Assembly: GCA_016188825.1 (NCBI GenBank)
Contig: JACPHA010000019.1
Coordinates: 1-64,000, forward strand
DNA length: 64,000 bases
Origin: Candidatus Pacearchaeota archaeon
GTDB taxonomy: Archaea > Nanobdellota > Nanobdellia > Pacearchaeales > GW2011-AR1
Reading direction: 5' to 3'
In this document: positions 1 through 64,000 of the stretch, piece after piece
Layout of the letters: each line of letters starts with the position of its first letter
How positions within the stretch are numbered: position 1 is the stretch's first letter
Position numbers and translations under genes: made by a program
The notes under the pieces: model-generated
The model's database searches: none
What the model saw: the letters and a program-made list of their open reading frames with translations, nothing else
Told to the model about the DNA's origin: nothing

Positions 1-2
1 TG

Positions 3-152
3 AAAGCGGGGAAGCCTGTCAAACTTATAAATCCTAAAGAAGAGAGTATGGTAAAAGAAACTTATGAAAAGTATAGAATATGTGCATCAAGATTAGCTAA
101 AAAGATAGAAAGAGATTATAATGTTCACATTCCTGTTTATAAGCTCGCCTAG
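3..152 (+). pseudogene. Transposase fragment (IS481-like), truncated by a hairpin
   Basis: The reading frame is open at the left edge of the window and ends in TAG at 150-152. Its 49 residues (KAGKPVKLINPKEESM, then ...ASRLAKKIERDYNVHIP) align with the helix-turn-helix region of the complete transposase at 38177-39004, which has KPKQINDEERKI and MIEQYLDEKGVHINHNRIH at the same places. The similarity stops at NVHIP, where residues VYKLA and the stop come from the left arm of a 15-bp inverted repeat. The gene therefore looks cut by that hairpin. What is seen is the sequence similarity and the abrupt end; insertion of the hairpin into the gene is inference. Confidence 0.6.
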
Positions 153-212
153 GAAAGAAAACTCTTCACTTTAGTGGCGAGATAAATTTCCGTCTCGAGG
201 CGAGCTTATAAA
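136..212. repeat. 15-bp perfect inverted repeat with nested small hairpins
   Basis: The arm TTTATAAGCTCGCCT at 136-150 is the exact reverse complement of 198-212. Inside the 47-base loop lie CACT/AGTG and CGAGA/TCTCG small hairpins. The left arm begins where the transposase similarity ends. See the hairpin-cluster findings. Confidence 0.75.
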
Positions 213-298
213 AGATGAAAGAAATTAATATTTTTGAGGAGAATAAAACTTTTTCTCTAAAATTTTTTTATATTCCTCCATTGGAATTTTTTTGTGCA

Positions 299-1951
299 TC
301 ATTGACTCTCCATCCTTCTTATCATCTCTGCAAAAGCCGGGCGAGTTATTAGAATTCCTGCAGTTATGCCAATTATCGTTGTCAAAGCAAAACCTTTGAA
401 CAGGCCTGCGCCTGCCCAGTAAAGCGGAATCATCGCTGCAACAAGAGTTAAATAGGCTGTTAAAATTATTGCTGATGCTCTCTTGATTCTTTCCTTAAGG
501 CTTAGCTGCCTGCTGCCTGTTTCATCTAAAATAATAATTTGCTGGTCAACTCCTGTGCCAATTGTCGCAAGTATTCCAGCAATTGAAGGCAAATCCAGAT
601 TCCATTTTATAAGCGAGGCAACTCCTAATATAATAAATAATTCTGAAAATGAAGTTAAAAGCAAAGCCAGAGAAGTTTTTATTTTTCTGTATCTGATGAA
701 TATTATCAAGGAAACTGCGACTACTGCAGAAACTGCTGTCAAGAGTATTATATAAATAAAATTCTGCCCGAGAGTTGGAGAAATTGTGTCAAGCTTGACA
801 ATTTCCAATTTGTATGGCAGACTGCCTGTGAGAAGAATTGTTTGCAGACGATTCATGTTCAATCTGGCATTTTTTATTGCTTCGTCCTGTGTTGCCCCTG
901 TTCCTGAGCCTTGAATTGAAATCTGGGTTGTTACCTGCCCCCTTAAATTGCTGCTTATCAACAACGTGTCAACTTCTTTTTCATCAACGTATAGATAAAG
1001 ACTTTCGTTTAAGTATTGTCCTGTTTGGTCTAGAGAAATGTTTCTTGTTATATCTGCATGTTTTTGTGCGGCGTTTTCTCTTAGATAAACTGCAAATGAA
1101 AACTGACAAATATATTGCCCCTGAGAAGGCTGACAGCCCGTGACTGCGGCGCAAGATGCATCATTGCGACAAACATCGCTAATATCTTTTTCTCCGCCTT
1201 CAAAAACAGTTATGTTTCCTATTTTTGCCTCAAATTTTCCCTGCTCCAAGATTAATTCTTCTAAATCGTTAGGAGTGGAGCCGGCTACTTCAATAAGCAT
1301 GAATTTGTTCCGTGATAAATCAGAAACTCCTTTTATGTTAACGTCTGACAATCCATAGACATTAAATCTGTTTCTGCTTATTGCAACTAGATCATCCAGT
1401 TCTGAATCTGAAATTTGGCTTGTTGGTTTTACTAACGCTCTTGCGCCGCCACGCAAATCAAGACCTGTCTGAATTTTGGTTTTCGGAATGTCATCAATGG
1501 TGATTTGCAAAGTTTCATTGGTTAAAAAAACATAATCATCCAAGTTTGTTTTAACTTCTAGTTTTTTTTCTGTTGTCTCGTTAAAACCCTTAAAAATTTT
1601 TTCCAAAGCAGAAGCATAAGATTGTTTGTCTTTTATTATTTCACCATTGATTTCCGTTATTATTTCACCTTGTTTTAATCCTGCTTTGAAAATTTGGGAA
1701 TCAGTGTCAACAGATTTGACTAAAACTCCTTTTTCTATAGAGCTGTATAAAATAATTCCTAGTGCAACTATGAATAATAAAGCCACTAATATTTTCCCTC
1801 CCTTGGATGTTAAGAAAGAGAGTGCGGCGATTAAACCGACTATTAATGTAAAAGCAAAAAGTTTTGAAACTGGTTGTGCAGACATAATTGATACTAGAGA
1901 AAGCCCAAGAACAATGCTAAAAAGCCAGATTTTCCAAGATAGATTGCTCAT
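299..1951 (-). CDS. secD: Preprotein translocase subunit SecD
   Basis: SecD works with SecF beside the SecYE channel in the cytoplasmic membrane and helps complete export of secreted proteins. The 550-residue protein has three hydrophobic segments at about 7-71, a PDZ-like stretch at about 75-125 (FKAGLKQGEIITEING), the SecD signature GLDLRGG near residue 165, a long external domain, and a C-terminal membrane bundle starting near residue 395 with GTGVDQQIIILDE in place of the usual GVDANV element. It directly follows secF with no intervening base, so the two are co-transcribed. The membrane helices before the PDZ-like part are more than usual for SecD and may be lineage specific. Confidence 0.93.
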   Translation of the reverse strand: MSNLSWKIWLFSIVLGLSLVSIMSAQPVSKLFAFTLIVGLIAALSFLTSKGGKILVALLFIVALGIILYSSIEKGVLVKSVDTDSQIFKAGLKQGEIITEINGEIIKDKQSYASALEKIFKGFNETTEKKLEVKTNLDDYVFLTNETLQITIDDIPKTKIQTGLDLRGGARALVKPTSQISDSELDDLVAISRNRFNVYGLSDVNIKGVSDLSRNKFMLIEVAGSTPNDLEELILEQGKFEAKIGNITVFEGGEKDISDVCRNDASCAAVTGCQPSQGQYICQFSFAVYLRENAAQKHADITRNISLDQTGQYLNESLYLYVDEKEVDTLLISSNLRGQVTTQISIQGSGTGATQDEAIKNARLNMNRLQTILLTGSLPYKLEIVKLDTISPTLGQNFIYIILLTAVSAVVAVSLIIFIRYRKIKTSLALLLTSFSELFIILGVASLIKWNLDLPSIAGILATIGTGVDQQIIILDETGSRQLSLKERIKRASAIILTAYLTLVAAMIPLYWAGAGLFKGFALTTIIGITAGILITRPAFAEMIRRMESQ

Positions 1952-3115
1952 TTATGCTCTCGCCTCCTTTTCTTTTGATTCTGCGTACCATTTAACAATT
2001 GACGCGTTGGTAATCCATGTATTGAAAATGTCAAACCATAAACCTATGAAAACAATTGTGAAAATCTGCCTCAAAACCTCTGATGATTTGTATACGATAA
2101 ATAAAGAAATTGTTACTGCGGCAATTGCGGTCAATGTCATTGTTATTCCTGTCTTGAACGCTCCGAAAATTCTTTCATTTATTTTTCCTTCTCTGCTTTT
2201 AAAGACTCTGTTTGTCAGCAAGATGTCTGTGTCGACAGAGTAACCGATGAGCAAAAGAAAAGCGACAATGCCTGCTATTGACAACTGCAGGCCTATTAAA
2301 TCAACAACTGCTACTGTCATTATTATATCTGCAAAAGCTGCGGCAATTACTGCGATGCTTGGCACAGAATAAAATCCATAGATTAAAATCAAAATTATGC
2401 TTAAAATGATTATTATAATTGAACTTGGATAGGAAAAAATTATTAATACAGTCAGGGCTGTGATAACAAAAGTCACTAAATAATCTGTTTTATTTTTGCT
2501 ACCGAAGATTGCAATAAAAAAGCCTGCAACAACTCCCGTAATTGACAGTGATTTTACTATTGATAATTCTCTTAATGCTATAAAGATGGCTGCAAATGTT
2601 AATATTAAGGCAAAGCCCTTAATTTTTCTTGACTCGCCGAAAATGAAAAATATGACACAACCCATTAACAAGAAAGCGACGATAATAGAATTAATCAATT
2701 GTTTGTAGAAACCTGCTGAAAGAGTTGCTCCGGAAAATTCAATTGAGGAGTTTTCTTGATTTAGAGCATATCCTAAAAATTTTTCAATTGCTAGCTTTAT
2801 TAGTTCAACATTTTTTTGAGTTTCCAAGATAAATCCTGTTTGTCTGCTTGTTCTGAAATCGTAAAGGCCGCGGACATTTAAGTCGTGGAATTCATTTTTA
2901 AGGGAAGATTTAACTTGCTCGATATCGGCAGAGCTGTCAAAAACTGTTATTGTTGTTCCGCCAGTCAGAGTCACATCTTTGTAAATTATATCTCCGTTTT
3001 TTGCCTGAAAATTATAAAGGTAAAAAATTGTTAATAAGAAAAAAATTGCCGGGATTAATAAAAGTAATTTGTAGCTTTTGTCATACCAGTTCTTTTCTGT
3101 TTTTTGAGGTTCCAT
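1952..3115 (-). CDS. secF: Protein-export membrane protein SecF
   Basis: SecF is the partner of SecD in the accessory export complex of the cytoplasmic membrane. The 387 residues start with one membrane helix (about 17-34), then an external domain with TLTGGTTITVFD, then five hydrophobic helices from about residue 137. The motif GYSVDTDILLTNRVF near residue 290 matches the conserved GYSxxDT region of SecF. Its stop codon abuts the secD start. An acyl carrier protein gene lies 31 bases upstream on the same strand, so secF is probably in a four-gene operon, an order I do not know from other archaea. Confidence 0.92.
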   Translation of the reverse strand: MEPQKTEKNWYDKSYKLLLLIPAIFFLLTIFYLYNFQAKNGDIIYKDVTLTGGTTITVFDSSADIEQVKSSLKNEFHDLNVRGLYDFRTSRQTGFILETQKNVELIKLAIEKFLGYALNQENSSIEFSGATLSAGFYKQLINSIIVAFLLMGCVIFFIFGESRKIKGFALILTFAAIFIALRELSIVKSLSITGVVAGFFIAIFGSKNKTDYLVTFVITALTVLIIFSYPSSIIIIILSIILILIYGFYSVPSIAVIAAAFADIIMTVAVVDLIGLQLSIAGIVAFLLLIGYSVDTDILLTNRVFKSREGKINERIFGAFKTGITMTLTAIAAVTISLFIVYKSSEVLRQIFTIVFIGLWFDIFNTWITNASIVKWYAESKEKEARA

Positions 3116-3146
3116 TTGTTTATAGAAGATTAAGATATTTTAAAGG

Positions 3147-3413
3147 TTATTCTTTTTTGAATCTATCGGCGTAAGGCAGAAGATATTCTATAGTACTATT
3201 TAAAGTAGCAAGTAGAGGATAGTGTTCTTTAGGAACTTCTATTTTGTATTTTTTTCTTAATTCCATTACAATATCTAGAAAATCCATTGAATCTATGTCT
3301 AATTGGTCGCGCAATCTGATATCTGGATTTAAATTTAATAAATCTGCGTCTGGAGCAACTGTTTGTATTATATCTTTGACAATTTCCTCGATTTTTTTTG
3401 TTTCGTCAGTCAT
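3147..3413 (-). CDS. acpP: Acyl carrier protein
   Basis: An acyl carrier protein of 88 residues. The serine that would carry 4'-phosphopantetheine is in the classic context DQLDIDSMDFLDIVMEL (Ser at about 42), followed by the usual recognition helix. The fold length fits the family. Most archaea make isoprenoid lipids and lack this protein, so its presence is notable. A KAS III-like condensing enzyme at 51009-52022 in this same window could be a partner, but the link is inferred, not shown. The gene sits between an unknown gene (one base away) and secF. Confidence 0.88.
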   Translation of the reverse strand: MTDETKKIEEIVKDIIQTVAPDADLLNLNPDIRLRDQLDIDSMDFLDIVMELRKKYKIEVPKEHYPLLATLNSTIEYLLPYADRFKKE

Positions 3414-3414
3414 G

Positions 3415-3747
3415 TTAATGCTCCATTAAATCCACAACGCAATGTCTGTATCCTTCCCCAAAGCTTATTTTTTCTCTTGGCAAAAACCTGTTGATATCTG
3501 CATAGTTTATATTTTCCATATTTAACTTTCTGCCATCTGGCATTATTAATGCACTATAATCTTCAGAAAACTCGAAAACTCTTCCTCTTGAAGCACATGC
3601 TCTAGCAATGCTTATCTCCAATTGAGACCATGGTGTGGCAACACAAAAATCTTTTTCAGCTATTTTTACCATTGCCCTGTATAATTTTTTTCCTGTTGCT
3701 CTCCCGTAGAGTCTAATGCATCTCGCCTCTAAAGTTTTTTTGTTCAT
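3415..3747 (-). CDS. Hypothetical protein upstream of acyl carrier protein
   Basis: A 110-residue protein I do not recognise. The frame stays open further upstream through the tRNA-Gly gene, so I chose the ATG at 3747 (MNKKTLEARC), the first that leaves the tRNA intact. It is predicted soluble, with a basic N-terminal half and an acidic middle (FEFSEDYSALIMPDG). The stop is one base from the start of the acyl carrier protein, which suggests translational coupling and a shared role. No catalytic motif is evident. Confidence 0.65.
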   Translation of the reverse strand: MNKKTLEARCIRLYGRATGKKLYRAMVKIAEKDFCVATPWSQLEISIARACASRGRVFEFSEDYSALIMPDGRKLNMENINYADINRFLPREKISFGEGYRHCVVDLMEH

Positions 3748-3755
3748 TTTTAAAA

Positions 3756-3826
3756 TGCGCCGTAGGGGAATTGAACCCCTCTCTACTTCGTGGAAGGCAG
3801 TCATTCTACCGATAAACTAACGGCGC
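3756..3826 (-). tRNA. tRNA-Gly (anticodon TCC)
   Basis: The reverse strand folds as a tRNA. Acceptor arms GCGCCGT and ACGGCGC pair fully, the T arm is GAGGGGTTCAATTCCCCTA, and the anticodon loop is CTTCCAC. The anticodon stem has one apparent mismatch (ACTGC against GAAGT). CCA is not encoded. The discriminator base is A. A degraded relative of its 5' half lies at 4258-4297. Confidence 0.9.
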
Positions 3827-3852
3827 ATTAAAATTATTAATTACAAAGGGTT

Positions 3853-4182
3853 TTAAAGATTATCCTTCTTATAATGACGTTTTCTGTGGCAATTAGCACA
3901 TAATACCTCACATTTTTCTAGTTCTTCCCTTATTCTTGGAATAGAATATCCATTCGCGACCATGTAAGATATTTCAAATTTTTTATCTTTTTTGTGATGG
4001 AATTCTATAACGGCTGGATGATTTTCTGAGCAGACTTTGCATTTTAGACTTTTTTTGTAATGCTCAATCCATTCTCGAATTTTTTTCTTTCTTATTCTAA
4101 CATATTTCTTCTCAGATTTTTTATGACTTATATACCATTCTCTCCTATACTCTCTTCTTCTTTCAATATTTTTAAACGGCAT
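3853..4182 (-). CDS. HNH endonuclease-like protein
   Basis: A 109-residue, strongly basic protein with an HNH/zinc-finger nuclease pattern: KCKVCSENHPAVIEFHH followed by CEVLCANCHRKRH. Two CxxC pairs would bind structural zinc and the EFHH plus NCHRKRH histidines would form the metal-binding catalytic site. The N-terminal 40 residues are a basic helix, as in homing or phage HNH proteins. It is a stand-alone gene between tRNA-Gly and a tRNA-Gly-like relic, and its start is only 11 bases from a T-arm-like sequence. That position suggests a mobile element associated with tRNA genes. Homing activity is inference. Confidence 0.8.
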   Translation of the reverse strand: MPFKNIERRREYRREWYISHKKSEKKYVRIRKKKIREWIEHYKKSLKCKVCSENHPAVIEFHHKKDKKFEISYMVANGYSIPRIREELEKCEVLCANCHRKRHYKKDNL

Positions 4183-4193
4183 ATTTTTTTTAT

Positions 4194-4297
4194 CGGTTTC
4201 GAACCTTTTAATAGTTTGTATCCCCTAATTAAATAATACAAGTTACTAAAGTTTTTTGAGTTGGAAACCAGACATTCTGCCATTTAACTAACAGCGC
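4194..4297 (-). pseudogene. tRNA-Gly-like relic, split
   Basis: On the reverse strand 4297-4258 reads as the 5' half of a tRNA-Gly: it matches the intact gene in GCGC-GTTAGTT, GGCAGAATG and the TTTCC around the anticodon. About 50 bases later AAGGTTCGAAACC (4207-4194) resembles a T arm. No 3' acceptor strand pairs with GCGCTGT, and the anticodon stem is broken. I call it a pseudogene; a separately encoded 5' tRNA half is less likely but not excluded. Confidence 0.5.
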
Positions 4298-4355
4298 TTG
4301 TTTTTAGATATTTTGTAGTTTTTTAAATGTTTAGAGAATTCAAGGATTTTCAAAA

Positions 4356-4430
4356 CGCTCTCGGAAGGATTTGAACCTTCGACCCTTGGGTTAGGACCCC
4401 AATGCTCTATCCGGACTGAGCTACGAGAGC
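4356..4430 (-). tRNA. tRNA-Arg (anticodon CCT)
   Basis: The reverse strand forms a full cloverleaf: acceptor GCTCTCG/CGAGAGC, D arm GCTC...GAGC, anticodon stem TTGGG/CCCAA with loop GTCCTAA, and T arm GAAGGTTCAAATCCTTC. The anticodon CCT reads AGG. No intron and no encoded CCA. Confidence 0.95.
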
Positions 4431-4479
4431 TTATTTGAAATGAGAATTTTGTTTATTTAAATTCGCTTGTAAGAAAAAA

Positions 4480-4500
4480 TGCAGGGGGGAGGATTCGAAA
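4480..4500 (-). pseudogene. Stub of a tRNA 3' end
   Basis: The reverse strand reads TTTCGAATCCTCCCCCCTGC followed by A, the shape of a T loop, T stem and 3' acceptor strand of a tRNA. Nothing upstream of it on that strand pairs as a tRNA; the hairpin cluster begins four bases away at 4504. Such stubs are typical of integration sites or of an interrupted tRNA gene. Confidence 0.45.
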
Positions 4501-4503
4501 TAC

Positions 4504-4617
4504 AAACTTTTTAGAAAAAAGTTTCTATGAGTTCAAAACTACAATTAGATTTGCCTTACAAATCTTATTTGCCATAGGCACAATTCCTGCGGAATTGAAA
4601 GGATTCTTCGAATCCTT
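4504..4617. repeat. Cluster of six consecutive hairpins between tRNA genes
   Basis: Successive perfect stems: 4504-4512/4516-4524 (AAACTTTTT, loop AGA), 4530-4533/4537-4540, 4547-4553/4559-4565 (AGATTTG), 4570-4573/4577-4580 (TGCC), 4581-4587/4591-4597 (CAATTCC, loop TGC) and 4599-4606/4610-4617 (AAGGATTC, loop TTC). The first two match the two hairpins after tRNA-Thr at 35409-35446, including the linker TCTA.GAG. Confidence 0.75.
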
Positions 4618-4620
4618 AAA

Positions 4621-4704
4621 TGCGGGGACTAGGATTCGAACCTAGGCAAGCACTGAGCTAACGCGTCTTGAGCGCGTCCCGTTTGACCACTCCGGCATCC
4701 CCGC
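4621..4704 (-). tRNA. tRNA-Leu (anticodon CAA)
   Basis: A type II tRNA of 84 bases with a long variable arm. The acceptor pairs GCGGGGA with TCCCCGC, the anticodon stem is ACGCG/CGCGT with loop CTCAAGA, and the T arm is CTAGGTTCGAATCCTAG. The anticodon CAA reads TTG. It is divergent from the 5S rRNA gene, with about 50 bases between them carrying TATA-like sequence for both. Confidence 0.95.
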
Positions 4705-4756
4705 CCCGATTTAGAAATATAGAAACCTTTTTAAATCAAACTATTGATAAAAAAAT

Positions 4757-4870
4757 GAAAACGGCCATAGTAATCTGGAAATACCTCTTCCCATTCCGAA
4801 CAGAGAAGTCAAGCAGATTACGTCTGCTGCATTAGTCTCCCACAAGAGGCGAAACACAGATGCTGTCTTC
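4757..4870 (+). rRNA. rrf: 5S ribosomal RNA
   Basis: The segment carries the archaeal 5S pattern: ACGGCCATAG near the start, CCCATTCCGAACAGAGAAGT in loop B/C, and the 3' strand GATGCTGTCTTC that pairs with the 5' GAAAACGGC. A TATA-like TTTTTAAAT lies about 28 bases upstream of the start. The run TTTATTTTTT just after the end is a likely terminator. No 16S or 23S gene is nearby, so the 5S gene is unlinked. Confidence 0.92.
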
Positions 4871-4916
4871 TTTATTTTTTAGATTTCTTTAAATATTGCT
4901 TCTTCTTTCATTAATT

Positions 4917-5174
4917 ATGAAAACAAAATTTTCGAGAAAGGAAGCAGAAGAAAAGATTAATGGATTTTTTAAGAAAGAAAATTTTTCTGCTGATGAAGTC
5001 AAGAAAATAAAAAGAATTGCTATGGAATTTAACATAAAACTTGGAAATCATAGAAAATTGTTTTGCAAGAAATGTTTGAATAAACTGAAAGGAAAAATTA
5101 GAATTAATAAAAATTATAAAACAACGATGTGTGAAAATTGCGGATTTTTAAACAGACATAAAATTGGTTATTGA
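4917..5174 (+). CDS. rnp4: Ribonuclease P protein component 4 (Rpr2/Rpp21)
   Basis: An 85-residue archaeal RNase P protein of the Rpp21/Rpr2 family, which helps the RNA subunit trim 5' leaders from pre-tRNA. The N-terminal half is a basic helical segment and the C-terminal half is a zinc ribbon, FCKKC at about 49-53 and CENCGF at about 72-77. I chose the ATG at 4917 because it lies soon after the T-rich 5S terminator and gives the family's usual N-terminus. It is next to 5S rRNA and tRNA genes, though they are probably separate transcripts. Confidence 0.85.
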   Translation: MKTKFSRKEAEEKINGFFKKENFSADEVKKIKRIAMEFNIKLGNHRKLFCKKCLNKLKGKIRINKNYKTTMCENCGFLNRHKIGY

Positions 5175-5384
5175 TATTATTATAAAGAGGACTTAATAAT
5201 TATTAATGGGAGTCAAAAATAATAACCAATGAAGATTCTTTGTTTTCAATCATTACTAATAATTTACGAAGATAAATATTTACATTAATCATAACCAAGA
5301 CATGCAATTAATTATCTAGAACGAAATGTATGCTCTCTGCTAATTTTTCTTTACACTTCTTTATACATCAGAATGTATGATTCA

Positions 5385-6416
5385 TTATTCTTCTTCAAAT
5401 AAAGTTGAGAGTGTTTTTTCTTTGAATGCCTTGAGGAATGTTATGAAATAGGCAATTATTAATGGCCCGATTAGCAAACCAAGAAGACCAAAAACAAGCA
5501 ATCCGCCGACCATTCCAATTAATGCAATAACTTGGGATAATTGTGCTTTTTTTGAAACAAAATATATTCTCATTATGTTGTCTATTGTTGAAACAAGCAA
5601 AAGGTTATATAGAATATATGTGATTGCTAATGTCGGCGTTGAAGTGGCTAATAAATAAATTGCTATGGGAATATAAACAAAGGCTGGACCGATAAGGGGA
5701 ATTATGCTAAGAATGACTGCTAATAAAGTTAATACCAGCGCGTTTGGAACGTCAAATAGGAATAAACCAAGCCCTGCAAGGATTCCCTGCACAATGCCTA
5801 TTACAATTTGGCCGTAAACAATTGAGTCTGTAATATCTTTGAATTGTTTCACAAGCACTCTTTCATGGGCTTTGTTGATTGGAGAGATCCCAGAAATAAA
5901 TTCTGTCAGTTCTTCTGAATCGCGCAGGGCAAAAAAGAACACGAAAGCAACTAAAACTATCTTCAATAGTGTGTTACCGAAATTCAGAAGGAAATCGGTG
6001 AAAGAGCTTATTACGAAAGAACTGAGCTTACTTACTGCGTTGTCAGCTGTCAGGGAAATTTGATTGACTAACTGATCTGAAGCAGTCGGCAAAAAGTCTT
6101 TTATCAGTGTTCCCACATCTAGCTTTTGCGATAAAAGGAAAAGGTCAAAGACTCGCTGGATTATTAGAGGAATTAGAAACCAGAGAGGAAGTATGATCAT
6201 TAATAAAACACAAACGCAGACTATTATTGCTGAAATGGTTTTATATCTGAAAATTCTTAAAATAAAACTATAAACGGGGAAGAAAACATAGGCCAGAATT
6301 AATCCGGCAACTATCGCAAAGAAAATAGGCTTTACTATGAAGAAAACTAAAATCCCAAGTAATATTATCAGCAATAGCAAAGAAAATCTTCTTAAATCTG
6401 TTTCTGTGAATTTCAT
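5385..6416 (-). CDS. AI-2E family transporter (PerM/YdiK-like)
   Basis: A 343-residue membrane protein with about seven to eight hydrophobic segments and the family's layout: two N-terminal helix pairs (15-80), an external helical stretch (about 90-140), and a C-terminal bundle with QIVIGIVQGILAGLGLFLFDVP cut by short loops and GLLGLLIGPLIIAYF near the end. This AI-2E/UPF0118 family includes autoinducer exporters and Na+/H+ antiporters, so the substrate cannot be told from sequence. It stands alone, with 210 bases of AT-rich intergenic DNA before rnp4. Confidence 0.85.
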   Translation of the reverse strand: MKFTETDLRRFSLLLLIILLGILVFFIVKPIFFAIVAGLILAYVFFPVYSFILRIFRYKTISAIIVCVCVLLMIILPLWFLIPLIIQRVFDLFLLSQKLDVGTLIKDFLPTASDQLVNQISLTADNAVSKLSSFVISSFTDFLLNFGNTLLKIVLVAFVFFFALRDSEELTEFISGISPINKAHERVLVKQFKDITDSIVYGQIVIGIVQGILAGLGLFLFDVPNALVLTLLAVILSIIPLIGPAFVYIPIAIYLLATSTPTLAITYILYNLLLVSTIDNIMRIYFVSKKAQLSQVIALIGMVGGLLVFGLLGLLIGPLIIAYFITFLKAFKEKTLSTLFEEE

Positions 6417-6558
6417 ATTTTAAGTAATTATTAATAATATATAAAGTTTCTTGCCTCCTTATTGGCCTGATAAAAAATTTTCATTAGTTATTTTTAGACG
6501 CTTCGCTTAATATAAATTTTTTCAAAAAATTTATAAAGTATTTCTCGGAATATATGGG

Positions 6559-7263
6559 ATGGAAAATTTCATTAGAAAAATTTTTTCTGACAAAACTGAT
6601 GATGAAGTGCATTTTGAATTTATCAGATTCGGAAGAGGTGTTTACGAAAATAAATATCTGCTTGAAGGAAAGAAGCAAAATAACGGATGGAAAATAAAAA
6701 CAAGCAGCGAGTTTGTAAATTTTTTAGTTAAAGGTTGTTTAATGAAAATTTCTCATGAGATTGAAGTTTCTGGAATTATTGTTTCAACTTTAGATATAGA
6801 AAAAGATACCGGTTTTGAAATTGAAAATGTTAAGAAGTATATGGGAATAAAACAGTTTGTTATTAAAACAAGAACAAACGCAAGAAAAATATTAGAATTG
6901 ATGAATAAATATCCTAGAGCGTTTTATGCATTGTCTTTTTCCGGGAATGATTTTGGGTTGAAAATAAAGGCGAAGCCGCCGAAAAATGGAAAGCAAAGCA
7001 ACAAAGGAGAAGATAAGCTAAGCTCGGATTTCTGCTCTTTGAAAACTCAAGATAAAGAAATTGTAGAAGATTTATTTTTTGATTTTCCTGATTTTAATGA
7101 AATAAGAATAAAGCATATAGTTCAAATAAAAGATATTGAAATTCCTAAAAATATTCAAGATCCGAAACAGATGAGAGAGACGGCAAAAAGGAAAGGAATT
7201 ATAAAAAGAATTATTAATGTTGATGGAAGAGAAGAAATAAAAGAGAAGGAGTTTTTTGTTTGA
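6559..7263 (+). CDS. Conserved-looking hypothetical protein
   Basis: A 234-residue predicted soluble protein I cannot assign. The N-terminal 60 residues (VHFEFIRFGRGVYENKYLLE) look like alternating strands. A Lys/Asn/Ser-rich stretch at about 137-155 (KPPKNGKQSNKGEDKLSS) resembles a linker. The C-terminal half is charged. Codon use matches its neighbours and a TATA-like AATTTATAAAGTATT lies 20-35 bases upstream of the ATG. No membrane segment or nucleotide-binding motif is visible. Confidence 0.75.
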   Translation: MENFIRKIFSDKTDDEVHFEFIRFGRGVYENKYLLEGKKQNNGWKIKTSSEFVNFLVKGCLMKISHEIEVSGIIVSTLDIEKDTGFEIENVKKYMGIKQFVIKTRTNARKILELMNKYPRAFYALSFSGNDFGLKIKAKPPKNGKQSNKGEDKLSSDFCSLKTQDKEIVEDLFFDFPDFNEIRIKHIVQIKDIEIPKNIQDPKQMRETAKRKGIIKRIINVDGREEIKEKEFFV

Positions 7264-7314
7264 TAGTTTTTGTATCATAATAATATTTAAATAATTTAAA
7301 GCAAAAATTATTAA

Positions 7315-7818
7315 ATGAGAAAATATAGTAGTCTACCAGCTAAAATTTTGATTGGTGTTGCTGGAATATTTAATTCTCAAGGATGTGGGAATAATTGTGA
7401 GAGAGGATCCGGGCCTAATTATAGTCTGGGCTTTAATTCTCCCTTTGTAAATATTGAATTTGGGGGTGGTTCTCTGTGTGATCTCTGCATCCTTGGAGGA
7501 GCCATGCCAATAGAAGGAACTTATTCAATTTCTTATTCTAATGAAACAAAAGGCACTGTAGCGGTGCGAGATGGCAGAATATTTTTTTCAGATAATCTCT
7601 CTTATGAATTATTTAGAGGAAGCTTTAATGCTAAAGATACTAATTTAGAAGGCGACCCATGTACGAATTGCCATTGCCCATCCAATGGTTTTGTAATTAG
7701 CGGATGTTTTGATACAAGAAAAACTTTTAGTGGTAGAATTCAAGATGTAAATTTTTGTAGAGTAACTAGTATTACAACTTTCTCAGGGCGTTTAATTGAA
7801 GATAAAAATACAGACTAG
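7315..7818 (+). CDS. Putative secreted protein with lipobox-like signal
   Basis: A 167-residue protein with a basic start (MRKYSSLPAK), a short hydrophobic stretch and a lipobox-like NSQGC at about 20-24, suggesting export and possible lipid attachment. The mature part has ten or so cysteines, including CNGC-like pairs (CDLCILGG, CTNCHCPSNG) and beta-strand-like segments with many Gly and Ser. No homologous family is recognised. It converges with cobO, overlapping it by four bases. Confidence 0.65.
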   Translation: MRKYSSLPAKILIGVAGIFNSQGCGNNCERGSGPNYSLGFNSPFVNIEFGGGSLCDLCILGGAMPIEGTYSISYSNETKGTVAVRDGRIFFSDNLSYELFRGSFNAKDTNLEGDPCTNCHCPSNGFVISGCFDTRKTFSGRIQDVNFCRVTSITTFSGRLIEDKNTD

Positions 7819-8375
7819 TATTCAATCCCTTTTCTTGCTAGAATTCCTTTGTCGTAAGGATGCTTTATTTTTTTAATTTCTGTTACCAAATCGGAAAGTT
7901 CAAAAATATTTGGGAAGGGCTTGTGTGAACCTGTAAGAATTAATTCTTTGTTTTTTGGCTTGTTTTTTATTAGCTCAATTACTTTTTTTTCTTCAAGCAA
8001 ACCAAGCTGAATTGCATAAAGGATTTCATCAGCAATAATAATATCATAATCTTTTTCAAGACAAGAGACAAGGTAAGAAAAAGCCTCATTCACTTTTTTT
8101 TTGTGCTCTTCGTAATTTTTTCCCTTCACATACCAGTCACCTAAACCAAACCTTTTAAAGGAAAAATTCTGAAAGGTTTGCAAAGCTTTTATTTCTCCCG
8201 GGATTTGCTCTTCTAAACTAGAAGCACCGTTTTTCATGAATTGAACAAGATGAACATTAAAACCATTTCCGCATGCCCTTAAAGCTGTTCCTAGGACAGA
8301 GGTTGTTTTTCCTCTTCCGTTTCCCCAAAATGTCTGTACTAAACCGGGTCCTTTAATTTCTTTTTTTTCTTCCAT
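7815..8375 (-). CDS. cobO: Corrinoid adenosyltransferase (CobO/BtuR type)
   Basis: This ATP:cob(I)alamin adenosyltransferase family transfers the 5'-deoxyadenosyl group of ATP to reduced corrinoids to make adenosylcobalamin. At 186 residues it has the usual length. The P-loop GNGRGKTT is near residues 18-25, followed by GTALRACGNG, VHLVQFMK, and the DIIIADEILYAI segment typical of the family. No other cobalamin gene is in the window, so it probably serves salvaged corrinoid. It overlaps the AbiEii-like gene upstream by 23 bases and may share its transcript. Confidence 0.88.
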   Translation of the reverse strand: MEEKKEIKGPGLVQTFWGNGRGKTTSVLGTALRACGNGFNVHLVQFMKNGASSLEEQIPGEIKALQTFQNFSFKRFGLGDWYVKGKNYEEHKKKVNEAFSYLVSCLEKDYDIIIADEILYAIQLGLLEEKKVIELIKNKPKNKELILTGSHKPFPNIFELSDLVTEIKKIKHPYDKGILARKGIEY

Positions 8376-9054
8376 TTTTTTCTTTTGATTTTAACCTTTC
8401 TCTCGTTGCTATTAAAACCTTTTCTGTTAACTTTTCAAGTTTTTTCGTGAATTCACGAGGGATTTCTGTTTTAAAATCTTCTTTTAGACCAAGCAAGAAA
8501 TTATACAAAAAAGCGCTGAAGAAATACTCTGAATTTTTTGTCTGTAATTCTGTTTCTTCTAGTATAACACTCCAGTTTAAGTTCATTTTTTTTATTATGT
8601 CTGAAACATCTATCCTATCAGATTCTCTATCTGCCATTGACTTAAATAATATAATGTCTTCTGGACTCACTACTTTAACAATCATATTAAAGAATTCATG
8701 AACTTCCCTAACTCTAAAGATTATTGTGGGGGTTAATTTAAAATAAATCAAATAATCTAAAAATAAATCAAATCTTGCTTCACCCAAATCGAGCATTGAG
8801 GATACTTTTTGTCTGTTCTCTATCTTGAACTTTGATTCTTTTGCCCCTAAGGATATCAAAGTTTCTCTAAAAGTTTCATAATCTTCTGTTTCTTTGAAAA
8901 CAATATCAATATCCTTTGTGGTTTTCTTTAAATTTAGGAACATCATTGCTGTTCCACCAACAACATAACATTCTACCTTTTTCTTTAATGTTTTTCCAAT
9001 TAAATTAAATAGGTCTTCTTGTTCTTTCATGTCTATTCTCTTTTTCTCTTCCAT
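8353..9054 (-). CDS. AbiEii-like nucleotidyltransferase (toxin of a TA pair)
   Basis: A 233-residue nucleotidyltransferase-fold protein. The motif VVGGTAMMFLN at about 31-41, followed by TTKDIDIVF, gives the GG...DxD pattern of the superfamily's metal-binding site. It resembles DUF6036/AbiEii proteins, the toxin component of AbiE-type abortive infection systems. It overlaps by one base the upstream winged-helix gene, the usual antitoxin-toxin coupling. Activity on tRNA or NTP is inferred from the family. Confidence 0.7.
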   Translation of the reverse strand: MEEKKRIDMKEQEDLFNLIGKTLKKKVECYVVGGTAMMFLNLKKTTKDIDIVFKETEDYETFRETLISLGAKESKFKIENRQKVSSMLDLGEARFDLFLDYLIYFKLTPTIIFRVREVHEFFNMIVKVVSPEDIILFKSMADRESDRIDVSDIIKKMNLNWSVILEETELQTKNSEYFFSAFLYNFLLGLKEDFKTEIPREFTKKLEKLTEKVLIATRERLKSKEKNGRKKRN

Positions 9055-9692
9055 TATCCTGTCTTTAGCCTTGCTAAATCATTAAAGTTTAGAGGTATTT
9101 TAACTCTCCACTTTCTTTCCAGATCTTTAAAGTCATTGGATTTAAGACCCTCTATTATATATTTTCTTCCGTTGCCTTGAAAGAGACTTTTTCTTGTCCT
9201 TTCATCCATTCTTCTAACTTTTATAATTTTCTTTGTTACTTCATATAATGCTCCTATGTTTCTTTGAAGCGTATATTTTTTTGCCAAATTGTTTAACAAT
9301 CTCCAATTTTTTACATGTGAGAATAGATTTAATGAAGCCAATACTAATCTAAAATTTCCTGAATTTACAGCTAAAACAAGAGCTTCTTCAATGCTTAGCT
9401 TTCTCCCATGAATAAAATGATGATACGGCTCTTGGAGTTTTATTTTTGAATATTTATTTACTGTTTCATACAATCCCGGATTTCCCTTAAATTTCGACTT
9501 TAGAATTCCAATTCTATATATTCTTTTTTTTCTGCCTGCTGAATAATATTCTACATAGCCTCCTTTTCTTAATTTAGAGATTATGTTTATTGCTGTTCTT
9601 GTGCTTACATTCAGGACCCTTGCCGCAGTTTCTATAGTGCTCATTCCTTCTAGCTTTCTCACTATTTCGCTTATATCTGTTTTATTTCTCAT
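9054..9692 (-). CDS. AbiEi-like winged-helix antitoxin/regulator
   Basis: A 212-residue protein with an N-terminal helix-turn-helix (TIETAARVLNVSTRTAINII, about 18-37) plus wing (GGYVEYYSAGRKKRIYRI), followed by a basic helical C-terminal domain. This layout, and the one-base overlap with a downstream nucleotidyltransferase, matches AbiEi/AbiEii pairs, in which the first protein represses the operon and neutralises the second. An 11-bp palindrome sits three bases upstream of its start codon, a good candidate operator. I rate the AbiE label as probable, not proven. Confidence 0.7.
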   Translation of the reverse strand: MRNKTDISEIVRKLEGMSTIETAARVLNVSTRTAINIISKLRKGGYVEYYSAGRKKRIYRIGILKSKFKGNPGLYETVNKYSKIKLQEPYHHFIHGRKLSIEEALVLAVNSGNFRLVLASLNLFSHVKNWRLLNNLAKKYTLQRNIGALYEVTKKIIKVRRMDERTRKSLFQGNGRKYIIEGLKSNDFKDLERKWRVKIPLNFNDLARLKTG

Positions 9693-9694
9693 TA

Positions 9695-9727
9695 TACATC
9701 ACTTTTAAAGTTTTATAAAGTGATGTA
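9695..9727. promoter_or_regulatory. Palindromic operator of the AbiE-like operon
   Basis: The arm TACATCACTTT (9695-9705) is the exact reverse complement of 9717-9727, with an 11-base spacer. It lies between the TATA box AAAGTTTATATATT (about 9736-9749, reverse strand) and the start codon at 9692, so a bound protein would cover the expected transcription start. This fits autoregulation by the winged-helix protein. Confidence 0.7.
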
Positions 9728-9936
9728 AACTGACTAATATATAAACTTTTCTATTTTTTAATAATATGATTTTAATCTGTCATGAAGAAAATAAGTGTGA
9801 CATAGACTACCTCATAAATAAATTTTTCATTTTTTATCTTATAATGTTCGAACCTCAATTGTTTAATGTTTTTAGTAAGCTTTTTATATTAATAATACTT
9901 AGTAATATAAATTAATATCTGATATTATTAAGTAAT

Positions 9937-10089
9937 ATGAAGAAAAGAATTTCGGCAACAGTAGATGAAGAAACGGATAAGGTGCTTGATTCTTTGTTAA
10001 AAGACGGTGATTATAGGAATAAATCTCATATTATCGAAAAAGCAATTAAATTTCTTTGGGAGTTGAAAAATGCAAAACATAGGAAATAA
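9937..10089 (+). CDS. Small ribbon-helix-helix protein
   Basis: A 50-residue protein with the ribbon-helix-helix (CopG/Arc) pattern: the strand KKRISATVDEE, the helix TDKVLDSLLKD, then NKSHIIEKAIKFLWELK. Such proteins bind operator DNA as dimers and often act as antitoxins. No toxin gene follows; its last 20 bases overlap the pilin-like gene at 10070. AGTAATAT occurs twice just upstream (9901-9939), a possible binding repeat. It may regulate the following surface operon. Confidence 0.75.
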   Translation: MKKRISATVDEETDKVLDSLLKDGDYRNKSHIIEKAIKFLWELKNAKHRK

Positions 10090-10867
10090 AGCCCAACTGG
10101 GAATATGGATAATAATTGCTGTTGTCTTAGTAGCGGTAATTATTTTATTCTACTTGATAAATGAAAGAAATCTCCCTGAAATAATTAAACCCGGAGAAAG
10201 TGAAAGCGTTTTTGATGCTGAAAGTTTTTTAAGCTCATGCATTAAGGAAAGTGTAGATGAAGTAACAGAAATTATGATTCCACAAGGAGGATTTAGAGAG
10301 CCAAGAAATTATTTCTTGTTTAATAATACAAAAGTAGAATATTTGTGCGAGAATATTGGCTTGTATAGTCCTTGTATAAACCAGCATCCATTGCTAATTG
10401 ATGAAATTGAAGGTGAAATAAAAAAATACATTGAGCCAAAATTAATTGAATGTTTGGATGAAATGAAAAGAGAATTTGAGAGCAGAAGAAGTAGGGTTGT
10501 ATTTAATGACGATGCTTCTCCTGAAATTAATATTAATCTTGCAGAAGACAAAATAATTATTAATGTTAAAAAGAAAATCAGCGTAACGAAACAAGGAGAG
10601 ACAAGAAGCTTTGAGAACTTGAATGTTGAAATTAAAAGTCCTATCTATAATCTTGCTAATATTGCCCGGGAGATAGCTTCGCAAGAAGCGCAGTATTGCT
10701 ATTTTGAATATGTTGGATACAGTTTGTCTTATCCGAGGTATGAAATAAGAAAGTTTGGGACTTCAGAGCCAACTAAAATTTACACAATTAAAGATTTGAA
10801 ATCTGGAAAAGAAATGAACATTGCGATAAGGAGCTGTGCGATACCTGCGGGATTGTCTGGAAGATAA
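10070..10867 (+). CDS. Pilin-like membrane-anchored surface protein, set 1
   Basis: A 265-residue protein beginning with a short basic segment and one hydrophobic helix (about 8-28: KAQLGIWIIIAVVLVAVIIL), like archaeal type IV pilins or their pseudopilins. The external part has conserved cysteines (SSCIKE, CENIG, SPCINQHP, ECLDEM). The protein at 16781-17551 is a paralogue with the same order of elements (FLSSC/FIQSC; IMIPQGGF/LAEQGGY; CLDEMKREFESR/CFNEMRGEFEDR). It precedes the giant Cys-rich gene by one base, so the two are co-expressed and likely assembled together. Confidence 0.75.
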   Translation: MQNIGNKAQLGIWIIIAVVLVAVIILFYLINERNLPEIIKPGESESVFDAESFLSSCIKESVDEVTEIMIPQGGFREPRNYFLFNNTKVEYLCENIGLYSPCINQHPLLIDEIEGEIKKYIEPKLIECLDEMKREFESRRSRVVFNDDASPEININLAEDKIIINVKKKISVTKQGETRSFENLNVEIKSPIYNLANIAREIASQEAQYCYFEYVGYSLSYPRYEIRKFGTSEPTKIYTIKDLKSGKEMNIAIRSCAIPAGLSGR

Positions 10868-10868
10868 A

Positions 10869-13800
10869 ATGGAGAAGGAAAAAGGAAAAAACAAATTCAA
10901 GGCTTTGTTTCAGATAATTTTGTTAGTTGGAGCAATTTTTTCAGGAGCTTATTTTATCAGTGAAACTAATGAGATTTTTGATTTATATGATAGTGAAAAA
11001 ACTTATGATAAAAATAAATCAGGATTTTTTGTCTTAATTTATGAAAGGTTTGTTAATTTAATTTTTAATGAAGAAAATTTTGTTTCTGCTGTTGAGCTTT
11101 CAGAGCGAGCAATTGAGAATTTCAGGCAGCACAGTTCTGGAGCAAGCAATGAAAATATAAATCAAATGGCCAATGAATTTATTAATCGGGGCTATGTTAC
11201 CGAATCAGAGTTGGAAAACGAAGAGGCTGTAAGAAGGGCTTTTGAAAGAGCGGGAAATGATGCTCAAGAATCTGTTGATAGCGGAAATCAAGCAAGCTTG
11301 GGGAATTTATTTGATTTATTAATGTTGCTTTTTGGCGAGCAAATCCCTCCGATACCAAACATAAACGGAAATGACATAATTAAAGATAAAAAAGTTTTTG
11401 CCTGCACAAAGTCAAAAGACAATAAAATATGCCAGACTTATAGCGAGGAAGAGTGTGAGGAGAAGTGTGCTGAGACTTGTATTGAAATAGACGTAGAAAA
11501 CGAAAATGAGAGAAATGACTTGGTTGGAGAGTGTGAGTTAGGAACTTGTATTGATGAAGAAGAAGGCGTATGCCAGCCAAATTCTCCCAAAGCATTATGC
11601 AGACAAGAAGAAGGAGTTTGGAGCGACCAATCAATTGAAAATTTGAATGAGTGCAGAAGAGGATGCTGTGTTTTGGGCAGTGAGGCTCAGTTTATTACAG
11701 AAGCACAATGTGAAAATAGAGCTGATGAAGTAGGAGCAGAGTTTGGAGTTGGAGTAAGGTTTGATCCTGAAATTATAACAGAACCCGAATGTCAGGCTAG
11801 AGGTTACAAGATAACAACAGAAGAAAAGGGAGCCTGTGTGATTCCAATTTTGGGAAATGAAAAAAAAGACTGTAAGTTTATCATAGGAGAAGAATGTGAA
11901 GCATTGAAGCAGGAATTTGTTGGAACACAATTTTATATAAGAGAATTGTGCTCGAATTCTGCAAGAAACACAATTTGCACAAAACAAAACACAACAAACT
12001 GCGTTGAAGGATTGGATGAAATATATTGGTTTGACAGTTGTGGAAACAGGGAAAATATTTATGAAGGAAGCTCAAGCATAGAAAAAGAAAGAAGCTGGAA
12101 TAATGGTTTTATAGAAAATAAAAGTGAAAGCTGTGAGATTGGAACAATAGATGAGCCATTGAGAAATCAGGGGACTTGTGGGAATTGCAACAGGGTTTTT
12201 GGAAGCGCATGCGGAGAAAAAACAACAGAGGAAAAATTAAATGATAACAAACAGGGAGTTGTTTGCTTGGATTTGAGTTGTATTGATGAAGAAACTGGAA
12301 AAAAATATGAGCATGGAGAAAGCTGGTGCGCATATCAAAGCTCAATTGGAAAACCAGGACAGGATACTTATGGCACCGACGCTGTATCGCAATTTTTGCC
12401 TTCAAATCAGATAACTGAATTTATGTCCGGCTCAAGAGCGACTGACACACCTGGAAGCAGGCATTTTAGAAAAACATGCCTGAATAGAAAGATAACAACC
12501 GAACCGTGCGGGGACAACTACAGGAATGAAATTTGCGTGCAAAACACCACGGAAATTGAAGGGAGTGATAAGGATTTTTCGCAGGCGGCTTGCAGAAAAA
12601 ACCGCTGGGCTGAATGCTTGGCTTACAATCCAAGTTATAAAGAAAGCAGAATCATAGGATTGGCAGGGCCTGATTTCGCTCCCATGTTATTAAAAGCAAG
12701 ACTTGCTTTGACTTGCGGGCAAGATCCTGATTGTTTTGTTAAAACTATTGATGTTGCGGACAAATTTAAGTTTTCATATTGTGTGCCTAGATATCCTCCA
12801 GGATTTGATTTGGGGAAATCAGAGGAAAGTGAGGCTATATGCGCCCAGGCAACGCAGAAATGCAAGGCTGTTCATGTTGAAGGCAAGGGATGGGAAGTAA
12901 ACAAAGATTGTGTTGAAGGAAGCCCGAGCAGTCCGAAACCTTCAAGAAAGTTTATTCAAGAAATGAATGAATTTTGCGTAAGCTTGGGAGATTGCGGATA
13001 TCAGGTAAATTATGCAGGAAAAGCGCCTGCGCAGGGCTCTGGATTTTGCGCATATGCAAAAGAAGAAGGTGATGACAATGCCATGAGTAATTTTGGAGGA
13101 CAGGGCTTGCCAGAATGCTCAGGAGTTCAGAGTGGAGGAGGCGGACTTAACTTTGAAGGATTTAGTGGTCTGCCTAGTTTAACAAATGCCTTAAATCCAT
13201 ATCCTGAAGATGCTAAGCCAACTCCTGGAGAATATATAAGAGCAGAGTTGTTAATTGACTTTCTGAAAAAAAGAGCCGGAGAAGACGGAAATTGGTTTGA
13301 CAATTGGCTTTCTGAAATTGCGCAAGGTTTTGGAATTAATATAGATTCCTTAAGGGGAAAACTTGCAGAAGCAGACCAAGATCCTGATGTATATGATCCT
13401 CCTGGTGTTGATTATAATTTAGCCTTGATTCCGGGCGCTGTTGGGGCTGGAGCATGGGGAGCCGCTTATGGGTCTGTCGTTGTTTTCGGAGCTCTGGGCA
13501 ATTCTTTTGCCGCTCCGGCAGCGGGTTTCGGCTCTGCATTTTTAGGAGCCGCGATTGGAGCTGCGACTGTTGGATTTTTAATTGATGTTTTGGGAATTGC
13601 GCCCGGATTATCTCCTGCTGTAACTTATAGTTTAATGGGGGCAGGAGCAGTAAGCGGGGCAATTATGGCTCATGGTATTATTGAATCGGGCGCCTTGTCT
13701 GGTGCACTCACTAATCCAATAGGATGGATATTAGCGGTTGTAGTAATTGCGATAATCATAATCCTAAAGGCTCTTGGTATTGGAGAAGTAACTGAAGTAG

Positions 13801-15377
13801 AAGTTGTTTTTGTATGCAAACCATGGGAGAGACCGAGAAATGTTTACAAAGAAACTTGTCAGAAATGTGGAGAAGATGAATTAAGCGACGGAAGTAAAAC
13901 GTTTCCGTGCAATAAATATGCATGCGAGGCTTTGGGAGAAAGTTGCGTTTATCTTAAAGAAACTGAAGGTCCCAATGGGGGGCTGTGTGAATATGCGCCG
14001 AAAGATGATACAGAAGCACCTAGAATAATTGAATTGCTGGAAGAAAATGTTTTGTCAGAAGGTTTTGAGTATGACGAAATTGACTTGGAAAGTGCAAACC
14101 AAAAATTTGAAATAAAAAAAGTTGAGGGAGATAGCGAATGTGTTGACCAGTTTGAATCTGTGGTTTTCGGATTTAAACTTGACGAATATGGAAAATGTGG
14201 AATAACTGCCAAAGATGGAGAAATAACTTTTGAAGGTCTTGTGCCGATAGGATTTATTGGGGCTAGGGAGCACACATACAGGTTTAACAATGTTTTAGAT
14301 TGGGAGATTTTAGGAATTGGAAATTTAGAGCCAGAAGAAGAACATACAATTAATTTAAAGATTGTCTGCCAAGATTTAAATGGTGTTAATAATTTAGCAA
14401 ATCCATACAAAGCAAATATTTGTGTTGTTCCGCGAGATTTGACTGCTGCAAGGATAACAGATATTTCTAATTTGCAAGACATAGCGCTGCCTTACGGAGC
14501 AACAGAAAGAGAAATAACTATTCAGACAAACGAAAGGGCTGAATGCAGATGGGAGAGCGAGGACAAATCATTCGGCGATATGCAGAATAATATGCAGTGC
14601 GCAAGTGAGAGGGGAGGAAATGGTTTGTTTACATGCACTGCAACAATTCCAGTTGATAAGCCTGAAGAAAATATTTGTATAAAATGTTTGGACCATCCTG
14701 AATGGGAAGGAACTGCAAGAGAAAATGAAAGAAACGAAAACCAAGAATGTCTAGGTGGAACGATAAAAAGAAGCGCAAGTGAATTGCAGATTGATTATGT
14801 AAATCCAAATAATGAAACAATAAGAAGGGGGACTCCAAGTGTCACATTGACTTTAGAGGCAGGTACTTCTGGGGGATTTGATGGAAGCGCAGAATGCAGA
14901 TTCTCAATAAATGGGACAAGAGAAAGCTTGTTTGCTGATACGGGAGGGAAAACGCATATAAGCGAACTATCCGGATTATCTCCTGGAGATTATAATGTTT
15001 TAGTTAAATGCAAGGATATTGCAGGCAACACTGCAAACAAAACAACAACATTCGAAGTGCAAGTAGATACGCAATGGCCAAGTGTGACGAGAGTTTATAA
15101 TGACGATGGAAACCTTGTTGTTGTGACAGACGAGCCAAGTGAATGCTTTTTTATTAATTCTGCTTTACAAGGAAGAAGAAATGCATGTAATTTCATGTCT
15201 AGTGAGGAAGATAATTTTAATGAGATACATAGGATTAGCATCGGGTCTGGTTCTGGAGGAGTTTCGCACAGCACAAATTTTGATGAAGGAAAAACATATT
15301 ATATAAAATGTAAAGATGATTTTGATAATGAAAAAGTTGGAAGCTGTAATATAATTGTAAGAAAGGGAGAGGTTTGA
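10869..15377 (+). CDS. Giant Cys-rich surface protein, set 1 (fused form)
   Basis: A 1502-residue secreted or membrane-anchored protein; I chose the ATG at 10869, one base after the pilin-like gene. A hydrophobic helix follows a basic start (residues about 13-30). Residues about 160-710 are Cys-rich with repeats such as ECRRGCCVLG and HGESWCAY. A Gly/Ala-rich hydrophobic block (about 855-985) separates this from a C-terminal part with Ig/cadherin-like strands (VTLTLEAGTSGG, TYYIKCKDDF). The N-terminal half is homologous to the 17940-19751 protein and the C-terminal half to the 21916-24039 protein. Function unknown; a cell-surface or attachment structure is my guess. Confidence 0.8.
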   Translation: MEKEKGKNKFKALFQIILLVGAIFSGAYFISETNEIFDLYDSEKTYDKNKSGFFVLIYERFVNLIFNEENFVSAVELSERAIENFRQHSSGASNENINQMANEFINRGYVTESELENEEAVRRAFERAGNDAQESVDSGNQASLGNLFDLLMLLFGEQIPPIPNINGNDIIKDKKVFACTKSKDNKICQTYSEEECEEKCAETCIEIDVENENERNDLVGECELGTCIDEEEGVCQPNSPKALCRQEEGVWSDQSIENLNECRRGCCVLGSEAQFITEAQCENRADEVGAEFGVGVRFDPEIITEPECQARGYKITTEEKGACVIPILGNEKKDCKFIIGEECEALKQEFVGTQFYIRELCSNSARNTICTKQNTTNCVEGLDEIYWFDSCGNRENIYEGSSSIEKERSWNNGFIENKSESCEIGTIDEPLRNQGTCGNCNRVFGSACGEKTTEEKLNDNKQGVVCLDLSCIDEETGKKYEHGESWCAYQSSIGKPGQDTYGTDAVSQFLPSNQITEFMSGSRATDTPGSRHFRKTCLNRKITTEPCGDNYRNEICVQNTTEIEGSDKDFSQAACRKNRWAECLAYNPSYKESRIIGLAGPDFAPMLLKARLALTCGQDPDCFVKTIDVADKFKFSYCVPRYPPGFDLGKSEESEAICAQATQKCKAVHVEGKGWEVNKDCVEGSPSSPKPSRKFIQEMNEFCVSLGDCGYQVNYAGKAPAQGSGFCAYAKEEGDDNAMSNFGGQGLPECSGVQSGGGGLNFEGFSGLPSLTNALNPYPEDAKPTPGEYIRAELLIDFLKKRAGEDGNWFDNWLSEIAQGFGINIDSLRGKLAEADQDPDVYDPPGVDYNLALIPGAVGAGAWGAAYGSVVVFGALGNSFAAPAAGFGSAFLGAAIGAATVGFLIDVLGIAPGLSPAVTYSLMGAGAVSGAIMAHGIIESGALSGALTNPIGWILAVVVIAIIIILKALGIGEVTEVEVVFVCKPWERPRNVYKETCQKCGEDELSDGSKTFPCNKYACEALGESCVYLKETEGPNGGLCEYAPKDDTEAPRIIELLEENVLSEGFEYDEIDLESANQKFEIKKVEGDSECVDQFESVVFGFKLDEYGKCGITAKDGEITFEGLVPIGFIGAREHTYRFNNVLDWEILGIGNLEPEEEHTINLKIVCQDLNGVNNLANPYKANICVVPRDLTAARITDISNLQDIALPYGATEREITIQTNERAECRWESEDKSFGDMQNNMQCASERGGNGLFTCTATIPVDKPEENICIKCLDHPEWEGTARENERNENQECLGGTIKRSASELQIDYVNPNNETIRRGTPSVTLTLEAGTSGGFDGSAECRFSINGTRESLFADTGGKTHISELSGLSPGDYNVLVKCKDIAGNTANKTTTFEVQVDTQWPSVTRVYNDDGNLVVVTDEPSECFFINSALQGRRNACNFMSSEEDNFNEIHRISIGSGSGGVSHSTNFDEGKTYYIKCKDDFDNEKVGSCNIIVRKGEV

Positions 15378-15414
15378 TATAAAACTTTAAATATGTATTA
15401 ACACATAAGTAATT

Positions 15415-15510
15415 ATGATAAACATGACTTTGGCTATTCCGGAAGAATTATTCAGAAGAATGAAAGGATTTAGCGAGATAAGAAGTAGAAGATTTGGAAA
15501 TTATGAATAA
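15415..15510 (+). pseudogene. N-terminal remnant of a VapB-like antitoxin
   Basis: A 31-codon frame starts MINMTLAIPEELFRRMKG, which looks like the start of archaeal VapB-type antitoxins. It loses the expected pattern after FSEIR and stops soon after. A hairpin cluster begins five bases past the stop, and a C-terminal antitoxin-like piece follows at 15683-15778. I read it as one antitoxin gene split by the hairpins. Confidence 0.5.
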
Positions 15511-15514
15511 AATA

Positions 15515-15696
15515 TAGAGAGTTTTGACAAACCCTAAAAATCTTCAAAACTCTCTAAGAAGGACTTTGAAAAAATCAGAAAAATAGAGGTTATTCAAAGT
15601 CCTCTATAGTGAAAGACGCAAGTTTTTTACCAATTTTGTGCGTCTTTCCCTTGATAGTCAATGACGAAACGGGAAATTATTAATGTCTTTGACTAT
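15515..15696. repeat. Cluster of four consecutive hairpins inside antitoxin remnants
   Basis: Stems: TAGAGAGTTTTGA (15515-15527/15544-15556, 13 bp perfect), AGGACTTTGAA (15560-15570/15593-15603, 11 bp), GAAAGACGCA (15611-15620/15639-15648, 10 bp) and ATAGTCAA (15654-15661/15689-15696, 8 bp, continued by GAC/GTC after one mismatch). Loops are 16-27 bases. Four unrelated perfect stems in 182 bases are far from chance. Confidence 0.85.
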
Positions 15697-15778
15697 AGCA
15701 TCGAAAAGCAAATTGAGTGAGAGAGGTGTTGAAGAGATAAGTAAAAGAATAAAAAGCGGCGCGGCTAAGAAGTTTTAA
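15683..15778 (+). pseudogene. C-terminal remnant of a VapB-like antitoxin
   Basis: A 31-residue frame, MSLTIASKSKLSERGVEE and then ISKRIKSGAAKKF, looks like the tail of archaeal VapB antitoxins. It overlaps the methyltransferase start by one base (TAATG), so it could still be translated and coupled to that gene. Together with 15415-15510 it probably represents one gene interrupted by the hairpin cluster; no vapC follows. Confidence 0.45.
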
Positions 15779-16428
15779 TGGAAGATTCAAGTTACTGGGA
15801 GATTGAGCCGAACGAAATAGTTATAAGGACATGCGAGCATATCAAGTCTGGAAATGCTCTTGATTTGGGTTGTGGGGAAGGCAGAGATGCGGCTTTTTTA
15901 ACAAAAAAAGGATTTGATGTTTTAGCTGTTGATTCTTCGGCAAGGGGAATACATAAAGCAGAGCAACTGGCAAAAATTCATAAATTAAAAATCAAAACAA
16001 GAATTGAGGATATTATCGACCTCTCTCTAAACAAGAACTTTGACTTGATATTGTGCAATAATGTTTTGCATTTTCTTGATTTTAAGAATGTGAAAAAAGT
16101 AATTGAGAAAATGAAAAAACATACTAAAATTGGAGGATTAAATGTTATAAGTGCTTTTATAGAAAATTCTGGAAGATATATGACAATTTGTCCAGAATTT
16201 TCTAATAAGACAATTTCTATTTTTAGTCACGCAGGTCACGAAATTGTCTATAATGAGATGAATGATAAAAAAGGATTTGCTTTTTTATTTAAAGAAAATC
16301 AGCTTAAAGAATTTTATAGGGAATGGGACATAATTCATTATAAAGAGCTTACAACAGGAATTGAGCAGCATGATTTTACAAAACTACGCAGGCATGGAAT
16401 TTCGGAGATTATTGCGAGGATTAAGTAA
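15778..16428 (+). CDS. SAM-dependent methyltransferase (class I)
   Basis: A 216-residue class I methyltransferase. Motif I, ALDLGCGEGRDAAFL (about 28-42), and the acidic residue after VLAVDSS bind S-adenosylmethionine; motif IV is FDLILCNNVLHFL near residue 87. It resembles TehB-like and UbiE-like small-molecule methyltransferases, but the substrate is unknown. It follows the antitoxin remnant with a one-base overlap and is the last gene before a 350-base intergenic repeat. Confidence 0.85.
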   Translation: MEDSSYWEIEPNEIVIRTCEHIKSGNALDLGCGEGRDAAFLTKKGFDVLAVDSSARGIHKAEQLAKIHKLKIKTRIEDIIDLSLNKNFDLILCNNVLHFLDFKNVKKVIEKMKKHTKIGGLNVISAFIENSGRYMTICPEFSNKTISIFSHAGHEIVYNEMNDKKGFAFLFKENQLKEFYREWDIIHYKELTTGIEQHDFTKLRRHGISEIIARIK

Positions 16429-16440
16429 TTATTTTAAGTG

Positions 16441-16690
16441 TTTAATGCATTAACGGACCATATTTTTTATATTTATAGATGATAAAATAGTGAAAAATAT
16501 GTCAAGAAATTAAAATGCGAACTTTAATAAAATCAATATAAAGATAGTTATCTTACATCGGGGATTTATCGACGTTATTTACTAATTATTGAAATGGGTT
16601 GAATAGTTTTATAATCTCTTTAAAGAGGCAGTTTAGTCCGGAATTGACCTAATCGCCTTATTTTATTAGTAAAATTGTGCTTAATGTTAA
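16441..16690. repeat. Dispersed intergenic repeat, copy A
   Basis: This stretch fills most of the 352-base gap at 16429-16780. It matches 32338-32512 in order: the palindrome TTAATGCATTAA, TTTTTTATATTTATAGA, AAAATAGTGAAA, AATTAAAATGCGAACTT, GATTTATCGA, TTATTTACTAATT and AGAGGCAGTTTAGT. Copy A has two extra inserts of about 25 and 35 bases. A 3' hairpin (GTTTAG/CTAATC region) is kept in both copies. No coding potential is evident. Confidence 0.85.
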
Positions 16691-16780
16691 TTATAAAAAG
16701 AAGATTTTAGCAAAAGGATGAAAAGCTGTGAATAAAAGTTAAAGCAAAACAATTATAAATAAAATATTATTAAAAAAGAT

Positions 16781-17551
16781 ATGGGGAGCGATAAAAGAGG
16801 CCAGGTTGCTATTTTTGTTATAATCGCAATTGTAATTGTTGTTGCCGGGATTTTGATTTATTATTTGTTTCCTGATGTTAGGAGCGTGATTTCTGGAGAG
16901 ATTGATCCAACAATATTTATTCAATCATGCGTAGGGGAGGAGTTTAAAAGCCAGATAAAAACACTGGCAGAGCAAGGGGGATATGCAAATCCTGAAGGAT
17001 ATATTTTGTATGAAGACAAGAAGGCAAAATATTTGTGCTATACTTCCGAATATTATCTGCCTTGCAGAGTTCAACAACCTTTGATAAATGAAAATTTTGA
17101 AAATGAGCTGAATAATGCTATAAAGAATAAGATTGATTCGTGCTTTAACGAAATGCGCGGAGAGTTTGAGGACAGAGGATATGAAGTTTCTGGAGATATT
17201 TCTGGAAGTGATGTAAAAATTGTGCCAAATAAAATTCAATTGGCAATGAACGGAAAGTTCGGTGCAACAAAGGGAGAGGAAACAAAAACATTTAATGAAG
17301 TTAATTATGAAATTCCGAGCAAGATGTATAATTTAGTAATGATTGCAACAAGCATTGTTGATTTTGAATCTTCTCTTGGAAATACAGAAACATCTTTATA
17401 TGTTGGAAATTATCCTGACATAATTATTCAGAAAACTAAATTGACTGATGGCTCGACGGTTTATACGGTAAAAGATGCTACGACAAATGAAGAATTTACT
17501 TTTGCATCAAGAAGTTTAGCCTGGCCAGGAGGTTATGGGATAGAAGCTTAA
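16781..17551 (+). CDS. Pilin-like membrane-anchored surface protein, set 2
   Basis: A 256-residue paralogue of the 10070-10867 protein. It begins with MGSDKRGQVAIFVIIA and one hydrophobic helix (about 8-30), as in archaeal pilin-like proteins, followed by an external domain with conserved Cys (FIQSC, YLCYTS, YLPCRVQQP, DSCFNEM). It heads the second surface set. Two bases downstream lies a MntA-like gene, which interrupts the tight pairing with the Cys-rich gene seen in set 1. Confidence 0.75.
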   Translation: MGSDKRGQVAIFVIIAIVIVVAGILIYYLFPDVRSVISGEIDPTIFIQSCVGEEFKSQIKTLAEQGGYANPEGYILYEDKKAKYLCYTSEYYLPCRVQQPLINENFENELNNAIKNKIDSCFNEMRGEFEDRGYEVSGDISGSDVKIVPNKIQLAMNGKFGATKGEETKTFNEVNYEIPSKMYNLVMIATSIVDFESSLGNTETSLYVGNYPDIIIQKTKLTDGSTVYTVKDATTNEEFTFASRSLAWPGGYGIEA

Positions 17552-17552
17552 G

Positions 17553-17861
17553 ATGAAGATCGAAAAAGAGAAAGTTAATAAAGAGATAGAAGAATTAAAA
17601 CCAAAAATAATCGGAATACTAAAAAATAACCGAATAAGGAAAGCGAGAATTTTTGGCAGCTATGCTCGTGGTGAGCAGAAAAAAAATAGCGACATTGATA
17701 TTTTGGTTGAGTTTGATAAAGAGATTAGTTTATTTGATTTTGTTGGAGTTAAACTGGAAATTGAAGAGGCTATAGGAAAAACTGTTGATTTGGTAGAATA
17801 TAAGGCAGTAAAACTGCGTATAAAAAGAAATATTCTTATGGATGAGGTGAAAATAATATGA
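17553..17861 (+). CDS. MntA-like nucleotidyltransferase antitoxin
   Basis: A 102-residue minimal nucleotidyltransferase (MNT) with the motif ARIFGSYARGEQKKNSDID at about 31-49, followed by ILVEF, containing the GSxxxG and DxD catalytic elements. In MNT/HEPN modules such proteins neutralise the HEPN RNase by AMPylating a tyrosine. The downstream HEPN gene overlaps by four bases but is truncated to 26 codons, so this MNT protein appears orphaned. Confidence 0.85.
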   Translation: MKIEKEKVNKEIEELKPKIIGILKNNRIRKARIFGSYARGEQKKNSDIDILVEFDKEISLFDFVGVKLEIEEAIGKTVDLVEYKAVKLRIKRNILMDEVKII

Positions 17862-17938
17862 AACGAGATATTATGTTATTTTTAGGAGATATTTTAGAGA
17901 ATATAATTCTTATTGAAAAGTCTACTGAAAAGATTTAA
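17858..17938 (+). pseudogene. HepT (HEPN toxin) remnant, 26 codons
   Basis: The frame MKRDIMLFLGDILENIILIE is the usual start of HepT toxins, overlapping the mntA-like gene by the typical ATGA. It stops after 26 residues, so the RNase core RxxxxH is missing. The next surface gene starts two bases later. The toxin is inactive by deletion. Confidence 0.75.
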
Positions 17939-17939
17939 A

Positions 17940-19751
17940 ATGAAAATAAAAAAAAATAAAAACGAGAAAAGTAGAAAAAATAATTTGATTTATGCATTTG
18001 GAATAACAATTTTATTAATTTTTTTTGCGAATGTTGTTTTTGTAAATGCTGAGGGGGAAAGAGTCGGAACACTTGACAGGACAGTTTGCTGCGAAAAAAC
18101 GAAATCGGGGCTGTTTTGCCAGGATGTTAAAGAAGAACAGTGCGCGACAGCAGATAATCCTCCGACTTCGTGTGTTTCTGTGTCATCCTGCAAACCAGGA
18201 TTTTGCTTTGATTCTTTCGAGGGAACTTGCTTGGATAACACACCACAAATGGTTTGCAATGAAAATAAAGGGACGTGGTTTGCTGAAAAACCTGCGCAAT
18301 GCGAATTAGGATGCTGTGTTTTAGGAGACCAGGGTTCTTTTGTAACATTGACAAGATGCAAAAAAATGTCCGGGGATTTTGGATTAGAGACTAATTTTAA
18401 TCCTGACATTAAGGATGAAACAGAGTGTATTTTAACTGCTGGAAGCAGAGAGAGAGGGGCCTGTGTTTTTAATGAAGATTTTGAAAAAACTTGCAAACTG
18501 ACAACGAGACAGGAATGCGCTCCGGAAAATATTTTAGGCGGGAGTGGAAAATTTGGAATAGTAAATGAAACACAAAATAGAAACCTGGAGGGATTAACTC
18601 CAGCAGGAAGCGGAAATGAAGGAACCGGAAGCATAACAGGACAGGCAATTAGTGATTTGGCAACGAATGAAGTCAAGTTTTATTCTGGAAAGTTATGCAC
18701 TGCGGAAGAATTGGGGACAAATTGCGCTATGACAAAAGAAACAATTTGTATTCCTGGAAAAGAAGAGGTTTATTTTGTTGATACTTGCGGAAATCCTGGA
18801 AATGTTTATGATGCTTCAAAGATAAATGACAAAGAATATTGGGCAAATATAAAAGACAAGAGTGAGATATGCGGGCCTGATTCTGGAAATGAGAATTCGC
18901 AGACATGTGGAAATTGCAATTATTTGTTTGGAACATTCTGTCGTGCTTCTAACTCTAAAACTGCAAGACCAACTTACGGAACAAATATCTGCGCGAGCTT
19001 GAATTGCGTCGATGATGAAGGAAATGAAAAATTGCATGGAGAGTCGTGGTGCTTGTATGATGGAGGCAGTGGAGTTGCAACAGCTGCGACTGGGGCAAAA
19101 GTTGGAAGCAAGTTTTACAGGCAAATTTGCAACAATGGAGAGATTTTAACAGAGCCTTGCGCTGATTTCAGGCAGGAAGAGTGCATTGAGAACAACATTG
19201 ACACACCACAAGGCAGATTTTCTGAAGCGGCGTGCAGAGTGAATCGCTGGCAGGATTGCACGGCACAAAGAAGCCAGAGAGATTGTGAAAATTCTGACAA
19301 GAGAGATTGTAAATGGTTTAATGGAATTGGATATGTTTTAATGGGCTCTATATTGAACGGCAGTTCTTTGGATGACAACTCTCTTGCATCGGCAAGGCAA
19401 AGGGCTTCTGGAGCAATACAAGCGCAAGGTGGCTTGGAAAATATTCCTAGGGGTGCGTGTGTTCCTAAAGTAACTCCTGGATTAAATTTCTGGACAGGAG
19501 ATGAAGCGCGCGGCATTTGCGCGCAGGCAAATGCAATATGTCCTGTGACTTATGAAAAAAAAGCAGTTGGTGGTGGAGACTGGAAATGCGTAAAAAACTG
19601 TGAATGTGATCCGAATGAGCATCCAGAAGTTTTGGCGCAGAGATTGCAGTTGTGCATGTCTCTCGGAGACTGCGGGCCAAAAGTAAACTGGGTTGGAGAC
19701 AAAGGATATAATATTGGCTATGACGTTACGAAGAGAAAGGTTGGGGATTGA
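17940..19751 (+). CDS. Cys-rich surface protein, set 2, N-terminal half
   Basis: A 603-residue secreted protein homologous to residues about 170-740 of the set 1 giant protein. I chose the ATG at 17940. A signal-like hydrophobic helix (about 19-36: LIYAFGITILLIFFANVVFV) ends in NAEG. The body is Cys-rich, with ELGCCVLGDQG, CGNCNYLFGTFC, LHGESWCLYDGG and CMSLGDCGPKVNW, each with a counterpart in set 1. It ends where set 1 continues into its Gly/Ala-rich block; that continuation is encoded by 21916-24039. The gene therefore appears split from its second half. Confidence 0.78.
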   Translation: MKIKKNKNEKSRKNNLIYAFGITILLIFFANVVFVNAEGERVGTLDRTVCCEKTKSGLFCQDVKEEQCATADNPPTSCVSVSSCKPGFCFDSFEGTCLDNTPQMVCNENKGTWFAEKPAQCELGCCVLGDQGSFVTLTRCKKMSGDFGLETNFNPDIKDETECILTAGSRERGACVFNEDFEKTCKLTTRQECAPENILGGSGKFGIVNETQNRNLEGLTPAGSGNEGTGSITGQAISDLATNEVKFYSGKLCTAEELGTNCAMTKETICIPGKEEVYFVDTCGNPGNVYDASKINDKEYWANIKDKSEICGPDSGNENSQTCGNCNYLFGTFCRASNSKTARPTYGTNICASLNCVDDEGNEKLHGESWCLYDGGSGVATAATGAKVGSKFYRQICNNGEILTEPCADFRQEECIENNIDTPQGRFSEAACRVNRWQDCTAQRSQRDCENSDKRDCKWFNGIGYVLMGSILNGSSLDDNSLASARQRASGAIQAQGGLENIPRGACVPKVTPGLNFWTGDEARGICAQANAICPVTYEKKAVGGGDWKCVKNCECDPNEHPEVLAQRLQLCMSLGDCGPKVNWVGDKGYNIGYDVTKRKVGD

Positions 19752-19766
19752 TTTTTTATTATAAAT

Positions 19767-20483
19767 TTATTCTCTGTAGGTAACTTCTAATCTGGGGCCA
19801 ATAAAACCGTTTTCTTTTGAATAAAATACTGCATAATCAAAATCGACATTACTAAAACTTGTTGTTTTTATTGCTAGTCCGTTGTTTGGTATTGTATAAT
19901 TATACCATTTTCTAACTGCGCCTGTTACATCAAATCTATGGGTGGCTGCCACATCAAATTTTATAGTTTGGGCGTCTAGGTTTATTATTTGAGTTGGCAT
20001 GTTATCATAACTAATACTATTTTCTCCCCAAGATGAAAAACGAATATAGCCAACTTCTGTTGTGCCTAGAGGTTTAATATAACTAGCATTACTTCCTGGC
20101 ACTAACGATAATTCTGCGTGGATAATTTCTCTCGCGGTAATTCTTGAAACATCAAATTTTATGAAAGCGATATAATCTGTATAGCCAGAAGAGCCTAGAT
20201 TTGAATTTCCTGTGTATAAAATCCATTCGTCGCCGAAGTTTTGAGAGGGTTGACTTGATGAAACATAACTGTCCTCTGATGCGCCAATATCGGCTGTTTT
20301 TATTTCATTTTCGTTGTCTCCCTCATTATTTTGCGGTGGACTAACATTTACCGGAGGTTCATAATCGGAAATATTTTCCGGGAGAGTTTGAGGACAGCCA
20401 AAAAGTGAAAGGGTTGTTGCAAGCAGGGCACTACTCAATGATTTTTTAATTCTATTAGAAGATAAGATTTTGTCTAAACTCAT
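19767..20483 (-). CDS. DNRLRE-domain lipoprotein
   Basis: A 238-residue secreted protein. The signal peptide ends in a lipobox LSLFGC at about 25-30. A low-complexity Pro/Asn linker follows, then a DNRLRE-type beta-sandwich with typical elements: ASEDSYVSSSQPSQNFG, YIAFIKFDVS, HAELSLVP, FDVTGAVRKWY and GLAIKTTS. These domains are found in bacterial and archaeal surface proteins and are often laterally spread. It is encoded opposite its neighbours, within the insert that separates the two halves of the set 2 Cys-rich protein. Confidence 0.75.
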   Translation of the reverse strand: MSLDKILSSNRIKKSLSSALLATTLSLFGCPQTLPENISDYEPPVNVSPPQNNEGDNENEIKTADIGASEDSYVSSSQPSQNFGDEWILYTGNSNLGSSGYTDYIAFIKFDVSRITAREIIHAELSLVPGSNASYIKPLGTTEVGYIRFSSWGENSISYDNMPTQIINLDAQTIKFDVAATHRFDVTGAVRKWYNYTIPNNGLAIKTTSFSNVDFDYAVFYSKENGFIGPRLEVTYRE

Positions 20484-20618
20484 TTTTACTTTTTGATAAA
20501 GTTATTCAGAAAGTATATAAAGATTTATGTTAAAAATTATAGAGATTAAACTTGGAAAAGTATAAAACGCAGAGTTATTTATTCTTTTCTTAAAGATTGA
20601 AAAATCTTATGTTTAAAA

Positions 20619-20840
20619 ATGAGAAATGTAAAATCTAAAAAACTTTTGAGGGCATTAATAAAACTTGGTTTTGAAGTTAAAGCACAAAGTGGCACTCATG
20701 TTATCCTGCGTGGATTTAGAGATGGAGTAAAAAGAACTTTCCCTGTTCCTATTCATCATCAAATTATTCCGATTGGGACTTTTAAAAGCATTCTTAAACA
20801 AGCGGGCGTAACAGAGGAAGAACTGAAAGAATTTTTATAA
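20619..20840 (+). CDS. hicA: HicA-family toxin
   Basis: A 73-residue HicA protein, a dsRNA-binding-fold mRNA interferase. It shows the family pattern KLLRALIKLGFEVKAQSGTH followed by VIL, with the catalytic His of the SGTH motif, and the C-terminal PIGTFKSILKQAGVTEEE. Its antitoxin HicB is at 20835-21074 on the opposite strand, overlapping by six bases at the 3' ends. That tail-to-tail layout differs from the usual hicAB operon. Confidence 0.9.
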   Translation: MRNVKSKKLLRALIKLGFEVKAQSGTHVILRGFRDGVKRTFPVPIHHQIIPIGTFKSILKQAGVTEEELKEFL

Positions 20841-21074
20841 ATAAAGTCTAGTAAGTAAGACTGGTTCTTCTTTTTTTAGCAAGTCTGCTTTTTCTGGTTC
20901 TACAGAAATTAATAATCTCAATGCTTCTTTTAAATTATTAAGAGCGTCTTCTGGACTATCACCAAAATCACTTACAGAAAGCTCTTCGCATTCTGCTACA
21001 TAAACTGGCTTTCCTTCCAAATCCTCTTTATGAATTACTACATTACATGACAATTCTTTGCTTAATTTTTTCAT
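20835..21074 (-). CDS. hicB: HicB-family antitoxin
   Basis: A 79-residue HicB protein with the degenerate RNase H fold: VVIHKEDLEGKPVYVAECEE, SVSDFGDSPEDALNNLKEAL. There is no obvious DNA-binding domain after it, as in the short archaeal/cyanobacterial HicB forms. It would bind and inhibit HicA. Being convergent with hicA, it must use its own promoter; an AT-rich TATA-like region lies upstream at about 21085-21110. Confidence 0.88.
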   Translation of the reverse strand: MKKLSKELSCNVVIHKEDLEGKPVYVAECEELSVSDFGDSPEDALNNLKEALRLLISVEPEKADLLKKEEPVLLTRLYL

Positions 21075-21185
21075 AATAATTTAATAACTGATTTGCTTAT
21101 AAGATTATCGGTTTTGTTTTCTTATTTTTATCCTAACTTTATAGTAATAGCAAAGTTTAAAAAGTATCAATGGTGTTGATTTTTC

Positions 21186-21875
21186 ATGAATTTAACAAGA
21201 AAATTAGGAAGAGAAATTGTTAGCGCAGGAGTTGGGTTAGCAGGAGTGTTGAGTTTTGGGGGATGTCAAACTCCTGAAGATACTGCAACTGTTGCGACGA
21301 TTGCAGGAGTTTTAGTGCCGGGAGTTGAGGATCCGGGAAGGGCTGCTGCATTGGCTGCTGCAGCGCAAGGAATGCATGGAATTGCACAAGTTCAAGCGCA
21401 AGAACAAAATAAAACAAATGTGAATGTTTATGTGAATGGAAATAATGCTCAATATCAACAACCTCAAAGACAAATTACAATAGAGGAATGGAATAGAATG
21501 TCTGGAGAAGAGAAAATAAAACATGTTTATGATAATAAAGCTGAAATGTTTTTTGCTTGTACTCGAGTAGAAGATTATAATAGAAATGGATTAATAGAAC
21601 CAAATGAATATATTGGAATAGAAAAATGGTGTTTTTCAGCCAATGAGAATATTGTCATTGGAGCAATAACCTTTGAAAAACCAGGAACAGAAATATTAAT
21701 TAGATTGCTTCCTCCAAGCAGACCAGCAATAGATTATAAAAGAATAGTAGATAGAGATGGTTATGTTTTTTGGGAATTAATTCCTAGAGAAAAAAAAGAA
21801 ATAGGAAGAAATGCGTTATTAAGGTATGCTAATGGGCGATTCATGGGTAAAATAGAATTTGATATAACGCCTTAG
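21186..21875 (+). CDS. Secreted lipoprotein-like protein with EF-hand loop
   Basis: A 229-residue protein with a signal peptide ending in the lipobox LSFGGC (about 22-27), an Ala/Gly-rich stretch, an Asn/Gln-rich linker, and a single EF-hand calcium loop DYNRNGLIEPNE at 130-141. The remaining part has beta-strand-like segments. A calcium-dependent surface role is inferred. Family not recognised. It lies just before the second half of the set 2 Cys-rich protein. Confidence 0.7.
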   Translation: MNLTRKLGREIVSAGVGLAGVLSFGGCQTPEDTATVATIAGVLVPGVEDPGRAAALAAAAQGMHGIAQVQAQEQNKTNVNVYVNGNNAQYQQPQRQITIEEWNRMSGEEKIKHVYDNKAEMFFACTRVEDYNRNGLIEPNEYIGIEKWCFSANENIVIGAITFEKPGTEILIRLLPPSRPAIDYKRIVDRDGYVFWELIPREKKEIGRNALLRYANGRFMGKIEFDITP

Positions 21876-21915
21876 CTCTCAAAATATTTATAAGCAATAA
21901 TTCTTTAAGTTAAAC

Positions 21916-24039
21916 ATGAAAAAGAGAGAAAGAAAATTATTTATTTATAATGTTGCTTTTTTTCAAATATTATTACTTGTTGGAATGAGTTTTTCTGTTG
22001 CTTTTGTGATGAGCGATTATGTTGGATTTGCGAATGGAGCTGAGGGGACAAGTTTAAGTTTAAGACCGCAAGCAAATGATTATGCATTGGGGCAAGTAAA
22101 TCAGCCTACTAATACGCCAATCCCGACAGGCAGTGGATCCGGCGCCGCCAAAACTGCGGCTGCTCAAGCTGGCGCTGCTACTACGCCGGCCGCAGGAGGT
22201 TTTTTTAGTAATTTATTTTTTGGAAAAGCCTTTAGCGGCGGGGCCGTCGGAGCACTAACATCCGGATTAATCTGGGGAGGGGTTGTATATGGGGGAATAA
22301 AAATTATTGGAAAATTATTTGGACTTGACGAGGGTTTGGTCGATTCATTGTCTACAGCGGCAGGAGTTGGAACTGGTGTTGGAACATCACTTTACTTTTT
22401 AGGGCAGAATTATCCTAGCACTGCTTGGGCTTCATTTACTCCCGGAATTTCTGCTTTAGTCGGCATCGGAGTAGGAGTAGGAATATTTTTAGCTACTTAT
22501 AAAAAAGAAAAAAGAGAAATAGTAAAATTTGAATGCTTGCCTTGGGAGCCTCCTGTTGGCGGATCTGATTGCGAGAAATGCAATAACAATCCTGATATGC
22601 CTTGCTCTGAATACAGATGTAAAAGCCTTGGACAGGCTTGCGATATTGTGAATAAAGGAACAACAGAGGAGAAATGTGTTTGGATTAATAAAGGAGACAC
22701 GCAAGCACCGAAGATTGAGCCGTGGGAAGAGGCTTTGAAGCCAACTGGATTAAGATATGCTCCAGATACAGGCATAAGTCCACCAAATCGCGGATTTAGA
22801 ATTTTAAGCCAGCAGGGTTGTTTGGATGCATTTACGAAATTGGAATTTGGAGTTACAACTGATGAACCTGCGCAATGCAGGATTGATTATGAAGCAAGAA
22901 GCAAGTATGATGAGATGAGCTATTTGTTCGGAGAAACAAACTTGTTCTTGGAAGAGCATACGCAAAGATTGAAAGTTCCTAATCCATTTGAGCAGGGAAT
23001 TGGAGCAGGGGATGTGCCAGATATTTATAATGATGGGAGTTATAAGTTGTATGTGAGATGCATGGATGCAAACGGAAATGGGCAGGATTCTGCTGTCGTT
23101 GCTTTCAGCTTCTGTGTTAACCCTGGGCCTGACGCAAAGCAGCCAATAATTGAAGGGACTTCGATAGAATCTGGGAAACCTGTGAGTTTTGATATTGACA
23201 AAGTTCCTATTGAGGTTTATGTTAACGAGCCTGCCGAATGCAAGTGGAGCAGACAGGACAAGGCGTATGATGTGATGGAAAATACAATGAACTGTGCAAC
23301 TGGAACATTACAGTTTAATGCTGACTTGAATTATGTCTGCTCTGGAGAATTAACTGGAATAAAAAACAGAGAAAATAATAATTTCTATTTCAGATGCAAG
23401 GACCAGCCAGGAAAGCCCGAAAGCCAGAGAAATGTTATGACTACAAGCTTTCCATTGACATTGAGAGGGACGCAGGAATTGATAATAACAAAAGTTGGAC
23501 CGAATGCAACAATTCAGGGAAGCACAAGTGTTGTAACTGTTAATTTAACGGCTGAAACTGCATTCGGGGCTGAAGACGGAAAGGCAACATGTTATATTGA
23601 CGACGAGATTAATGGAGATTTCAGGCTTGCAATGCAGGGTGAAAAAACCAATAGGCATGATCAACCGCTTGATTTGGTTGCTGGAACATACACCTTTTAC
23701 TTTAAGTGTGTTGATGCGGGGGCAAATTTGGCAGAGGACAGCACGACGTTTACAGTTGTTAGTGATTTCCAAGCACCAAAAATAGTCAGAGTGTTCAGAG
23801 ACGGACAAACATTAAAGATAATAACAGACGAGAAAGCAAGATGCTCATACTCGACAACAAGCTGCACTTATAATTTTGAGGATGGGACTGCGATGACTTA
23901 TGAAAATGTCGCAGATAAGAACGTGCATTATGCTGACTGGAGCAGAGATGTTACTTATTATATAAAATGCGAGGATTTGCAGGGCAATAAACCGGGGCCA
24001 AGCCAGTGCCAGATTGTTGCAAGAGGGTCGGAGTTTTAG
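21916..24039 (+). CDS. Cys-rich surface protein, set 2, C-terminal half
   Basis: A 707-residue protein homologous to the C-terminal half of the set 1 giant protein. It has its own signal-like helix (about 12-35), a Gly/Ala-rich hydrophobic block (about 95-195), then the shared Cys motif FECLPWEPP...CEKC...CKSLGQAC (set 1: FVCKPWERP...CQKC...CEALGESC) and C-terminal Ig-like repeats ending in TYYIKCEDLQGN (set 1: TYYIKCKDDFDN). It may anchor in the membrane and pair with the 17940-19751 product. Whether set 2 was split or set 1 fused cannot be decided here. Confidence 0.78.
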   Translation: MKKRERKLFIYNVAFFQILLLVGMSFSVAFVMSDYVGFANGAEGTSLSLRPQANDYALGQVNQPTNTPIPTGSGSGAAKTAAAQAGAATTPAAGGFFSNLFFGKAFSGGAVGALTSGLIWGGVVYGGIKIIGKLFGLDEGLVDSLSTAAGVGTGVGTSLYFLGQNYPSTAWASFTPGISALVGIGVGVGIFLATYKKEKREIVKFECLPWEPPVGGSDCEKCNNNPDMPCSEYRCKSLGQACDIVNKGTTEEKCVWINKGDTQAPKIEPWEEALKPTGLRYAPDTGISPPNRGFRILSQQGCLDAFTKLEFGVTTDEPAQCRIDYEARSKYDEMSYLFGETNLFLEEHTQRLKVPNPFEQGIGAGDVPDIYNDGSYKLYVRCMDANGNGQDSAVVAFSFCVNPGPDAKQPIIEGTSIESGKPVSFDIDKVPIEVYVNEPAECKWSRQDKAYDVMENTMNCATGTLQFNADLNYVCSGELTGIKNRENNNFYFRCKDQPGKPESQRNVMTTSFPLTLRGTQELIITKVGPNATIQGSTSVVTVNLTAETAFGAEDGKATCYIDDEINGDFRLAMQGEKTNRHDQPLDLVAGTYTFYFKCVDAGANLAEDSTTFTVVSDFQAPKIVRVFRDGQTLKIITDEKARCSYSTTSCTYNFEDGTAMTYENVADKNVHYADWSRDVTYYIKCEDLQGNKPGPSQCQIVARGSEF

Positions 24040-24091
24040 AGGTTTAACGTGAATTAGGAAAGTTTATAAGTTTTTTAATTTATGATGAAGA

Positions 24092-24451
24092 ATGAAAGAA
24101 TATAATTCTTGGTTGAAACAAGCTGAAAAGGATCTTGATACTGCGAAGTATAACATAGATGGAAGAAAGCTTGAAGCTGGGGCTTTTTTTCTTCAACAGG
24201 CTGTAGAAAAGGCTTTGAAAGCTTTATATATCAAAAAATTTGCTAGATTAATTAAAACTCATGACCTTGTTTTGTTAGCGAGAGAATTAAAAGTTCCTCA
24301 GAATTTAGAAGAGTTTTGCAAAAAATTAACTCCGGCTTATCAATATACCAGATATCCTGATATTACTAAGGAAATAGACTTAGAAAATAAAATAAATGAA
24401 TTTATGGAGTATTCTAAGGAGATTATAAAATGGGTAAAAAAGAATTTGTAA
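24092..24451 (+). CDS. HEPN-domain protein (toxin of MNT/HEPN pair)
   Basis: A 119-residue HEPN protein: YNSWLKQAEKDLDTAKYNID at the start, FFLQQAVEKALKALYIKKF in the middle, and LTPAYQYTRYPD. These match the HEPN family linked to minimal nucleotidyltransferases. A canonical RxxxxH is not obvious; the RYPD element corresponds to the region usually next to the active site. It overlaps the MNT gene that follows, giving a complete module, unlike the broken one at 17553-17938. Confidence 0.85.
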   Translation: MKEYNSWLKQAEKDLDTAKYNIDGRKLEAGAFFLQQAVEKALKALYIKKFARLIKTHDLVLLARELKVPQNLEEFCKKLTPAYQYTRYPDITKEIDLENKINEFMEYSKEIIKWVKKNL

Positions 24452-24747
24452 TGGCTATTGGAGATTTTGTAAAAAGACTTGGTCTTGACTTTGATATAAA
24501 GAAAGTGATACTATTTGGAAGCAGAGCAACAAAAGAATATGGAGAGGAAAGTGATGTGGACTTGATAATTGTTTCAAATGATTTTAATAATATGGATTTT
24601 TTTGAGAGGGCTGCAAAAATGTATGATTATTGGAAATTAGACTTGCCTGTGGATTTCATTTGTTATACTAAAAAAGAATTTGAAAAATTGAAAAAAAGAA
24701 TATCAATTGTGAAAGAAGCCTTGACTAATGGAATTATTATTCATTAG
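24430..24747 (+). CDS. Minimal nucleotidyltransferase (MNT) antitoxin
   Basis: A 105-residue MNT protein with KVILFGSRATKEYGEESDVD (about 26-45), the GS...DxD catalytic motif, and DLIIVS. It partners with the HEPN protein just upstream. The start at 24430 overlaps the HEPN frame by 22 bases; an alternative ATG at 24451 forms a TAATG junction and would give 98 residues, which may be the true start. Confidence 0.83.
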   Translation: MGKKEFVMAIGDFVKRLGLDFDIKKVILFGSRATKEYGEESDVDLIIVSNDFNNMDFFERAAKMYDYWKLDLPVDFICYTKKEFEKLKKRISIVKEALTNGIIIH

Positions 24748-24761
24748 AACTGAAGAAATTT

Positions 24762-25157
24762 TCATCCCTCGAAAAATTGGCTGAATCTTTTTCCCTGATT
24801 TTCCGCTGTTTCTATACTCAAGACCAATAATTTTCCAGAATCTTTGAGAAATTTCGGCTCGAGAAAAAACCATCCTTTATGATTAAACCTGGCTGCTATT
24901 ACTGGCTTTAAGCCCATAATGTTTGAGAATAAAACAAAGTCGTTTATTTGAGATTTTGATATGTAAATTGAATTTTTCTTGCTTGATTTTACTTCTACTG
25001 TAAATCCTTTTCTGCCCAATTTTCCGGTGATTAGATCGCATGGAGATTCTTCTAAAATTCCGGAACCAGCGACACGCACTGCTCTCCAACCATGCTCTGT
25101 GAAAATTTTTACAAGCTCACGCTCGGTTTTTGAGCCCTTTGATTTGTTGTGTGGCAT
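24762..25157 (-). CDS. hjc: Holliday junction resolvase Hjc
   Basis: A 131-residue archaeal Holliday junction resolvase that cuts four-way DNA junctions in recombination and repair. The nuclease core is complete: GSKTERELVKIF (catalytic Glu), SPCDLITGK (Asp) and VEVKSSKK (Glu-x-Lys), followed by IYISKSQINDF. Length is normal. A small divergent membrane-protein frame starts 18 bases upstream. Confidence 0.93.
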   Translation of the reverse strand: MPHNKSKGSKTERELVKIFTEHGWRAVRVAGSGILEESPCDLITGKLGRKGFTVEVKSSKKNSIYISKSQINDFVLFSNIMGLKPVIAARFNHKGWFFLEPKFLKDSGKLLVLSIETAENQGKRFSQFFEG

Positions 25158-25175
25158 GTTCTTCTTTTAATTATA

Positions 25176-25337
25176 ATGGATAAAAAGAAAGAAGGTTTTT
25201 ATAAGTTTACTCTAACTTTTTTCATATCACCTTTATTATTTTCAGTTTGGTTCTTCCTCTCAATTTACATGTATTTGTCCACTTCGCATATACTTGCCAA
25301 CCCTTATAAATCTCCAGTTATTTTATCTGGAAGCTGA
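25176..25337 (+). CDS. Possible small membrane protein
   Basis: A 53-residue frame, MDKKKEGFYKFTLTFFISP..., with one hydrophobic segment of about 25 residues. It diverges from hjc with an 18-base gap. No homologue is recognised, and the short gap leaves little room for a promoter, so it may be spurious. Confidence 0.35.
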   Translation: MDKKKEGFYKFTLTFFISPLLFSVWFFLSIYMYLSTSHILANPYKSPVILSGS

Positions 25338-25448
25338 ACTGTGTTTCCCGCTTCTTTCGGTAAGAAAACAAAATCTGCAAGGGTTTTTTCTTTTTGTTCA
25401 TTATTTATCATGTTTTTGATAGAAATTATTGCTTTATAAATCTTTCAG

Positions 25449-25535
25449 TTTAGTTGTAATTGGTAAGTAATTACGAAACAAACACTTAAAAGAGTATTTA
25501 CCCTCTACAACTAAAAAACATATTGTAGTGGGTAA
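25449..25535. repeat. Overlapping, competing inverted repeats
   Basis: TTTAGTTGTA (25449-25458) pairs with TACAACTAAA (25506-25515). TTACCC-T-CTACAA (25498-25510) pairs with 25523-25535 around one T/T mismatch. Both use the bases TACAA, so they exclude each other. GTAATT/AATTAC (25456-25461/25469-25474) is nested. The region is just downstream of the histone gene and could be its 3' end structure. Confidence 0.6.
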
Positions 25536-25554
25536 GAATAAGATTGAGAAAAAA

Positions 25555-25722
25555 TCACAAATCCCTTGCTTGCAAAGTGCGTCTGCCGTTGGCTTTTGCT
25601 CTTTCGCTTGCTTCTTCTAAAAGTTTCAGGACTTTTTTGTTCAGCGCGGGCGCAACTTCACTTGCCACATTTAAACCGTTTACGGCTTCTCTTATTTTGC
25701 TTTTTACAATTAAATCAACCAT
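25555..25722 (-). CDS. Histone-fold DNA-binding protein (short archaeal type)
   Basis: A 55-residue protein, easy to miss because of its size. It starts MVDLIVKSKIREAV, continues LNKKVLKLLEEASERAKANG, and ends RRTLQARDL, the pattern of DUF1931-like/archaeal histone-fold proteins (a basic helix 2 followed by RT-x-QARDL). An SD-like GAGGAAAAATG start context supports the ATG at 25722. It probably binds or compacts DNA as a dimer. Codon use matches the neighbours, and it lies upstream of the competing hairpins at 25449-25535. Confidence 0.82.
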   Translation of the reverse strand: MVDLIVKSKIREAVNGLNVASEVAPALNKKVLKLLEEASERAKANGRRTLQARDL

Positions 25723-25812
25723 TTTTCCTCCTTTGATAATATTTAATTTTTTTATTAATATAAAAATGTAACCTAACCCCCTCGGTTCCCTATATTTCTA
25801 AATTAACTCTTC

Positions 25813-27297
25813 TCATTTGTTATCTATGGGTTTCATGAAAGGAAATAAAATAACGTCACGTATTGATTCTTGTCCTGTTAGAAGGATTATCATCCTATCT
25901 ATTCCTAAACCGAGACCACCTGTTGGAGGCATGCCTGCTTCCAATGAATTGACAAAATCCTCGTCATAGGGGTTTGCTTCTGCATCTCCTTTGAATAACA
26001 TTTTTTGCTGCTCTTCTAAAAGCTTTTTTTGCAAGATTGGATCGTTGAGTTCTGAATACGCATTTCCTAATTCTGTGCCAAGGCAGAAGGGCTCGAAACG
26101 CTCGATTAATCTTCCTGTTTTATCTTTTCTATGAATTTTGCATAGGGGCGTTGTTTCAATCGGATGATCAAGAATAAAAGTCGGCTGCTCTAGAGCTTTC
26201 TCGCAGAAATGCTCAAAGATTGCCTTGACATACCATCCCCAGCTTTCATGCTTTGTTTCTATCCTGTTTTTTTCTATGAAAGATTTTAATTCTTCTTCAG
26301 ACATTTTTTCCGCGTTGAGCTTTGTGAATTTTTTAATTGCTTCAAGCATCGTCATTCTCTTCCAGGGTTTTTTGAAATCCAAAACAATGTTTTTGTATTT
26401 TATTTTTGTAGAATTATAAAGTTTTTTTATGACAAAAATGTAAAGGTCTTCAACCAGCTCCATCATGTCATTGTAATCTGCATATGCTTGATAAAGTTCT
26501 ATCATTGTGAATTCTGGGTTATGCCAGCGGTCAATGCCTTCATTTCTGAAGTTTCTTGCAATTGTGAAGACTTTTTCAAAACCGCCGACAATTAGCCGTT
26601 TTAGATATAATTCTGGAGATATTGCAAGAAATAGGTCAATGTCTAACGTGTTCAGGTGAGTTTTAAATGGTTTTGCACTTGCCCCGCCGTAAACAGTTTG
26701 TAAATATGGAGTTTCTACTTCTAAGAAGCCTTTGTTTTTTAGAAATTCACGAATTAGGGATAAAATTTTTTCTCTTTTTTCAAATACTTCTTTAACTTCG
26801 GGGGACATAAGCAAATCAAGGTAGCGTTTTCTGTAACGCTCTTCTTTGTCTTGAAGACCATGCCATTTTTCTGGCAATGGCCTTATTGATTTTGATAGCA
26901 ATTCGAGAGATTTTACTAAAATAGAAAGCTCGCCTCTTTTGGTTCTGAAAATTATTCCTTCCAAACCTATGAAATCTCCTGAATCTACATACTTCTTGAA
27001 GAAATTTATTATTTCTTTTTTTGTATCTGATTCTTGAAAAACGACTTGGATTTTTCCCAAACTATCCTGCAAAACTGCAAAAGCTATTTTTCCTAAATCT
27101 CTGATATTAATCAATCTGCCTGCTATTTTTGCCTTATCTTTTGTTTTTTTTCCTGATTTTAATTTTTTGTATTTTTCCTGCAATTCTAGAGAAGAATGTC
27201 TTTTTTCAAATGAGTATGGATAGGGATTTATTCCCTGCTTTTTTAATTCATTCAGCTTTCTTAACCTTTCAGTCATTATTTGTTCTTCTCTGCTCAT
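25813..27297 (-). CDS. lysS: Lysyl-tRNA synthetase, class II
   Basis: Charges tRNA-Lys with lysine in the cytosol. The 494-residue protein has an N-terminal OB-fold anticodon-binding domain (KIAGRLINIRDLGKIAF, about 59-75) and a class II core with motif 2 FRNEGIDRWHNPEFTMIEL (about 258-276) and motif 3 GLGLGIDRMIILLTG near residue 470. Many archaea use class I LysK instead; the class II form is known in some archaea and in bacteria, so its origin may be bacterial. It stands alone and diverges from the leader at 27349-27596. Confidence 0.95.
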   Translation of the reverse strand: MSREEQIMTERLRKLNELKKQGINPYPYSFEKRHSSLELQEKYKKLKSGKKTKDKAKIAGRLINIRDLGKIAFAVLQDSLGKIQVVFQESDTKKEIINFFKKYVDSGDFIGLEGIIFRTKRGELSILVKSLELLSKSIRPLPEKWHGLQDKEERYRKRYLDLLMSPEVKEVFEKREKILSLIREFLKNKGFLEVETPYLQTVYGGASAKPFKTHLNTLDIDLFLAISPELYLKRLIVGGFEKVFTIARNFRNEGIDRWHNPEFTMIELYQAYADYNDMMELVEDLYIFVIKKLYNSTKIKYKNIVLDFKKPWKRMTMLEAIKKFTKLNAEKMSEEELKSFIEKNRIETKHESWGWYVKAIFEHFCEKALEQPTFILDHPIETTPLCKIHRKDKTGRLIERFEPFCLGTELGNAYSELNDPILQKKLLEEQQKMLFKGDAEANPYDEDFVNSLEAGMPPTGGLGLGIDRMIILLTGQESIRDVILFPFMKPIDNK

Positions 27298-27350
27298 TTT
27301 TCTTATTCAAATAGAGATAAATGCTTTTTTATATTTGTTGATTATTATAT

Positions 27351-27481
27351 GGGAACCAAGGTTCCCCTGATAAGTCACCCCTCCTTTGAAGAAGAAAGAA
27401 AAGAGACAACCAAACAAGTCACCCCTCCTTTAAGAAGAAGAAAAGAGACAAACGAGATTTCATCTTGTAAGTCATCCCGTC
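27351..27481. repeat. Palindrome followed by degenerate direct repeats
   Basis: GGGAACCAAGGTTCCC at 27351-27366 is a perfect 16-bp palindrome. Direct repeats beginning AAGTCACCCCTCCTTT follow at 27372 and 27416, each running into AAGAAGAA...AAAAGAGACAA, with a weaker third start AAGTCATCCCGTC at 27469. Spacing is 44 and 53 bases. This is not a CRISPR: only two good copies and no spacers. Confidence 0.7.
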
Positions 27482-27493
27482 TAATTTTTTTCG

Positions 27494-27596
27494 TTTTCTC
27501 GACGGAAAATGTGCTTAAAAAGGCAAATTTTTTCCTTTAAAATCGAGAAAATGAAAGTTTAAAAAGGCTGATTTTCTCGGTATGACGGAGGTCATT
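27494..27596 (+). promoter_or_regulatory. Leader with alternative hairpins before a micro-gene
   Basis: TTTTCTCGA (27494-27502) can pair with TCGAGAAAA (27543-27551). Alternatively CGAGAAAAT (27544-27552) pairs with ATTTTCTCG (27571-27579). These exclude each other. The Shine-Dalgarno GGAGGT (27587-27592) then sits in the loop of ATGAC/GTCAT (27582-27586/27591-27595). This looks like an RNA switch or thermosensor, but function is inference. Confidence 0.5.
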
Positions 27597-27707
27597 ATGA
27601 AAAACCATAACGAAAAAGAAAAGGAAAAAGACTCGGACATGGACGAAGAAGATGACTGGGATGACGACGAAGACGAGGAAGAAGAAGACGAAGAAGATGA
27701 TTATTAA
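27597..27707 (+). CDS. Extremely acidic micro-protein
   Basis: A 36-residue protein: a Lys/Glu-rich start (MKNHNEKEKEKDSDM) and then an almost pure Asp/Glu tail with a single Trp. It is too short for routine gene finding, but a strong Shine-Dalgarno (GGAGGT, four bases before the ATG) and a structured leader support expression. It could bind metal ions or basic proteins such as histones or act as a DNA mimic; all of that is speculation. Confidence 0.65.
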   Translation: MKNHNEKEKEKDSDMDEEDDWDDDEDEEEEDEEDDY

Positions 27708-27735
27708 TTGTCTATGACTTCTCTTTTTTTTATTT

Positions 27736-28011
27736 TTATATTTTTAATATTTTGAACTCTTTAAAGCCTTGGAATTTTTCTGGTTTTTCTTCCACGTTTC
27801 TTATTTTTGCGTGTTTGTAATCGCGTTTGCAGACTGCAAGCATTTGCTCCATGTTGTCATGATTTCCTTCTATAAATATTTCAAACCGGCCGTCTTCTAA
27901 TTTTCTTAAAAATCCCCTTATACCCAGTTTGTCGGCGCTCTCTTTAATGAACTGCTCGTAAAAAATCCCCTGTGCTGAGCCCGTGATAAACAACTTTGAT
28001 GCTTTTTTCAT
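27736..28011 (-). CDS. Acylphosphatase-like protein, catalytic residues lost
   Basis: A 91-residue protein with the acylphosphatase fold: LFITGSAQGIFYEQFIKESA corresponds to the family's VQGVGFR loop, followed by GIRGFLRKLEDGRFEIFIEG. The catalytic Arg of GxFR is replaced by Glu (GIFYE), and the catalytic Asn of the RNxxDG position is not evident (RKLEDG). It is thus probably not an active acylphosphatase and may be a binding protein. The DUF362 gene follows upstream with a 40-base gap. Confidence 0.7.
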   Translation of the reverse strand: MKKASKLFITGSAQGIFYEQFIKESADKLGIRGFLRKLEDGRFEIFIEGNHDNMEQMLAVCKRDYKHAKIRNVEEKPEKFQGFKEFKILKI

Positions 28012-28050
28012 GTTGAAGAAAAATAAGGATTATTAATATATTTTACTGTT

Positions 28051-28830
28051 TTATTCAGTTTTAACTTCAAGTGCATTCTGCTTCTTATTCTGCATTTCTT
28101 CCAGTTTTGACGCAGTTTCATCTATTAATTTTATGTGCGGAATGTTTTGCCAGTGCTTTCCTAAAATTTTTGCTGATTGCTTGTCTATTTCGATAGGCAA
28201 CCCTGCCAAAATTAAACCTTGCTCCGAAGCGTCTACAACAGCAAATTCTGGCATTTTACAATGCACGATATCGTGGATTGAGTACTTTATCGGAGATTTT
28301 CTGATTTTGTTTTTCCCTCTCGAGAGAAAACCTTTATAGTGGTGGGCTGGAAATGCACCAAGCATCGATGATAGAGAGCCAAGCATTGATAGCTCTTCGT
28401 CTTCAGCCAGTTTTGAGAGTGAAATGACAAAGCTTTCCTTTAGAATTTGCGGATAGTGTATTGTTTCAAAATTCGTGAAATTTGGGTTTTCTATTTCTTC
28501 TGTTTCTGCTTCATTCAGGTCAATTAGACCAATTGAATATTTTTCTGCTAATTTTTTATATCCCAGAGAATCAAATAATTCTGTTGTGTCAGAGCCATCG
28601 GCGCCCTCTGCTATGAAAACCTCTGTAAGAGGATTTTTATTATCAATACAGAACTTTAAAACCGCCTCAAGAAAATCTTTTGATACAGATTTTTCCGAGT
28701 CGTTAGTTAAATAAGATTTTAAAACAATTTTCTCATGCTTCCTTAATTCGCGCTGCAATTTCAGCAAGTCAAGAAGTCTCGGGATTGATTCTTCATAAGA
28801 CTGAAATTTTATTGAAGCGCCCTTTGCCAT
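28051..28830 (-). CDS. DUF362 family protein
   Basis: A 259-residue soluble protein of the DUF362 family. It shows the family's VLKSYLTND start, the FVISLSKLA element, a SMLGAFPAHHYKGF region, and the C-terminal DASEQGLILAGLPIEID segment. Some members carry iron-sulfur clusters, but no Cys motif is present here. Function is not known; related proteins occur near ATP-grasp and redox genes. It is followed by the acylphosphatase-like gene on the same strand. Confidence 0.72.
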   Translation of the reverse strand: MAKGASIKFQSYEESIPRLLDLLKLQRELRKHEKIVLKSYLTNDSEKSVSKDFLEAVLKFCIDNKNPLTEVFIAEGADGSDTTELFDSLGYKKLAEKYSIGLIDLNEAETEEIENPNFTNFETIHYPQILKESFVISLSKLAEDEELSMLGSLSSMLGAFPAHHYKGFLSRGKNKIRKSPIKYSIHDIVHCKMPEFAVVDASEQGLILAGLPIEIDKQSAKILGKHWQNIPHIKLIDETASKLEEMQNKKQNALEVKTE

Positions 28831-28924
28831 TATTTTTCAGCGCTTAATAGGTTTTTAATTATTATTATAATTAAAAAGTATATTATTATCCAAAAATAGT
28901 TCTGCAAAAACAATCGATAAATTT

Positions 28925-29539
28925 TTAAAGCAAACCATTTTCTTCGCGTCTGTCAAGTTCGTTATTGACAACTGCAATGGTTTGCGAAGCAAAGTATGTT
29001 TTCTTTCCTATTGAAATTGACTGGCAAATTTTTTTTAATCTTTTAAATTCTTTGTCAGGAAGGCCTCTGTGGTCTCCAAGAATAAAAACAGGGTCTGTTT
29101 TTATCACTGCTTTTCTTATGTCTTCACCATCTGAATCAAGAAGATAAAGATTTCTTTTTTCTTCGTAGAAATCATTTACTAATTCCAGAAGTCCTTTTTT
29201 TTCTATCCAAAACCCAGGAAAAACTTCTCTTTTTTGTCCTTCTCGGTATTTGTAAAGCATTTTTTTCAAAACTGCTGAAACATTTTTTTTAGAAATGTAA
29301 ATTTTATCAATTCCTGTTTTTCCCTCAGTAACTGGCTTTAATTCTAAATGTCTTGGAGGATTTGGGGGTCCTGCAAATATCAAATGTAAAGTAACATCGC
29401 TTCTTATTTTGTGGCTTATAAAAAAAGCTGCAATGATTGTGTGTATTGCTATGTCAACCCTTCCTGATTCTTGTAAATCTTCTTTAATGTAACTCCCGGA
29501 TGTTGGGGCTGTTCTTGAGTAGTAGATTAGTTCGCGCAT
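28925..29539 (-). CDS. trmY: tRNA pseudouridine(54) N1-methyltransferase TrmY
   Basis: TrmY is a SPOUT-class enzyme that methylates pseudouridine 54 of archaeal tRNA to m1-pseudouridine using S-adenosylmethionine. The 204-residue protein has the family features: an N-terminal LIYYSRTAPTSGSY, DIAIHTIIAAFFIS, HLIFAGPPNPP, and the knot region FILGDHRGLPDKEF near residue 153 and SISIGKKTYFASQTIAV, where the cofactor binds. Typical archaeal gene with typical length. Confidence 0.92.
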   Translation of the reverse strand: MRELIYYSRTAPTSGSYIKEDLQESGRVDIAIHTIIAAFFISHKIRSDVTLHLIFAGPPNPPRHLELKPVTEGKTGIDKIYISKKNVSAVLKKMLYKYREGQKREVFPGFWIEKKGLLELVNDFYEEKRNLYLLDSDGEDIRKAVIKTDPVFILGDHRGLPDKEFKRLKKICQSISIGKKTYFASQTIAVVNNELDRREENGLL

Positions 29540-29571
29540 TTTTGAGTGAGGGTTTAAGTGGTTTGAATTTT

Positions 29572-29931
29572 CTAGTCTTTATTTATCATATTAACCTGAC
29601 TTTCTGATATAACGACAAGAGAATTCTCAAATTTCTTACTTAATTCAGAATTTAATATGTTTAATAGCTTATTTGATACTATTTCTGGATTCTGTTTTCT
29701 ACACCTGACAAAGATAATTCCTTTATGAAGGACATTTGCGTCATTGATGATGTTCCAAAAATTTTTATCGCGGGTTATAATAATGCGATTTTCTTTTACA
29801 GCGACATCGATTATCTTCTTATCTGAGATTCCATATAATTTCTCTTCTTTTATGTCCTTTACATCGAAACCTTGTTTTCTAATTTTATGTGCCACTGAAG
29901 CAGCAATGTTTTCGTCTGTAATAAATTTCAT
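29572..29931 (-). CDS. DUF5615 PIN-like toxin
   Basis: A 119-residue PIN-like protein: KFITDENIAASVAHKIRKQG at the start, IIDVAVKENRIIITRDKNFW in the middle, with the acidic residues DEN and TRDKNF typical of the DUF5615/Mut7-C RNase group. It follows the DUF433 antitoxin with a four-base overlap, the standard order. It would cut RNA when free of its partner. Confidence 0.85.
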   Translation of the reverse strand: MKFITDENIAASVAHKIRKQGFDVKDIKEEKLYGISDKKIIDVAVKENRIIITRDKNFWNIINDANVLHKGIIFVRCRKQNPEIVSNKLLNILNSELSKKFENSLVVISESQVNMINKD

Positions 29932-30158
29932 ATTTTTTCTATTTTAACAGAATATATTTCTTCACGTTTTAGCAATGATGTAGCATAAACTAGCGCGGCT
30001 AAAATATCTTCTTTTTTTAAATGTGGATATTCTTCTAAAATATTTTCGAAACTCATTCCAGAAGAGAGCATTTCCAATATAAATTCTACAGATATTCTTG
30101 TTCCTTTGATAATTGGTTTGCCTGCGAGGATCTTCTGGTCTATAATTATCCTTTCCAT
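29928..30158 (-). CDS. DUF433 antitoxin
   Basis: A 76-residue DUF433 protein with the core DQKILAGKPIIKGTRISVEF at about 6-25, then ILEMLSSGMSFENILEEYPH and LKKEDILAALVYA, a winged/helix-turn-helix DNA-binding form. It is the antitoxin of the DUF5615 protein that follows. A TATA-like AATTATTTAAACTTC on the reverse strand lies upstream at about 30172-30186. Confidence 0.87.
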   Translation of the reverse strand: MERIIIDQKILAGKPIIKGTRISVEFILEMLSSGMSFENILEEYPHLKKEDILAALVYATSLLKREEIYSVKIEKI

Positions 30159-30234
30159 GATTTGTCATAATAATTGAAGTTTAAATAATTAACTTGGGGG
30201 AGCGTGTCTAACAATTACTAAATTTATGCTTTTT

Positions 30235-30798
30235 TTATAATTCTTTATATCTGAAACAATTAACAAGATGGTCGTTCGTCATTCCTGCTGCCTGCATGAA
30301 GGCATAGCAGATAGTTGAGCCGACGAATTTAAAGCCTCGCTTTTTCAAATCAAGAGACATTGCATCTGATTCTTTCGTTTTTGCAGGCAGTTCTTTTAAA
30401 GATTTAAATTTATTTTTTATTGTTTTATGGTTTGTAAACTGCCAGATGTATTTGTCAAAACTGCCGAATTCTTTTTTAACTTCGAGAAATTTTTGAGCGT
30501 TCGTTACTGTGCTTTGTATTTTTAATTTGTTCCTTATAATTCCTTTGTTATTTAATAATCTCTGAATGTCTTTTTGCGTGTATTTTGCAATTTTGTCAGG
30601 AGCAAAATTATGAAATGCTTTTTTGAAATTTTCTCTTTTATTAATTATGATTTCCCAGTTTAAACCTGCTTGGAAAGCATCTAAAATAAGGTATTCAAAA
30701 AGTTTTTTGTCATCGTGCAAAGGAACCCCCCATTCGTTGTCGTGATAGGCTATCATTAATGAATTTTTTCCAGGCCAATGGCATCTTTTTTGTTCCAT
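30235..30798 (-). CDS. tag: DNA-3-methyladenine glycosylase I (Tag)
   Basis: Removes 3-methyladenine from alkylated DNA to start base excision repair. The 187-residue protein is full length: RCHWPG (Cys6) and YHDNEWG (His19) with a C-terminal DHLVNC supply the zinc ligands, and LDAFQAGLNWEIIINKRENF is the family's catalytic segment. This enzyme is mostly bacterial, so lateral transfer is likely. The gene follows a hydrolase gene by two bases and is probably co-transcribed. Confidence 0.93.
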   Translation of the reverse strand: MEQKRCHWPGKNSLMIAYHDNEWGVPLHDDKKLFEYLILDAFQAGLNWEIIINKRENFKKAFHNFAPDKIAKYTQKDIQRLLNNKGIIRNKLKIQSTVTNAQKFLEVKKEFGSFDKYIWQFTNHKTIKNKFKSLKELPAKTKESDAMSLDLKKRGFKFVGSTICYAFMQAAGMTNDHLVNCFRYKEL

Positions 30799-30800
30799 TT

Positions 30801-31382
30801 TTAAATTTGCTTTGATATTTTAATTAACTCATTTAAAACAACACGAAGCTCTTTTATATTATCTTCGGATGTAAAATGGCCCTTATTGTGTTCAGTGATC
30901 ACTTCGGCGTTTAATTTTTTCTTAAATATTTCTTTGTCAGATAAAGGAACAAAGGGGTCGTTGTCAGAGAAAACAGCAATGAAGTTAGAACAATGTTTTT
31001 TTATTTTATCCCATGAAATAGGAGATATGAGCCAAGATTTTGCAACTCTTTTTTCATCTTCTGTTTCTAGATTTTTTAAGTTAATCCATGGAGCTACAAG
31101 AATAACTCCTCCAATTTTTATATTGCCATGTAAAGTTTCTAAATATCTTAAGATTGTTTGACAACCGATTGAATGGCCAATGAAATAAGTATTTTTATCT
31201 GGGTTGTGCACTTTTTCATTAATAAAGGATGTCCATTTATTTATTTGGGGCTCTTGGGGATTTGGCATATCAGGGGTTTTAACAATAAATTTTCTCTTTT
31301 CAAGTTCTTTCTTGAGCCATGGATACCAATCGGCTTCTGGATTTCCGTCCCATCTATGAATTATGAAAACTTTTTTTATCAT
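30801..31382 (-). CDS. Alpha/beta hydrolase (RBBP9/YdeN family)
   Basis: A 193-residue serine hydrolase of the RBBP9/YdeN group. The N-terminal VFIIHRWDGNPEADWYPWL matches the family start; the nucleophile elbow is IGHSIGCQT (Ser about 81), with Asp in FSDNDPFVP and His in NKGHF completing the triad. The open frame extends upstream to 31427, but the ATG at 31382 begins right before the first strand. It overlaps neither neighbour and lies between cbf5 and tag on the same strand. Confidence 0.85.
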   Translation of the reverse strand: MIKKVFIIHRWDGNPEADWYPWLKKELEKRKFIVKTPDMPNPQEPQINKWTSFINEKVHNPDKNTYFIGHSIGCQTILRYLETLHGNIKIGGVILVAPWINLKNLETEDEKRVAKSWLISPISWDKIKKHCSNFIAVFSDNDPFVPLSDKEIFKKKLNAEVITEHNKGHFTSEDNIKELRVVLNELIKISKQI

Positions 31383-31413
31383 TTTACTTATCAGGAGATT
31401 GGAATTTTTAAAT

Positions 31414-32259
31414 CTAATTGAAAACAAATTCCGCCCTTGCTATAATTTCTTTTTCATTTGTTTTATGATAAATTCCTATGAATTGAGCATTGCAGAAAAT
31501 TGCAAATTTATCCTCTTTGGGCAATTCATCATTTTGAAGCAAATCAGATTTTGTTACCGGTTTTCCCGTTAAAAGTTGTTTTAAATTTTTTTCTGAAATT
31601 CTTACATGCGGCAGAACTTTTAATATGGCCTCTTCTGCAGGAATTAGAATTTTTTTAAGAAGAGAGTCATTTCCTTTTTTATATTCTTCAATTATTTTTT
31701 CAAACTCATATAAGTCAATAAAGTTTTTATCTTTTTCTGAAAAGATGCCTGCTCGGGTTCTTCTCAATTCAAACATGTGCGCTCCGCCAATGTTCTTGCC
31801 GATGTCATGGCAGAGCTTTCTAATGTAAGTGCCTGCTTGGACTTCTGTAAGAAATAAAACATCCTTGCCTTGAATTTCTAAAATTTCAAATTTTTTTATT
31901 TCCCTAATTCGCTCTGCTCTTTTTACTCTCGACCGCTTGGGAGGTAATTGAGTTATTTTTCCTATAAATTCTTTGATTGCTTTTTTTAATTTGTCTTCAG
32001 AAACGTCTGAATGCAAGCGCATTATTCCAACATATTCTTTCTCTTTATGCATGAAGTAATCTGATAAACGGCAAGCTCTGCTAAGTGCGATTGGCAAAAC
32101 GCCAGAAACTGCTGGATCAAGCGTTCCAAAATGAGAGGTTTTGTTTGAATCAAATGATTTTTTTATGAATTCTGAAATTGAAAAACTTGTAGGGCCTGCT
32201 GGCTTGTCGATGTTTATGATTGAGAATTTTAATAAGTCGGAGATTGGTTTTTGGTTCAT
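31414..32259 (-). CDS. cbf5: RNA pseudouridine synthase Cbf5 (TruB family)
   Basis: Cbf5 is the catalytic subunit of archaeal H/ACA ribonucleoproteins and also modifies tRNA U55. The 281-residue protein has KPAGPTSFSISEFI, the catalytic Asp in HFGTLDPAVSGVLPIAL (about 42-58), the TruB-family motif LPPKRSRVKR, TYIRKLCHDIG, and a C-terminal PUA domain (about 208-270). It is somewhat short for Cbf5 (usually about 330) because the N-terminal extension is reduced. Confidence 0.92.
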   Translation of the reverse strand: MNQKPISDLLKFSIINIDKPAGPTSFSISEFIKKSFDSNKTSHFGTLDPAVSGVLPIALSRACRLSDYFMHKEKEYVGIMRLHSDVSEDKLKKAIKEFIGKITQLPPKRSRVKRAERIREIKKFEILEIQGKDVLFLTEVQAGTYIRKLCHDIGKNIGGAHMFELRRTRAGIFSEKDKNFIDLYEFEKIIEEYKKGNDSLLKKILIPAEEAILKVLPHVRISEKNLKQLLTGKPVTKSDLLQNDELPKEDKFAIFCNAQFIGIYHKTNEKEIIARAEFVFN

Positions 32260-32337
32260 TTTTATTTTAGAAAGATAAAGAATATAAAATTATCTAATCT
32301 ATAATTATATAAAAGAAATTTTTGGAAATTAATTAGG

Positions 32338-32512
32338 TGATTAATGCATTAAAGAACCAGATTTTTTATATTTATAGACGACAAAATAGTGAAAGATACG
32401 TGCAAGCAATTAAAATGCGAACTTATCTTATATCAGTGATTTATCGATATTATTTACTAATTTAAGAGGCAGTTTAGTGCGGATTTCTACTAATCACATT
32501 AATTAATGTTAA
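32338..32512. repeat. Dispersed intergenic repeat, copy B
   Basis: The second copy of the 16441-16690 repeat, in the 326-base gap at 32260-32585. It keeps TTAATGCATTAA (32341-32352), TTTTTTATATTTATAGA, AAAATAGTGAAA, AATTAAAATGCGAACTT, GATTTATCGA, TTATTTACTAATTT and AGAGGCAGTTTAGT, but lacks the two inserts. Both copies are in the same orientation relative to the window. It ends with CGGATTTCTACTAATC, echoed on the other strand at 58563-58597. Confidence 0.85.
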
Positions 32513-32585
32513 ACAATTTGCATGGAGTGTAATTTGGCTTATCAGTCGTGCGGGCCATTATTTTTTACTTGGAGGATTTGCAAGT

Positions 32586-35264
32586 TCAAGCCCTGATTAT
32601 TTTTTTATTTGTGACTAAGTTCGGAGGAGGCATCATGCCTTGCTGTCTTCGGTTTCCAAACCAGCGCGCAAATGGATTTCCGCGAACAGTCCAGTAATAT
32701 GCAATGCCGACTATGATTAATAAAACTACTACAATTATTACCCATAACCATTCCCAGCCAAAACCATCAGATTCATCGCCTTCAATATCTGTTGCATTTT
32801 GTGCTGTTGTAACATTTGTTGTTATGTTTGTTGGAGGCAATGCTGGAATTTGTTCTTGAATGTATAAAATTGTTAAGTTTGCCATGCTGTTTGATATTTC
32901 ATTTAGCTTTATTGATAAATCATAATAGCTATCGTTTGTTACATCAAATTTTTTAGTGTCATTGACATTAAATACTGCTTGTTGTGGTGTTGAAGAAACA
33001 TTTATTGTTGCCTCTGTGCTGGTGAGCTTGACAACCCCGATATAGTGTGTTGTTGCGTTTACCTTGATTTTTATTCTTTCTTTTTCTTTTAGTTTTCTGT
33101 TTATGGTACCTTTTTCACTTAGCTCCTTGTCGTCGTGAGCAAAAGTCACTGTCCAGAAGGTTGTTGCGTTTGTGTCTCCTCCGCCTCCGCCTGAGCTGCT
33201 GCTTGAATCGTTGCTTGAAGTAGCAGTAATAACACTTCCTGAACCTTGCGTCTCTGTTCCAGAAAAGTGTGGAAGTCTTACCCAGATTCTGTTGTTAGAA
33301 GTATCTTTGTAGCAAGGATTTGTTATATTTATTGTGCTTTCGTTTGTGCCGCAGGTAGATTGATTTAATAAATAAGCCCATTCACTTTGTTTTGCGGAAT
33401 AATGAGAATAATTTCCTGCCAGAGCAGATGCAGAAGTGCCGTTTGCAGTTGTATTCCACATCTTATTCCAGTTATCGTCATAGAAAATAGGAATTGAAAT
33501 ATTAACTGTTGCACTTTCATTTAATCCTGTTTGTGAAGAGCTTCCTTCTGTGTAAGGAATTGAAACTAAAACATAATCATATATTGTTGGTCCTAGAGAG
33601 CCAAATCTTAAAGCTGACTGGAATGTTCCTGATGTTGAGGTTGTAGCAGAATCATCAAACAAGGCGTCTGGCGGACCTGAAGCAAGCATGTCTACATTAA
33701 CATAATGAACCAAAATTCCTCCTGTTCCCATTCTGAAACTTAATTTTCCGCCGCCGATTATTGCAGACATTGGATTAAAGCTATCAAGTGTGGTAGAGCT
33801 GCCTACCAAACAAGAAGAGGCAGGGTTTGGAACATCGCAAGTTGAGTTTGATATATAGAGAGCCATGGAAATGCTTGATTCTGCCAGAGTTCCGTCAATC
33901 TCGCCTGGGTTAAATGTCGAAATTGTTATATTATTGTTTGTTTGAATTTGAGAAACAGTCGGAGAGGTTTTTTTAGGAGAATAATCCCCGCCTGATGCGT
34001 AAATATTCATTTCTTTTATTCCTGTTGAATTTAATAAAGGCAGAGAAAAGGAAGCAGAAGCAGATTGCTCTATTTCTTCCATCCAAGTGAATTCTAAAGC
34101 GCCGAAAGAAGAATAATCAATCGTCGCTTCAATGTGTGCAGATGTTTGTGATAATGTGCTATTTGTTGTGTTAACCAAATTAAAGCTCTGTTTTGCCGTT
34201 GATATGTTTATTGTTGTACCATCAACTTTTTCCATTGAAATATTTGAAGCTGTGCCTAACAATCCGCTTAAAGAAAAGTTAAAGCTCGTTGTTTCTGCTG
34301 CAGAGCTTAATGTCAAACTTAAATTTCTGAAGCCTCCATAATAATTACTACCATTTCTTGCTGTTGCGAATAATAATATGCTTGAGGTTTCTGCTGTGCC
34401 AGGAAGTGAGATATTGTAAAAGCCGCTTGTTAGGTTGTGGGTGTCTGTGCCTCCATCGGGAACAAAAGCACTTAAATTATATGGCATGTCCCCGAATGTT
34501 GCATGAACCATGTTTCCCGGCTCTAATAAATAAGGAACAACTGTGAATTCATTCCAGACGGAAATTCCAGAGTAATTAATGTATCCAGATACTCTTTTCA
34601 TTTGAAGAGTTGTGTTAAATTGATATTGCAAGGTTTTTGTTGTAAAGTTGTATTTTGATAAGGAATTAACATCATATGAAGAAGAAGCAGAAAAATTGTT
34701 CCAGTTAAAACTTACTGGCATGCTTTGATTTGGATAAATCATTATTGAATAATTTCTGTCTCTTGGAATGTTAATAATTGCTTCATTAACATTTGATTCA
34801 AAATTATCTGCAATTGGGTAGCCGAGTTTTTGATCTTTGATTTGATATCTGAAAGCGATTCTGCCACCGGAAGAGTTTATCGCAGTAATGTTTATTGTTC
34901 CTGCGTCTCTTAAATAAAATGTTGTGCTTGATAATGTGTTATAAATTAAAGAAGGAAAGGCGGGCAAGCTTTGTCCGATGAAATCAATAAATGTTCCATT
35001 TGTGTGTGTTATTTTTGGCTCGTAAAACCAAGATGAATTTTCTGCAACGGTTAAATTAAACCAACCGGATGCATTTGTTGTTGTGAAATTATAACCGATA
35101 ATTTGAAAGTTTGAGTTTCTTACTGTTATATTAACAACAGAGTTATTCAAGGCATTTCCGTTTGTGTCCTTTACTGTGCCGTTGAAATCAAATCCGGAAG
35201 AAAAATTTAAACTAAGAAAAATTATTAAAACTCCCAAGAGCAAAATATCTCTTTCTTTCACCAT
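32586..35264 (-). CDS. Large surface glycoprotein with C-terminal anchor
   Basis: An 892-residue secreted protein. A signal peptide (about 7-24: ILLLGVLIIFLSLNFSSGF) is followed by a carboxypeptidase-regulatory-like domain (FNGTVKDTNGNALNNS...GWFNLTV, about 27-75), long Ser/Thr/Asn-rich beta domains with dozens of NxS/T sequons, a Ser/Gly stretch (about 685-697), and one C-terminal membrane helix (about 848-866: WEWLWVIIVVVLLIIVGIAY) with a basic tail. It is probably an N-glycosylated cell-surface protein. Family not identified. Confidence 0.8.
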   Translation of the reverse strand: MVKERDILLLGVLIIFLSLNFSSGFDFNGTVKDTNGNALNNSVVNITVRNSNFQIIGYNFTTTNASGWFNLTVAENSSWFYEPKITHTNGTFIDFIGQSLPAFPSLIYNTLSSTTFYLRDAGTINITAINSSGGRIAFRYQIKDQKLGYPIADNFESNVNEAIINIPRDRNYSIMIYPNQSMPVSFNWNNFSASSSYDVNSLSKYNFTTKTLQYQFNTTLQMKRVSGYINYSGISVWNEFTVVPYLLEPGNMVHATFGDMPYNLSAFVPDGGTDTHNLTSGFYNISLPGTAETSSILLFATARNGSNYYGGFRNLSLTLSSAAETTSFNFSLSGLLGTASNISMEKVDGTTINISTAKQSFNLVNTTNSTLSQTSAHIEATIDYSSFGALEFTWMEEIEQSASASFSLPLLNSTGIKEMNIYASGGDYSPKKTSPTVSQIQTNNNITISTFNPGEIDGTLAESSISMALYISNSTCDVPNPASSCLVGSSTTLDSFNPMSAIIGGGKLSFRMGTGGILVHYVNVDMLASGPPDALFDDSATTSTSGTFQSALRFGSLGPTIYDYVLVSIPYTEGSSSQTGLNESATVNISIPIFYDDNWNKMWNTTANGTSASALAGNYSHYSAKQSEWAYLLNQSTCGTNESTINITNPCYKDTSNNRIWVRLPHFSGTETQGSGSVITATSSNDSSSSSGGGGGDTNATTFWTVTFAHDDKELSEKGTINRKLKEKERIKIKVNATTHYIGVVKLTSTEATINVSSTPQQAVFNVNDTKKFDVTNDSYYDLSIKLNEISNSMANLTILYIQEQIPALPPTNITTNVTTAQNATDIEGDESDGFGWEWLWVIIVVVLLIIVGIAYYWTVRGNPFARWFGNRRQQGMMPPPNLVTNKKIIRA

Positions 35265-35325
35265 CTTTTACAATTTTAATTAAAATGAAACAGCTTTATA
35301 AACATTTCTTATTTATCAAAGACAG

Positions 35326-35399
35326 GCCTCTATAGCTCAGCTGGTCAGAGTACGAGTTTCGTAAACTCGGGGTCCTGGGTTCGATTCCCAGTAGAGGCT
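35326..35399 (+). tRNA. tRNA-Thr (anticodon CGT)
   Basis: A complete cloverleaf: acceptor GCCTCTA/TAGAGGC, D arm GCTC...GAG, anticodon stem CGAGT/ACTCG with loop TTCGTAA, and T arm CTGGGTTCGATTCCCAG. The anticodon CGT reads ACG. A TATA-like CTTTATAAACATT lies about 27-40 bases upstream. No intron. Confidence 0.95.
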
Positions 35400-35408
35400 T
35401 TCTACAAC

Positions 35409-35446
35409 ACCTTTTAGAAAAAGGTTTTCTAGGAGTTTCCAAAACT
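35409..35446. repeat. Two-hairpin unit after tRNA-Thr
   Basis: ACCTTTT (35409-35415) pairs with AAAAGGT (35419-35425) around loop AGA, and AGTTT (35434-35438) pairs with AAACT (35442-35446). The same two hairpins, loop AGA and linker TCTA.GAG occur at 4504-4540 beside other tRNA genes, but with different stem bases that still pair (AAACTTTTT/AAAAAGTTT). Confidence 0.7.
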
Positions 35447-35497
35447 GTAATAGTTAAAACAAATAATTTTATTAATCAATTTTATTTGATAATTATC

Positions 35498-37186
35498 ATG
35501 AAAGGACTAATTGTGAAACACATTGAAAAAGAGCTGAAAGAATTAAAAGTTAAATTGGGCAAAGAGGAAATTGAAAAATTAATTGAAATTCCTCCTTCGC
35601 CTGAATTTGGTGATTACGCTTTTCCTTGTTTTGTTTTTGTCAAGGAATTGAAAAAAAGTTCTAATGAAATTGCTAAAAACCTGGCCGAAAGAATTGTAAA
35701 AGATGATTTTGAGAAGGTTGAAGCTAGGGGAGCTTATGTTAATTTTTTTCTTGACAGAGAGGTTTTGGCTAACAGAATATTAAAAGAAATTGTTGAGGAG
35801 AAAGACGATTATGGAAAAGAAAATAGAAAAAAGAAAAAAATAATGATTGAATTTTATCAGGCAAACACGCATAAGGCGTTTCATGTTGGGCATATAAGAG
35901 GAACTTCATTAGGAGAAAGTTTGTCAAGAATTTTGGAATTTTATGGATATGAAATAATAAGAGCAAATTATGAGGGAGACAAAGGAATGCATGTTGCAAA
36001 ATGGATTTGGTGCTATCAGAAATTTCATGGCGAGGAAAGACTGATTGAAAATGAGACTTGGATTGCAAATGTTTATATTGATGCTGTAAAAAGATTGACA
36101 GAAAATCCTGAATTGGAAAAAGAAGTTGAAGAAATAAATAGAAAACTGGAAACGAGGGAAGACAAAACTTTGAATGAATTATGGGAGAAAACAAGAAATT
36201 TATCATTGAATTCTTTTGAGAAAATTTACCAAGAGCTAAACGCGAAGTTTGATGTTTATTTTTTTGAATCAGAGATGGAAGAAAAAGGCAAGAAAATTGT
36301 TGATAAAATATTTAATAAAAGAGTTGCACATCTTTCAGACGGTGCATTGATTGTTAACTTGGAGGAGCATGGTTTAGGAATTTGGGTTTTGCTTAGAAAA
36401 GATGGGACAATATTGTATTCTGCAAAAGATTTGGCTCTTGCAGAGATAAAGTTTAAGAAATTTAAAATTGACAAAGCGATTTATGTTGTGGGGGCACAAC
36501 AGAGATTACATTTCATGCAGTTGTTTAAAACTCTCGAGCTAATGAAATTTAAATCAAAAGATAAATTGATTTATGTTCCTGTAAGCGAGGTAAGGTTTCC
36601 TTGGGGGAAGATGTCTTCCAGAACAGGAGAAAATATTCTTTATTCTGATTTTAAGAATGAGCTGATTGAATATGCTAAAAAAGAAATTGAAGAAAGAGAA
36701 AAAATCGGCAAAGATGAATTAGAAAAAAGAGCATTAAGAATTGCGATTGCTGCAATGAAATATTCAATGCTGAAACAAGATACAGACAAGCCGATTATAT
36801 TTGTGAAAGAAGAAGCTATGAAGTTCGAGGGAAATACCGGACCTTATTTGCTCTACAGCTATGCAAGAGCAAGGAGCATATTAAGAAAATCGGTTGGAGG
36901 AAACAGAGAAATTTCTTTTGAAAAAATTCATGACATTGAAAAGAATTTAATTTCCGGGCTGGGAAGATTTCCTGAAATTGTTGAGCAAGCAGGAAAAACA
37001 TTGCAACCTGCTTTGATTGCAAATTATTGCTATGAAATTTCAAAGAAATTCAATGAGTTTTATCATTTGCATAAAGTGATTGGCTCGGAAAATGTGGGCT
37101 TTAGACTTTTGCTAGTTAGGGGGTTTACACAGGTTTTGAAAAATGGATTGAATTTGCTGGGAATTGATGTGCTGGAAAAAATGTAG
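35498..37186 (+). CDS. argS: Arginyl-tRNA synthetase
   Basis: Attaches arginine to tRNA-Arg. The 562-residue protein has the N-terminal additional domain (Add1), the class I HIGH motif as AFHVGHIRG near residue 129, the KMSKS equivalent GKMSSRTG near residue 370, and a C-terminal anticodon-binding helical domain with SYARARSILRK. I chose the ATG at 35498; the open frame starts four codons upstream at a TTG. It follows tRNA-Thr and the two-hairpin unit but is probably transcribed separately. Confidence 0.95.
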   Translation: MKGLIVKHIEKELKELKVKLGKEEIEKLIEIPPSPEFGDYAFPCFVFVKELKKSSNEIAKNLAERIVKDDFEKVEARGAYVNFFLDREVLANRILKEIVEEKDDYGKENRKKKKIMIEFYQANTHKAFHVGHIRGTSLGESLSRILEFYGYEIIRANYEGDKGMHVAKWIWCYQKFHGEERLIENETWIANVYIDAVKRLTENPELEKEVEEINRKLETREDKTLNELWEKTRNLSLNSFEKIYQELNAKFDVYFFESEMEEKGKKIVDKIFNKRVAHLSDGALIVNLEEHGLGIWVLLRKDGTILYSAKDLALAEIKFKKFKIDKAIYVVGAQQRLHFMQLFKTLELMKFKSKDKLIYVPVSEVRFPWGKMSSRTGENILYSDFKNELIEYAKKEIEEREKIGKDELEKRALRIAIAAMKYSMLKQDTDKPIIFVKEEAMKFEGNTGPYLLYSYARARSILRKSVGGNREISFEKIHDIEKNLISGLGRFPEIVEQAGKTLQPALIANYCYEISKKFNEFYHLHKVIGSENVGFRLLLVRGFTQVLKNGLNLLGIDVLEKM

Positions 37187-37386
37187 AACATTAAAATTTA
37201 AGTTGGTTGACAATTTTAGCACCAATCAAATCTTTCAAGCCGTAAAATAATATATTATAGTTGTAATTTATTCAAGGTAATTGTCTATGATTAATTTCTA
37301 AAAGTTATTTACATTAATCTGCTAAAAAGTCAATGCTGATTTAGAATAATCGCCAGATTTAAAAATGCCAATTGTATTTGTTTTCT

Positions 37387-37542
37387 ATGATGAGTGAGAT
37401 ATTGACGGCAAATACATTTTTTCTGCTGATAGTTTTCATAGTTCTTATTATAATTCATGTCAAAAATGGAAATTCTAAAAAGGAAAGCAAGAAGATTAAA
37501 GAAGATATTAAGAAGATAAAAGAGCATATTGTTGGGGAATAA
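37387..37542 (+). CDS. Small single-helix membrane protein
   Basis: A 51-residue protein with one membrane helix (about 9-25: TFFLLIVFIVLIIIHV) and a Lys-rich cytoplasmic tail predicted to be helical (KKIKEDIKKIKEHIVG). It is convergent with the RelE-like gene at 37551. The layout resembles small TM plus coiled-coil proteins of unknown role. Two adjacent ATG codons begin the frame; I give the first. Confidence 0.55.
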   Translation: MMSEILTANTFFLLIVFIVLIIIHVKNGNSKKESKKIKEDIKKIKEHIVGE

Positions 37543-37550
37543 ATAAAAAA

Positions 37551-37799
37551 TTACTGCTCGTCTTTATGATAAAGGTCAAGTATGTACGCTATTTTATTTG
37601 AAGCGTCGTAAAAATATGATAATCTAAAAGGAGAAATATAAAGCTCTCTTGTGCCTTTTTTTGAATATCGCATCGGCTTTCCAACTTCAGGATTTTCCCT
37701 GATTTTAGAAATCTGTTTTATTATTTTTTCTTTTGTTAGCGGATCTTTAATCTTGGAAAAAAGACGTTTAAATCTTTCTTCAAAAATTACCTCTACCAT
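37551..37799 (-). CDS. RelE/ParE-family toxin
   Basis: An 82-residue RelE/ParE-fold protein: VIFEERFKRLFSKIKDPLTK, KIIKQISKIRENPEVGKPMR, YSKKGTRELYISPFRLSYFY and AYILDLYHKDEQ. Basic residues in the C-terminal sheet match RelE-type mRNA interferases or ParE gyrase inhibitors. It follows the AbrB-type antitoxin with a seven-base overlap. Confidence 0.87.
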   Translation of the reverse strand: MVEVIFEERFKRLFSKIKDPLTKEKIIKQISKIRENPEVGKPMRYSKKGTRELYISPFRLSYFYDASNKIAYILDLYHKDEQ

Positions 37800-38062
37800 T
37801 TTTTTATTTCTTTTAAGAAATCTTCGAAGTTCATTCTAATACCTTTTCCAGATTTAACTCTTTCCAAGGCTTCGTCTGTTCTTTTTGCAAATTCCAAATC
37901 ATCTTTCATCTGCTCTGATACTTTTGAAACTTTCTTTAAAATTATTCTGTCTTCATCTTTTACAATAAGCAACTCTTCTCCTTCTCTAAAGTCGCTCCTC
38001 ATATTGCTTGGTATAACCACCTGTCCCTTGGAGCTTATTCTTGTTACATTAATATTTACCAT
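37793..38062 (-). CDS. AbrB-family antitoxin
   Basis: An 89-residue protein with an N-terminal swapped-hairpin AbrB DNA-binding domain (VTRISSKGQVVIPSNMRSDF, about 6-25, then EGEELLIV) and a charged C-terminal helix that would bind the RelE-like toxin. The first gene of the pair. A 16-bp palindrome lies two bases upstream of its start codon and is a likely autoregulatory operator. Confidence 0.88.
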   Translation of the reverse strand: MVNINVTRISSKGQVVIPSNMRSDFREGEELLIVKDEDRIILKKVSKVSEQMKDDLEFAKRTDEALERVKSGKGIRMNFEDFLKEIKKW

Positions 38063-38063
38063 A

Positions 38064-38079
38064 GTAAGACATGTCTTAC
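38064..38079. promoter_or_regulatory. Palindromic operator of the AbrB/RelE pair
   Basis: GTAAGACATGTCTTAC is a perfect 16-bp palindrome just upstream of the antitoxin start at 38062. A reverse-strand TATA-like GATTTAAATATAG is at about 38081-38095, so the palindrome overlaps the expected transcription start. It fits repression by the AbrB-type antitoxin. Confidence 0.7.
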
Positions 38080-38130
38080 ACTATATTTAAATCTTTCGCT
38101 AGAATTTATTTTTGTCTTATCCAGAAATAA

Positions 38131-39016
38131 TGTTCATTCGACAAATAAGATAAGCTCTGCTGTAGAGCAGAGTCTTATGAGGAAACTTAACAAGAGAAAG
38201 ATAAAGTGGATTGTAAGGGAAGTTGAAAGGAGGGAGAATGGGCTTTACACAATAGCAAAGACACAAAACATAACACCACAACATACGTGTTATGTTTATC
38301 GAAAGTATAAAAATTGCAAAGATCCTGTCTTGCTTAGACCAGGAAGAAAACCAAAACAAATAAACGATGAAGAAAGGAAAATTATTATTCAAGCATATAA
38401 AGAAATTAGAGCTTCGGCAACGATGATAGAGCAATATCTCGATGAGAAAGGCGTTCATATCAATCATAACAGAATTCATAGAATTTTGCTGGAAGCAAAA
38501 TTAGCTAAAGAAGAGCAAAGAAAAAAGAACAGAAGAACATGGGTCAGATATGAAAGAAAGCATAGTTTAAGTTTGGGACATACTGATTGGTTTGATTATC
38601 TAGGAAGACAAGGCATCATCTTCATTGATGATGCATCAAGATTCATCACTAGTCATGGAGAGTTTAATAATGCAAATACTGATAACTCATTAAAAGTTTT
38701 TAGAAGAGGTTTGAAATGGGGAATTTACAAACAGATGATGAGCGATCATGGACCTCAATTTGAAGAACAATTTACAGAAGGGCTTAAAAAAGCTGGAATA
38801 AAACATATCAAATCGAGAGTTAAGCATCCACAGTCAAACGGAAAGGCTGAAAGAGCTATACAGACGATAAAAAAGCTCTGGAAAGAACTAGGAAGCTTCG
38901 ATAAGGCAGTTGAACAATACAATTACAAGAAACCGCATATGAGCTTAACTAATGGAAAGCTCAGAACTCCTTATCAAGCTTTCCTGGAGAAAAGAAAAAA
39001 ATAAAAACAATGAACA
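38131..39016. mobile_element. IS481-like insertion sequence, probable bounds
   Basis: TGTTCATT at 38131-38138 and its reverse complement AATGAACA at 39009-39016 bracket the transposase gene and may be short terminal inverted repeats. A nearly identical direct repeat, AGAATTTATTTTTGT, lies outside at 38101 and 39057; whether it is a target duplication is unclear. The exact ends are uncertain. Confidence 0.5.
38177..39004 (+). CDS. IS481-family transposase
   Basis: A 275-residue DDE transposase. The N-terminal helix-turn-helix region (about 1-105) is followed by an integrase core with the catalytic triad visible: Asp in SLGHTDWFD (about 133), Asp in MMSDHGPQF (about 193), Glu in NGKAERAIQ (about 230), and KKPHMSLTNGKLRTPYQAF near the C-terminus. 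All motifs are intact, so the protein may be active. A cut relative of it is at 3-152. Confidence 0.9.
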   Translation: MRKLNKRKIKWIVREVERRENGLYTIAKTQNITPQHTCYVYRKYKNCKDPVLLRPGRKPKQINDEERKIIIQAYKEIRASATMIEQYLDEKGVHINHNRIHRILLEAKLAKEEQRKKNRRTWVRYERKHSLSLGHTDWFDYLGRQGIIFIDDASRFITSHGEFNNANTDNSLKVFRRGLKWGIYKQMMSDHGPQFEEQFTEGLKKAGIKHIKSRVKHPQSNGKAERAIQTIKKLWKELGSFDKAVEQYNYKKPHMSLTNGKLRTPYQAFLEKRKK

Positions 39017-39340
39017 ACTTAAAGAACCGAGTGAAGATTAATAGCGGATATTACACAGAATTTATTTTTTGTAATTTACTAACTGTTACAATTTGTTTTA
39101 CTGTCTTATAAAAGTTGTTCGCTAATTTAGTAATTGGCTACCTGAAAATAGACAAACCGATCTTCAACACTAGTCCTATTACTCCAATAATGAGACCAGT
39201 TACAGCAATATTATTAGGAAAATGTTTCCTTTGAATAGTTGAAAAAACCATTGTCAAGATTGAGGAAAAATAGATGCTAAAAAGATAATAAGCCTAGAAC
39301 TTTGTAAAAGGTCAATGGCAGCTAAAACCAAAGAGGCAAT
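39005..39340. other. Intergenic region after the transposase
   Basis: This 336-base gap holds the right end of the insertion sequence and a 37-codon reverse-strand frame at 39138-39251, listed separately. Otherwise it is AT-rich with no evident promoter cluster or RNA gene. Confidence 0.5.
39138..39251 (-). pseudogene. Possible membrane-protein remnant
   Basis: A 37-codon frame starting MVFSTIQRKHFPNN and continuing with a hydrophobic helix (VTGLIIGVIGLVLKIG). A hydrophobic segment in another frame precedes it, suggesting a frameshifted membrane-protein gene. Low confidence. Confidence 0.3.
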
Positions 39341-39664
39341 TCAAAAACCATTACTTTTTCCTCTGTTTTTATCTTTGCTCGTGGCTTTTGATGCAATCCA
39401 TCCAATAATCGCTCCCAAAATGAAACCAGCAATCATTGGAACAATTATTTTATCTAAAACAGGATTTGAGACGTAAAATAACTCATGAATTACGGCGTTT
39501 GGAAGTGATAAAAAAAAGATTACAATCAAAAAGATACTTTGTATTATACTTGATAAATTCTCGACTTCACCCGGTATAGAAAAAAGAAGGTTAAACAAAA
39601 TAGCGTAAATTATTGCACCATAAACTCCATATCTTGCCCAGTGCGGCAAATCTTTCCATCCCAT
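39341..39664 (-). CDS. Small hypothetical membrane protein
   Basis: A 107-residue protein with about three hydrophobic segments (about 14-31, 39-57 and 72-92) and a basic C-terminal tail (SKATSKDKNRGKSNG). The start MGWKDLPHWARYGVYG is amphipathic. No homologous family is recognised. It lies downstream of SRP RNA on the same strand with an 86-base gap. Confidence 0.6.
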   Translation of the reverse strand: MGWKDLPHWARYGVYGAIIYAILFNLLFSIPGEVENLSSIIQSIFLIVIFFLSLPNAVIHELFYVSNPVLDKIIVPMIAGFILGAIIGWIASKATSKDKNRGKSNGF

Positions 39665-39750
39665 TTTATAGGGTTAGAAAAAGAAATTTATTAGTAAATC
39701 TTTCTGTTCGTTCCTCATGCCTAAAATAAAGAACGCCAAGGGTAATAAGT

Positions 39751-40011
39751 GTGCAGAGAGGGAGTTTGCTTGGTTTTGAGCTGATGGCTTTCTCTTTGCC
39801 TTCTCAGTTTTGCTACCTTGCAAGCGCCATGTTTCTTTTTTAGGGCTGCTCCGATCAAGGCCTGACCCGATTCGAAAGAGCACGACCGAGCAAGACAAAA
39901 CCTCACAGTTGGACAAGAGACCAACAGCGCCTCTGCCTTACTTGCTCCTTTGAGCCCGCCATGAAGCCCGTTTGCGAATGGCGGAGGACTAACCCGCCAG
40001 CATCTCTGCAC
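39751..40011 (-). ncRNA. ffs: Signal recognition particle RNA (7S)
   Basis: A GC-rich island in an AT-rich genome. Reading the reverse strand, GTGCAGAG at the 5' end pairs with CTCTGCAC at the 3' end (helix 1). The Alu-domain pattern follows: GGCGGGTTAGTCCTCC, then CGCAAACGGGCTTCATGGCG. Helix 8 carries GGGTCAGGCC and GGAGCAGCC, the SRP54-binding internal loop sequences. The helix 8 tip reads CCTTGATCGG instead of the usual GGAA tetraloop. A TATA box (about 40030-40044, AACTTTATATAATAAG) is about 27 bases upstream. Exact ends may differ by a few bases. Confidence 0.88.
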
Positions 40012-40151
40012 GAAAATAGCAAATTTGCTTATTATATAAAGTTTGCTTCGATAATGGCTTTGTTGCGTCTACGGGTGTTTTAGTGCATTGTAACGTTAAC
40101 GGTTGGTAATAATCAGAAACTTTATTAAAACTGAATATTTATTCAATAATT

Positions 40152-40592
40152 ATGAAATTAGCAGATTTTATAGCCAAAGCAAAGAAGAGTACCTATGCCA
40201 GTGGAGCTAAGCCTAAAATTTTAGAGGATGGTTTTGAGGAATTAAGCTACGAAGAAAGAGGTCTTCACTACAGAGATAGATGGAAAGGCACTAATCCATT
40301 TGGTGGGGAAGAAATTGTAAAAGAAAAAGATAAAGTTATTTGGATAATGAATTATTATGGAATTGTTTTTTCTATTAAAGTTGAAAGCGAAAAGGTTTAT
40401 GAATTTCTTAGGAAAGCAATGAATCTTGTTAGTAGAGAAAGACCATTTAGAGGGCCTTCACATTTTAAGGAAGGAGATTTTGAATATTTTGATAAAAGTG
40501 AAGGAACTTTGGATAGATTTAAAGGAATAGAGAGAATATTGTATATGGATGAAGAAGTTTATAGATTAGAATATCATGGTGGGAAATTGTGA
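40152..40592 (+). CDS. DUF5680 domain protein
   Basis: A 146-residue protein matching the DUF5680 pattern: ADFIAKAKKSTYASG at the start, a YEERGLHYRDRWKGTNPFGG segment, and VIWIMNYYGIVF. DUF5680 proteins are small, widespread in bacteria and archaea, and sometimes fused to HTH regulators; function is unknown. A TATA-like AACTTTATTAAAA lies about 25-37 bases upstream. Confidence 0.75.
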   Translation: MKLADFIAKAKKSTYASGAKPKILEDGFEELSYEERGLHYRDRWKGTNPFGGEEIVKEKDKVIWIMNYYGIVFSIKVESEKVYEFLRKAMNLVSRERPFRGPSHFKEGDFEYFDKSEGTLDRFKGIERILYMDEEVYRLEYHGGKL

Positions 40593-40660
40593 TATTAACT
40601 TAGAAGTAGTAAAAGAATCGAAAGATTTAAATACTAGAATATAACAATTATAATAATATA

Positions 40661-40999
40661 ATGGAGCTAAAAATGGCTATTCAAACACAGAAAAAAGCAA
40701 GAATGAGTTTAGAGGATGCAGAAGATTTTCTTAGACTTTATGATGTTAGTGTTAAGGATTTAAGAGTGTCTAATACTCTTCAAAGATTGCCTTATATAGA
40801 CCAAAACGATGCAGAAGCAAGTTATCATAGAGTATGGTTTGAAGATTTAAGAAGAGAACTTCAAGAAGGTGCTGAAACAGGTATAAGGATTAGAGGAATT
40901 TATGTTACACAAGCTAAATGTGGTTCTAAAGGAGCAGATAGTGTATGGCAACCAGCAGAACCGAATTACTGGCCAATTGATTTGGAGGTAAGATTGTAA
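40661..40999 (+). CDS. Hypothetical protein
   Basis: A 112-residue predicted soluble protein I do not recognise. The N-terminal part is helical and charged (LEDAEDFLRLYDVSVKDL); the C-terminal part has strand-like segments with two aromatic, Pro-containing stretches (VWQPAEPNYWPID). A TATA-like GAAAGATTTAAATACTAG lies 22-39 bases before the ATG, so the transcript is nearly leaderless. A 43-codon frame follows immediately. Confidence 0.65.
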   Translation: MELKMAIQTQKKARMSLEDAEDFLRLYDVSVKDLRVSNTLQRLPYIDQNDAEASYHRVWFEDLRRELQEGAETGIRIRGIYVTQAKCGSKGADSVWQPAEPNYWPIDLEVRL

Positions 41000-41000
41000 G

Positions 41001-41132
41001 ATGAAAAATGTAATAACCTGTAGAGGCTTAAGAAATTATGTTGGTGAAATTGTAATTCTGACTAGGGATGATAATATCAAAAAGTCCTTGTGTGTGTTTG
41101 GACTTTTGGACACCAAGAATTCTGACAATTAA
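41001..41132 (+). CDS. Possible small protein, 43 residues
   Basis: A frame starting MKNVITCRGLRNYVGEIVIL begins one base after the upstream gene's stop. Its second half runs into the hairpin cluster at 41080, so it too may be a gene whose end was replaced by the hairpins. No homologue recognised. Confidence 0.35.
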   Translation: MKNVITCRGLRNYVGEIVILTRDDNIKKSLCVFGLLDTKNSDN

Positions 41133-41202
41133 ATTCTTGGGTGTGCTCAAGAATTGGAAATTCTTGACATGTTCAAGGAACTTCTGTCAAGTTCCTTGAC
41201 AT
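41080..41202. repeat. Cluster of four consecutive hairpins
   Basis: Stems: AAAAGTCC (41080-41087/41100-41107), ACACC-AAGAATT (41110-41121/41132-41144, one bulged G), TCAAGAATT (41147-41155/41159-41167, loop GGA) and TCAAGGAACTT (41173-41183/41189-41199, extended by ATG/CAT beyond one bulged T). The last two look like a duplicated unit, CAAGnA...CTTGACAT, whose stems differ by changes on both strands that keep pairing. Confidence 0.85.
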
Positions 41203-41303
41203 AAAGAATGAGTAAGATACTGCGAACTACCTATCTCTGATACTTCTTCTCTAAATGATATTATTTTTGGTTTGGGAAAGTCTATTTTCATTAGTATTTG
41301 CAT
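41187..41303 (-). pseudogene. Truncated small gene next to hairpin cluster
   Basis: A 38-codon reverse-strand frame, MQILMKIDFPKPKIISFREE and VSEIGSSQYLTHS, whose last codons and stop lie inside the fourth hairpin. It starts six bases after the stop of the zinc-ribbon remnant, like a coupled pair. The gene probably continued before the hairpins arrived. Family not recognised; a toxin is only a guess. Confidence 0.35.
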
Positions 41304-41308
41304 GTTAA

Positions 41309-41413
41309 TTAACCTTCTTTATTTAATGGTTTATCCCAATAAAGACTTTTGCATTTTGGGCAGACAACAGGTGGTTCTTCACTTCTTGTTATCCTCTTTT
41401 TTGGTTTCTTCCA
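41309..41413 (-). pseudogene. Zinc-ribbon C-terminal remnant (antitoxin-like)
   Basis: Reverse-strand codons ending at 41309 read KKPKKRITRSEEPPVVC and PKCKSLYWDKPLNKEG. The VVCPKCKS.YW pattern is common at the C-terminus of short archaeal zinc-ribbon antitoxins. No ATG is in frame and the N-terminal CxxC is missing, so I treat it as a remnant. The rest of the gap at 41133-41542 shows nothing else clear. Confidence 0.4.
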
Positions 41414-41542
41414 TAGCAAAGGAACAAATCTCAAACTTAAAAATCTTATGACAACACCTGATAATGCAACAATGCACTTCGTTAGATTAAAAAGAAAAGC
41501 AAGATATAAAAAGATAGTTGGTTTTTATTTTCTGGAAAAAAA

Positions 41543-42685
41543 ATGGAAAAAAGAGGGCAGTTTTTTTTGATTGCGGCATTGGTGATAGTTGGAATAGTTG
41601 TTGGGCTTAGTGTCGTTTATAATTATGCAAAGTTTCCCGAGGAAGATTCTACTGTTTATGACCTCTCTAAGGAAATAAAATTTGAAGGAGCGCAGGTCAT
41701 GACAAGCGGAGTTTTGGAAAATGTGCCTCCGGAACAAATATTAGATAGGTTAAAGGTGATAATGGGATACTATGTAAATGCGAGCACAAATACAGATTTT
41801 CTCGTTATCTATGGGAATGAAACTGACTTGACAATCATATTTTATAATAATACTGACCAGGGTTTGATTTGTGTTGATTTGGGCGGCGGTTCGTGCGAGG
41901 GCAATGACCATATAGCGGCAACGCAAGAACAACACAAATCCCGTGGAGAAACAAGTAATATTATAACTCTTACACTTCCTGACGGAGCGGTTTATACTTT
42001 TGAGTTGAAAGAAGGCCAGGTGTTTTATGCCATTCTTCAAAAGGAAAGTTTTGACGACGTTTTTGTATCCGGAACAGAGCCTTCTGAAGGTACTCCCGCC
42101 GGAGGAACTATAGGCGGAGAAGGGAATCTGTGTCCTAATGGGCACATAAGAAATGATGATGGAACGTGCGGTGTTGAGATAAATAATGTCATAGAAGATG
42201 GAGATATTGTGTCTGCTTTAACTAGTGCTAGTGGGTATGTAAGAAATAATACAAATCAAGAAATTAAGGTTGGAAATATAGTAGGAAAAACCTACAAAGG
42301 TTATATTGAATGGAACTTGAGTGATATCCCGGAAAATGTTAGCATAGAAAATATCAAAATAAGAATTTATGCTAATGGTGTGGTTGAAGGAAGCAAAATT
42401 AAAATTTATAGTTTAAAAAATGCGAGACCTTTGACCAGCCCCAATAATCAACTATTCAATGAAATGAAAGAATCTAATAAATATGGAAGTTATAGTATTA
42501 ATTCCGGTAAGAATGAAGTAGATATAACAAAAAAAGAGAGTACAGAAGATATTAATAATCTCCTCAGCTTAAATGAAAAATGGTTTGCAATTGGATTGGG
42601 TGTAGATGAGGAAAGTAATATCATTAATATAAACTCTGAAGAAAGTAACAATCCGCCAGTTTTAATATTCACTTATACATTTTAA
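41543..42685 (+). CDS. Pilin-like protein with C-terminal beta-sandwich
   Basis: A 380-residue protein with a pilin-like N-terminus (MEKRGQFFLIAALVIVGIVV, helix about 5-25) and an external domain. Residues about 195-210 hold a Cys pair (CPNGH...GTCG). From about 225 a DNRLRE-like sandwich follows: VRNNTNQEIKVG, YIEWNLSDIPENVSIENIKI, RIYANG and WFAIGLGVDE. It is one base from the next pilin gene, so the two form an operon. Confidence 0.75.
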   Translation: MEKRGQFFLIAALVIVGIVVGLSVVYNYAKFPEEDSTVYDLSKEIKFEGAQVMTSGVLENVPPEQILDRLKVIMGYYVNASTNTDFLVIYGNETDLTIIFYNNTDQGLICVDLGGGSCEGNDHIAATQEQHKSRGETSNIITLTLPDGAVYTFELKEGQVFYAILQKESFDDVFVSGTEPSEGTPAGGTIGGEGNLCPNGHIRNDDGTCGVEINNVIEDGDIVSALTSASGYVRNNTNQEIKVGNIVGKTYKGYIEWNLSDIPENVSIENIKIRIYANGVVEGSKIKIYSLKNARPLTSPNNQLFNEMKESNKYGSYSINSGKNEVDITKKESTEDINNLLSLNEKWFAIGLGVDEESNIININSEESNNPPVLIFTYTF

Positions 42686-42686
42686 A

Positions 42687-43166
42687 ATGCAAATAAAAAT
42701 GAAAAATAAAAAAGGAGTAAGTTTAATTGTTTCTTATGTTTTGTTAGTCATTATTACAGTTTCATTGGGAGCGATTGTTTATAGTTATTTGAAAACGCAA
42801 TTGCCTGGGGAGAAGGCTGAATGTCCTAGCGATATAAATCTGATTATTGAAGAGGCGAGTTGTTCTGGAAATAAACTGAATGTTACTTTTTCTAATAGGG
42901 GGTTGTTTAATGTTTCAGGGGTTTTTGTCAGACTTGATAGTGCAAACAGAACAGCAAGAAGGCAAGTTAACAACGGCAGTGAAATTTTTATAAATCCTCT
43001 TCGGCCTGGCGGAGTTATTGAGTTTAGCTACAACATTCCTTCAAGTATTTTGTCTGGTGGCTCAGCAAATTATGTTTTAGAAATTCAGGCGGCTTCTTTA
43101 GTAAAAAGAACTTTGGTTCCATGTAAAGGAACAGTGATAACACAACCATTAGAGTGCAACGTTTAG
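42687..43166 (+). CDS. Type IV pilin-like protein, ending at an in-frame TAG
   Basis: A 159-residue protein with a classic archaeal class III signal: KKGVSLIVSYVLLVIITVSL (about 8-27), where cleavage before the hydrophobic helix would release a pilin. The external domain has two Cys pairs (ECPSD, ASCSG, VPCKG, LECNV). The stop TAG at 43164-43166 is followed in the same frame by 160 open codons (43167-43646) that look like a continuation. An alternative inner start is the ATG four codons on (MKNKKG). Confidence 0.75.
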   Translation: MQIKMKNKKGVSLIVSYVLLVIITVSLGAIVYSYLKTQLPGEKAECPSDINLIIEEASCSGNKLNVTFSNRGLFNVSGVFVRLDSANRTARRQVNNGSEIFINPLRPGGVIEFSYNIPSSILSGGSANYVLEIQAASLVKRTLVPCKGTVITQPLECNV

Positions 43167-43646
43167 CCGCCTCCCACGTCGCCCGCTTTCTCGATAATAG
43201 AATCTAATAGTAATGTGTTTGTCTCGGGCATGAAAAATCATCCTTTGATTTTTAAAACCAGTGGAAATAGTTATAATATTATTAGTTATATAGATGCCAA
43301 ACGTGTTAATGTTAGTGGTAATGCGAGCGCAGAACAGACTGACAACATTTTCTTTGTTAGACATTATGGTAAAGTAATTGGAGATTATATCTATTTCGAC
43401 GAAGCTAGTGAGATATTGGGATACAACTACACAAATGTTCCGATAAATGGTTCTGTTTATTTTGGTTCTAATCCCGACGAGACAAAGGACATTTTTGAAT
43501 TTACTACATCTAGAAATAGATATTCGATTGTTGGGTTTAGTGGGGGTACTACAAAGTTCGTTAATCTGAAAAATAATGCAACTGGTGAGGCTCCCTTTGA
43601 TGAATTCACGATTGAAAGAAATGGGACACTGAAAAGCGTAACATAG
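43167..43646 (+). pseudogene. Downstream half of the pilin-like gene after TAG
   Basis: Same frame as 42687-43166, separated only by one TAG. It begins PPPTSPAFSIIES, a Pro-rich linker like those inside pilins, then a 140-residue beta-rich domain (HPLIFKTSGNSYNIISYIDA, KVIGDYIYFDEAS, NGSVYFGS) that ends at 43646. A GTG at 43215 could restart translation. Either a nonsense mutation made a pseudogene, or TAG is read through, or the base call is wrong. The 30 bases after TAG are unusually GC-rich. Confidence 0.6.
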
Positions 43647-43864
43647 AATCTGTAATTGTAAAACAGGATTCTGTTAAGCTAACGGGTGATAAAATAGAAA
43701 TTTATCGTTAATAATCATATAATTATCTCAACAAGTCCAAAATATTAATTTATTATGAGACTTTATCTTTACAAATTTAAGTCATTTGAAATGTTGATAG
43801 CCTTTTCAGTTAAACAAAATCCAAAACAGCAATATATAAATAACTCCTCTTGGTTTGAAAAAAT

Positions 43865-45016
43865 ATGAAATTTGCGCACATGGGTGATTGCCATTTGGGG
43901 GGATGGAGAGTTCCGGAATTGAGAGAACTTAATTTTAAACACTTTAAAGAGGCGGTTAATAGATGCATAAAAGAGAAGGTTGATTTTATTTTAATTTCTG
44001 GGGACTTGTTTGATTCTGCTTATCCACCGATAGAAATTTTAAAAAAGACATTTGAAGAATTTAGGAAAATAAAAGAGGCGAACATTCCGGTTTTTTTGAT
44101 AGCTGGGAGTCATGATTATTCTGTTTCTGGAAAAACATTTTTGGATGTGCTAGAGAAAGCGGGCTTTTGCAAGAATGTTGGAATTTACGAAGAAAAAGAA
44201 GGCAAAATAATTTTAGAGCCTGTGATTTATAAAAATGTCATTATTTATGGGTATCCTGGCAAAAAATCGGGGCTTGAAGTAGAAGAAATTGAAAAAATTA
44301 AAATTCAACAATCGCCGTTGTTTAAGATTTTGATGCTGCACACAGCAATTAGAGATGCTGTTCAGAATCCCGCAATAAACGCCGTTGATGAAAAATATCT
44401 GCCTAAGGTAGATTATCTTGCCCTTTCGCATTTGCATATTAATTATAACAGAGAGGGGAGAGTTTATTCTGGTCCGATATTCCCAAATAATATATCAGAA
44501 TTGGATGAATTAAAAGAAGGTTCTTTTTATATTTTCGATAATGGAAAAATAAGAAGAGAGAGAATTTCTTTAAAGGAAGTGATTTCAATTCATTTGGAAA
44601 CAAATAACTCATTGACTGCGACCGAGAATATTCTTGAAATGTTAAGTAAAGAAAATGTTAAAGATAAAATTGTGATAATTAAAGTTTCTGGAGTTATGGA
44701 AAAAGGCAAAGTTTCTGATATTGATTTTTACAAAATTGAAAATTATTTGAAAGAGCTTGGAGCTTTTGCTTTTTTAAAAAGCACTTCGAAACTTCATGTT
44801 GTTGAACCTGAAATTAAGATTGATATCGTTGATTCTGAAAATTTTGAAAATGAAATAATAAAGAAATTTGAGCAGAATGGCAAGAGCAGATTTAGTTGTT
44901 TGGTTCCGGATCTTATGGGGGTTTTAAAAATTGAAAAACTCGAAGATGAAACTTTGTCAAGTTTTGAAGATAGACTGATGTCTGAGATAAACATTATGTT
45001 TAAAAATGAGATTTAA
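43865..45016 (+). CDS. mre11: DNA double-strand break repair nuclease Mre11
   Basis: Mre11 processes DNA ends together with Rad50. The 383-residue protein has the phosphodiesterase motifs MGDCHLGGWR (about 6-15), LISGDLFDSAYPP (about 43-55), LIAGSHDYS (about 79-87), LMLHTAI and LSHLHINY. Motif III is GSHD here rather than the common GNHD, as in some other archaeal proteins. A TATA box AATATATAAATAA (43831-43843) is about 25 bases before the ATG, so the transcript is almost leaderless. It overlaps rad50 by 11 bases. Confidence 0.93.
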   Translation: MKFAHMGDCHLGGWRVPELRELNFKHFKEAVNRCIKEKVDFILISGDLFDSAYPPIEILKKTFEEFRKIKEANIPVFLIAGSHDYSVSGKTFLDVLEKAGFCKNVGIYEEKEGKIILEPVIYKNVIIYGYPGKKSGLEVEEIEKIKIQQSPLFKILMLHTAIRDAVQNPAINAVDEKYLPKVDYLALSHLHINYNREGRVYSGPIFPNNISELDELKEGSFYIFDNGKIRRERISLKEVISIHLETNNSLTATENILEMLSKENVKDKIVIIKVSGVMEKGKVSDIDFYKIENYLKELGAFAFLKSTSKLHVVEPEIKIDIVDSENFENEIIKKFEQNGKSRFSCLVPDLMGVLKIEKLEDETLSSFEDRLMSEINIMFKNEI

Positions 45017-47063
45017 AAAAATAAAAATAAGAAATATAAGGTCGTATAAACAACAAGAAATAGAATTTCCCAGAGGGTCCCTGCTGCTTTCTGGTGATGT
45101 TGGGGTTGGAAAAACTTCTATATTGCTTGCGATTGAATATGCTTTTTTTGGCCTGCAACCTGGTCAAAAAGGAAATTCCTTATTGCGGAATAATAAAGAT
45201 GTTGGTGAGGTCTCTCTTGAAATGGAAATCGGCGGCAAAAGAGTAATTATAGACAGAAAATTAAAAAGGACAAATAAGGGAGTGAGCAATGAATACGCTG
45301 CCTTGACAGTCGACAATGAAAGGTTTGAATCTTCTGTAACCGAAATAAAATCAAAAATTGTGGACCTGCTTGGATATCCGCGGGAGTTTGTTAAAAAAAA
45401 TAATTTATTATATGGGTACACTGTTTACAGCCCGCAAGAAAAAATGAAAGAAATTATTTTAGAAGATTCTGAAACAAGGTTGAATATCTTAAGGCACATT
45501 TTTGGAGTTGACAAGTATAAAAGGATAAAAGGAAATTTGGATATATTTATGAATAATCTGAGAAGTGACAATAAAATATTACAGGGTGAAATAAAAACAC
45601 TTGAGCAAGATAAAGAATATTTAAAACGAAAAAAAACAAGTTTGACTGAAATAGAAAAAAGAACAAAAGAAATTGAATTAAATCTTATAGAAAAAATCGA
45701 GGCAAAGGAAAAGAAAGAAAATGAGCTTGCGCAGTTTAAGGATAAAAACATGGAAAGAACTGCTCTTGAAAAGGAAATGGAAAAAAATAAAGTTATGATA
45801 TTAAACAAAAGAGAACTTCTTTCTTCTCTGATTAGCGAATCTGCAGAGATAAGAAGGGCTATCAGCGAGGTGAAAGATGGTTTTAGCGAAAGTAATTATA
45901 ATTCCATTATAAATGAAGCGAACAATAAAAAAAATGAGCTTGAACTGCTAAACTCTCTTTTTTTTGAAGCGACAAGCAGGATTAATTATTTGGCAGAAGA
46001 AGAAGGGAATTTTTTGAAAAAAAAGGAAAGAATATTTAAGATTGATATCTGCCCGACCTGCCTGCAGGATGTTCCAGAGGCACATAAGCATAATATTCTG
46101 AATGAAACAGAGAATAAAATCCAAGAAATAAAAAATACTTTGGAAAAATTTAAAATTCAAAAAGAGAAAATTCTCGGGGGCATTAAAAATATCAGGCTTG
46201 CTATTGATAATCTTGAGGAGGAAAAAATTAAACTTGAGATATTGAAGACAAGATTGGAATATGCTGAAAAATCTCGAGATAAACTGAAAGAATTAGAAAA
46301 AAATAGAGAAAATATAGAAAAAGATATTGTTCTGCTTGCTGCTCATTCTGTGGGGATAAAAGAAAAATTGCTTGAATTCAGTCAATTTGACAGTTTATAT
46401 AAGAAAAAAGAAATTGAATTGAAACAGGCGGTTCAGGAAGAAAAAAGAGAGGAGATTGCTTTGGCGGAGCTAAAAAAAGAATTGGAGCTGATAAAAAAAG
46501 AAATAATTTTTCTTGAAGATGGGATAAAAAATAAAGAGGAAAGGAAGAAAAAACTTGAAGAAAGAAGGGAGCTGATTGATTGGCTTTCCTCAGAATTTTT
46601 GAGCATTGTCGATATAATTGAAAGAAATGTTCTGCTGAAGTTAAGAGCCGAGTTTTCTAATTTATTCAGAAAATGGTTTCAGATGCTGGTTCCGGAAAAT
46701 TCTTTGGAATCTCAAATTGATGATAATTTTACACCTATTATAATGCAGGGAGAAGCTGAGATAGATTATGAGTTTTTGTCTGGCGGAGAAAGAACTGCTG
46801 TTGCATTGGCTTATCGTTTAGCTTTGAATCAACTGATTAATTCTTTATTGAGTAAGATAGAAACAAAGGGAGTTATTATATTGGATGAGCCGACCGATGG
46901 TTTTTCAGAGATACAGATAAACAAAATGCGGGAGATTTTTGCTGAAATCAAAGCAGAGCAGTTGATAATTGTAAGCCATGAGCAGAAAATTGAGGGTTTT
47001 GTCGATAATGTTTTGAAAGTTGCGAAAGAAAACGGGCAGAGTTTTATTGAAAACGTTAGTTAA
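45006..47063 (+). CDS. rad50: DNA double-strand break repair ATPase Rad50
   Basis: An SMC-like ATPase that bridges DNA ends with Mre11. Walker A GDVGVGKTS is at 30-38, the zinc hook CPTC at 349-352 with coiled coil on both sides (about 170-340 and 360-560), and at the C-terminus the signature LSGGERTAVALAYRL and Walker B GVIILDEPTDGF. At 685 residues it is shorter than typical archaeal Rad50 (about 880), because the coiled coil is shortened. The overlap with mre11 shows a shared operon. Confidence 0.94.
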   Translation: MRFKKIKIRNIRSYKQQEIEFPRGSLLLSGDVGVGKTSILLAIEYAFFGLQPGQKGNSLLRNNKDVGEVSLEMEIGGKRVIIDRKLKRTNKGVSNEYAALTVDNERFESSVTEIKSKIVDLLGYPREFVKKNNLLYGYTVYSPQEKMKEIILEDSETRLNILRHIFGVDKYKRIKGNLDIFMNNLRSDNKILQGEIKTLEQDKEYLKRKKTSLTEIEKRTKEIELNLIEKIEAKEKKENELAQFKDKNMERTALEKEMEKNKVMILNKRELLSSLISESAEIRRAISEVKDGFSESNYNSIINEANNKKNELELLNSLFFEATSRINYLAEEEGNFLKKKERIFKIDICPTCLQDVPEAHKHNILNETENKIQEIKNTLEKFKIQKEKILGGIKNIRLAIDNLEEEKIKLEILKTRLEYAEKSRDKLKELEKNRENIEKDIVLLAAHSVGIKEKLLEFSQFDSLYKKKEIELKQAVQEEKREEIALAELKKELELIKKEIIFLEDGIKNKEERKKKLEERRELIDWLSSEFLSIVDIIERNVLLKLRAEFSNLFRKWFQMLVPENSLESQIDDNFTPIIMQGEAEIDYEFLSGGERTAVALAYRLALNQLINSLLSKIETKGVIILDEPTDGFSEIQINKMREIFAEIKAEQLIIVSHEQKIEGFVDNVLKVAKENGQSFIENVS

Positions 47064-47440
47064 ATAGAACAATTCAACTTTCCTGTTTTATAATCTGTCA
47101 CTTCCTCAAATCTTCTTCCGTCGGTTTTAACCATGTGACCTGTCTTACTGTTAATAGTATATAAATGATTCTTGTCTCCTGCTAAAGTAAAAAACGGACA
47201 ATATCCTCTACTAATTAGATCGTTTTTTTCCTTGGTTGCATCGGGAGTAAAAAAAACTCCTCCTCTATTTGATATGATTTCTTCTCTGGCAACCAGCCCC
47301 TTTGCGTTGGCTGAAGATTCAGATAATAGCCTTACTCCCTCTATATATGGCCTAGAAGGTGAATGGTGCATGGTTCTTTTTGTCTGTTCTCTTTCCCCTA
47401 GATTAAATGCTACTTCTATTGCTTCTGAAATTTCTGACAT
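47060..47440 (-). CDS. Hypothetical protein
   Basis: A 126-residue predicted soluble protein convergent with rad50 (four-base overlap). It has a mixed N-terminal half (MSEISEAIEVAFNLGEREQT) and strand-rich middle with FFTLAGDKNHLYTINSKTGH, reminiscent of a small beta domain. I do not recognise a family. A reverse-strand TATA-like AAATATTTAAAAAC sits about 35-48 bases upstream. Confidence 0.65.
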   Translation of the reverse strand: MSEISEAIEVAFNLGEREQTKRTMHHSPSRPYIEGVRLLSESSANAKGLVAREEIISNRGGVFFTPDATKEKNDLISRGYCPFFTLAGDKNHLYTINSKTGHMVKTDGRRFEEVTDYKTGKLNCSI

Positions 47441-47834
47441 TCTGCTATTATCGGTGTTGGTTAAGTTTATTTTGTTTTTAAATATTTCTATTTTTTAACT
47501 TCATTAATTTTAATGGCTAATTGGGAAGTAAACAGAATAACACATCCAAAAATATGTTTAAAAAAATATCTGAAATTTGTTGAAGAACAATTCAGTAAAG
47601 GAATTGGCTAATTCTAATAATATGATTTTTATTGAAAGTTATTAGTTTGGATAATGAAATTTTACATGTTTTTTATATTTTAGAGATCATATTACAAATT
47701 TCTTTGCTAATTTTTGCTAAAAATGGAAGTTAAATTTACACTTCATAGTGCAGATTAATCTTCTCTATGCGGGAAAAAACCGCAAGGCTTAAATACCTCA
47801 AATGTATTGAAAAAATAAGGTGTGTTCTTACACT
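47441..47834. other. Intergenic region before psmB
   Basis: A 394-base gap. It has the promoter of the convergent hypothetical gene, a 32-codon frame at 47513-47611 (MANWEVNRITHPKICLKKYL...) with low support, AT-rich filler, and the psmB promoter GCAAGGCTTAAATACCTC at 47781-47798. The rest shows no feature. Confidence 0.5.
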
Positions 47835-48503
47835 ATGAACGAAGAAATTTCTAAAAACATATTAAAATCGGGTACGAGCATAGTGGGAATTGTTTGCAAA
47901 GACGGAGTTGTGATGGGCGCAGACAGGAGGTCAACTGCCGGCGGTGGAGGAACATCTATTGTGATGGCAAAAAATAAAACAAAAATAAGAAAGGTTAATG
48001 ATTATATTGTTGCCGCTTATACCGGCGGAGTATCTGATTTAGAACTTGCGCATAAAATTCTATCAGCAGAGCTGAGAATAAAAGAATTGAGAACAAAAAG
48101 CAGAGCAAGTGTTGAAGAGGCCGCAAATCTTTTGGCTATGTCAACTTACAGAAGCATAAGAATGCCTAGCATGGTGCCGAGCATTGTTGGAACATTGATA
48201 GCCGGAGTGGATGAGGACGGAAAAGCCTCAATTCACACGATTGAGCCTGCCGGAGCGGCATCAGAAGTTGAAGATTACGACGCTAACTTTTCTTCGGGGA
48301 TGCCTTACATCCTTGGTTTGCTTGAAAGACAATACAGAAAAGATATAACAGTAAAAGAAGCAATTGAATTGGCAAAGGAATGTATAAAAGCTGCGATTGA
48401 AAGAGACCCTGGCTCTGGAAATGGCATTGATGTTTTTGCGATAACTAAAGAAGGCGTAAAACATGCTGTTTCTGAGAAAATAATACCTCAATATACTAAA
48501 TAA
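47835..48503 (+). CDS. psmB: Proteasome beta subunit
   Basis: The catalytic subunit of the archaeal 20S proteasome. The start at 47835 gives a short propeptide, MNEEISKNILKSG, cut before Thr14 (GTSIVGIV), the active-site nucleophile. Asp30 in GADRRST and Lys46 match Asp17 and Lys33 of the mature enzyme. The rest has GTLIAGVDEDG and DPGSGNGIDVFAI, all typical. The TATA box GCTTAAATACC lies at about 47786-47796. The next gene, aCPSF1, is 35 bases downstream, as in some archaea. Confidence 0.95.
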   Translation: MNEEISKNILKSGTSIVGIVCKDGVVMGADRRSTAGGGGTSIVMAKNKTKIRKVNDYIVAAYTGGVSDLELAHKILSAELRIKELRTKSRASVEEAANLLAMSTYRSIRMPSMVPSIVGTLIAGVDEDGKASIHTIEPAGAASEVEDYDANFSSGMPYILGLLERQYRKDITVKEAIELAKECIKAAIERDPGSGNGIDVFAITKEGVKHAVSEKIIPQYTK

Positions 48504-48538
48504 AAATCATGCTGATTTAATTTTATCAATTTTAGAAA

Positions 48539-50431
48539 ATGGGAGACATCTTAAAGATAATTAAAGACGAACTGCCAAGTGCTATAACAGATGCTAATTT
48601 TGAAGGGGCAAATATAGTTCTTTATACCGACGACAAAGATTTTTTCAAAGGAGGAGAGGATAAAATAAAAGGGGTTGTAAATAAGATAAAGAAAAGAATT
48701 GAGCTTAGGGCTGATCAAAAAATTTTGGCTTCCGAAGAAGAAACTGAAAAAACAATAAGGGCTTTGGTTGGGGAGGAAGCAGAAATAACAAATATAATAT
48801 TTGACGTTCAGAGAAGCTTTGTTATAATTGAAGCTAAGAAGCCTGGACTTGTTATAGGAAAGCAGGGAGCGATTTTGAATGATATAAAGAAATCAACTTT
48901 TTGGCTGCCGACAGTGCAAAGAAGTCCTGCAATACCTTCTAAAATAACGGAAAAAATCAGATCTGTTTTGTATGCAAACAATAATTATAGAAAAAAATTT
49001 CTACATGAGGTCGGAAAGAAAATATACAAGGACTGGGATCCTGAAAAAAAAGACATGTGGGTGAGAATGACTTTTCTCGGAAGCGGAAGCCAGGTAGGAA
49101 GATCATGTTTATTATTGCACACTCCAAATTCTAAAATTTTGCTTGATTGCGGCATAAATCCTGCAATAGCAGAAGGACAGGAAAGATTTCCTTATTTAGA
49201 TATTTCTGAAATTGGAGACATTAATACAATTGATGCGCTTGTTTTGTCTCATGCGCACCTGGACCATTCTGCTTTAGTGCCTTACTTGTATAAAATGGGA
49301 TACGGGGGGCCAACATATTTAACAGCGCCCACGAGAGACATTGCTGCTTTGTTGCAGCTTGATTTGATTGGAATTGCATACAAAAAAGCAGAATTTCCGT
49401 TGTATAAAGCAGAAGCCATAAAAGAAATGGTAAGACATTCTGTATGTTTGGAATATAATGAAGTTACAGACATAACTCCGGATATCAGAATAACTTTTTA
49501 CAATGCAGGACATGTTCTTGGCTCTGCGCAAGTGCATATTAACATCGGAAATGGCTTGCATAACTTTGTTTATTCTGCAGACACGAAATATGCCAAGACA
49601 AGATTGTTGGATCCTGCTGTTAATCGCTTTCCAAGGGTTGAGTCGTTGCAATTAGAGTCTACTTATGGAGGCAAGCAAGATGTTTTGCCGCCGAGAAACG
49701 AAACAGAAGAAGCTTTTATAAAAATGGTTAAAGAAACAATTGAGAAAAAAGGAAAGATTTTGCTGCCGGAGCTTGGTTTGGGACATGCGCAGGAAACAGT
49801 GTTGAGAGTTGAAGAGGCTATACGAACAGGAGAATTGCCGAAAATTCCGGTTTATATCGACGGAATGATATGGGATATTAATGCAATTCATACAGCTTAT
49901 CCTGACTTTTTAAGCTCAAGAGTCAGAAGCCAAATATTTCAAGATAATAATCCTTTTATGTCTGATATTTTCAAGAGAATTAGAAGCCCTATTGAAAGAA
50001 AAGAAGTTATTGAAGGAGGGCCTTGCATAATAATTGCAACTTCTGGAATGCTGGTTGGAGGAGCATCCGTGGAATATTTTGTTAATTTGGCTGAAAACCC
50101 TAATAATTTAATTGCTTTTGGCTGTTATCAGGCTGTTGGCTCTTTAGGGAGGCACATAAAAGACGGTGCAAAAGAAGTTTCAATGGGTGGAGATTATGGG
50201 GGAGAAAAAATAAGAGTTAATATGAGAGTTGAAAGTTTATATGGGCTGTCAGCACATTCTGGAAGGAATGAACTATTGCAGTATATAAACAGGATGAATC
50301 CGAGGCCGAAAAAAATATTAATAAACCATGGTGAGCTTGTAAAGAGCATTGACTTGGCTTCTACAATTTACAGGTCTAACAAAATAGAAACAATAGTACC
50401 AAAGAATTTGGAGACGATTAGGCTGAAGTGA
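48539..50431 (+). CDS. fttA: Beta-CASP ribonuclease aCPSF1 (FttA)
   Basis: The archaeal CPSF73 homologue, an endo/5'-3' exoribonuclease that ends transcription by RNA polymerase. The 630 residues comprise two N-terminal KH domains (about 1-140, with GLVIGKQGAILNDI), a metallo-beta-lactamase domain with HAHLDHSALVPYLY (about 238-251) and FYNAGHVLGSAQVH, and the beta-CASP domain with SGMLVGGASVEYF. The C-terminal LSAHSGRNELLQYI and ILINHGE complete the metal site. Length and motifs are standard. Confidence 0.95.
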   Translation: MGDILKIIKDELPSAITDANFEGANIVLYTDDKDFFKGGEDKIKGVVNKIKKRIELRADQKILASEEETEKTIRALVGEEAEITNIIFDVQRSFVIIEAKKPGLVIGKQGAILNDIKKSTFWLPTVQRSPAIPSKITEKIRSVLYANNNYRKKFLHEVGKKIYKDWDPEKKDMWVRMTFLGSGSQVGRSCLLLHTPNSKILLDCGINPAIAEGQERFPYLDISEIGDINTIDALVLSHAHLDHSALVPYLYKMGYGGPTYLTAPTRDIAALLQLDLIGIAYKKAEFPLYKAEAIKEMVRHSVCLEYNEVTDITPDIRITFYNAGHVLGSAQVHINIGNGLHNFVYSADTKYAKTRLLDPAVNRFPRVESLQLESTYGGKQDVLPPRNETEEAFIKMVKETIEKKGKILLPELGLGHAQETVLRVEEAIRTGELPKIPVYIDGMIWDINAIHTAYPDFLSSRVRSQIFQDNNPFMSDIFKRIRSPIERKEVIEGGPCIIIATSGMLVGGASVEYFVNLAENPNNLIAFGCYQAVGSLGRHIKDGAKEVSMGGDYGGEKIRVNMRVESLYGLSAHSGRNELLQYINRMNPRPKKILINHGELVKSIDLASTIYRSNKIETIVPKNLETIRLK

Positions 50432-50436
50432 AATAA

Positions 50437-50955
50437 TTATTCTCTATTCCTTAAAGCTTGCTCATAAGCAGAGTAAGTAGTTACAACCCCCATTGCAAAA
50501 CCTCTTGCAATCATTTTATTGGGAACTTGATGCAGCACATATGTTTTTACATATTCTCCAAATTCTAGATTTACTCTTTTAATTTGTGCTATTTTTGCCA
50601 TAATAATATCACTTACTTCCATTTCTATAAAACTATCTCTGTCTTTACTTGTTGCTTGTATATCTAATTCATTTATATCTGGCGATTGCTGTTTGTCCAT
50701 TTTTAATTGTGTTTCGATCATTCTAAAAGTAAGGTGCGCTCCGCTTAGGTATCCTCCGCGAATTAATTCTCCATCCTCGCCTTCTATTATTTTAAGATCT
50801 TCAATTCCGCTGTTGATATAGTCTCCTAAAAAAGGTTTTTCTTGACCTATTCTTCTCTCTATACTTAATTGAAATTCAACCAATTTTCCTTTGCTATGTA
50901 ATTTTAAAGTTTCCTCTAAAGTAGAATCTATTGCTTCTCTGGATATTTTTATCAT
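50437..50955 (-). CDS. Hypothetical protein
   Basis: A 172-residue, mostly helical soluble protein I do not recognise. The N-terminal part is basic/acidic mixed (STLEETLKLHSKGKLVEFQL); the C-terminal stretch (PNKMIARGFAMGVVTTYSAY) could be an amphipathic helix. It converges with aCPSF1 with a five-base gap. A reverse-strand AT-rich TATA-like element lies upstream at about 50965-50980. Confidence 0.65.
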   Translation of the reverse strand: MIKISREAIDSTLEETLKLHSKGKLVEFQLSIERRIGQEKPFLGDYINSGIEDLKIIEGEDGELIRGGYLSGAHLTFRMIETQLKMDKQQSPDINELDIQATSKDRDSFIEMEVSDIIMAKIAQIKRVNLEFGEYVKTYVLHQVPNKMIARGFAMGVVTTYSAYEQALRNRE

Positions 50956-51008
50956 TTTATCTGTTCAGAATAATTATTTTTAAATGTTTCTAAGCGAGTT
51001 TTCAAAAA

Positions 51009-52022
51009 CTAATATTGCAGATAAATTGTGCCGAGTGAAATGCCTGAGCCTCCGCCGACAATCAGAATTCTGTCTCCTCTTTTCACAATTCCGCTTTTGA
51101 TGCTTTCGTATAATCCTAGCGGAACAGAGACTGAGAGCATGTTGCCATATTCCCTAGTTAAATCTATTAGTTTTTCTGCTGGAATTTTTAGTAAGTCTCT
51201 AAGATTTCTAACAAAACTGGGGCTAACTTGATGAGGTATTACTGCCTTAACATCTGCTATTATCTCCTCTAAACTCTTTCCTAATGGCGCAAATGCTGTA
51301 TTAAAAAAATCCCATATTTTTTCAAAAACAACTCTTGCCATTTTTGTTCCTTGCAAGCTATAAAGAAAACTTTTTCTATTTAATTCTGGATTATATTCGG
51401 TTGCAGGCATTTTGTTGCCGCCGCCGATTATTTCGGAGAAATGAGCTCCTTCACAGTATGTTTCACCATGCGAACAGATTATCTTAGATTTTCTTTCGGG
51501 ATCTCTTGCTATCACAACTGCGGCAGCTCCATCTCCAAACAAAGATGCGCTTTTTAAATCTTCATAGTCAACGCCTCTTGAAGTAATATCTGATGAAACA
51601 ATTAACACCTTTTCATATTTTCCGATTTCTATCGAGCAGGAAAGCTCATCAAGAGCTGTGACAAAACTCATACATGATGAATTAATATCATAACAAAATG
51701 TTTTTTTATCCTGCATTTTAAGTTTCTCTGCAATTAAAGAAGAATTTGGAGGTATCGGCTGTTCACTTACTCCGCTGGCAGATACCATGCAGTCTATTTC
51801 TGAAATATCGGTCTGTGCATCTTTCAGAGCTTCTAAAACTGCCATAGAACCCATTTCACTGGCAGTTTCTCCATTTACATAATACCTATTTTTCACGCCG
51901 GAAATTTGTTTAACTGTACCAATCGGCAATCTTAGTTTAAAGTCCAATTCTTCTGAACTAACTTTTTTATTAGGTAAATATCTTCCAATACCTGCAATTT
52001 TTACGCTCCTTTCTCTAATCAT
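51009..52022 (-). CDS. fabH: 3-oxoacyl-ACP synthase III-like enzyme (KAS III)
   Basis: A 337-residue thiolase-fold condensing enzyme. The catalytic Cys117 is in DINSSCMSF, with His in VIPHQVSPSF and Asn in YGNMLSVSVP, the full Cys-His-Asn triad of KAS III. Other family marks are GIGRYLPNKKVS, ASLFGDGAAAVV and GGGSGISLGTIY. The start at 52022 is chosen because upstream codons lack homology to the family. In bacteria FabH starts fatty-acid synthesis using acyl carrier protein; an ACP gene is at 3147-3413. HMG-CoA synthase is a related alternative but fits less well. Confidence 0.87.
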   Translation of the reverse strand: MIRERSVKIAGIGRYLPNKKVSSEELDFKLRLPIGTVKQISGVKNRYYVNGETASEMGSMAVLEALKDAQTDISEIDCMVSASGVSEQPIPPNSSLIAEKLKMQDKKTFCYDINSSCMSFVTALDELSCSIEIGKYEKVLIVSSDITSRGVDYEDLKSASLFGDGAAAVVIARDPERKSKIICSHGETYCEGAHFSEIIGGGNKMPATEYNPELNRKSFLYSLQGTKMARVVFEKIWDFFNTAFAPLGKSLEEIIADVKAVIPHQVSPSFVRNLRDLLKIPAEKLIDLTREYGNMLSVSVPLGLYESIKSGIVKRGDRILIVGGGSGISLGTIYLQY

Positions 52023-52075
52023 CCTATTAATTTTAAAGGCACAAGAATTAAAAAGCTTTTTGTATAAAAGATAGA

Positions 52076-53047
52076 ATGAAACATTCTTGGAAAATAACTT
52101 CACTTTTGCTTGGTATGTTTTTGCTTACTCAGTTAATTGGGCTTTTTGTTATTGAACAATATAAACCTGAGATTAAACAAGTTGTTGATAACGAGGGAAA
52201 CTCGATAAATATAACTTCTTATAACCTGCCTTATGGAATGGATCCTCCGAAGGATATAAGCCCTGAAGTAAGTGTTATTTCGATAATTTTTGCAGTTGCA
52301 ATTGCTGTTTTTTTGATGTTGTTCTTGATGAAATATAAAGCTGAATTGTTTTTGAGAATTTGGTTTTTCTCTGTTGTGACTTTGGCTTTGGGAATAACAA
52401 TAACTGCAGTGCTTATTAAATTTGGATTGTTTTTAAACAGAATTGATTTTCTATTTTGGAATGTTCCATTATCATGGATAATTTCCCTTATAATGGCTTT
52501 GCCTCTGGCATTTATGAAAATTTTCAAGAGACACTTAATGGTTCATAATCTGACTGAAATGATAATTTATCCTGGGATTGCGACGATTTTTGTTCCTTTG
52601 CTTAGTGTTTGGACTGTTGTGTTTTTATTAATTTTGATTTCGCTTTATGATATGTATGCGGTCTGGCATGCGGGATTTATGCAGAAAATGGCAAAATACC
52701 AGATACAAAAACTTAAAGTTTTCACAGGATTTTTTGTGCCATACCTCGGAAAAAAGGAAAGAAAGTTAATTGATAAAATAAAAAATTCTAAATCTAAGAA
52801 AGATAAGAATAAAAAAATAAAAGTGAGCATTGCGATTCTTGGCGGGGGAGATGTTGTTTTCCCAATAATTCTTGGGGGAGTTGTTTTAAGGCAACTTGGT
52901 ATTGTGCAGGGAATAATAATCGCGTTAGGAGCAACTTTGGCTTTGGCAGGATTGTTTTATATTTCTAAAAAAGGAAAGTTTTATCCTGCTATGCCTTTCA
53001 TCACCGCGGGTTGTTTTTTGGCGTTGGGGATTGCTTATTTGATTTAG
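52076..53047 (+). CDS. Presenilin-like intramembrane aspartyl protease
   Basis: A 323-residue membrane protein with about nine hydrophobic helices. The two catalytic motifs of the presenilin/signal-peptide-peptidase family are present: ISLYDMYAVW (YD, residue about 192) and ILGGGDVVFP (GxGD, about 258), and a C-terminal PAMPFITAG element that corresponds to the family's PAL region. It would cut membrane-spanning segments. It is divergent from the KAS III gene, sharing a 53-base intergenic region. Confidence 0.88.
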   Translation: MKHSWKITSLLLGMFLLTQLIGLFVIEQYKPEIKQVVDNEGNSINITSYNLPYGMDPPKDISPEVSVISIIFAVAIAVFLMLFLMKYKAELFLRIWFFSVVTLALGITITAVLIKFGLFLNRIDFLFWNVPLSWIISLIMALPLAFMKIFKRHLMVHNLTEMIIYPGIATIFVPLLSVWTVVFLLILISLYDMYAVWHAGFMQKMAKYQIQKLKVFTGFFVPYLGKKERKLIDKIKNSKSKKDKNKKIKVSIAILGGGDVVFPIILGGVVLRQLGIVQGIIIALGATLALAGLFYISKKGKFYPAMPFITAGCFLALGIAYLI

Positions 53048-53441
53048 CTTTGCTTTTTTCAGTTTGTTTTACAATTCCGTTGAGATAAGATCTGCTTATA
53101 GGGCTATAAATGGCTGCTGCTTCAATGAATATCAGTTCGGGTCTTTCTTCCTCCAAATAAAGAATTTTTCTTTGTAAAGTGTTTCGCGTGCTATCGCTTG
53201 GAGAAAAATCGTATTGAACAGAAGGCAGTAGAACCAAAAGGCCACTTTCTGTTAATCCCCTATAGATACCCAAGTAATTTGTTCCATCTTTGCTAATTAC
53301 TTTTAGAGGCCGATTTCTATAAAAAGGATGCGGCTCTCTATCGGAATCAACAAGACCTAATCCTAAACGCTCTATTCTTTCAGGTGTTTGTGGAGCTCTT
53401 TCTCTTCTTTTCCTTGACTGGAAACCTATGATTCTTTGCAT
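53001..53441 (-). CDS. Hypothetical protein
   Basis: A 146-residue basic protein I do not recognise. It starts MQRIIGFQSRKRRERAPQTP, holds strand-like stretches (KVISKDGTNYLGIYRGLTE, GLLVLLPSVQYDF) suggestive of an Sm-like or SH3-like small barrel, and ends with a low-complexity Lys/Ser/Pro/Asn tail. The tail overlaps the end of the convergent protease gene by 47 bases, so its C-terminus may be less constrained. Confidence 0.55.
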   Translation of the reverse strand: MQRIIGFQSRKRRERAPQTPERIERLGLGLVDSDREPHPFYRNRPLKVISKDGTNYLGIYRGLTESGLLVLLPSVQYDFSPSDSTRNTLQRKILYLEEERPELIFIEAAAIYSPISRSYLNGIVKQTEKSKAKSNKQSPTPKNNPR

Positions 53442-53543
53442 GATAAAAATATGAAACTTGGACTTTTAAACTTTCCTATTGACATGTCATTTAAAAGTTA
53501 TAACAACCGAAAGATTTAAATAGGGTAGTATTGTTGCTCCTTT

Positions 53544-54326
53544 ATGATGATAAAGCAAGATTTGGTAAAGAGAATAAAAGAATACTTTGATTTGAATATT
53601 TACGAAACCAAGGTTTGGATGGCTTTGCTTTCTAGGGGCATTGCTTCTGCAGGAGAAATTTCTGTGATTTCGGGTGTTCCGAGGTCTAGAACTTATGATG
53701 TTTTGGAATCTTTGGAAAAGAGGGGTTTTGCGATTGTTAAAATAGGCAAACCTGTAAAATACATTGCAGTAAAACCGACAGAAGTTATAGAAAAAATGAA
53801 GGTTGTTGCAATGCACGATGCAAATGAAAAAGTAAAAAGTCTAGTTAATTTAAAAGATACTACTGAATATGAAGAGCTTGAAAAATTACATAAAACAGGA
53901 ATATCGCCGATAAGAGTTCATGAAATAACTGGTTCTTTGAAGGGGAGATCGAACATTCTTGCAAAATTGAGAGAGCTTATACACAGCACAAAGAAAGAAT
54001 TGATAATTTCAACTTCAATAAACGACTTTGAAGACAAGAGCAGAGTTTTGCTCCCGGCAATTGAGCAAGCTGCTAAGAATGGCATTAAACTGAAAATAGC
54101 TATTTCAGGACAGCCCGAAAGAATAAAAAGAATAAGTTCTAGATCCCTAATAAAACCGATAACTACAGATTCAAATTCAAGGCTTTACATATCTGACAGA
54201 AAAGAAGTTTTCTTCATGATAACACCGGAAAATTCTGACGAGGAAGTTGGAATCTGGCTTAATTCTCCTTTTTTTGCAGAATCTTTGGGATTGATGACTG
54301 AGCAAAATTTGAAGAAAGTGATATAA
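53544..54326 (+). CDS. TrmB-family transcriptional regulator
   Basis: A 260-residue archaeal regulator of the TrmB family, which controls sugar uptake or central metabolism genes. The N-terminal winged helix is clear: NIYETKVWMALLSRGIASAG, VISGVPRSRTYDVLESLEKR. The C-terminal TrmB domain follows (STKKELIISTSIN, IGVG-like region EEVGIWLNSPFF). The promoter AAAGATTTAAATAGG is 22-36 bases before the ATG, so it is nearly leaderless. A TGACATGTCA palindrome at 53480-53489, just upstream of the TATA box, may be an operator. Confidence 0.88.
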   Translation: MMIKQDLVKRIKEYFDLNIYETKVWMALLSRGIASAGEISVISGVPRSRTYDVLESLEKRGFAIVKIGKPVKYIAVKPTEVIEKMKVVAMHDANEKVKSLVNLKDTTEYEELEKLHKTGISPIRVHEITGSLKGRSNILAKLRELIHSTKKELIISTSINDFEDKSRVLLPAIEQAAKNGIKLKIAISGQPERIKRISSRSLIKPITTDSNSRLYISDRKEVFFMITPENSDEEVGIWLNSPFFAESLGLMTEQNLKKVI

Positions 54327-54493
54327 ATAAAGAAGGAAAGGGAAGAAGATGACAATATCAAATGTTAATAATAATTGATTAGAAAGTAAAGGGGCAATTA
54401 TTCTTACTCAAGCAGCGAACGATAACTTGATTATAAGAAAAAACAAAGGTTTTTATATTTAGTCTTTAGAGAATGTAATTATATTATTTCAAT

Positions 54494-56014
54494 ATGGGAG
54501 ATAAATACATCAAAAAGGAAAATGGAAAAGAAATAGTTTATGAGCAGGAGTTTTTGTCAGACAGAAAAATAGGTGAAGTTAGAGAGACTCTTTCTGGAGA
54601 CAAAAATGTAGTGGATGATTGGGGTAGTACTGTTGGAAAAGTTGAAAGAGAAAATTTTTATGGGGAAAGTAGAGCTGAAATAGAAGGGGAAAGCGGAACA
54701 ATAAGTACTAATAATCCAACTGAATATTATAAGGGGCTGTCTGGGAAACCAGTTTTTAAAGCTGATAAAAAAAGAGAATGTGAAAGCTCTTATTCTTCTA
54801 GTGGTTCTTCTTCTGAAAGTTCTGGTGGATCAGCTGGAGGAGGGTTGGTTGTTCTTCTTCTAGCTTTAGTTGGAATAGGGACATGTATTGAGAATATTTC
54901 TAATAAGCCTAAAATTGAGTATGGGAAAGCCCCCATAACTAGACAGATTCAAGAAAATGATTACCAAAGATACATCGGAAACATCTCTTTTAATTCAGAT
55001 TCTCCAAATATCAGAAAAACGATTATTTCATTTGATAATTATGATATTAATAATACAGGAGGAGGTTGGGTAGGTCATTCAGGATTAGAATTAAATTATA
55101 ATATCCCAACAATCACTGGAGAATTTGAGTTAGTTATAAAAATACCAGATAATCTTAGAATGGGAACCGAAGAAAGAGAAGAACATGGAAAAATAGAAAA
55201 ATATTGGGCTGGAAAACCTTTAGAAAAAATTATTAGCAAGGGGGACGATACACTATCGTCTGTGGAATTGGCAAAGTTTTATGATGATATTCAATCTGAA
55301 TTAAGTTCTTATCTTAATGAGAAAGGATACCTTGATCAGAATAGGGGAATTTTGTTATCACATAAAAAAGAGCTTTTAGTGGAAAATGATCAATTAGGCA
55401 GGGAATTAAGTGAGAGATATCTTAGAAAACACTCTCTTAACACAACAGGCAAGGATCATAGCTATATTTCTGTAAGAGAAGAAAGCTCTTCGAGGACAGA
55501 GAGAAAGAACATATCTTATGTAAATTTAGATCCAAATAGAAGAGTATTTAGGACAACTCCTTCTATGGATCTATTTGCAAACGGAACTGTTCAAATAGCT
55601 AGTGAAAATACACGTAAAGCTTTTTCTAATGCAATGAAAAAAGGATTTGGGGAACATTCGCTTCAATACGAAGGAGGGATTAATACAGATTTATCTTATC
55701 AGGCCCGAACCAGAGAAGAAGGACTTTTTGCTATAGTATCTACTATCCCTTATGGTATGGAAAGAGAATTCTTTAAAAAAGCGGATAGCAACCATGATAG
55801 AAATATTTCAATATCAGAAAGAGAATCTTTTGAGAAAAAGGTTAAGAGAAATCTTGAGAAGCGGTTAGTTAAAGAAGGATTTTTCGAAGAATCAACAAGT
55901 CAAATAGATTTTGATCTGGATAGGGATTTCGTAAAAATAGATTTTTTTATGCAAGATTATAGAAAAATTGAAGAACTAACTAATAAAGCTATTCTCGAAT
56001 ATCTATCAGAATAA
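54494..56014 (+). CDS. Hypothetical membrane-anchored protein with EF-hand
   Basis: A 506-residue protein not recognised. An N-terminal charged, Gly-rich section (about 1-95) is followed by a Ser/Gly stretch (about 97-118), a hydrophobic helix (GLVVLLLALVGIGTCI, about 119-134) and an external alpha/beta region. Near the C-terminus there is an EF-hand calcium loop, DSNHDRNISISE, starting at Asp431. The promoter AAAGGTTTTTATATTTAG is at about 54444-54461. A membrane-bound calcium-binding role is inference. Confidence 0.65.
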   Translation: MGDKYIKKENGKEIVYEQEFLSDRKIGEVRETLSGDKNVVDDWGSTVGKVERENFYGESRAEIEGESGTISTNNPTEYYKGLSGKPVFKADKKRECESSYSSSGSSSESSGGSAGGGLVVLLLALVGIGTCIENISNKPKIEYGKAPITRQIQENDYQRYIGNISFNSDSPNIRKTIISFDNYDINNTGGGWVGHSGLELNYNIPTITGEFELVIKIPDNLRMGTEEREEHGKIEKYWAGKPLEKIISKGDDTLSSVELAKFYDDIQSELSSYLNEKGYLDQNRGILLSHKKELLVENDQLGRELSERYLRKHSLNTTGKDHSYISVREESSSRTERKNISYVNLDPNRRVFRTTPSMDLFANGTVQIASENTRKAFSNAMKKGFGEHSLQYEGGINTDLSYQARTREEGLFAIVSTIPYGMEREFFKKADSNHDRNISISERESFEKKVKRNLEKRLVKEGFFEESTSQIDFDLDRDFVKIDFFMQDYRKIEELTNKAILEYLSE

Positions 56015-56033
56015 AGTATTTTATATATCTTTC

Positions 56034-56068
56034 GGTACCTAATTAACTACTTTAAAGTTGGTACCTAA
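56034..56068 (+). promoter_or_regulatory. Direct repeat before the AbrB-like gene
   Basis: GGTACCTAA occurs at 56034-56042 and 56060-56068, each with a GGTACC palindrome, 26 bases apart. A TATA-like AAAAGTTTAAATATAAG follows directly. The arrangement fits an operator at the promoter of the small gene at 56102, perhaps bound by its own product. Confidence 0.5.
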
Positions 56069-56101
56069 AAGTTTAAATATAAGTCAATTCTACTTTAGAT
56101 T

Positions 56102-56263
56102 ATGAAACTGCAAAAACAACTTTCTAGGAAAGTAGGGGATGTAGAATATGCTAAGTGGGTTTTGGTTGTACCTCCAAATATAGTTAAAGAATTGAAATGG
56201 AAAGAGGGGCAAGAATTAGAAGCAGAGATTAAAGAAAATAAACTAATTGTCAAGAAAAGTTAA
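56102..56263 (+). CDS. Small AbrB-like swapped-hairpin protein
   Basis: A 53-residue protein, LSRKVGDVEYAKWVLVVPPN and IVKELKWKEGQELEAEIKEN, matching archaeal SpoVT/AbrB-like swapped-hairpin DNA-binding proteins in both size and pattern. It could be a regulator or an orphan antitoxin; no toxin gene is adjacent. The direct repeats just upstream may be its binding sites. Confidence 0.78.
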   Translation: MKLQKQLSRKVGDVEYAKWVLVVPPNIVKELKWKEGQELEAEIKENKLIVKKS

Positions 56264-56315
56264 TTTTTTTGTTTAAAATTCCAGACGTTAACTTAACAGC
56301 CCATTATTTTTCCAA

Positions 56316-57584
56316 TCAAACAACCTCCAAGCTTGTTATTGACATTTCCTCTAATTTTTTCTTTTGATTTCTGGAAAATTTATTTATGAATTGCTTTGCT
56401 GTGAAGTTAATTTTTATTCGAGAGTGCAAAAAGCCGTTTTTTTCAAAAACTTCAGGATTTTTCTCCTTGAAATTTTTTACCGCTAAGGCATTTGTTATTG
56501 GGGGACCTATTCTGATTACTTCTTGTTTTGGCTTCAGAACAAAGTAAAAATCAGATTTTTTTCCGAAATTATAAACAAACTCAGATGCAAGAATTTCAAA
56601 GTATTTTGAAAGTTCTCTTGCTAAAAAAGAAGAAAATTTTTTCATTTTTGTTCCTGCGATGTCGCCTTCCTGGCGGTTTGTTTTCAATATTAAATGCAAG
56701 AATTCAGAGTTATTTTTTATTGCAATGCCTTTGAAAGAATTTTCATCGAATTTTTTTATTTGAAATAATTTTTCAGAGGGGTTTTTTAATAGTGCTCTCG
56801 CAGACTCTTGGAATTTTTTAAAGGTTTCAGAGTTTAGCGCGGCAAGAACATTGCGCTCTTTCCAGGTCGGATCAATCAAAATTAACGGACTATGCAGCTT
56901 GCTTTCGTTCAATTCAAGAAAGACTTCATTTTTTTTGTAATGTTTTGCAGGATCTATGACTATTTGCTTTTCAATTTTAATAAGTTCTTTCAACATTTTT
57001 TCAAAGCTTTTAAAATAAATTATTAGACATTCTAAAGAGTAACCTGAAAAACCGTTTATGTAAGATTCTGCTCCATAAACTCCTGTTGCTTTGCAGAATT
57101 GTTTTGCTAAAAGAAATTCTTTTTTAAAATTTCCTTGAAGATGTTTTTTTACATAATTGACGTGAAAATAGCTTAAATCGGTCACATTTCTTGCTTCTCT
57201 TGGTTTTTTTATGCGGACAACCGGAATTACCTCAAAAATTGCTTTTTTATTTATGCTAATCCTGAAATAATCCCTGCTTCCGTGAACTTTTTCAATTTTT
57301 AATTTATTTTTCTTTGCGAAATTTTGCATTATTTCTGATAGAATGTTTGTTAAATCTACATATTTCCAATCGAATCTTACAAAAAGGTCTATGTCATAGT
57401 TATCTGATTTCAACAATGTTCCCTTGGCAAAGCTTCCGCCAATGAAAACATCTGCGTCTATCTTTTTTTTTGATATTTCTTTTTCTAACAGGTAAATAAA
57501 ATTGTTAGTTTCTTTTTTTAGGTAGTCTGTTTCTCTTTGGTCTGGCGAAAAATCAAGACGCTCTAAAACTTTTTTTAGCTCCAT
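56316..57584 (-). CDS. cca: CCA-adding enzyme, archaeal class I
   Basis: Adds CCA to tRNA 3' ends, needed here because the tRNA genes in this window lack an encoded CCA. The 422-residue protein has the class I nucleotidyltransferase signature GGSFAKGTLLKSDNYDIDLF (about 47-66; catalytic DID), an archaeal central domain (FKKEFLLAKQFCKATGVYGAE), and the C-terminal tail domain. Length is typical (about 430-450). Confidence 0.94.
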   Translation of the reverse strand: MELKKVLERLDFSPDQRETDYLKKETNNFIYLLEKEISKKKIDADVFIGGSFAKGTLLKSDNYDIDLFVRFDWKYVDLTNILSEIMQNFAKKNKLKIEKVHGSRDYFRISINKKAIFEVIPVVRIKKPREARNVTDLSYFHVNYVKKHLQGNFKKEFLLAKQFCKATGVYGAESYINGFSGYSLECLIIYFKSFEKMLKELIKIEKQIVIDPAKHYKKNEVFLELNESKLHSPLILIDPTWKERNVLAALNSETFKKFQESARALLKNPSEKLFQIKKFDENSFKGIAIKNNSEFLHLILKTNRQEGDIAGTKMKKFSSFLARELSKYFEILASEFVYNFGKKSDFYFVLKPKQEVIRIGPPITNALAVKNFKEKNPEVFEKNGFLHSRIKINFTAKQFINKFSRNQKKKLEEMSITSLEVV

Positions 57585-57740
57585 TTATTTTCCAAGGCAA
57601 GAAAGCTTTTAAATTGATTGATTTTTATTTTAAAATATTTTAATAATACTGCGTTATACGATCTAATAGAATTAATCTAACACAACTTTTTTATTGTTGA
57701 CAAATTTATTATTTTAGGATTCCTAATTATTATCTCATCG

Positions 57741-57775
57741 GTCAATCAGCGCATTCACCAACTCATTAGGGTGCA
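57741..57775. repeat. Weak fragment of the dispersed repeat
   Basis: The reverse strand reads GAGTTGGTGAATGCGCTGATT, similar to GAGTTGGTGCGGATTTCCAC at 58563-58597 and to the 3' hairpin of the copies at 16.4 and 32.3 kb. Match is partial, so the call is weak. Confidence 0.3.
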
Positions 57776-57830
57776 GTATTTATGAATTTAGTCTAGTTAT
57801 GGGACTATTAATATCAATCAACAAAAAACC

Positions 57831-58220
57831 TTAATCCTCTTTTAAAGATGGTTTCATAATAGAGGAAAGGTCAATTATATACTTTCCGTCTTCTAATTTG
57901 TAAACTCTTGGCTTATTTGCGGCAAATAAATTTGATAGGTCTACAACATATTTGCCTGGCTTGAGAACTTTTATGCTTTCAAAGTCGAGGAAAACTGGGG
58001 CTTCTTCGTCTTCAAAACCAGTTATTTCCCGAACATCACGCTCAATTTGATTCTTTTCAACAGGGCTGAGTTCTATTTCTCCCATGCTTTTTCTCATTTT
58101 TTCAAGCTGCTCTTTTTTTATGTAAAAGAAAAATTTTCCCTTGCATTCATCACAACCAGTAAGAACTTGCATAGAGCCATCTTCATATAGTTTAGAACAA
58201 TGAACACATTTGTAAGGCAT
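57831..58220 (-). CDS. Zn-ribbon protein (COG3364/DUF2072-like)
   Basis: A 129-residue archaeal protein with an N-terminal zinc ribbon: YKCVHCSKLYEDG and TGCDECKGKFFFY, two CxxC pairs within 30 residues. The rest is acidic, with two repeated segments (LKPGKYVVDLSNLF and LEDGKYIIDLSSIM). In many archaea this gene neighbours a DUF2073 gene and a GTPase, as here (58840-59887), suggesting a shared, still unknown, possibly ribosome-linked role. Confidence 0.8.
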   Translation of the reverse strand: MPYKCVHCSKLYEDGSMQVLTGCDECKGKFFFYIKKEQLEKMRKSMGEIELSPVEKNQIERDVREITGFEDEEAPVFLDFESIKVLKPGKYVVDLSNLFAANKPRVYKLEDGKYIIDLSSIMKPSLKED

Positions 58221-58839
58221 TTAACAACAAAGCAGAGAGGATTAATAAAGATTTAGATTTTTATAAATTACAGAGAACCGAATAAAAAATTTCACACAAT
58301 CAACTCAGTTCTCTGTCTGGATAACCGATAAGAACACATAATCACAGACTTAAATAATTCCTCATTTGTATCTAATTAGATAATACCAACTCTGATTTAT
58401 TATTATAAAAATATCTAATTTAACGACGATAATTGAATTTATTTTTTGATTATGTTTAACAAACATTTTTAATATTATTGACATTATGGTAAAAAACTAA
58501 TATCTTACACATAGCATAATCAAGTCATTTACCTATATAAGTAATGTTTGGTAATACTGCTAGTTGATTAGTGGAAATCCGCACCAACTCTTTAACAGAT
58601 TATTGATAATAACCCTTATAACTTATAATAAACTGGATTTTTAGAATTAATTAATGTTTGGTAATTATATGCAATTAAAATTATCTTTAATGAGTATTAT
58701 GCATTATTTTTGTTTTAATGGTTTTGATGTTGCGTAAATGCCTCGCTCGCCTACTGTTAATATTATTCATTTGTATGTCCCATAAAATTATCATTAAAAA
58801 AATAAGCGATTATCTGGTCAGTGAAATTATGATTGTTTT
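58221..58839. other. Long AT-rich intergenic region
   Basis: This 619-base gap is the longest in the window. It has no credible gene. A repeat fragment is at 58563-58597, and TAATGTTTGGTAAT occurs twice (near 58542 and 58651). The rest is AT-rich, with no RNA-like GC island. Confidence 0.55.
58563..58597 (-). repeat. Dispersed repeat fragment, copy C (reverse strand)
   Basis: The reverse complement, AAAGAGTTGGTGCGGATTTC followed by CACTAATCAAC, matches the 3' end of copy B (GAGGCAGTTTAGTGCGGATT and CTACTAATCAC). The flanks GTTGGTG and CACTAATC can pair, keeping the hairpin around CGGATTT seen in copies A and B. Confidence 0.5.
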
Positions 58840-59247
58840 CTAACTTAGTAACAACTCAATCTTTCTTGGATCTTTTTTTATTTCCTTGACTATTGTTGCC
58901 GGGCCAATTACTGTAAGGCTTGAGCTATCGCCGACAAGGCGTCTTGCAAGCCCATATTTCATTTTTGTGATAATTCCTCTTTCTTTTAAGTTTGGCTCGA
59001 CAACTGCAAGCTCAATTCCTTTAAAGCCCTTTATATGATCGACAAGCGCCATTGTGTCCTCAATCAACCGGGCTTCTTCTTCTGCACGAAGGCGGCCATG
59101 CAAGATAACAATTTTATTTTCAAGAATTAATTTAAGAATTTTTTTCACTCTTTCGGCTATTGTTAACTTTTCAACTTCTGAAAAAGGCAAAACCTGTATG
59201 CCTAAGCCGCGTATTTTCTTCCCTCTTTTTTGAAATGTTCTTCTCAT
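58840..59247 (-). CDS. DUF2073 protein
   Basis: A 135-residue basic protein of the archaeal DUF2073 family. It starts MRRTFQKRGKKIRGLGIQVL and contains LTIAERVKKILKLILENKIV, LHGRLRAEEEARLIEDTMAL and LTVIGPATIVKEIKKDPRKI. The ATG at 59247 is one base after the upstream GTPase's stop, which supports this start over the longer frame. DUF2073 genes typically accompany an Era-like GTPase; function unknown. Confidence 0.85.
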   Translation of the reverse strand: MRRTFQKRGKKIRGLGIQVLPFSEVEKLTIAERVKKILKLILENKIVILHGRLRAEEEARLIEDTMALVDHIKGFKGIELAVVEPNLKERGIITKMKYGLARRLVGDSSSLTVIGPATIVKEIKKDPRKIELLLS

Positions 59248-59248
59248 C

Positions 59249-59887
59249 TTAAATTTTTTTTGATAGTTTGAATAGAGATTCATAAAATTCTTCCATGTTT
59301 ATTCCTTCTTTTGCCGAAATGCCAACTACCTCATATTCTGGAAATGCGGATTCTATTTTTTTTATTTCTGCTTTTCGTAAATCAATCTTGTTGGCTGCTA
59401 TTAAAACTGGTTTTTTTCTTGCTACTAAGTTTCCTATGATTGTGATATTGACTTGAGAATAGGGGTTTTGTGTGGCGTCCAGAACAATAATTACTGCATC
59501 AACGTCGTCAAGCCATTGGATTGCTTCAATAATTCCTTGGGTGGCTTCCTTTGCTCTTTTTTTTGCAACACTTTTTTTCAGCCCAAATTTCAAGAACTCC
59601 TCGTAGTCAATTTTTGTGGCAATGCCTGGAGTGTCAATAATTTTAAACATTAATTCTTTGCCTTTATATTCTATGTTTACTTTTTCTTTTACTTGCACAT
59701 TTCTTGTTTCATGGGGAACATTGCTTACTGAGCCAATTTCTTCGCCTGTCCAGTCTTTGCATATTCTATTAGCCAGGCTGGTTTTTCCTGAATTCGGCGG
59801 ACCATAAAATCCTATTTTTAAACTTTCTCTTCTCTTGAAAAGAGCTCGAAAAATTCTCAACGAGAAATTTTTTAGTATTTTCAGCAT
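59249..59887 (-). CDS. Era-like GTPase
   Basis: A 212-residue small GTPase. G1 FYGPPNSGKTSLANR is at about 28-42, G3 IIDTPGIATK near residue 88, G4 AANKIDLRK near residue 166 and G5 GISAKEG near residue 190. There is no KH domain, unlike bacterial Era. With DUF2073 directly downstream it forms the conserved archaeal GTPase/DUF2073/Zn-ribbon group. A role in ribosome assembly is suggested by family analogy only. Confidence 0.88.
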   Translation of the reverse strand: MLKILKNFSLRIFRALFKRRESLKIGFYGPPNSGKTSLANRICKDWTGEEIGSVSNVPHETRNVQVKEKVNIEYKGKELMFKIIDTPGIATKIDYEEFLKFGLKKSVAKKRAKEATQGIIEAIQWLDDVDAVIIVLDATQNPYSQVNITIIGNLVARKKPVLIAANKIDLRKAEIKKIESAFPEYEVVGISAKEGINMEEFYESLFKLSKKI

Positions 59888-59892
59888 TTTAT

Positions 59893-62607
59893 TTAGTATA
59901 TCCCTTGTCTTTTAATAAATCTTGTGTCTACCGGCGCTCCCTGTCTTAATTTTATTTCTTTTTTAACTTTTCTGTTTTCCGCGAATTTGAATATTGGAAT
60001 TTCCCACATGCCGGTTCTCTTGCCATCTATTTTTTTGAACGCATAAGTTAATTGCTCTCTTTTCCAGCCCTTGTTAAGAAGCTTTTCTCTTGCTTCCTTA
60101 TCATCTAAATCTGATTTTCTTGCATTATAAATAAAGTTAACCAGATTATAAAGATCGTTTGAATTTTTGAACAGACTTTTTTCATAATGGTTTTTATACC
60201 AAGTTTGAAGAATTAAATAAACAACTAAAATTCCTAGAAAGATAAAACCAAGACTCCATGAAAACCTCTTCCAATTAAATACTCTTCTTAGAATTTCATC
60301 TGAAAAAGGCTTGCCTGCTTTAAGCTCTGAAATTACCGGAGAAATGTAAACGGCTAGTTCTTCGACACTCGGTAAGGTTTCACCCGAGATTAAAAATTCT
60401 ATGACTTTTGGTTCGCCTTCAGTTATTTTTATGTATGTTGCACTTGTGTCAGTTATCGAATTTTCATCATATTGAGATTTGAAATCAAGGTTTTCTAAAG
60501 GATGGTCTATGATTAAATAAGCTTCTTCGACATCGTTTTTTTCTGTAAGCTCTATTTTATATTTTCTTGCAAGGTTTCGTTTTTCAGAAAAGGTTAGGGA
60601 AAAAATTGTTTCAAAAGATATTTTCATGTTGTAATTTTCAGCAATCCAAGAAAGCAAAACTGAATTTAAATTGTCTGAGTCATATTTTGATAAATCTGCG
60701 TCTGAAACTTTTGCTAAATATTCAAGATTTATATTTGAAAACCCTATTTCTGCAGGCAAAGAACCTGTTTCAGTAATGGAAACCGAGTTAGGAACATTTA
60801 AGTCGGCAAGTTGGTTAACAATCTCGGTATAGTCTTGAGTTCTGTCTCCGCGGATTGATTCATAATTATCACTTATTTGATTTATTTCTCTTTCAATGTC
60901 TTCTACTGCTATTTGCTCTGTAATTTTTTTCCTTGTCCATTCTGGAAGCTTGTTTATATCTGATTTTATTGTGATGATTCTCGATTTGTAGTCTTGTAAA
61001 GTCAGATTTGCTGATGTTTTTGGATTGCCTATAATAACTTTGAATTTTTTAGTTGAGACTTCGCCTCTTACATTTCTTAGAGTAACTTCTATTTGATATT
61101 CTCCTGCACTTGAATAAACATGCACTGCTTTATTATCGCTCGATGCTACTGGAAGACTTCTGTCTCCGAAATTCCATGTTGAAGAAACAATAGTTTGTGA
61201 TGTTGAGGCAATAAATGTTGTCGGCCTGCCAATTAAAACAGACCTTGGGCCGATTACAAAATCAAAGCCGATTTCTACTTCTATTTCATCTTCGAAAAGC
61301 TCTTCATCATTGAAAAATAATTTAAAATCATGAATGCCGTCTTGGTCTGGAACAAGAAATTTCATTTTTTCGATGCCAAGAGACAGAAAATCTGAAGAAG
61401 AAATTGTAAATGGCTTTTGTGATAGTTTGAAAAGTTTTGAGGTTGAGCGTGATCCGGCAGGATCTTCATATTGCAAGTTAGCAGAATCTAGGGTAATTTG
61501 TTGTGAAATTCCGGAAAATGCAAAAGGTATTACACAGCCCTTAGAGCAGTTATTAGAATAAACTTCTGAAAGATAATTTTTAACAGAGTTTGTTAATGAT
61601 GTTCCGGAAAATCCTGTTGTGCCTATTGGAGCGTATTTTAATGGCTGAGCATAAATCTCGTAGTCTGAGTTGACAAATGACCTATTTTTTATGCTTCCTG
61701 TGAATACACCTCGCGCACCGCAGGAGTCAAAAGCTTGCCTGACTCTAATTTTGTAATCTGTGTCCGAGGCTGACCATAAACATACATAGCCATCAAAAAT
61801 TTCTTTTGAATAATTTGCAACTATGCAATCAACATCTCCTGAAGAAGGAGAAGTTATTTTGCAACCGCCCAATGCACTTATTAAAGATACCCCGTCTGAA
61901 GTTTCATTTACTTTATAAAAAAACATTTCCAAATCAGATTGAGAAGAAACTTTTTCTATTCGCGCTCCGACACGATATGCTGGCGCCGATGGAATGTTAT
62001 CAATTTTTTCACAATAGGGATCAGAGTCGTCATCTCTTTTGCCGATTATTACGGGATCTATTAAAAATTCGTCATCCTTAAAACAGCCGTAATTTTTTTC
62101 ACCGCATGTTTGGTCAACGTATTTATTGTTTTGAAAATCTATTTTTCCGTCGTTTAAAAGGTCAACAGAAAGCTGGTTTTGACAGCTTTCTCCAACGTCT
62201 GAAGTGACATTAAATTTAATGTTGTTTATATCATTTAATTTGTTCACGCTTAATCTAAAACCATATAGTTTTTTGTTCTCTAATGAAAATGTTTGTGTTT
62301 CTAAGCCGTCGGAATCTGTTTCGTAGTCGTCCTTGCAACCAACAGGAGCGCATGTAAAATCAGAGTTTTTTTGGTAACTCGTGTTTAACAATAAATCATA
62401 AAGATTTGTTCCTCCTTTGAAATTGCTTGTGAATTCTGAATTTTCCTGATTAGTAAAATTCATGATTATCTCGCCTCTGACATAATCTCCTTCTGCATAA
62501 GTTGATTCAAGAGTGTAATCTTCATCGAAATTAAATTCTGCTGTTGAAAAACTAATTAGAAAAATAACTGCGATAAAAAAGACCAAAACCCCTTTTTTTC
62601 TTTCCAT
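59893..62607 (-). CDS. Large PKD-domain surface protein with membrane anchor
   Basis: A 904-residue secreted protein with a signal peptide (about 6-23: GVLVFFIAVIFLISFSTA), a long Cys-containing extracellular region, a PKD domain (about 457-530: STWNFGDRSLPVAS, VHVYSSAGEYQIEVTLRNVR), a helical stretch, and one membrane helix near residue 800 (WSLGFIFLGILVVYLILQTW). The tail is basic and cytoplasmic (about 105 residues), with a helical domain. It ends five bases before the GTPase gene and may share its transcript. Likely a cell-surface protein; family unknown. Confidence 0.8.
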   Translation of the reverse strand: MERKKGVLVFFIAVIFLISFSTAEFNFDEDYTLESTYAEGDYVRGEIIMNFTNQENSEFTSNFKGGTNLYDLLLNTSYQKNSDFTCAPVGCKDDYETDSDGLETQTFSLENKKLYGFRLSVNKLNDINNIKFNVTSDVGESCQNQLSVDLLNDGKIDFQNNKYVDQTCGEKNYGCFKDDEFLIDPVIIGKRDDDSDPYCEKIDNIPSAPAYRVGARIEKVSSQSDLEMFFYKVNETSDGVSLISALGGCKITSPSSGDVDCIVANYSKEIFDGYVCLWSASDTDYKIRVRQAFDSCGARGVFTGSIKNRSFVNSDYEIYAQPLKYAPIGTTGFSGTSLTNSVKNYLSEVYSNNCSKGCVIPFAFSGISQQITLDSANLQYEDPAGSRSTSKLFKLSQKPFTISSSDFLSLGIEKMKFLVPDQDGIHDFKLFFNDEELFEDEIEVEIGFDFVIGPRSVLIGRPTTFIASTSQTIVSSTWNFGDRSLPVASSDNKAVHVYSSAGEYQIEVTLRNVRGEVSTKKFKVIIGNPKTSANLTLQDYKSRIITIKSDINKLPEWTRKKITEQIAVEDIEREINQISDNYESIRGDRTQDYTEIVNQLADLNVPNSVSITETGSLPAEIGFSNINLEYLAKVSDADLSKYDSDNLNSVLLSWIAENYNMKISFETIFSLTFSEKRNLARKYKIELTEKNDVEEAYLIIDHPLENLDFKSQYDENSITDTSATYIKITEGEPKVIEFLISGETLPSVEELAVYISPVISELKAGKPFSDEILRRVFNWKRFSWSLGFIFLGILVVYLILQTWYKNHYEKSLFKNSNDLYNLVNFIYNARKSDLDDKEAREKLLNKGWKREQLTYAFKKIDGKRTGMWEIPIFKFAENRKVKKEIKLRQGAPVDTRFIKRQGIY

Positions 62608-62706
62608 TTTTTTATACTAAAAAATATAGGTTTCTGGGTTATTAAAATCTTGTTGTTTTTTGGAATTGCAAGGATAAAATTTACATAATAGTATTTTGTA
62701 AAGCGG

Positions 62707-64000
62707 TTAAAGGAAAGACGTTTTTCTAGAACGCTTTTTCTTTTCCTTATGGCTTTCTCTTAGGTTATTCTTATTATGATATATATGATGTAAATAATAA
62801 ATTGCAAATATAACAATTAATGCAATTATGAAGTTTGCAAAGTTGAAAAAAGGCAGTTGGATGACTTTCGGGCAGGGGATTTGTTTTGTAGTTTCTCCTT
62901 CACATTCTTCTCCTGGCGGCCCAGATATTTTTGTTGATCTTATTGTTACTTGTCTTGTTGTTTGTCCTTCCGCGCATATTGGATTAGATAAATATTCAAT
63001 ACGACATTGTAGGCCGGAGGACGTTGTTGTTAGCCCTTTACACTGCCCATTTTCCCAATAACATGTTTCTCCCCCTGAACCGGCTCCTGAGCAGTCATTC
63101 TCACAAGCTTGTTGTTTAAAATTATTATTTCCAACACTATTATAATCTCCGCAATTTGTTGCTGTAAATGCGTCTGGATTTTCAATAGGATCGCAAAATT
63201 CCGTCGGGCCCCCCCCGCAATCTATATTTTTTGTAGGATCGGTATCATCACAATCATCTCCAGCAGGGCAGTTTGTTCCATAACTATCTCCATCATTGTC
63301 TGTACAACCAGGAGCGGGCGCACAAGTTCCTCCTGGTGTTATAGCATAGCCTAAACAACCACCTGCAGGATCAAGGTTTCCATCTCCATCCATGTCCCAC
63401 AGAGCATTATTTCCACATGTACGATTAATATTATTGCTATCACAATAGGAAGTACCAAATTGACTTGCTGTGCAACCAAATTCACCAGGACAACTTGTAG
63501 ATCCAGGAGCTACACACGTCCATCTACCATTGTTTGGTTTATCACAAATTTTGCCTCCGGTGCAATCACTATTATCAACACATTCGCTACACCATTCATT
63601 AACTTCGTTACACATTCCGAAAGGTTGTTCTGTGCAAGATGTGCGCGCCGGCTGAAAAGGATGACTGCAAGTTCCATCACTAGTCCTGCATCTATCTTGT
63701 GTGCATTCTATGTTATCATTACAATCAGCATCAGAAGTGCAAGCAGATATTACCTGACACCCATAAGTTGAACTGCAGATGTTACCTGGATTACATCCGG
63801 TTGTCTGTCCAGGAGTTGGACACTGCACGCAAGCTGCTACGGGTATGCTTCCCCAATTTCCTACAGTACTGGTAAAACCTATGCTTCTCCAAAATGTGGC
63901 TGTATTTTCAATACAATAAGGATGGCTACTTGGACAATCTCCCGGTCCTATTGTGGCTTCGTTGTTTAAAGTGCAGTAAGCCTCGTTAACAGTATTACTA
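62707..64000 (-). CDS. Cys-rich surface protein, 5' end outside window
   Basis: The frame stays open through 64000, so at least 430 residues are seen and the N-terminus is missing. The protein is very Cys-rich, with EGF-like/Dickkopf-like spacing (CTSDADCNDNIECTQDRC, CVDNSDCTGGKICD), a calcium-binding-like DNDGDSYGTNCPAGDDCDDT stretch, and near the C-terminus a membrane helix (FANFIIALIVIFAIYYLHHI) with a basic tail. The pattern recalls eukaryote-like MYXO-CTERM or thrombospondin-type repeats in bacteria. A surface adhesion role is possible. Confidence 0.78.
   Translation of the reverse strand, partial: SNTVNEAYCTLNNEATIGPGDCPSSHPYCIENTATFWRSIGFTSTVGNWGSIPVAACVQCPTPGQTTGCNPGNICSSTYGCQVISACTSDADCNDNIECTQDRCRTSDGTCSHPFQPARTSCTEQPFGMCNEVNEWCSECVDNSDCTGGKICDKPNNGRWTCVAPGSTSCPGEFGCTASQFGTSYCDSNNINRTCGNNALWDMDGDGNLDPAGGCLGYAITPGGTCAPAPGCTDNDGDSYGTNCPAGDDCDDTDPTKNIDCGGGPTEFCDPIENPDAFTATNCGDYNSVGNNNFKQQACENDCSGAGSGGETCYWENGQCKGLTTTSSGLQCRIEYLSNPICAEGQTTRQVTIRSTKISGPPGEECEGETTKQIPCPKVIQLPFFNFANFIIALIVIFAIYYLHHIYHNKNNLRESHKEKKKRSRKTSFL

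What the first reader, a model, noticed from the sequence alone, without database searches (positions are those of the whole stretch)
15515..15696. Hairpin cluster interrupts a VapB-like antitoxin gene
Four perfect or near-perfect hairpins with unrelated stems (13, 11, 10 and 8+3 bp) sit back to back. Upstream is a frame that starts like a VapB antitoxin and fails after FSEIR; downstream is a frame that looks like the antitoxin's tail (IASKSKLSERGVEE). The cluster takes the place of about 20 expected central residues. Hairpins and broken frames are seen; insertion is inference.
Basis: partly seen in the sequence, partly recalled or inferred. Interest (0 to 1): 0.72.

Follow-up and report, generated by a model that had tools for sequence, protein, structure and literature searches.

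The report
Double-hairpin jumping DNA in a Pacearchaeote
The four hairpins are two small mobile DNA elements of about 95 bases, present in dozens of copies in this tiny archaeon's genome, that landed side by side in an antitoxin gene; a third one sits next door inside an enzyme gene without breaking its reading frame.

Summary
In detail: 15513-15697 carries four tandem hairpins and splits a vapB-like reading frame. It is a fused pair of dispersed repeats, A (15513-15608) and B (15605-15697). Each is about 95 bp, starts TATAG, ends CTATA, has imperfect inverted termini of about 24 nt, and folds into two hairpins. Matches to A and B occur at 44 places in the 1.0-Mb genome and in related Pacearchaeota. 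One A copy elsewhere is 100% identical, so spread was recent. Removing A+B and leaving one TA rejoins ...EIMNK|IASKSKLSERG... exactly, as expected for insertion with a TA target duplication. The gene also has a separate 35-bp deletion, so the cluster does not replace about 20 residues. A third such element, F (16158-16252), lies in frame (31 codons) inside the adjacent TehB-like methyltransferase, and an A copy lies in frame in a tRNA-guanine transglycosylase gene. Best explanation: non-autonomous (MITE-like) elements moved by an IS630/Tc1-mariner-type transposase. IS630s of the same class have TATAGA ends, and families E and H closely match their termini; A and B share little beyond TATAG. 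IS630 ends lack the hairpins, and no IS630 was found in this genus. New variant of a known kind.

The parts
15513..15608 (+). Element A (96 bp including flanking TA's): TATAGAGAG...CCTCTATA; two hairpins 15515-15556 (13 bp) and 15560-15603 (11 bp)
   Evidence: 100% copy at C3:8212-8308 and 99% copy at C19:1394-1490 of the same genome with unrelated flanks
15605..15697 (+). Element B (93 bp including flanking TA's): TATAGTGAAAGAC...GTCTTTGACTATA; two hairpins 15611-15648 (10 bp) and 15654-15696; shares the CTATAG junction with A
   Evidence: relatives in other genera at 65-75% identity with compensatory stem changes
15513..15514 (.). Left TA of the inferred target duplication
   Evidence: empty-site comparison
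15696..15697 (.). Right TA of the inferred target duplication
   Evidence: empty-site comparison
15415..15483 (+). vapB-like N-terminal fragment MINMTLAIPEELFRRMKGFSEIR
15481..15484 (+). Scar of a separate 35-bp deletion (4 nt where homologues have 13 codons), shifts frame
   Evidence: alignment to intact VapB in L118, L122, L124
15485..15514 (+). vapB-like middle VEDLEIMNKI in frame +1, directly before element A
15698..15778 (+). vapB-like C-terminal fragment ASKSKLSERGVEEISKRIKSGAAKKF-stop
15778..16428 (+). TehB-like SAM methyltransferase gene (TehB Pfam E 8.8e-34), intact frame of 216 aa, starts on the last base of the vapB stop codon
16158..16252 (+). Element F, same architecture (hairpins 16160-16204, 14 bp; 16208-16249, 10 bp), inserted in frame in the methyltransferase (net +93 bp = 31 codons)
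41054..41151 (+). Family D: another repeated pair of hairpins, at least 15 copies in this genome; termini not TATAG, so relation to A/B/F not established

Best explanation
The cluster is a composite A+B of two MITE-like, non-autonomous mobile elements that inserted once, as a unit, at a TA in an already or later decayed vapB gene. Shown: dispersed copies with constant ends and unrelated flanks; a clean TA-flanked empty site; two hairpins per element kept by compensatory changes; the same architecture in several sequence families. Inferred: a transposase of the IS630/Tc1-mariner type supplied in trans recognises the inverted termini (about 24 nt), cuts the element out and pastes it at TA dinucleotides, so that TA is duplicated. 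A+B moves as a unit because its outer ends (A left, B right) are a valid terminal pair. Insertion between genes is tolerated; insertion in a gene either breaks it (vapB) or, when length and frame allow, adds about 30 residues to the protein (TehB-like methyltransferase, tRNA-guanine transglycosylase). The terminal hairpins are a feature of the small elements and are not inherited from the IS630 ends.
For: 44 matches to A/B in 1.0 Mb, with identical or near-identical copies in unrelated flanks. Copies in other genomes of the genus and family and in named Pacearchaeota. Clean TA-flanked empty sites at vapB and at the methyltransferase; both rejoin in frame. In TehB structures 6 residues stand where the query has 34. 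Conserved double hairpin in family B: 94.7% of cells paired, 7 pairs with compensatory change, none of 500 shuffles as high in covariation score, slid controls 35-49% paired. Seven complete IS630s in the same class (1,093-1,119 bp) all begin TATAGA. Sibling double-hairpin families match IS630 termini well beyond TATAG: E 21/28 and 21/28, H 24/28, F 18-19/28; shuffle p 0-0.0003 for E and H, 0.01-0.02 for F. The two genomes of the family with complete IS630s, G029 and G032, also hold A/B-type copies. Literature: Tc1/mariner/IS630 elements insert only at TA and duplicate it, and the 24-bp inverted repeats of ISY100 are probably sufficient in cis (PMC2170065).
Against: No IS630 was found in the window's genome (83% complete) or in nine other genomes of the genus, although A copies are 99-100% identical and so moved recently. 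Beyond TATAG the termini of A and B match known IS630 ends only weakly (A left p 0.045, A right 0.95, B left 0.10, B right 0.23). The TA duplication rests on reading-frame logic at two sites, without a sequenced empty allele of the same species. Full IS630 ends have no comparable hairpins, so the double hairpin is not explained by simple internal deletion.
Confidence: 0.75

Rival explanations
1. Elements are moved by the IS200/IS605-type single-strand (Y1 HUH) transposases present in this genome, as REP or palindrome-associated elements are; the hairpins are the recognised ends.
For: Y1_Tnp matches exist in this genome (5 places); paired hairpins at both ends superficially resemble IS200/605 ends.
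Against: Ends are symmetric inverted termini whose hairpins begin at the element edge; TA is duplicated at two sites, while IS200/605 insertion does not duplicate the target (own knowledge). The repeat shared by two of the local Y1 loci (L014 3819-3906, L015 3002-3091) carries an unrelated hairpin. G009 holds many A copies but only a Y1 fragment.
Confidence: 0.1
2. Same kind of non-autonomous element, but the mobiliser of A and B is a different, unrecognised TA-targeting transposase; only families E, F and H belong to IS630.
For: No IS630 in the genus; weak match of A/B termini to IS630 beyond TATAG; DDE_Tnp_1 transposases occur in some genus members, though not in this genome.
Against: A, B, F and H share size, architecture and TATAG ends, and E nearly so; parsimony favours one mobiliser type.
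Confidence: 0.2
3. A structured RNA or regulatory/terminator element kept for function rather than a mobile element.
For: Conserved stems with covariation; mostly between genes.
Against: Copies lie at unrelated sites, also inside coding frames and inside an antitoxin gene; no Rfam family; patchy presence among close relatives.
Confidence: 0.04

Closest known systems
RUP (repeat unit of pneumococcus) and BOX, Streptococcus pneumoniae
   Same: About 107-bp AT-rich repeat with inverted termini similar to IS630-Spn1, proposed to be moved in trans; extensive secondary structure; clusters and insertion into one another (PMC3049150)
   Different: Different organism and sequence; the IS630-Spn1 partner is common in pneumococcus, whereas none is found in this genus; several sequence families share one two-hairpin plan here
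Rickettsia palindromic elements (RPE)
   Same: Palindromic, about 100-150 bp, several families, insertions in frame in unrelated genes adding a peptide (review PMC10969869)
   Different: RPEs are often inside genes; here only 2 well-supported in-frame cases among 45 inspected element copies
Correia elements, Neisseria
   Same: Small MITE with inverted termini, many copies, TA-flanked TATAG-type ends (ends from own knowledge)
   Different: Not described as two hairpins in tandem; sequence not compared here
Double-hairpin and repetitive hairpin-forming elements of mitochondrial genomes
   Same: Two or three tandem hairpins, mobile, mostly intergenic, sometimes in genes (PMC2800124)
   Different: No link to a transposase or TA duplication was seen in the passages read; organellar
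IS200/IS605-derived palindromic elements (REP/PATE)
   Same: Hairpin at each end
   Different: Here symmetric inverted termini, TA duplication and hairpins flush with the ends

Membership tests
MITE (prokaryotic) | Short, non-coding, multicopy, dispersed | tested here: met
   about 93-97 bp; 44 matches for A/B in 1.0 Mb
MITE (prokaryotic) | Terminal inverted repeats | tested here: met
   About 24 nt imperfect in A and B, first five bases near 100%
MITE (prokaryotic) | Target-site duplication | tested here: met
   TA at two coding sites by frame restoration; no sequenced empty allele of the same species
MITE of the IS630/Tc1-mariner type | Termini matching an autonomous IS630 | tested here: inconclusive
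   E and H clearly, F moderately; A and B only TATAG plus weak similarity
MITE of the IS630/Tc1-mariner type | Autonomous partner in the same genome | tested here: not met
   No DDE_3 or IS630 homologue in 10 genomes of the genus; own genome only 83% complete
MITE of the IS630/Tc1-mariner type | Mobilised by IS630 transposase in an assay | not testable with these tools
   needs experiment
IS200/IS605-derived element | No target duplication, subterminal hairpins | tested here: not met
   TA duplication; hairpin of A starts at the third base of the TATAG terminus
Rickettsia palindromic element-like (way of working) | In-frame insertion in unrelated genes | tested here: met
   TehB-like methyltransferase, tgt; minority of copies
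VapB antitoxin gene | Intact reading frame with a VapC toxin downstream | tested here: not met
   Frame broken twice; relatives have a PIN-like (VapC) frame downstream, here the methyltransferase follows directly
Known structured RNA (Rfam) | Match at gathering score | tested here: not met
   only tRNAs and 5S rRNA in the window

The most novel reading that the evidence does not exclude
Pacearchaeota carry a super-family of transposable elements whose building block is the hairpin: each end of an IS630-type minimal element has acquired its own inverted copy, and hairpins are joined, swapped and nested (A+B, a 44-nt module inside A and a related one inside B, an A-type hairpin with a foreign partner in G032), giving self-folding elements that can spread even through protein-coding genes.
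Probability: 0.3. Interest if true: 0.65.

Novelty: new variant of a known kind. Interest (0 to 1): 0.5.

Why it matters
No description of such elements in DPANN archaea was found in the papers searched. Genomes of about 1 Mb are expected to be streamlined, yet here dozens of recent copies of several small-element families sit between and inside genes, including an in-frame insert in a tRNA-modification gene. The recurrent double-hairpin plan, absent from the matching IS630 ends, raises a testable question: does hairpin formation help transposition or make insertions tolerable? It also warns annotators that 30-residue insertions in Pacearchaeal proteins can be element-derived.

Tried and rejected
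IS200/605 origin considered and set aside (ends unlike). IS4/IS5-type DDE_Tnp_1: none in the window's genome. Presence in viruses: exact patterns for A and B gave no match in IMG/VR. Pfam does not recognise the short vapB fragments, so homologues were found by protein search with the gap masked. An IS630 carrying A or B termini was sought in 378 genomes of the class and not found. Direct insertion of A into the terminal TA of B was considered for the fused pair; it would leave an extra TA that is not seen, so propagation of A+B as a unit is preferred. First alignments had some copies in the wrong orientation and were replaced. The tgt alignments were partly wrong (own sequence out of frame; L131 omitted); the conclusion uses the PDB alignment and the match ranges.

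Full report
Observation. The four hairpins and the split vapB-like frame are real. The stretch folds far better than shuffles (z -7.9). A scan for 'TATAG, hairpin, hairpin, CTATA' finds three units in the window and none in shuffles: A 15513-15608, B 15605-15697 and, 460 bp downstream, F 16158-16252.

What it is. A search of the window's own genome gives 44 places matching A or B. Some are A alone, some B alone, and some A+B joined through a shared CTATAG; flanks are unrelated. One A copy is 100% and another 99% identical over 95-98 bp, so spread is recent. Copies occur in other genomes of the genus and family, patchily, and in named Pacearchaeota such as RIFCSPHIGHO2_01_FULL_37_14 and BMS3Abin17. 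One genus member, G006, carries the contig named Candidatus Pacearchaeota archaeon NC_groundwater_1202 (same length and match position), so the window is from a Pacearchaeote.

Anatomy. Every element has the same plan: TATAG terminus, hairpin 1, short linker, hairpin 2, CTATA terminus, with outer arms forming imperfect inverted termini of about 24 nt. In family B, across 15 copies from several genera, 94.7% of stem cells pair, seven pairs show compensatory changes, and the covariation score exceeds all 500 shuffles; sliding the partner by 1-3 columns drops pairing to 35-49%. Family A is less variable and gives four such pairs. Families E, F and H differ in sequence but keep the plan, E with slightly different terminal bases and H with a weaker second hairpin in the one copy measured.

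The vapB gene. Intact homologues in the same family read ...EIKWSEIARQAIEQRINDLEVMNRIASKSKL... and are followed by a PIN-like (VapC) frame. In the window 13 codons between EI and VEDLE are reduced to 4 nt (a 35-bp deletion, frame +1), then VEDLEIMNKI runs into element A. Joining the flanks with one TA gives EVEDLEIMNKIASKSKLSERGVEEISKRIKSGAAKKF-stop without a break. So the insertion is clean, with TA duplicated, and the deletion is a second lesion; their order is unknown. No VapC-like frame follows: the methyltransferase starts on the vapB stop codon.

Insertions inside proteins. F adds 31 codons in frame to the TehB-like methyltransferase: solved TehB proteins have 6 residues where this one has 34, and leaving one TA restores S-A-F-N-E-M-N-D-K-K-G-F. 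An A copy lies in frame in a tRNA-guanine transglycosylase gene (C4, 432 aa): the best homologue in the genus, G007, aligns to residues 11-126 and 159-430, skipping the element. An F copy in G009 lies near the end of a 174-aa frame. Such cases are a minority: of 45 copies of families A, B, D, E and F in the fetched stretches, two are well supported as in-frame insertions in recognised genes, and a few more lie in open frames whose gene status was not checked.

Mechanism. TA duplication and inverted termini point to an IS630/Tc1-mariner-type transposase acting in trans. Tc1/mariner/IS630 elements insert at TA and duplicate it, and the 24-bp inverted repeats of ISY100 are probably enough in cis (PMC2170065). 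Seven complete IS630 copies found in the class are 1,093-1,119 bp long and all begin TATAGA. Families E and H match their termini closely (21-24 of 28; p at most 0.0003) and F moderately (p 0.01-0.02). A and B match little beyond TATAG. The IS630 ends score at most 7 for a terminal hairpin, against 9-14 for both ends of A, B, E and F, so the double hairpin is a property of the small elements. Weak points: no IS630 in the ten genomes of the genus, although the A copies are young; and the target duplication is inferred from frames rather than from a sequenced empty allele.

Comparison. It works most like RUP of pneumococcus (an IS630-related MITE with structure, found in clusters; PMC3049150), with occasional RPE-like in-frame insertions (PMC10969869). 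It is filed as MITE-like. Membership in the IS630 type is likely but not met on the autonomous-partner test and inconclusive on the termini of A and B.

Verdict. A real, recently mobile, structured small element; new variant of a known kind. Interest is moderate: the repeated double-hairpin plan and the invasion of genes in a minimal archaeal genome are unusual, while the basic process is familiar.

Noticed in passing
41054-41199: Family D: hairpins of the TCAAGAA/TTCTTGA and AAAAGTCC/GGACTTTT type, at least 15 copies in this genome at 92-100% identity. In G006, G001, G009, G017 and G031 the separate hairpins occur in chains with other hairpins, some nested in loops. No TATAG ends; may be a different class of repeat.
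   Followed up: partly
L016 2985-3028, L017 3069-3113, L018 10070-10114, L028 3275-3319: A 44-nt two-hairpin module (TCAAAGAACAAGTTCTTTGATACATTCAACTTGGAAGTTGAAGTC) sits at one fixed place inside six A copies; a related longer module sits in the linker of several B copies. Not inserted at TA; mechanism unexplained.
   Followed up: partly
L049 1480-1700 (G032): Chain of hairpins in which the A-type second hairpin is joined to a hairpin of another family, suggesting exchange of hairpin units.
   Followed up: partly
L020 2854-2941: A-type element in frame in a tRNA-guanine transglycosylase gene, encoding YKEFRKTPKLSKKDFERKRQNSRLFKVLY.
   Followed up: yes
L017 2936-3028: Another TATAG double-hairpin unit (TATAGGAAATAAC...GCAATTTGCTATA) fused to an A copy through the same CTATAG junction as A+B.
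   Followed up: no
5226-5322: Window stretch with a similar copy at L016 6802-6901; nature not determined.
   Followed up: no
15415-15778: The vapBC-type module is decayed: antitoxin gene broken twice and no PIN-domain frame directly downstream, unlike relatives.
   Followed up: yes

What the first reader, a model, noticed from the sequence alone, without database searches (positions are those of the whole stretch)
42687..43646. Pilin-like gene interrupted by one in-frame TAG
The 159-residue pilin ends at TAG, but the same frame stays open for 160 more codons and reads as a plausible continuation (Pro-rich linker, then a beta domain). The 30 bases after TAG are notably GC-rich. Possibilities are a recent nonsense mutation, stop-codon readthrough giving a long and a short pilin, or a sequencing error.
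Basis: seen in the sequence. Interest (0 to 1): 0.6.

Follow-up and report, generated by a model that had tools for sequence, protein, structure and literature searches.

The report
Archaeal pilin losing its outer domain
In this archaeal genome a surface-fibre (pilin) gene still encodes a complete core protein, but an extra outer domain of the kind many relatives carry is cut off by a stop codon; this is most likely ordinary gene decay, and special translation past the stop has no support.

Summary
In detail: ORF 42687-43166 ends in TAG and the same frame stays open for 159 more codons. The run is not chance (0 of 20000 resamples). The interpretation needs sharpening.

The 159-residue core is a complete archaeal type IV pilin. 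It has four invariant cysteines, a confident model (pLDDT 90.7) whose last strand ends at residue 158, and a Pyrobaculum pilus subunit as best structural match. Most of the relatives I read stop at the same place, just after the last cysteine; 11 of 60 carry an extra domain there, of several kinds. So the TAG lies at the pilin/extension junction. One bare congener differs from two long ones by an extension-sized block.

Most likely the extension was recently cut off by a nonsense mutation, leaving a functional bare pilin. Nothing supports readthrough: TAG is an ordinary stop here, no pyrrolysine synthetase reaches cut-off, no CTA-anticodon tRNA was found, and no RNA structure follows the stop. 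The GC-rich stretch encodes a Pro-rich linker-like peptide.

Against simple truncation, the extension has no detectable relatives and its first third has poor codon usage. Reads were unavailable, so a consensus error is not excluded.

The parts
42687..43163 (+). Complete pilin core, 159 aa: positively charged start, class III-type leader KKG-VS, N-terminal helix (residues 8-38), beta domain (52-158) with four invariant Cys (46, 59, 146, 157)
43164..43166 (+). TAG stop at codon 160, three codons after the invariant last Cys, at the pilin/extension junction
43167..43193 (+). GC-rich stretch reading PPPTSPAFS: Pro-rich linker-like
43167..43643 (+). In-frame open extension, 159 codons, six N-X-S/T sequons, no leader of its own, no detectable relatives; second stop TAG 43644-43646
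43616..43711 (+). Run open in the -1 frame past the second TAG, to TAA 43709-43711; considered as a second lesion, not significant
   Evidence: 76 of 190 open wrong-frame stretches score as well
41543..42685 (+). Neighbouring pilin-like protein (380 aa) with a C-terminal CBM96-like domain, just under the Pfam cut-off
43865..45016 (+). mre11-like gene directly downstream, conserved neighbour in relatives
45006..47063 (+). rad50-like gene

Best explanation
A type IV pilin gene whose protein consisted of the conserved pilin core plus a fast-changing extracellular C-terminal domain has taken a stop codon at the junction of the two. The cell now makes the bare pilin, a form that most relatives make anyway and that should still be processed and assembled. 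The 159 codons behind the stop are an untranslated domain at an early stage of loss. Shown: complete core, stop at the junction, an open run not due to chance, alternation of bare and extended forms among relatives. Inferred: that the extension was once translated as part of this gene, that the stop is recent, and that the bare pilin works.
For: Core conserved and complete. 11 of 60 other loci carry an in-frame extension at this point; the tree needs at least 8 changes between bare and extended, 5 of them forced by starred branches. Bare L009 lies in a starred three-row clade with L007 and L011, which share an extension; the alignment places the difference mainly in one extension-sized block between the last Cys codons and the intergenic region before mre11. 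Open run not chance. Pro-rich linker-like start in this frame. Sequon density of the extension ranks 2nd of 110 ORFs on the contig, fitting an extracellular domain, yet it has no leader of its own. TAG is a normal stop here (18 of 110 ORFs).
Against: No relative has this extension: 180 family genomes and 371 phylum genomes (the window's own included in both) gave only the window itself plus one weak match each, and I judge those two to be chance (context read); the genome contigs and viral scans found none. Profile comparison with two other extension types found nothing. The first third of the extension scores like a wrong frame. Sequon excess over the extension's own composition is slight: 255 of 5000 shuffles reach it. 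No reads, so the stop itself is unverified.
Confidence: 0.55

Rival explanations
1. The TAG is the native stop of a bare pilin; the downstream frame is a piece of another gene, or a small separate gene (possible starts 43215 or 43230), that lies in frame by chance.
For: Most relatives are bare and stop at the same place. Codon usage of the first 53 codons is poor (1 of 275 real stretches as low) while the rest is normal. L010 has a separate ORF between pilin and mre11. No homologue links the extension to the pilin.
Against: Linker-like Pro-rich start in this very frame; no leader peptide for a sequon-rich product; in-frame by chance is 1 in 3.
Confidence: 0.22
2. Consensus or assembly error, or a strain mixture: the real gene is open through both parts.
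For: The genome is an incomplete draft (82.8% complete, 20 contigs). Long forms are normal in relatives.
Against: Substitution errors in a covered consensus are rare (general knowledge). In the C8 list of ORFs followed by 50 or more open codons (6 of 110) I saw no other clear case of this kind, though I did not test the other five for homology.
Confidence: 0.13
3. Programmed readthrough of the TAG gives a short and a long pilin, the long one displaying an adhesive domain on some subunits.
For: The stop sits exactly between two domains, the frame behind it has no further stop for 159 codons, and long and short forms both exist in the family.
Against: No PylS over cut-off: two weak hits of about 18 bits against a cut-off of 178, judged to be other synthetases. 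No CTA-anticodon tRNA in 35 typed of 36 tRNA matches once introns sit at the canonical place; two ARAGORN intron settings called one of them CTA, a third called it Gln-CTG. Post-stop RNA no more folded than shuffles (z +0.71 and +1.03). No other TAG-ended ORF on C8 continues in frame beyond 24 codons. No second relative with this arrangement is clear among 61 loci.
Confidence: 0.1

Closest known systems
Archaeal type IV pilin (class III leader); Pyrobaculum calidifontis pilus subunit, PDB 8fk7
   Same: N-terminal helix plus beta domain; best hit by fold (E 9.6e-5, TM 0.45-0.50) and by profile (E 3.1e-4)
   Different: Low identity (16%); the four invariant Cys were not checked in 8fk7
UpsA, UV-inducible pilin of Sulfolobales (NCBIfam NF046073)
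   Same: 21 of 24 members match at E 0.1 or better, the window's at E 5.8e-7 over residues 8-135; encoded beside recombination-repair genes, while Ups pili serve DNA exchange and repair (PMC7064770, abstract and passages)
   Different: Score 29.7 against a cut-off of 130; Ups specificity maps to an internal stretch of UpsA, not to added C-terminal domains
In-frame stop codons in prokaryotic genes (PMC7918605, abstract and outline read)
   Same: A stop inside an otherwise open gene
Pyrrolysine readthrough of UAG in archaea (PMC8211752, passages read)
   Same: In-frame UAG in an archaeal gene
   Different: No PylS over cut-off, no CTA tRNA found, and a pilin is not a methylamine methyltransferase

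Membership tests
Archaeal type IV pilin | Class III leader and N-terminal hydrophobic helix | tested here: met
   KKG-VS leader read in sequence (motif recalled); helix 8-38; TIGR02537 18.9 bits, just under its cut-off of 20; Pfam Pilin_N matched 2 of 24 members and not the window's own
Archaeal type IV pilin | Beta-rich C-terminal domain, fold match to a solved pilus | tested here: met
   TM about 0.45-0.50, so moderate
Archaeal type IV pilin | Pilus ATPase and prepilin peptidase in the genome | tested here: met
   PF00437 three places over cut-off, PF01478 one place over cut-off; which ATPase serves pili was not determined
UpsA (NF046073) | Score over the curated cut-off | tested here: not met
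   29.7 bits against 130
Pyrrolysine recoding | PylS and tRNA-Pyl(CTA) | tested here: not met
   draft genome 82.8% complete
Programmed stop readthrough | Extension under purifying selection while the stop is kept | not testable with these tools
   no homologue of the extension found
Nonsense-truncated gene | Sense codon at the site in close relatives | not testable with these tools
   no relative with this extension; reads unavailable

The most novel reading that the evidence does not exclude
Leaky termination at the junction lets an archaeon place a variable recognition domain on a minority of otherwise bare, UpsA-like pilins, so that one gene makes both shaft and decorated subunits.
Probability: 0.07. 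Interest if true: 0.75.

Novelty: new member of a known kind. Interest (0 to 1): 0.27.

Why it matters
As it stands it is one case of domain loss in a surface protein. It points to a broader pattern: these pilins swap, gain and lose outer domains at a fixed junction behind the last cysteine, which could be how small archaea change what they stick to. The conserved place beside mre11-rad50 in one clade is the more interesting lead.

Tried and rejected
Genome-wide TAG recoding: rejected. A 3' RNA signal: none. A second lesion, a one-base frameshift near 43616-43646 with an open -1 frame to TAA 43709-43711: the codon score cannot tell it from chance (76 of 190 open wrong-frame stretches as high, 36 of 691 real ones as low), so I do not claim it. 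My checkpoint note put that stop at 43711-43713; one search corrects it. Homologues of the extension: the hits in G006 (inside an ORF that reads to me like a methyltransferase) and G302 (inside an ORF that reads like a hexapeptide-repeat transferase) are judged chance by eye. PDB sequence search of the extension: best E 0.44, nothing. Structure of the extension: pLDDT 35, useless. I thought that the first residues of the extension resembled the Ig-like start of the L015 type; hhalign gave probability 0.1%, so dropped. L046: 22 codons after its stop read Cys-rich, like extensions in L041, L057 and L063; suggestive by eye of a second truncated extension, not tested. A note of mine calls the L009 difference 'about 450 nt' in one block; the alignment scatters a few short matches inside it, so block boundaries are approximate. 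Searching genome contigs with the core found no relative, although genome search found many: the pattern scan reaches close relatives only.

Full report
OBSERVATION. The sequence is as described: a 159-residue ORF from ATG 42687 to TAG 43164-43166, then 159 sense codons in the same frame to TAG 43644-43646. None of 20000 Markov resamples of the downstream stretch stays open that long, and its codon score (0.17) is above the other frames (-0.18, -0.20). The score is uneven: codons 1-53 score -0.02, and only 1 of 275 real-gene stretches of that length is as low, while 363 of 550 wrong-frame stretches are as high. So the distal two thirds look like native coding sequence and the first third does not; foreign origin, decay or non-coding origin of that part are all possible.

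CONTEXT. The window is part of contig C8 of a 1.0 Mb draft genome in 20 contigs, 82.8% complete. I take it for a DPANN archaeon from gene content and recall; no call names it. The mre11-like gene starts 698 bases after the TAG, then rad50. Upstream is another pilin-like protein with a CBM96-like end, 25.0 bits against a cut-off of 26.

THE CORE IS COMPLETE. 163 of 180 family genomes (own included) hold a relative of the core at E 0.001; all 10 genomes of the genus do. I aligned 24 cores, chosen mainly from the closest of the 61 loci: four Cys are invariant, the last at residue 157. The AlphaFold2 model on this alignment has mean pLDDT 90.7, a helix at 8-38 and a beta domain whose last strand ends at 158. 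The best fold match is the Pyrobaculum calidifontis type IV pilus (E 9.6e-5), also the best profile match in the PDB (E 3.1e-4). NCBIfam UpsA matches 21 of 24 members, the window's below its cut-off. The genome has T2SSE-type ATPases and a prepilin peptidase.

THE JUNCTION. I read the best 61 places, the window's among them; the remaining listed places were not read. 11 of the 60 others continue in frame by an extension (two of these, L056 and L069, run off the contig); 49 do not, and of those most stop 0-8 residues after the last Cys. Extensions are of several kinds: of ten long forms scanned, two have Laminin_G_3 domains and eight have no Pfam match at E 0.01 (L056 was not scanned). A tree of the 61 cores needs at least 8 changes between bare and extended, 5 forced by starred branches; 20 of 500 shuffles are as low for the extended label, so the trait is only slightly clustered. 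Bare L009 sits in a starred three-row clade with L007 and L011, whose extensions are 38% identical; DNA alignment shows the extension-sized block absent from L009 and the intergenic DNA before mre11 shared, with approximate boundaries. I read this as extensions at this junction being gained and lost as units.

THE WINDOW'S CASE. It is the only one of 61 loci with a run of more than 100 open codons behind the stop that is not plainly a following gene; the other long runs are L071 (182 codons, with a new pilin leader), L064 (81, starting at Met) and L060 (61, not explained). The extension carries six N-X-S/T sequons in 159 residues, second of 110 ORFs on the contig (that ORF list enters it from its GTG at 43215), but 255 of 5000 shuffles of its own letters reach six, so composition explains most of this. 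It has no leader, so export would need fusion to the pilin. The GC-rich bases after the TAG begin PPPTSPAFS in this frame; the 12 Pro-rich ten-residue stretches found elsewhere in the window's genes have GC 0.40-0.57, so 0.67 is higher but in the same direction.

READTHROUGH. Against it: TAG ends 18 of 110 ORFs on C8 and the other 17 close again within 24 codons; PylS is absent at cut-off; of 36 tRNA matches 35 were typed; one intron-bearing tRNA was called CTA by two ARAGORN intron settings and Gln-CTG by a third, which fits an intron at the usual archaeal place between 37 and 38 (my reading; the place is recalled); RNA after the stop is not unusually folded. The passages I read of an archaeal recoding review discuss stop readthrough as selenocysteine and pyrrolysine insertion (PMC8211752). 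None of this excludes low-level leakiness.

VERDICT. Observation confirmed; best read as loss by truncation of a variable outer domain from an intact pilin, confidence 0.55. The main rival is that the TAG is the native stop and the frame behind it belongs to something else. Literature searches with the terms found no paper on a DPANN pilin beside mre11-rad50, on DPANN UpsA, or on an archaeal pilin truncated or read through in this way; only openly licensed PMC papers are held.

Noticed in passing
window 42687-47063; L005-L011, L014, L017, L019-L022, L035, L053, L061, L067, L073: An UpsA-like pilin lies directly upstream of an mre11-like gene in 19 of 61 loci, the window's included (DNA pattern search, so a minimum); all 19 fall in one 27-row clade. 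Ups pili serve DNA exchange for recombination repair in Sulfolobales, so the conserved neighbourhood may be functional.
   Followed up: partly
L046, after the pilin stop: 22 codons after the TAA read TEECTPDCSCTKTTCVG..., like Cys-rich extensions in other loci: possibly a second truncated extension.
   Followed up: partly
L011 1110-1375: Tandem copies of a roughly 50-base unit between the long pilin and mre11, parts of it shared with L007 and L009.
   Followed up: no
L004 (G000:C20, near 30513-30734): Another pilin-like protein of the same genome with a long open C-terminal extension rich in Asn and Gly.
   Followed up: no
window 38177-39004: Integrase-core (rve) transposase-like gene some 3.7 kb upstream.
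   Followed up: no
window 32586-35264: 892-aa protein with 48 N-X-S/T sequons, the densest of 110 ORFs on the contig.
   Followed up: no
G000 tRNA genes (L098, L100, L103, L104, L106-L109, L111): Nine tRNA genes carry predicted introns of 33-70 bases; different intron settings assign several of them different anticodons.
   Followed up: partly
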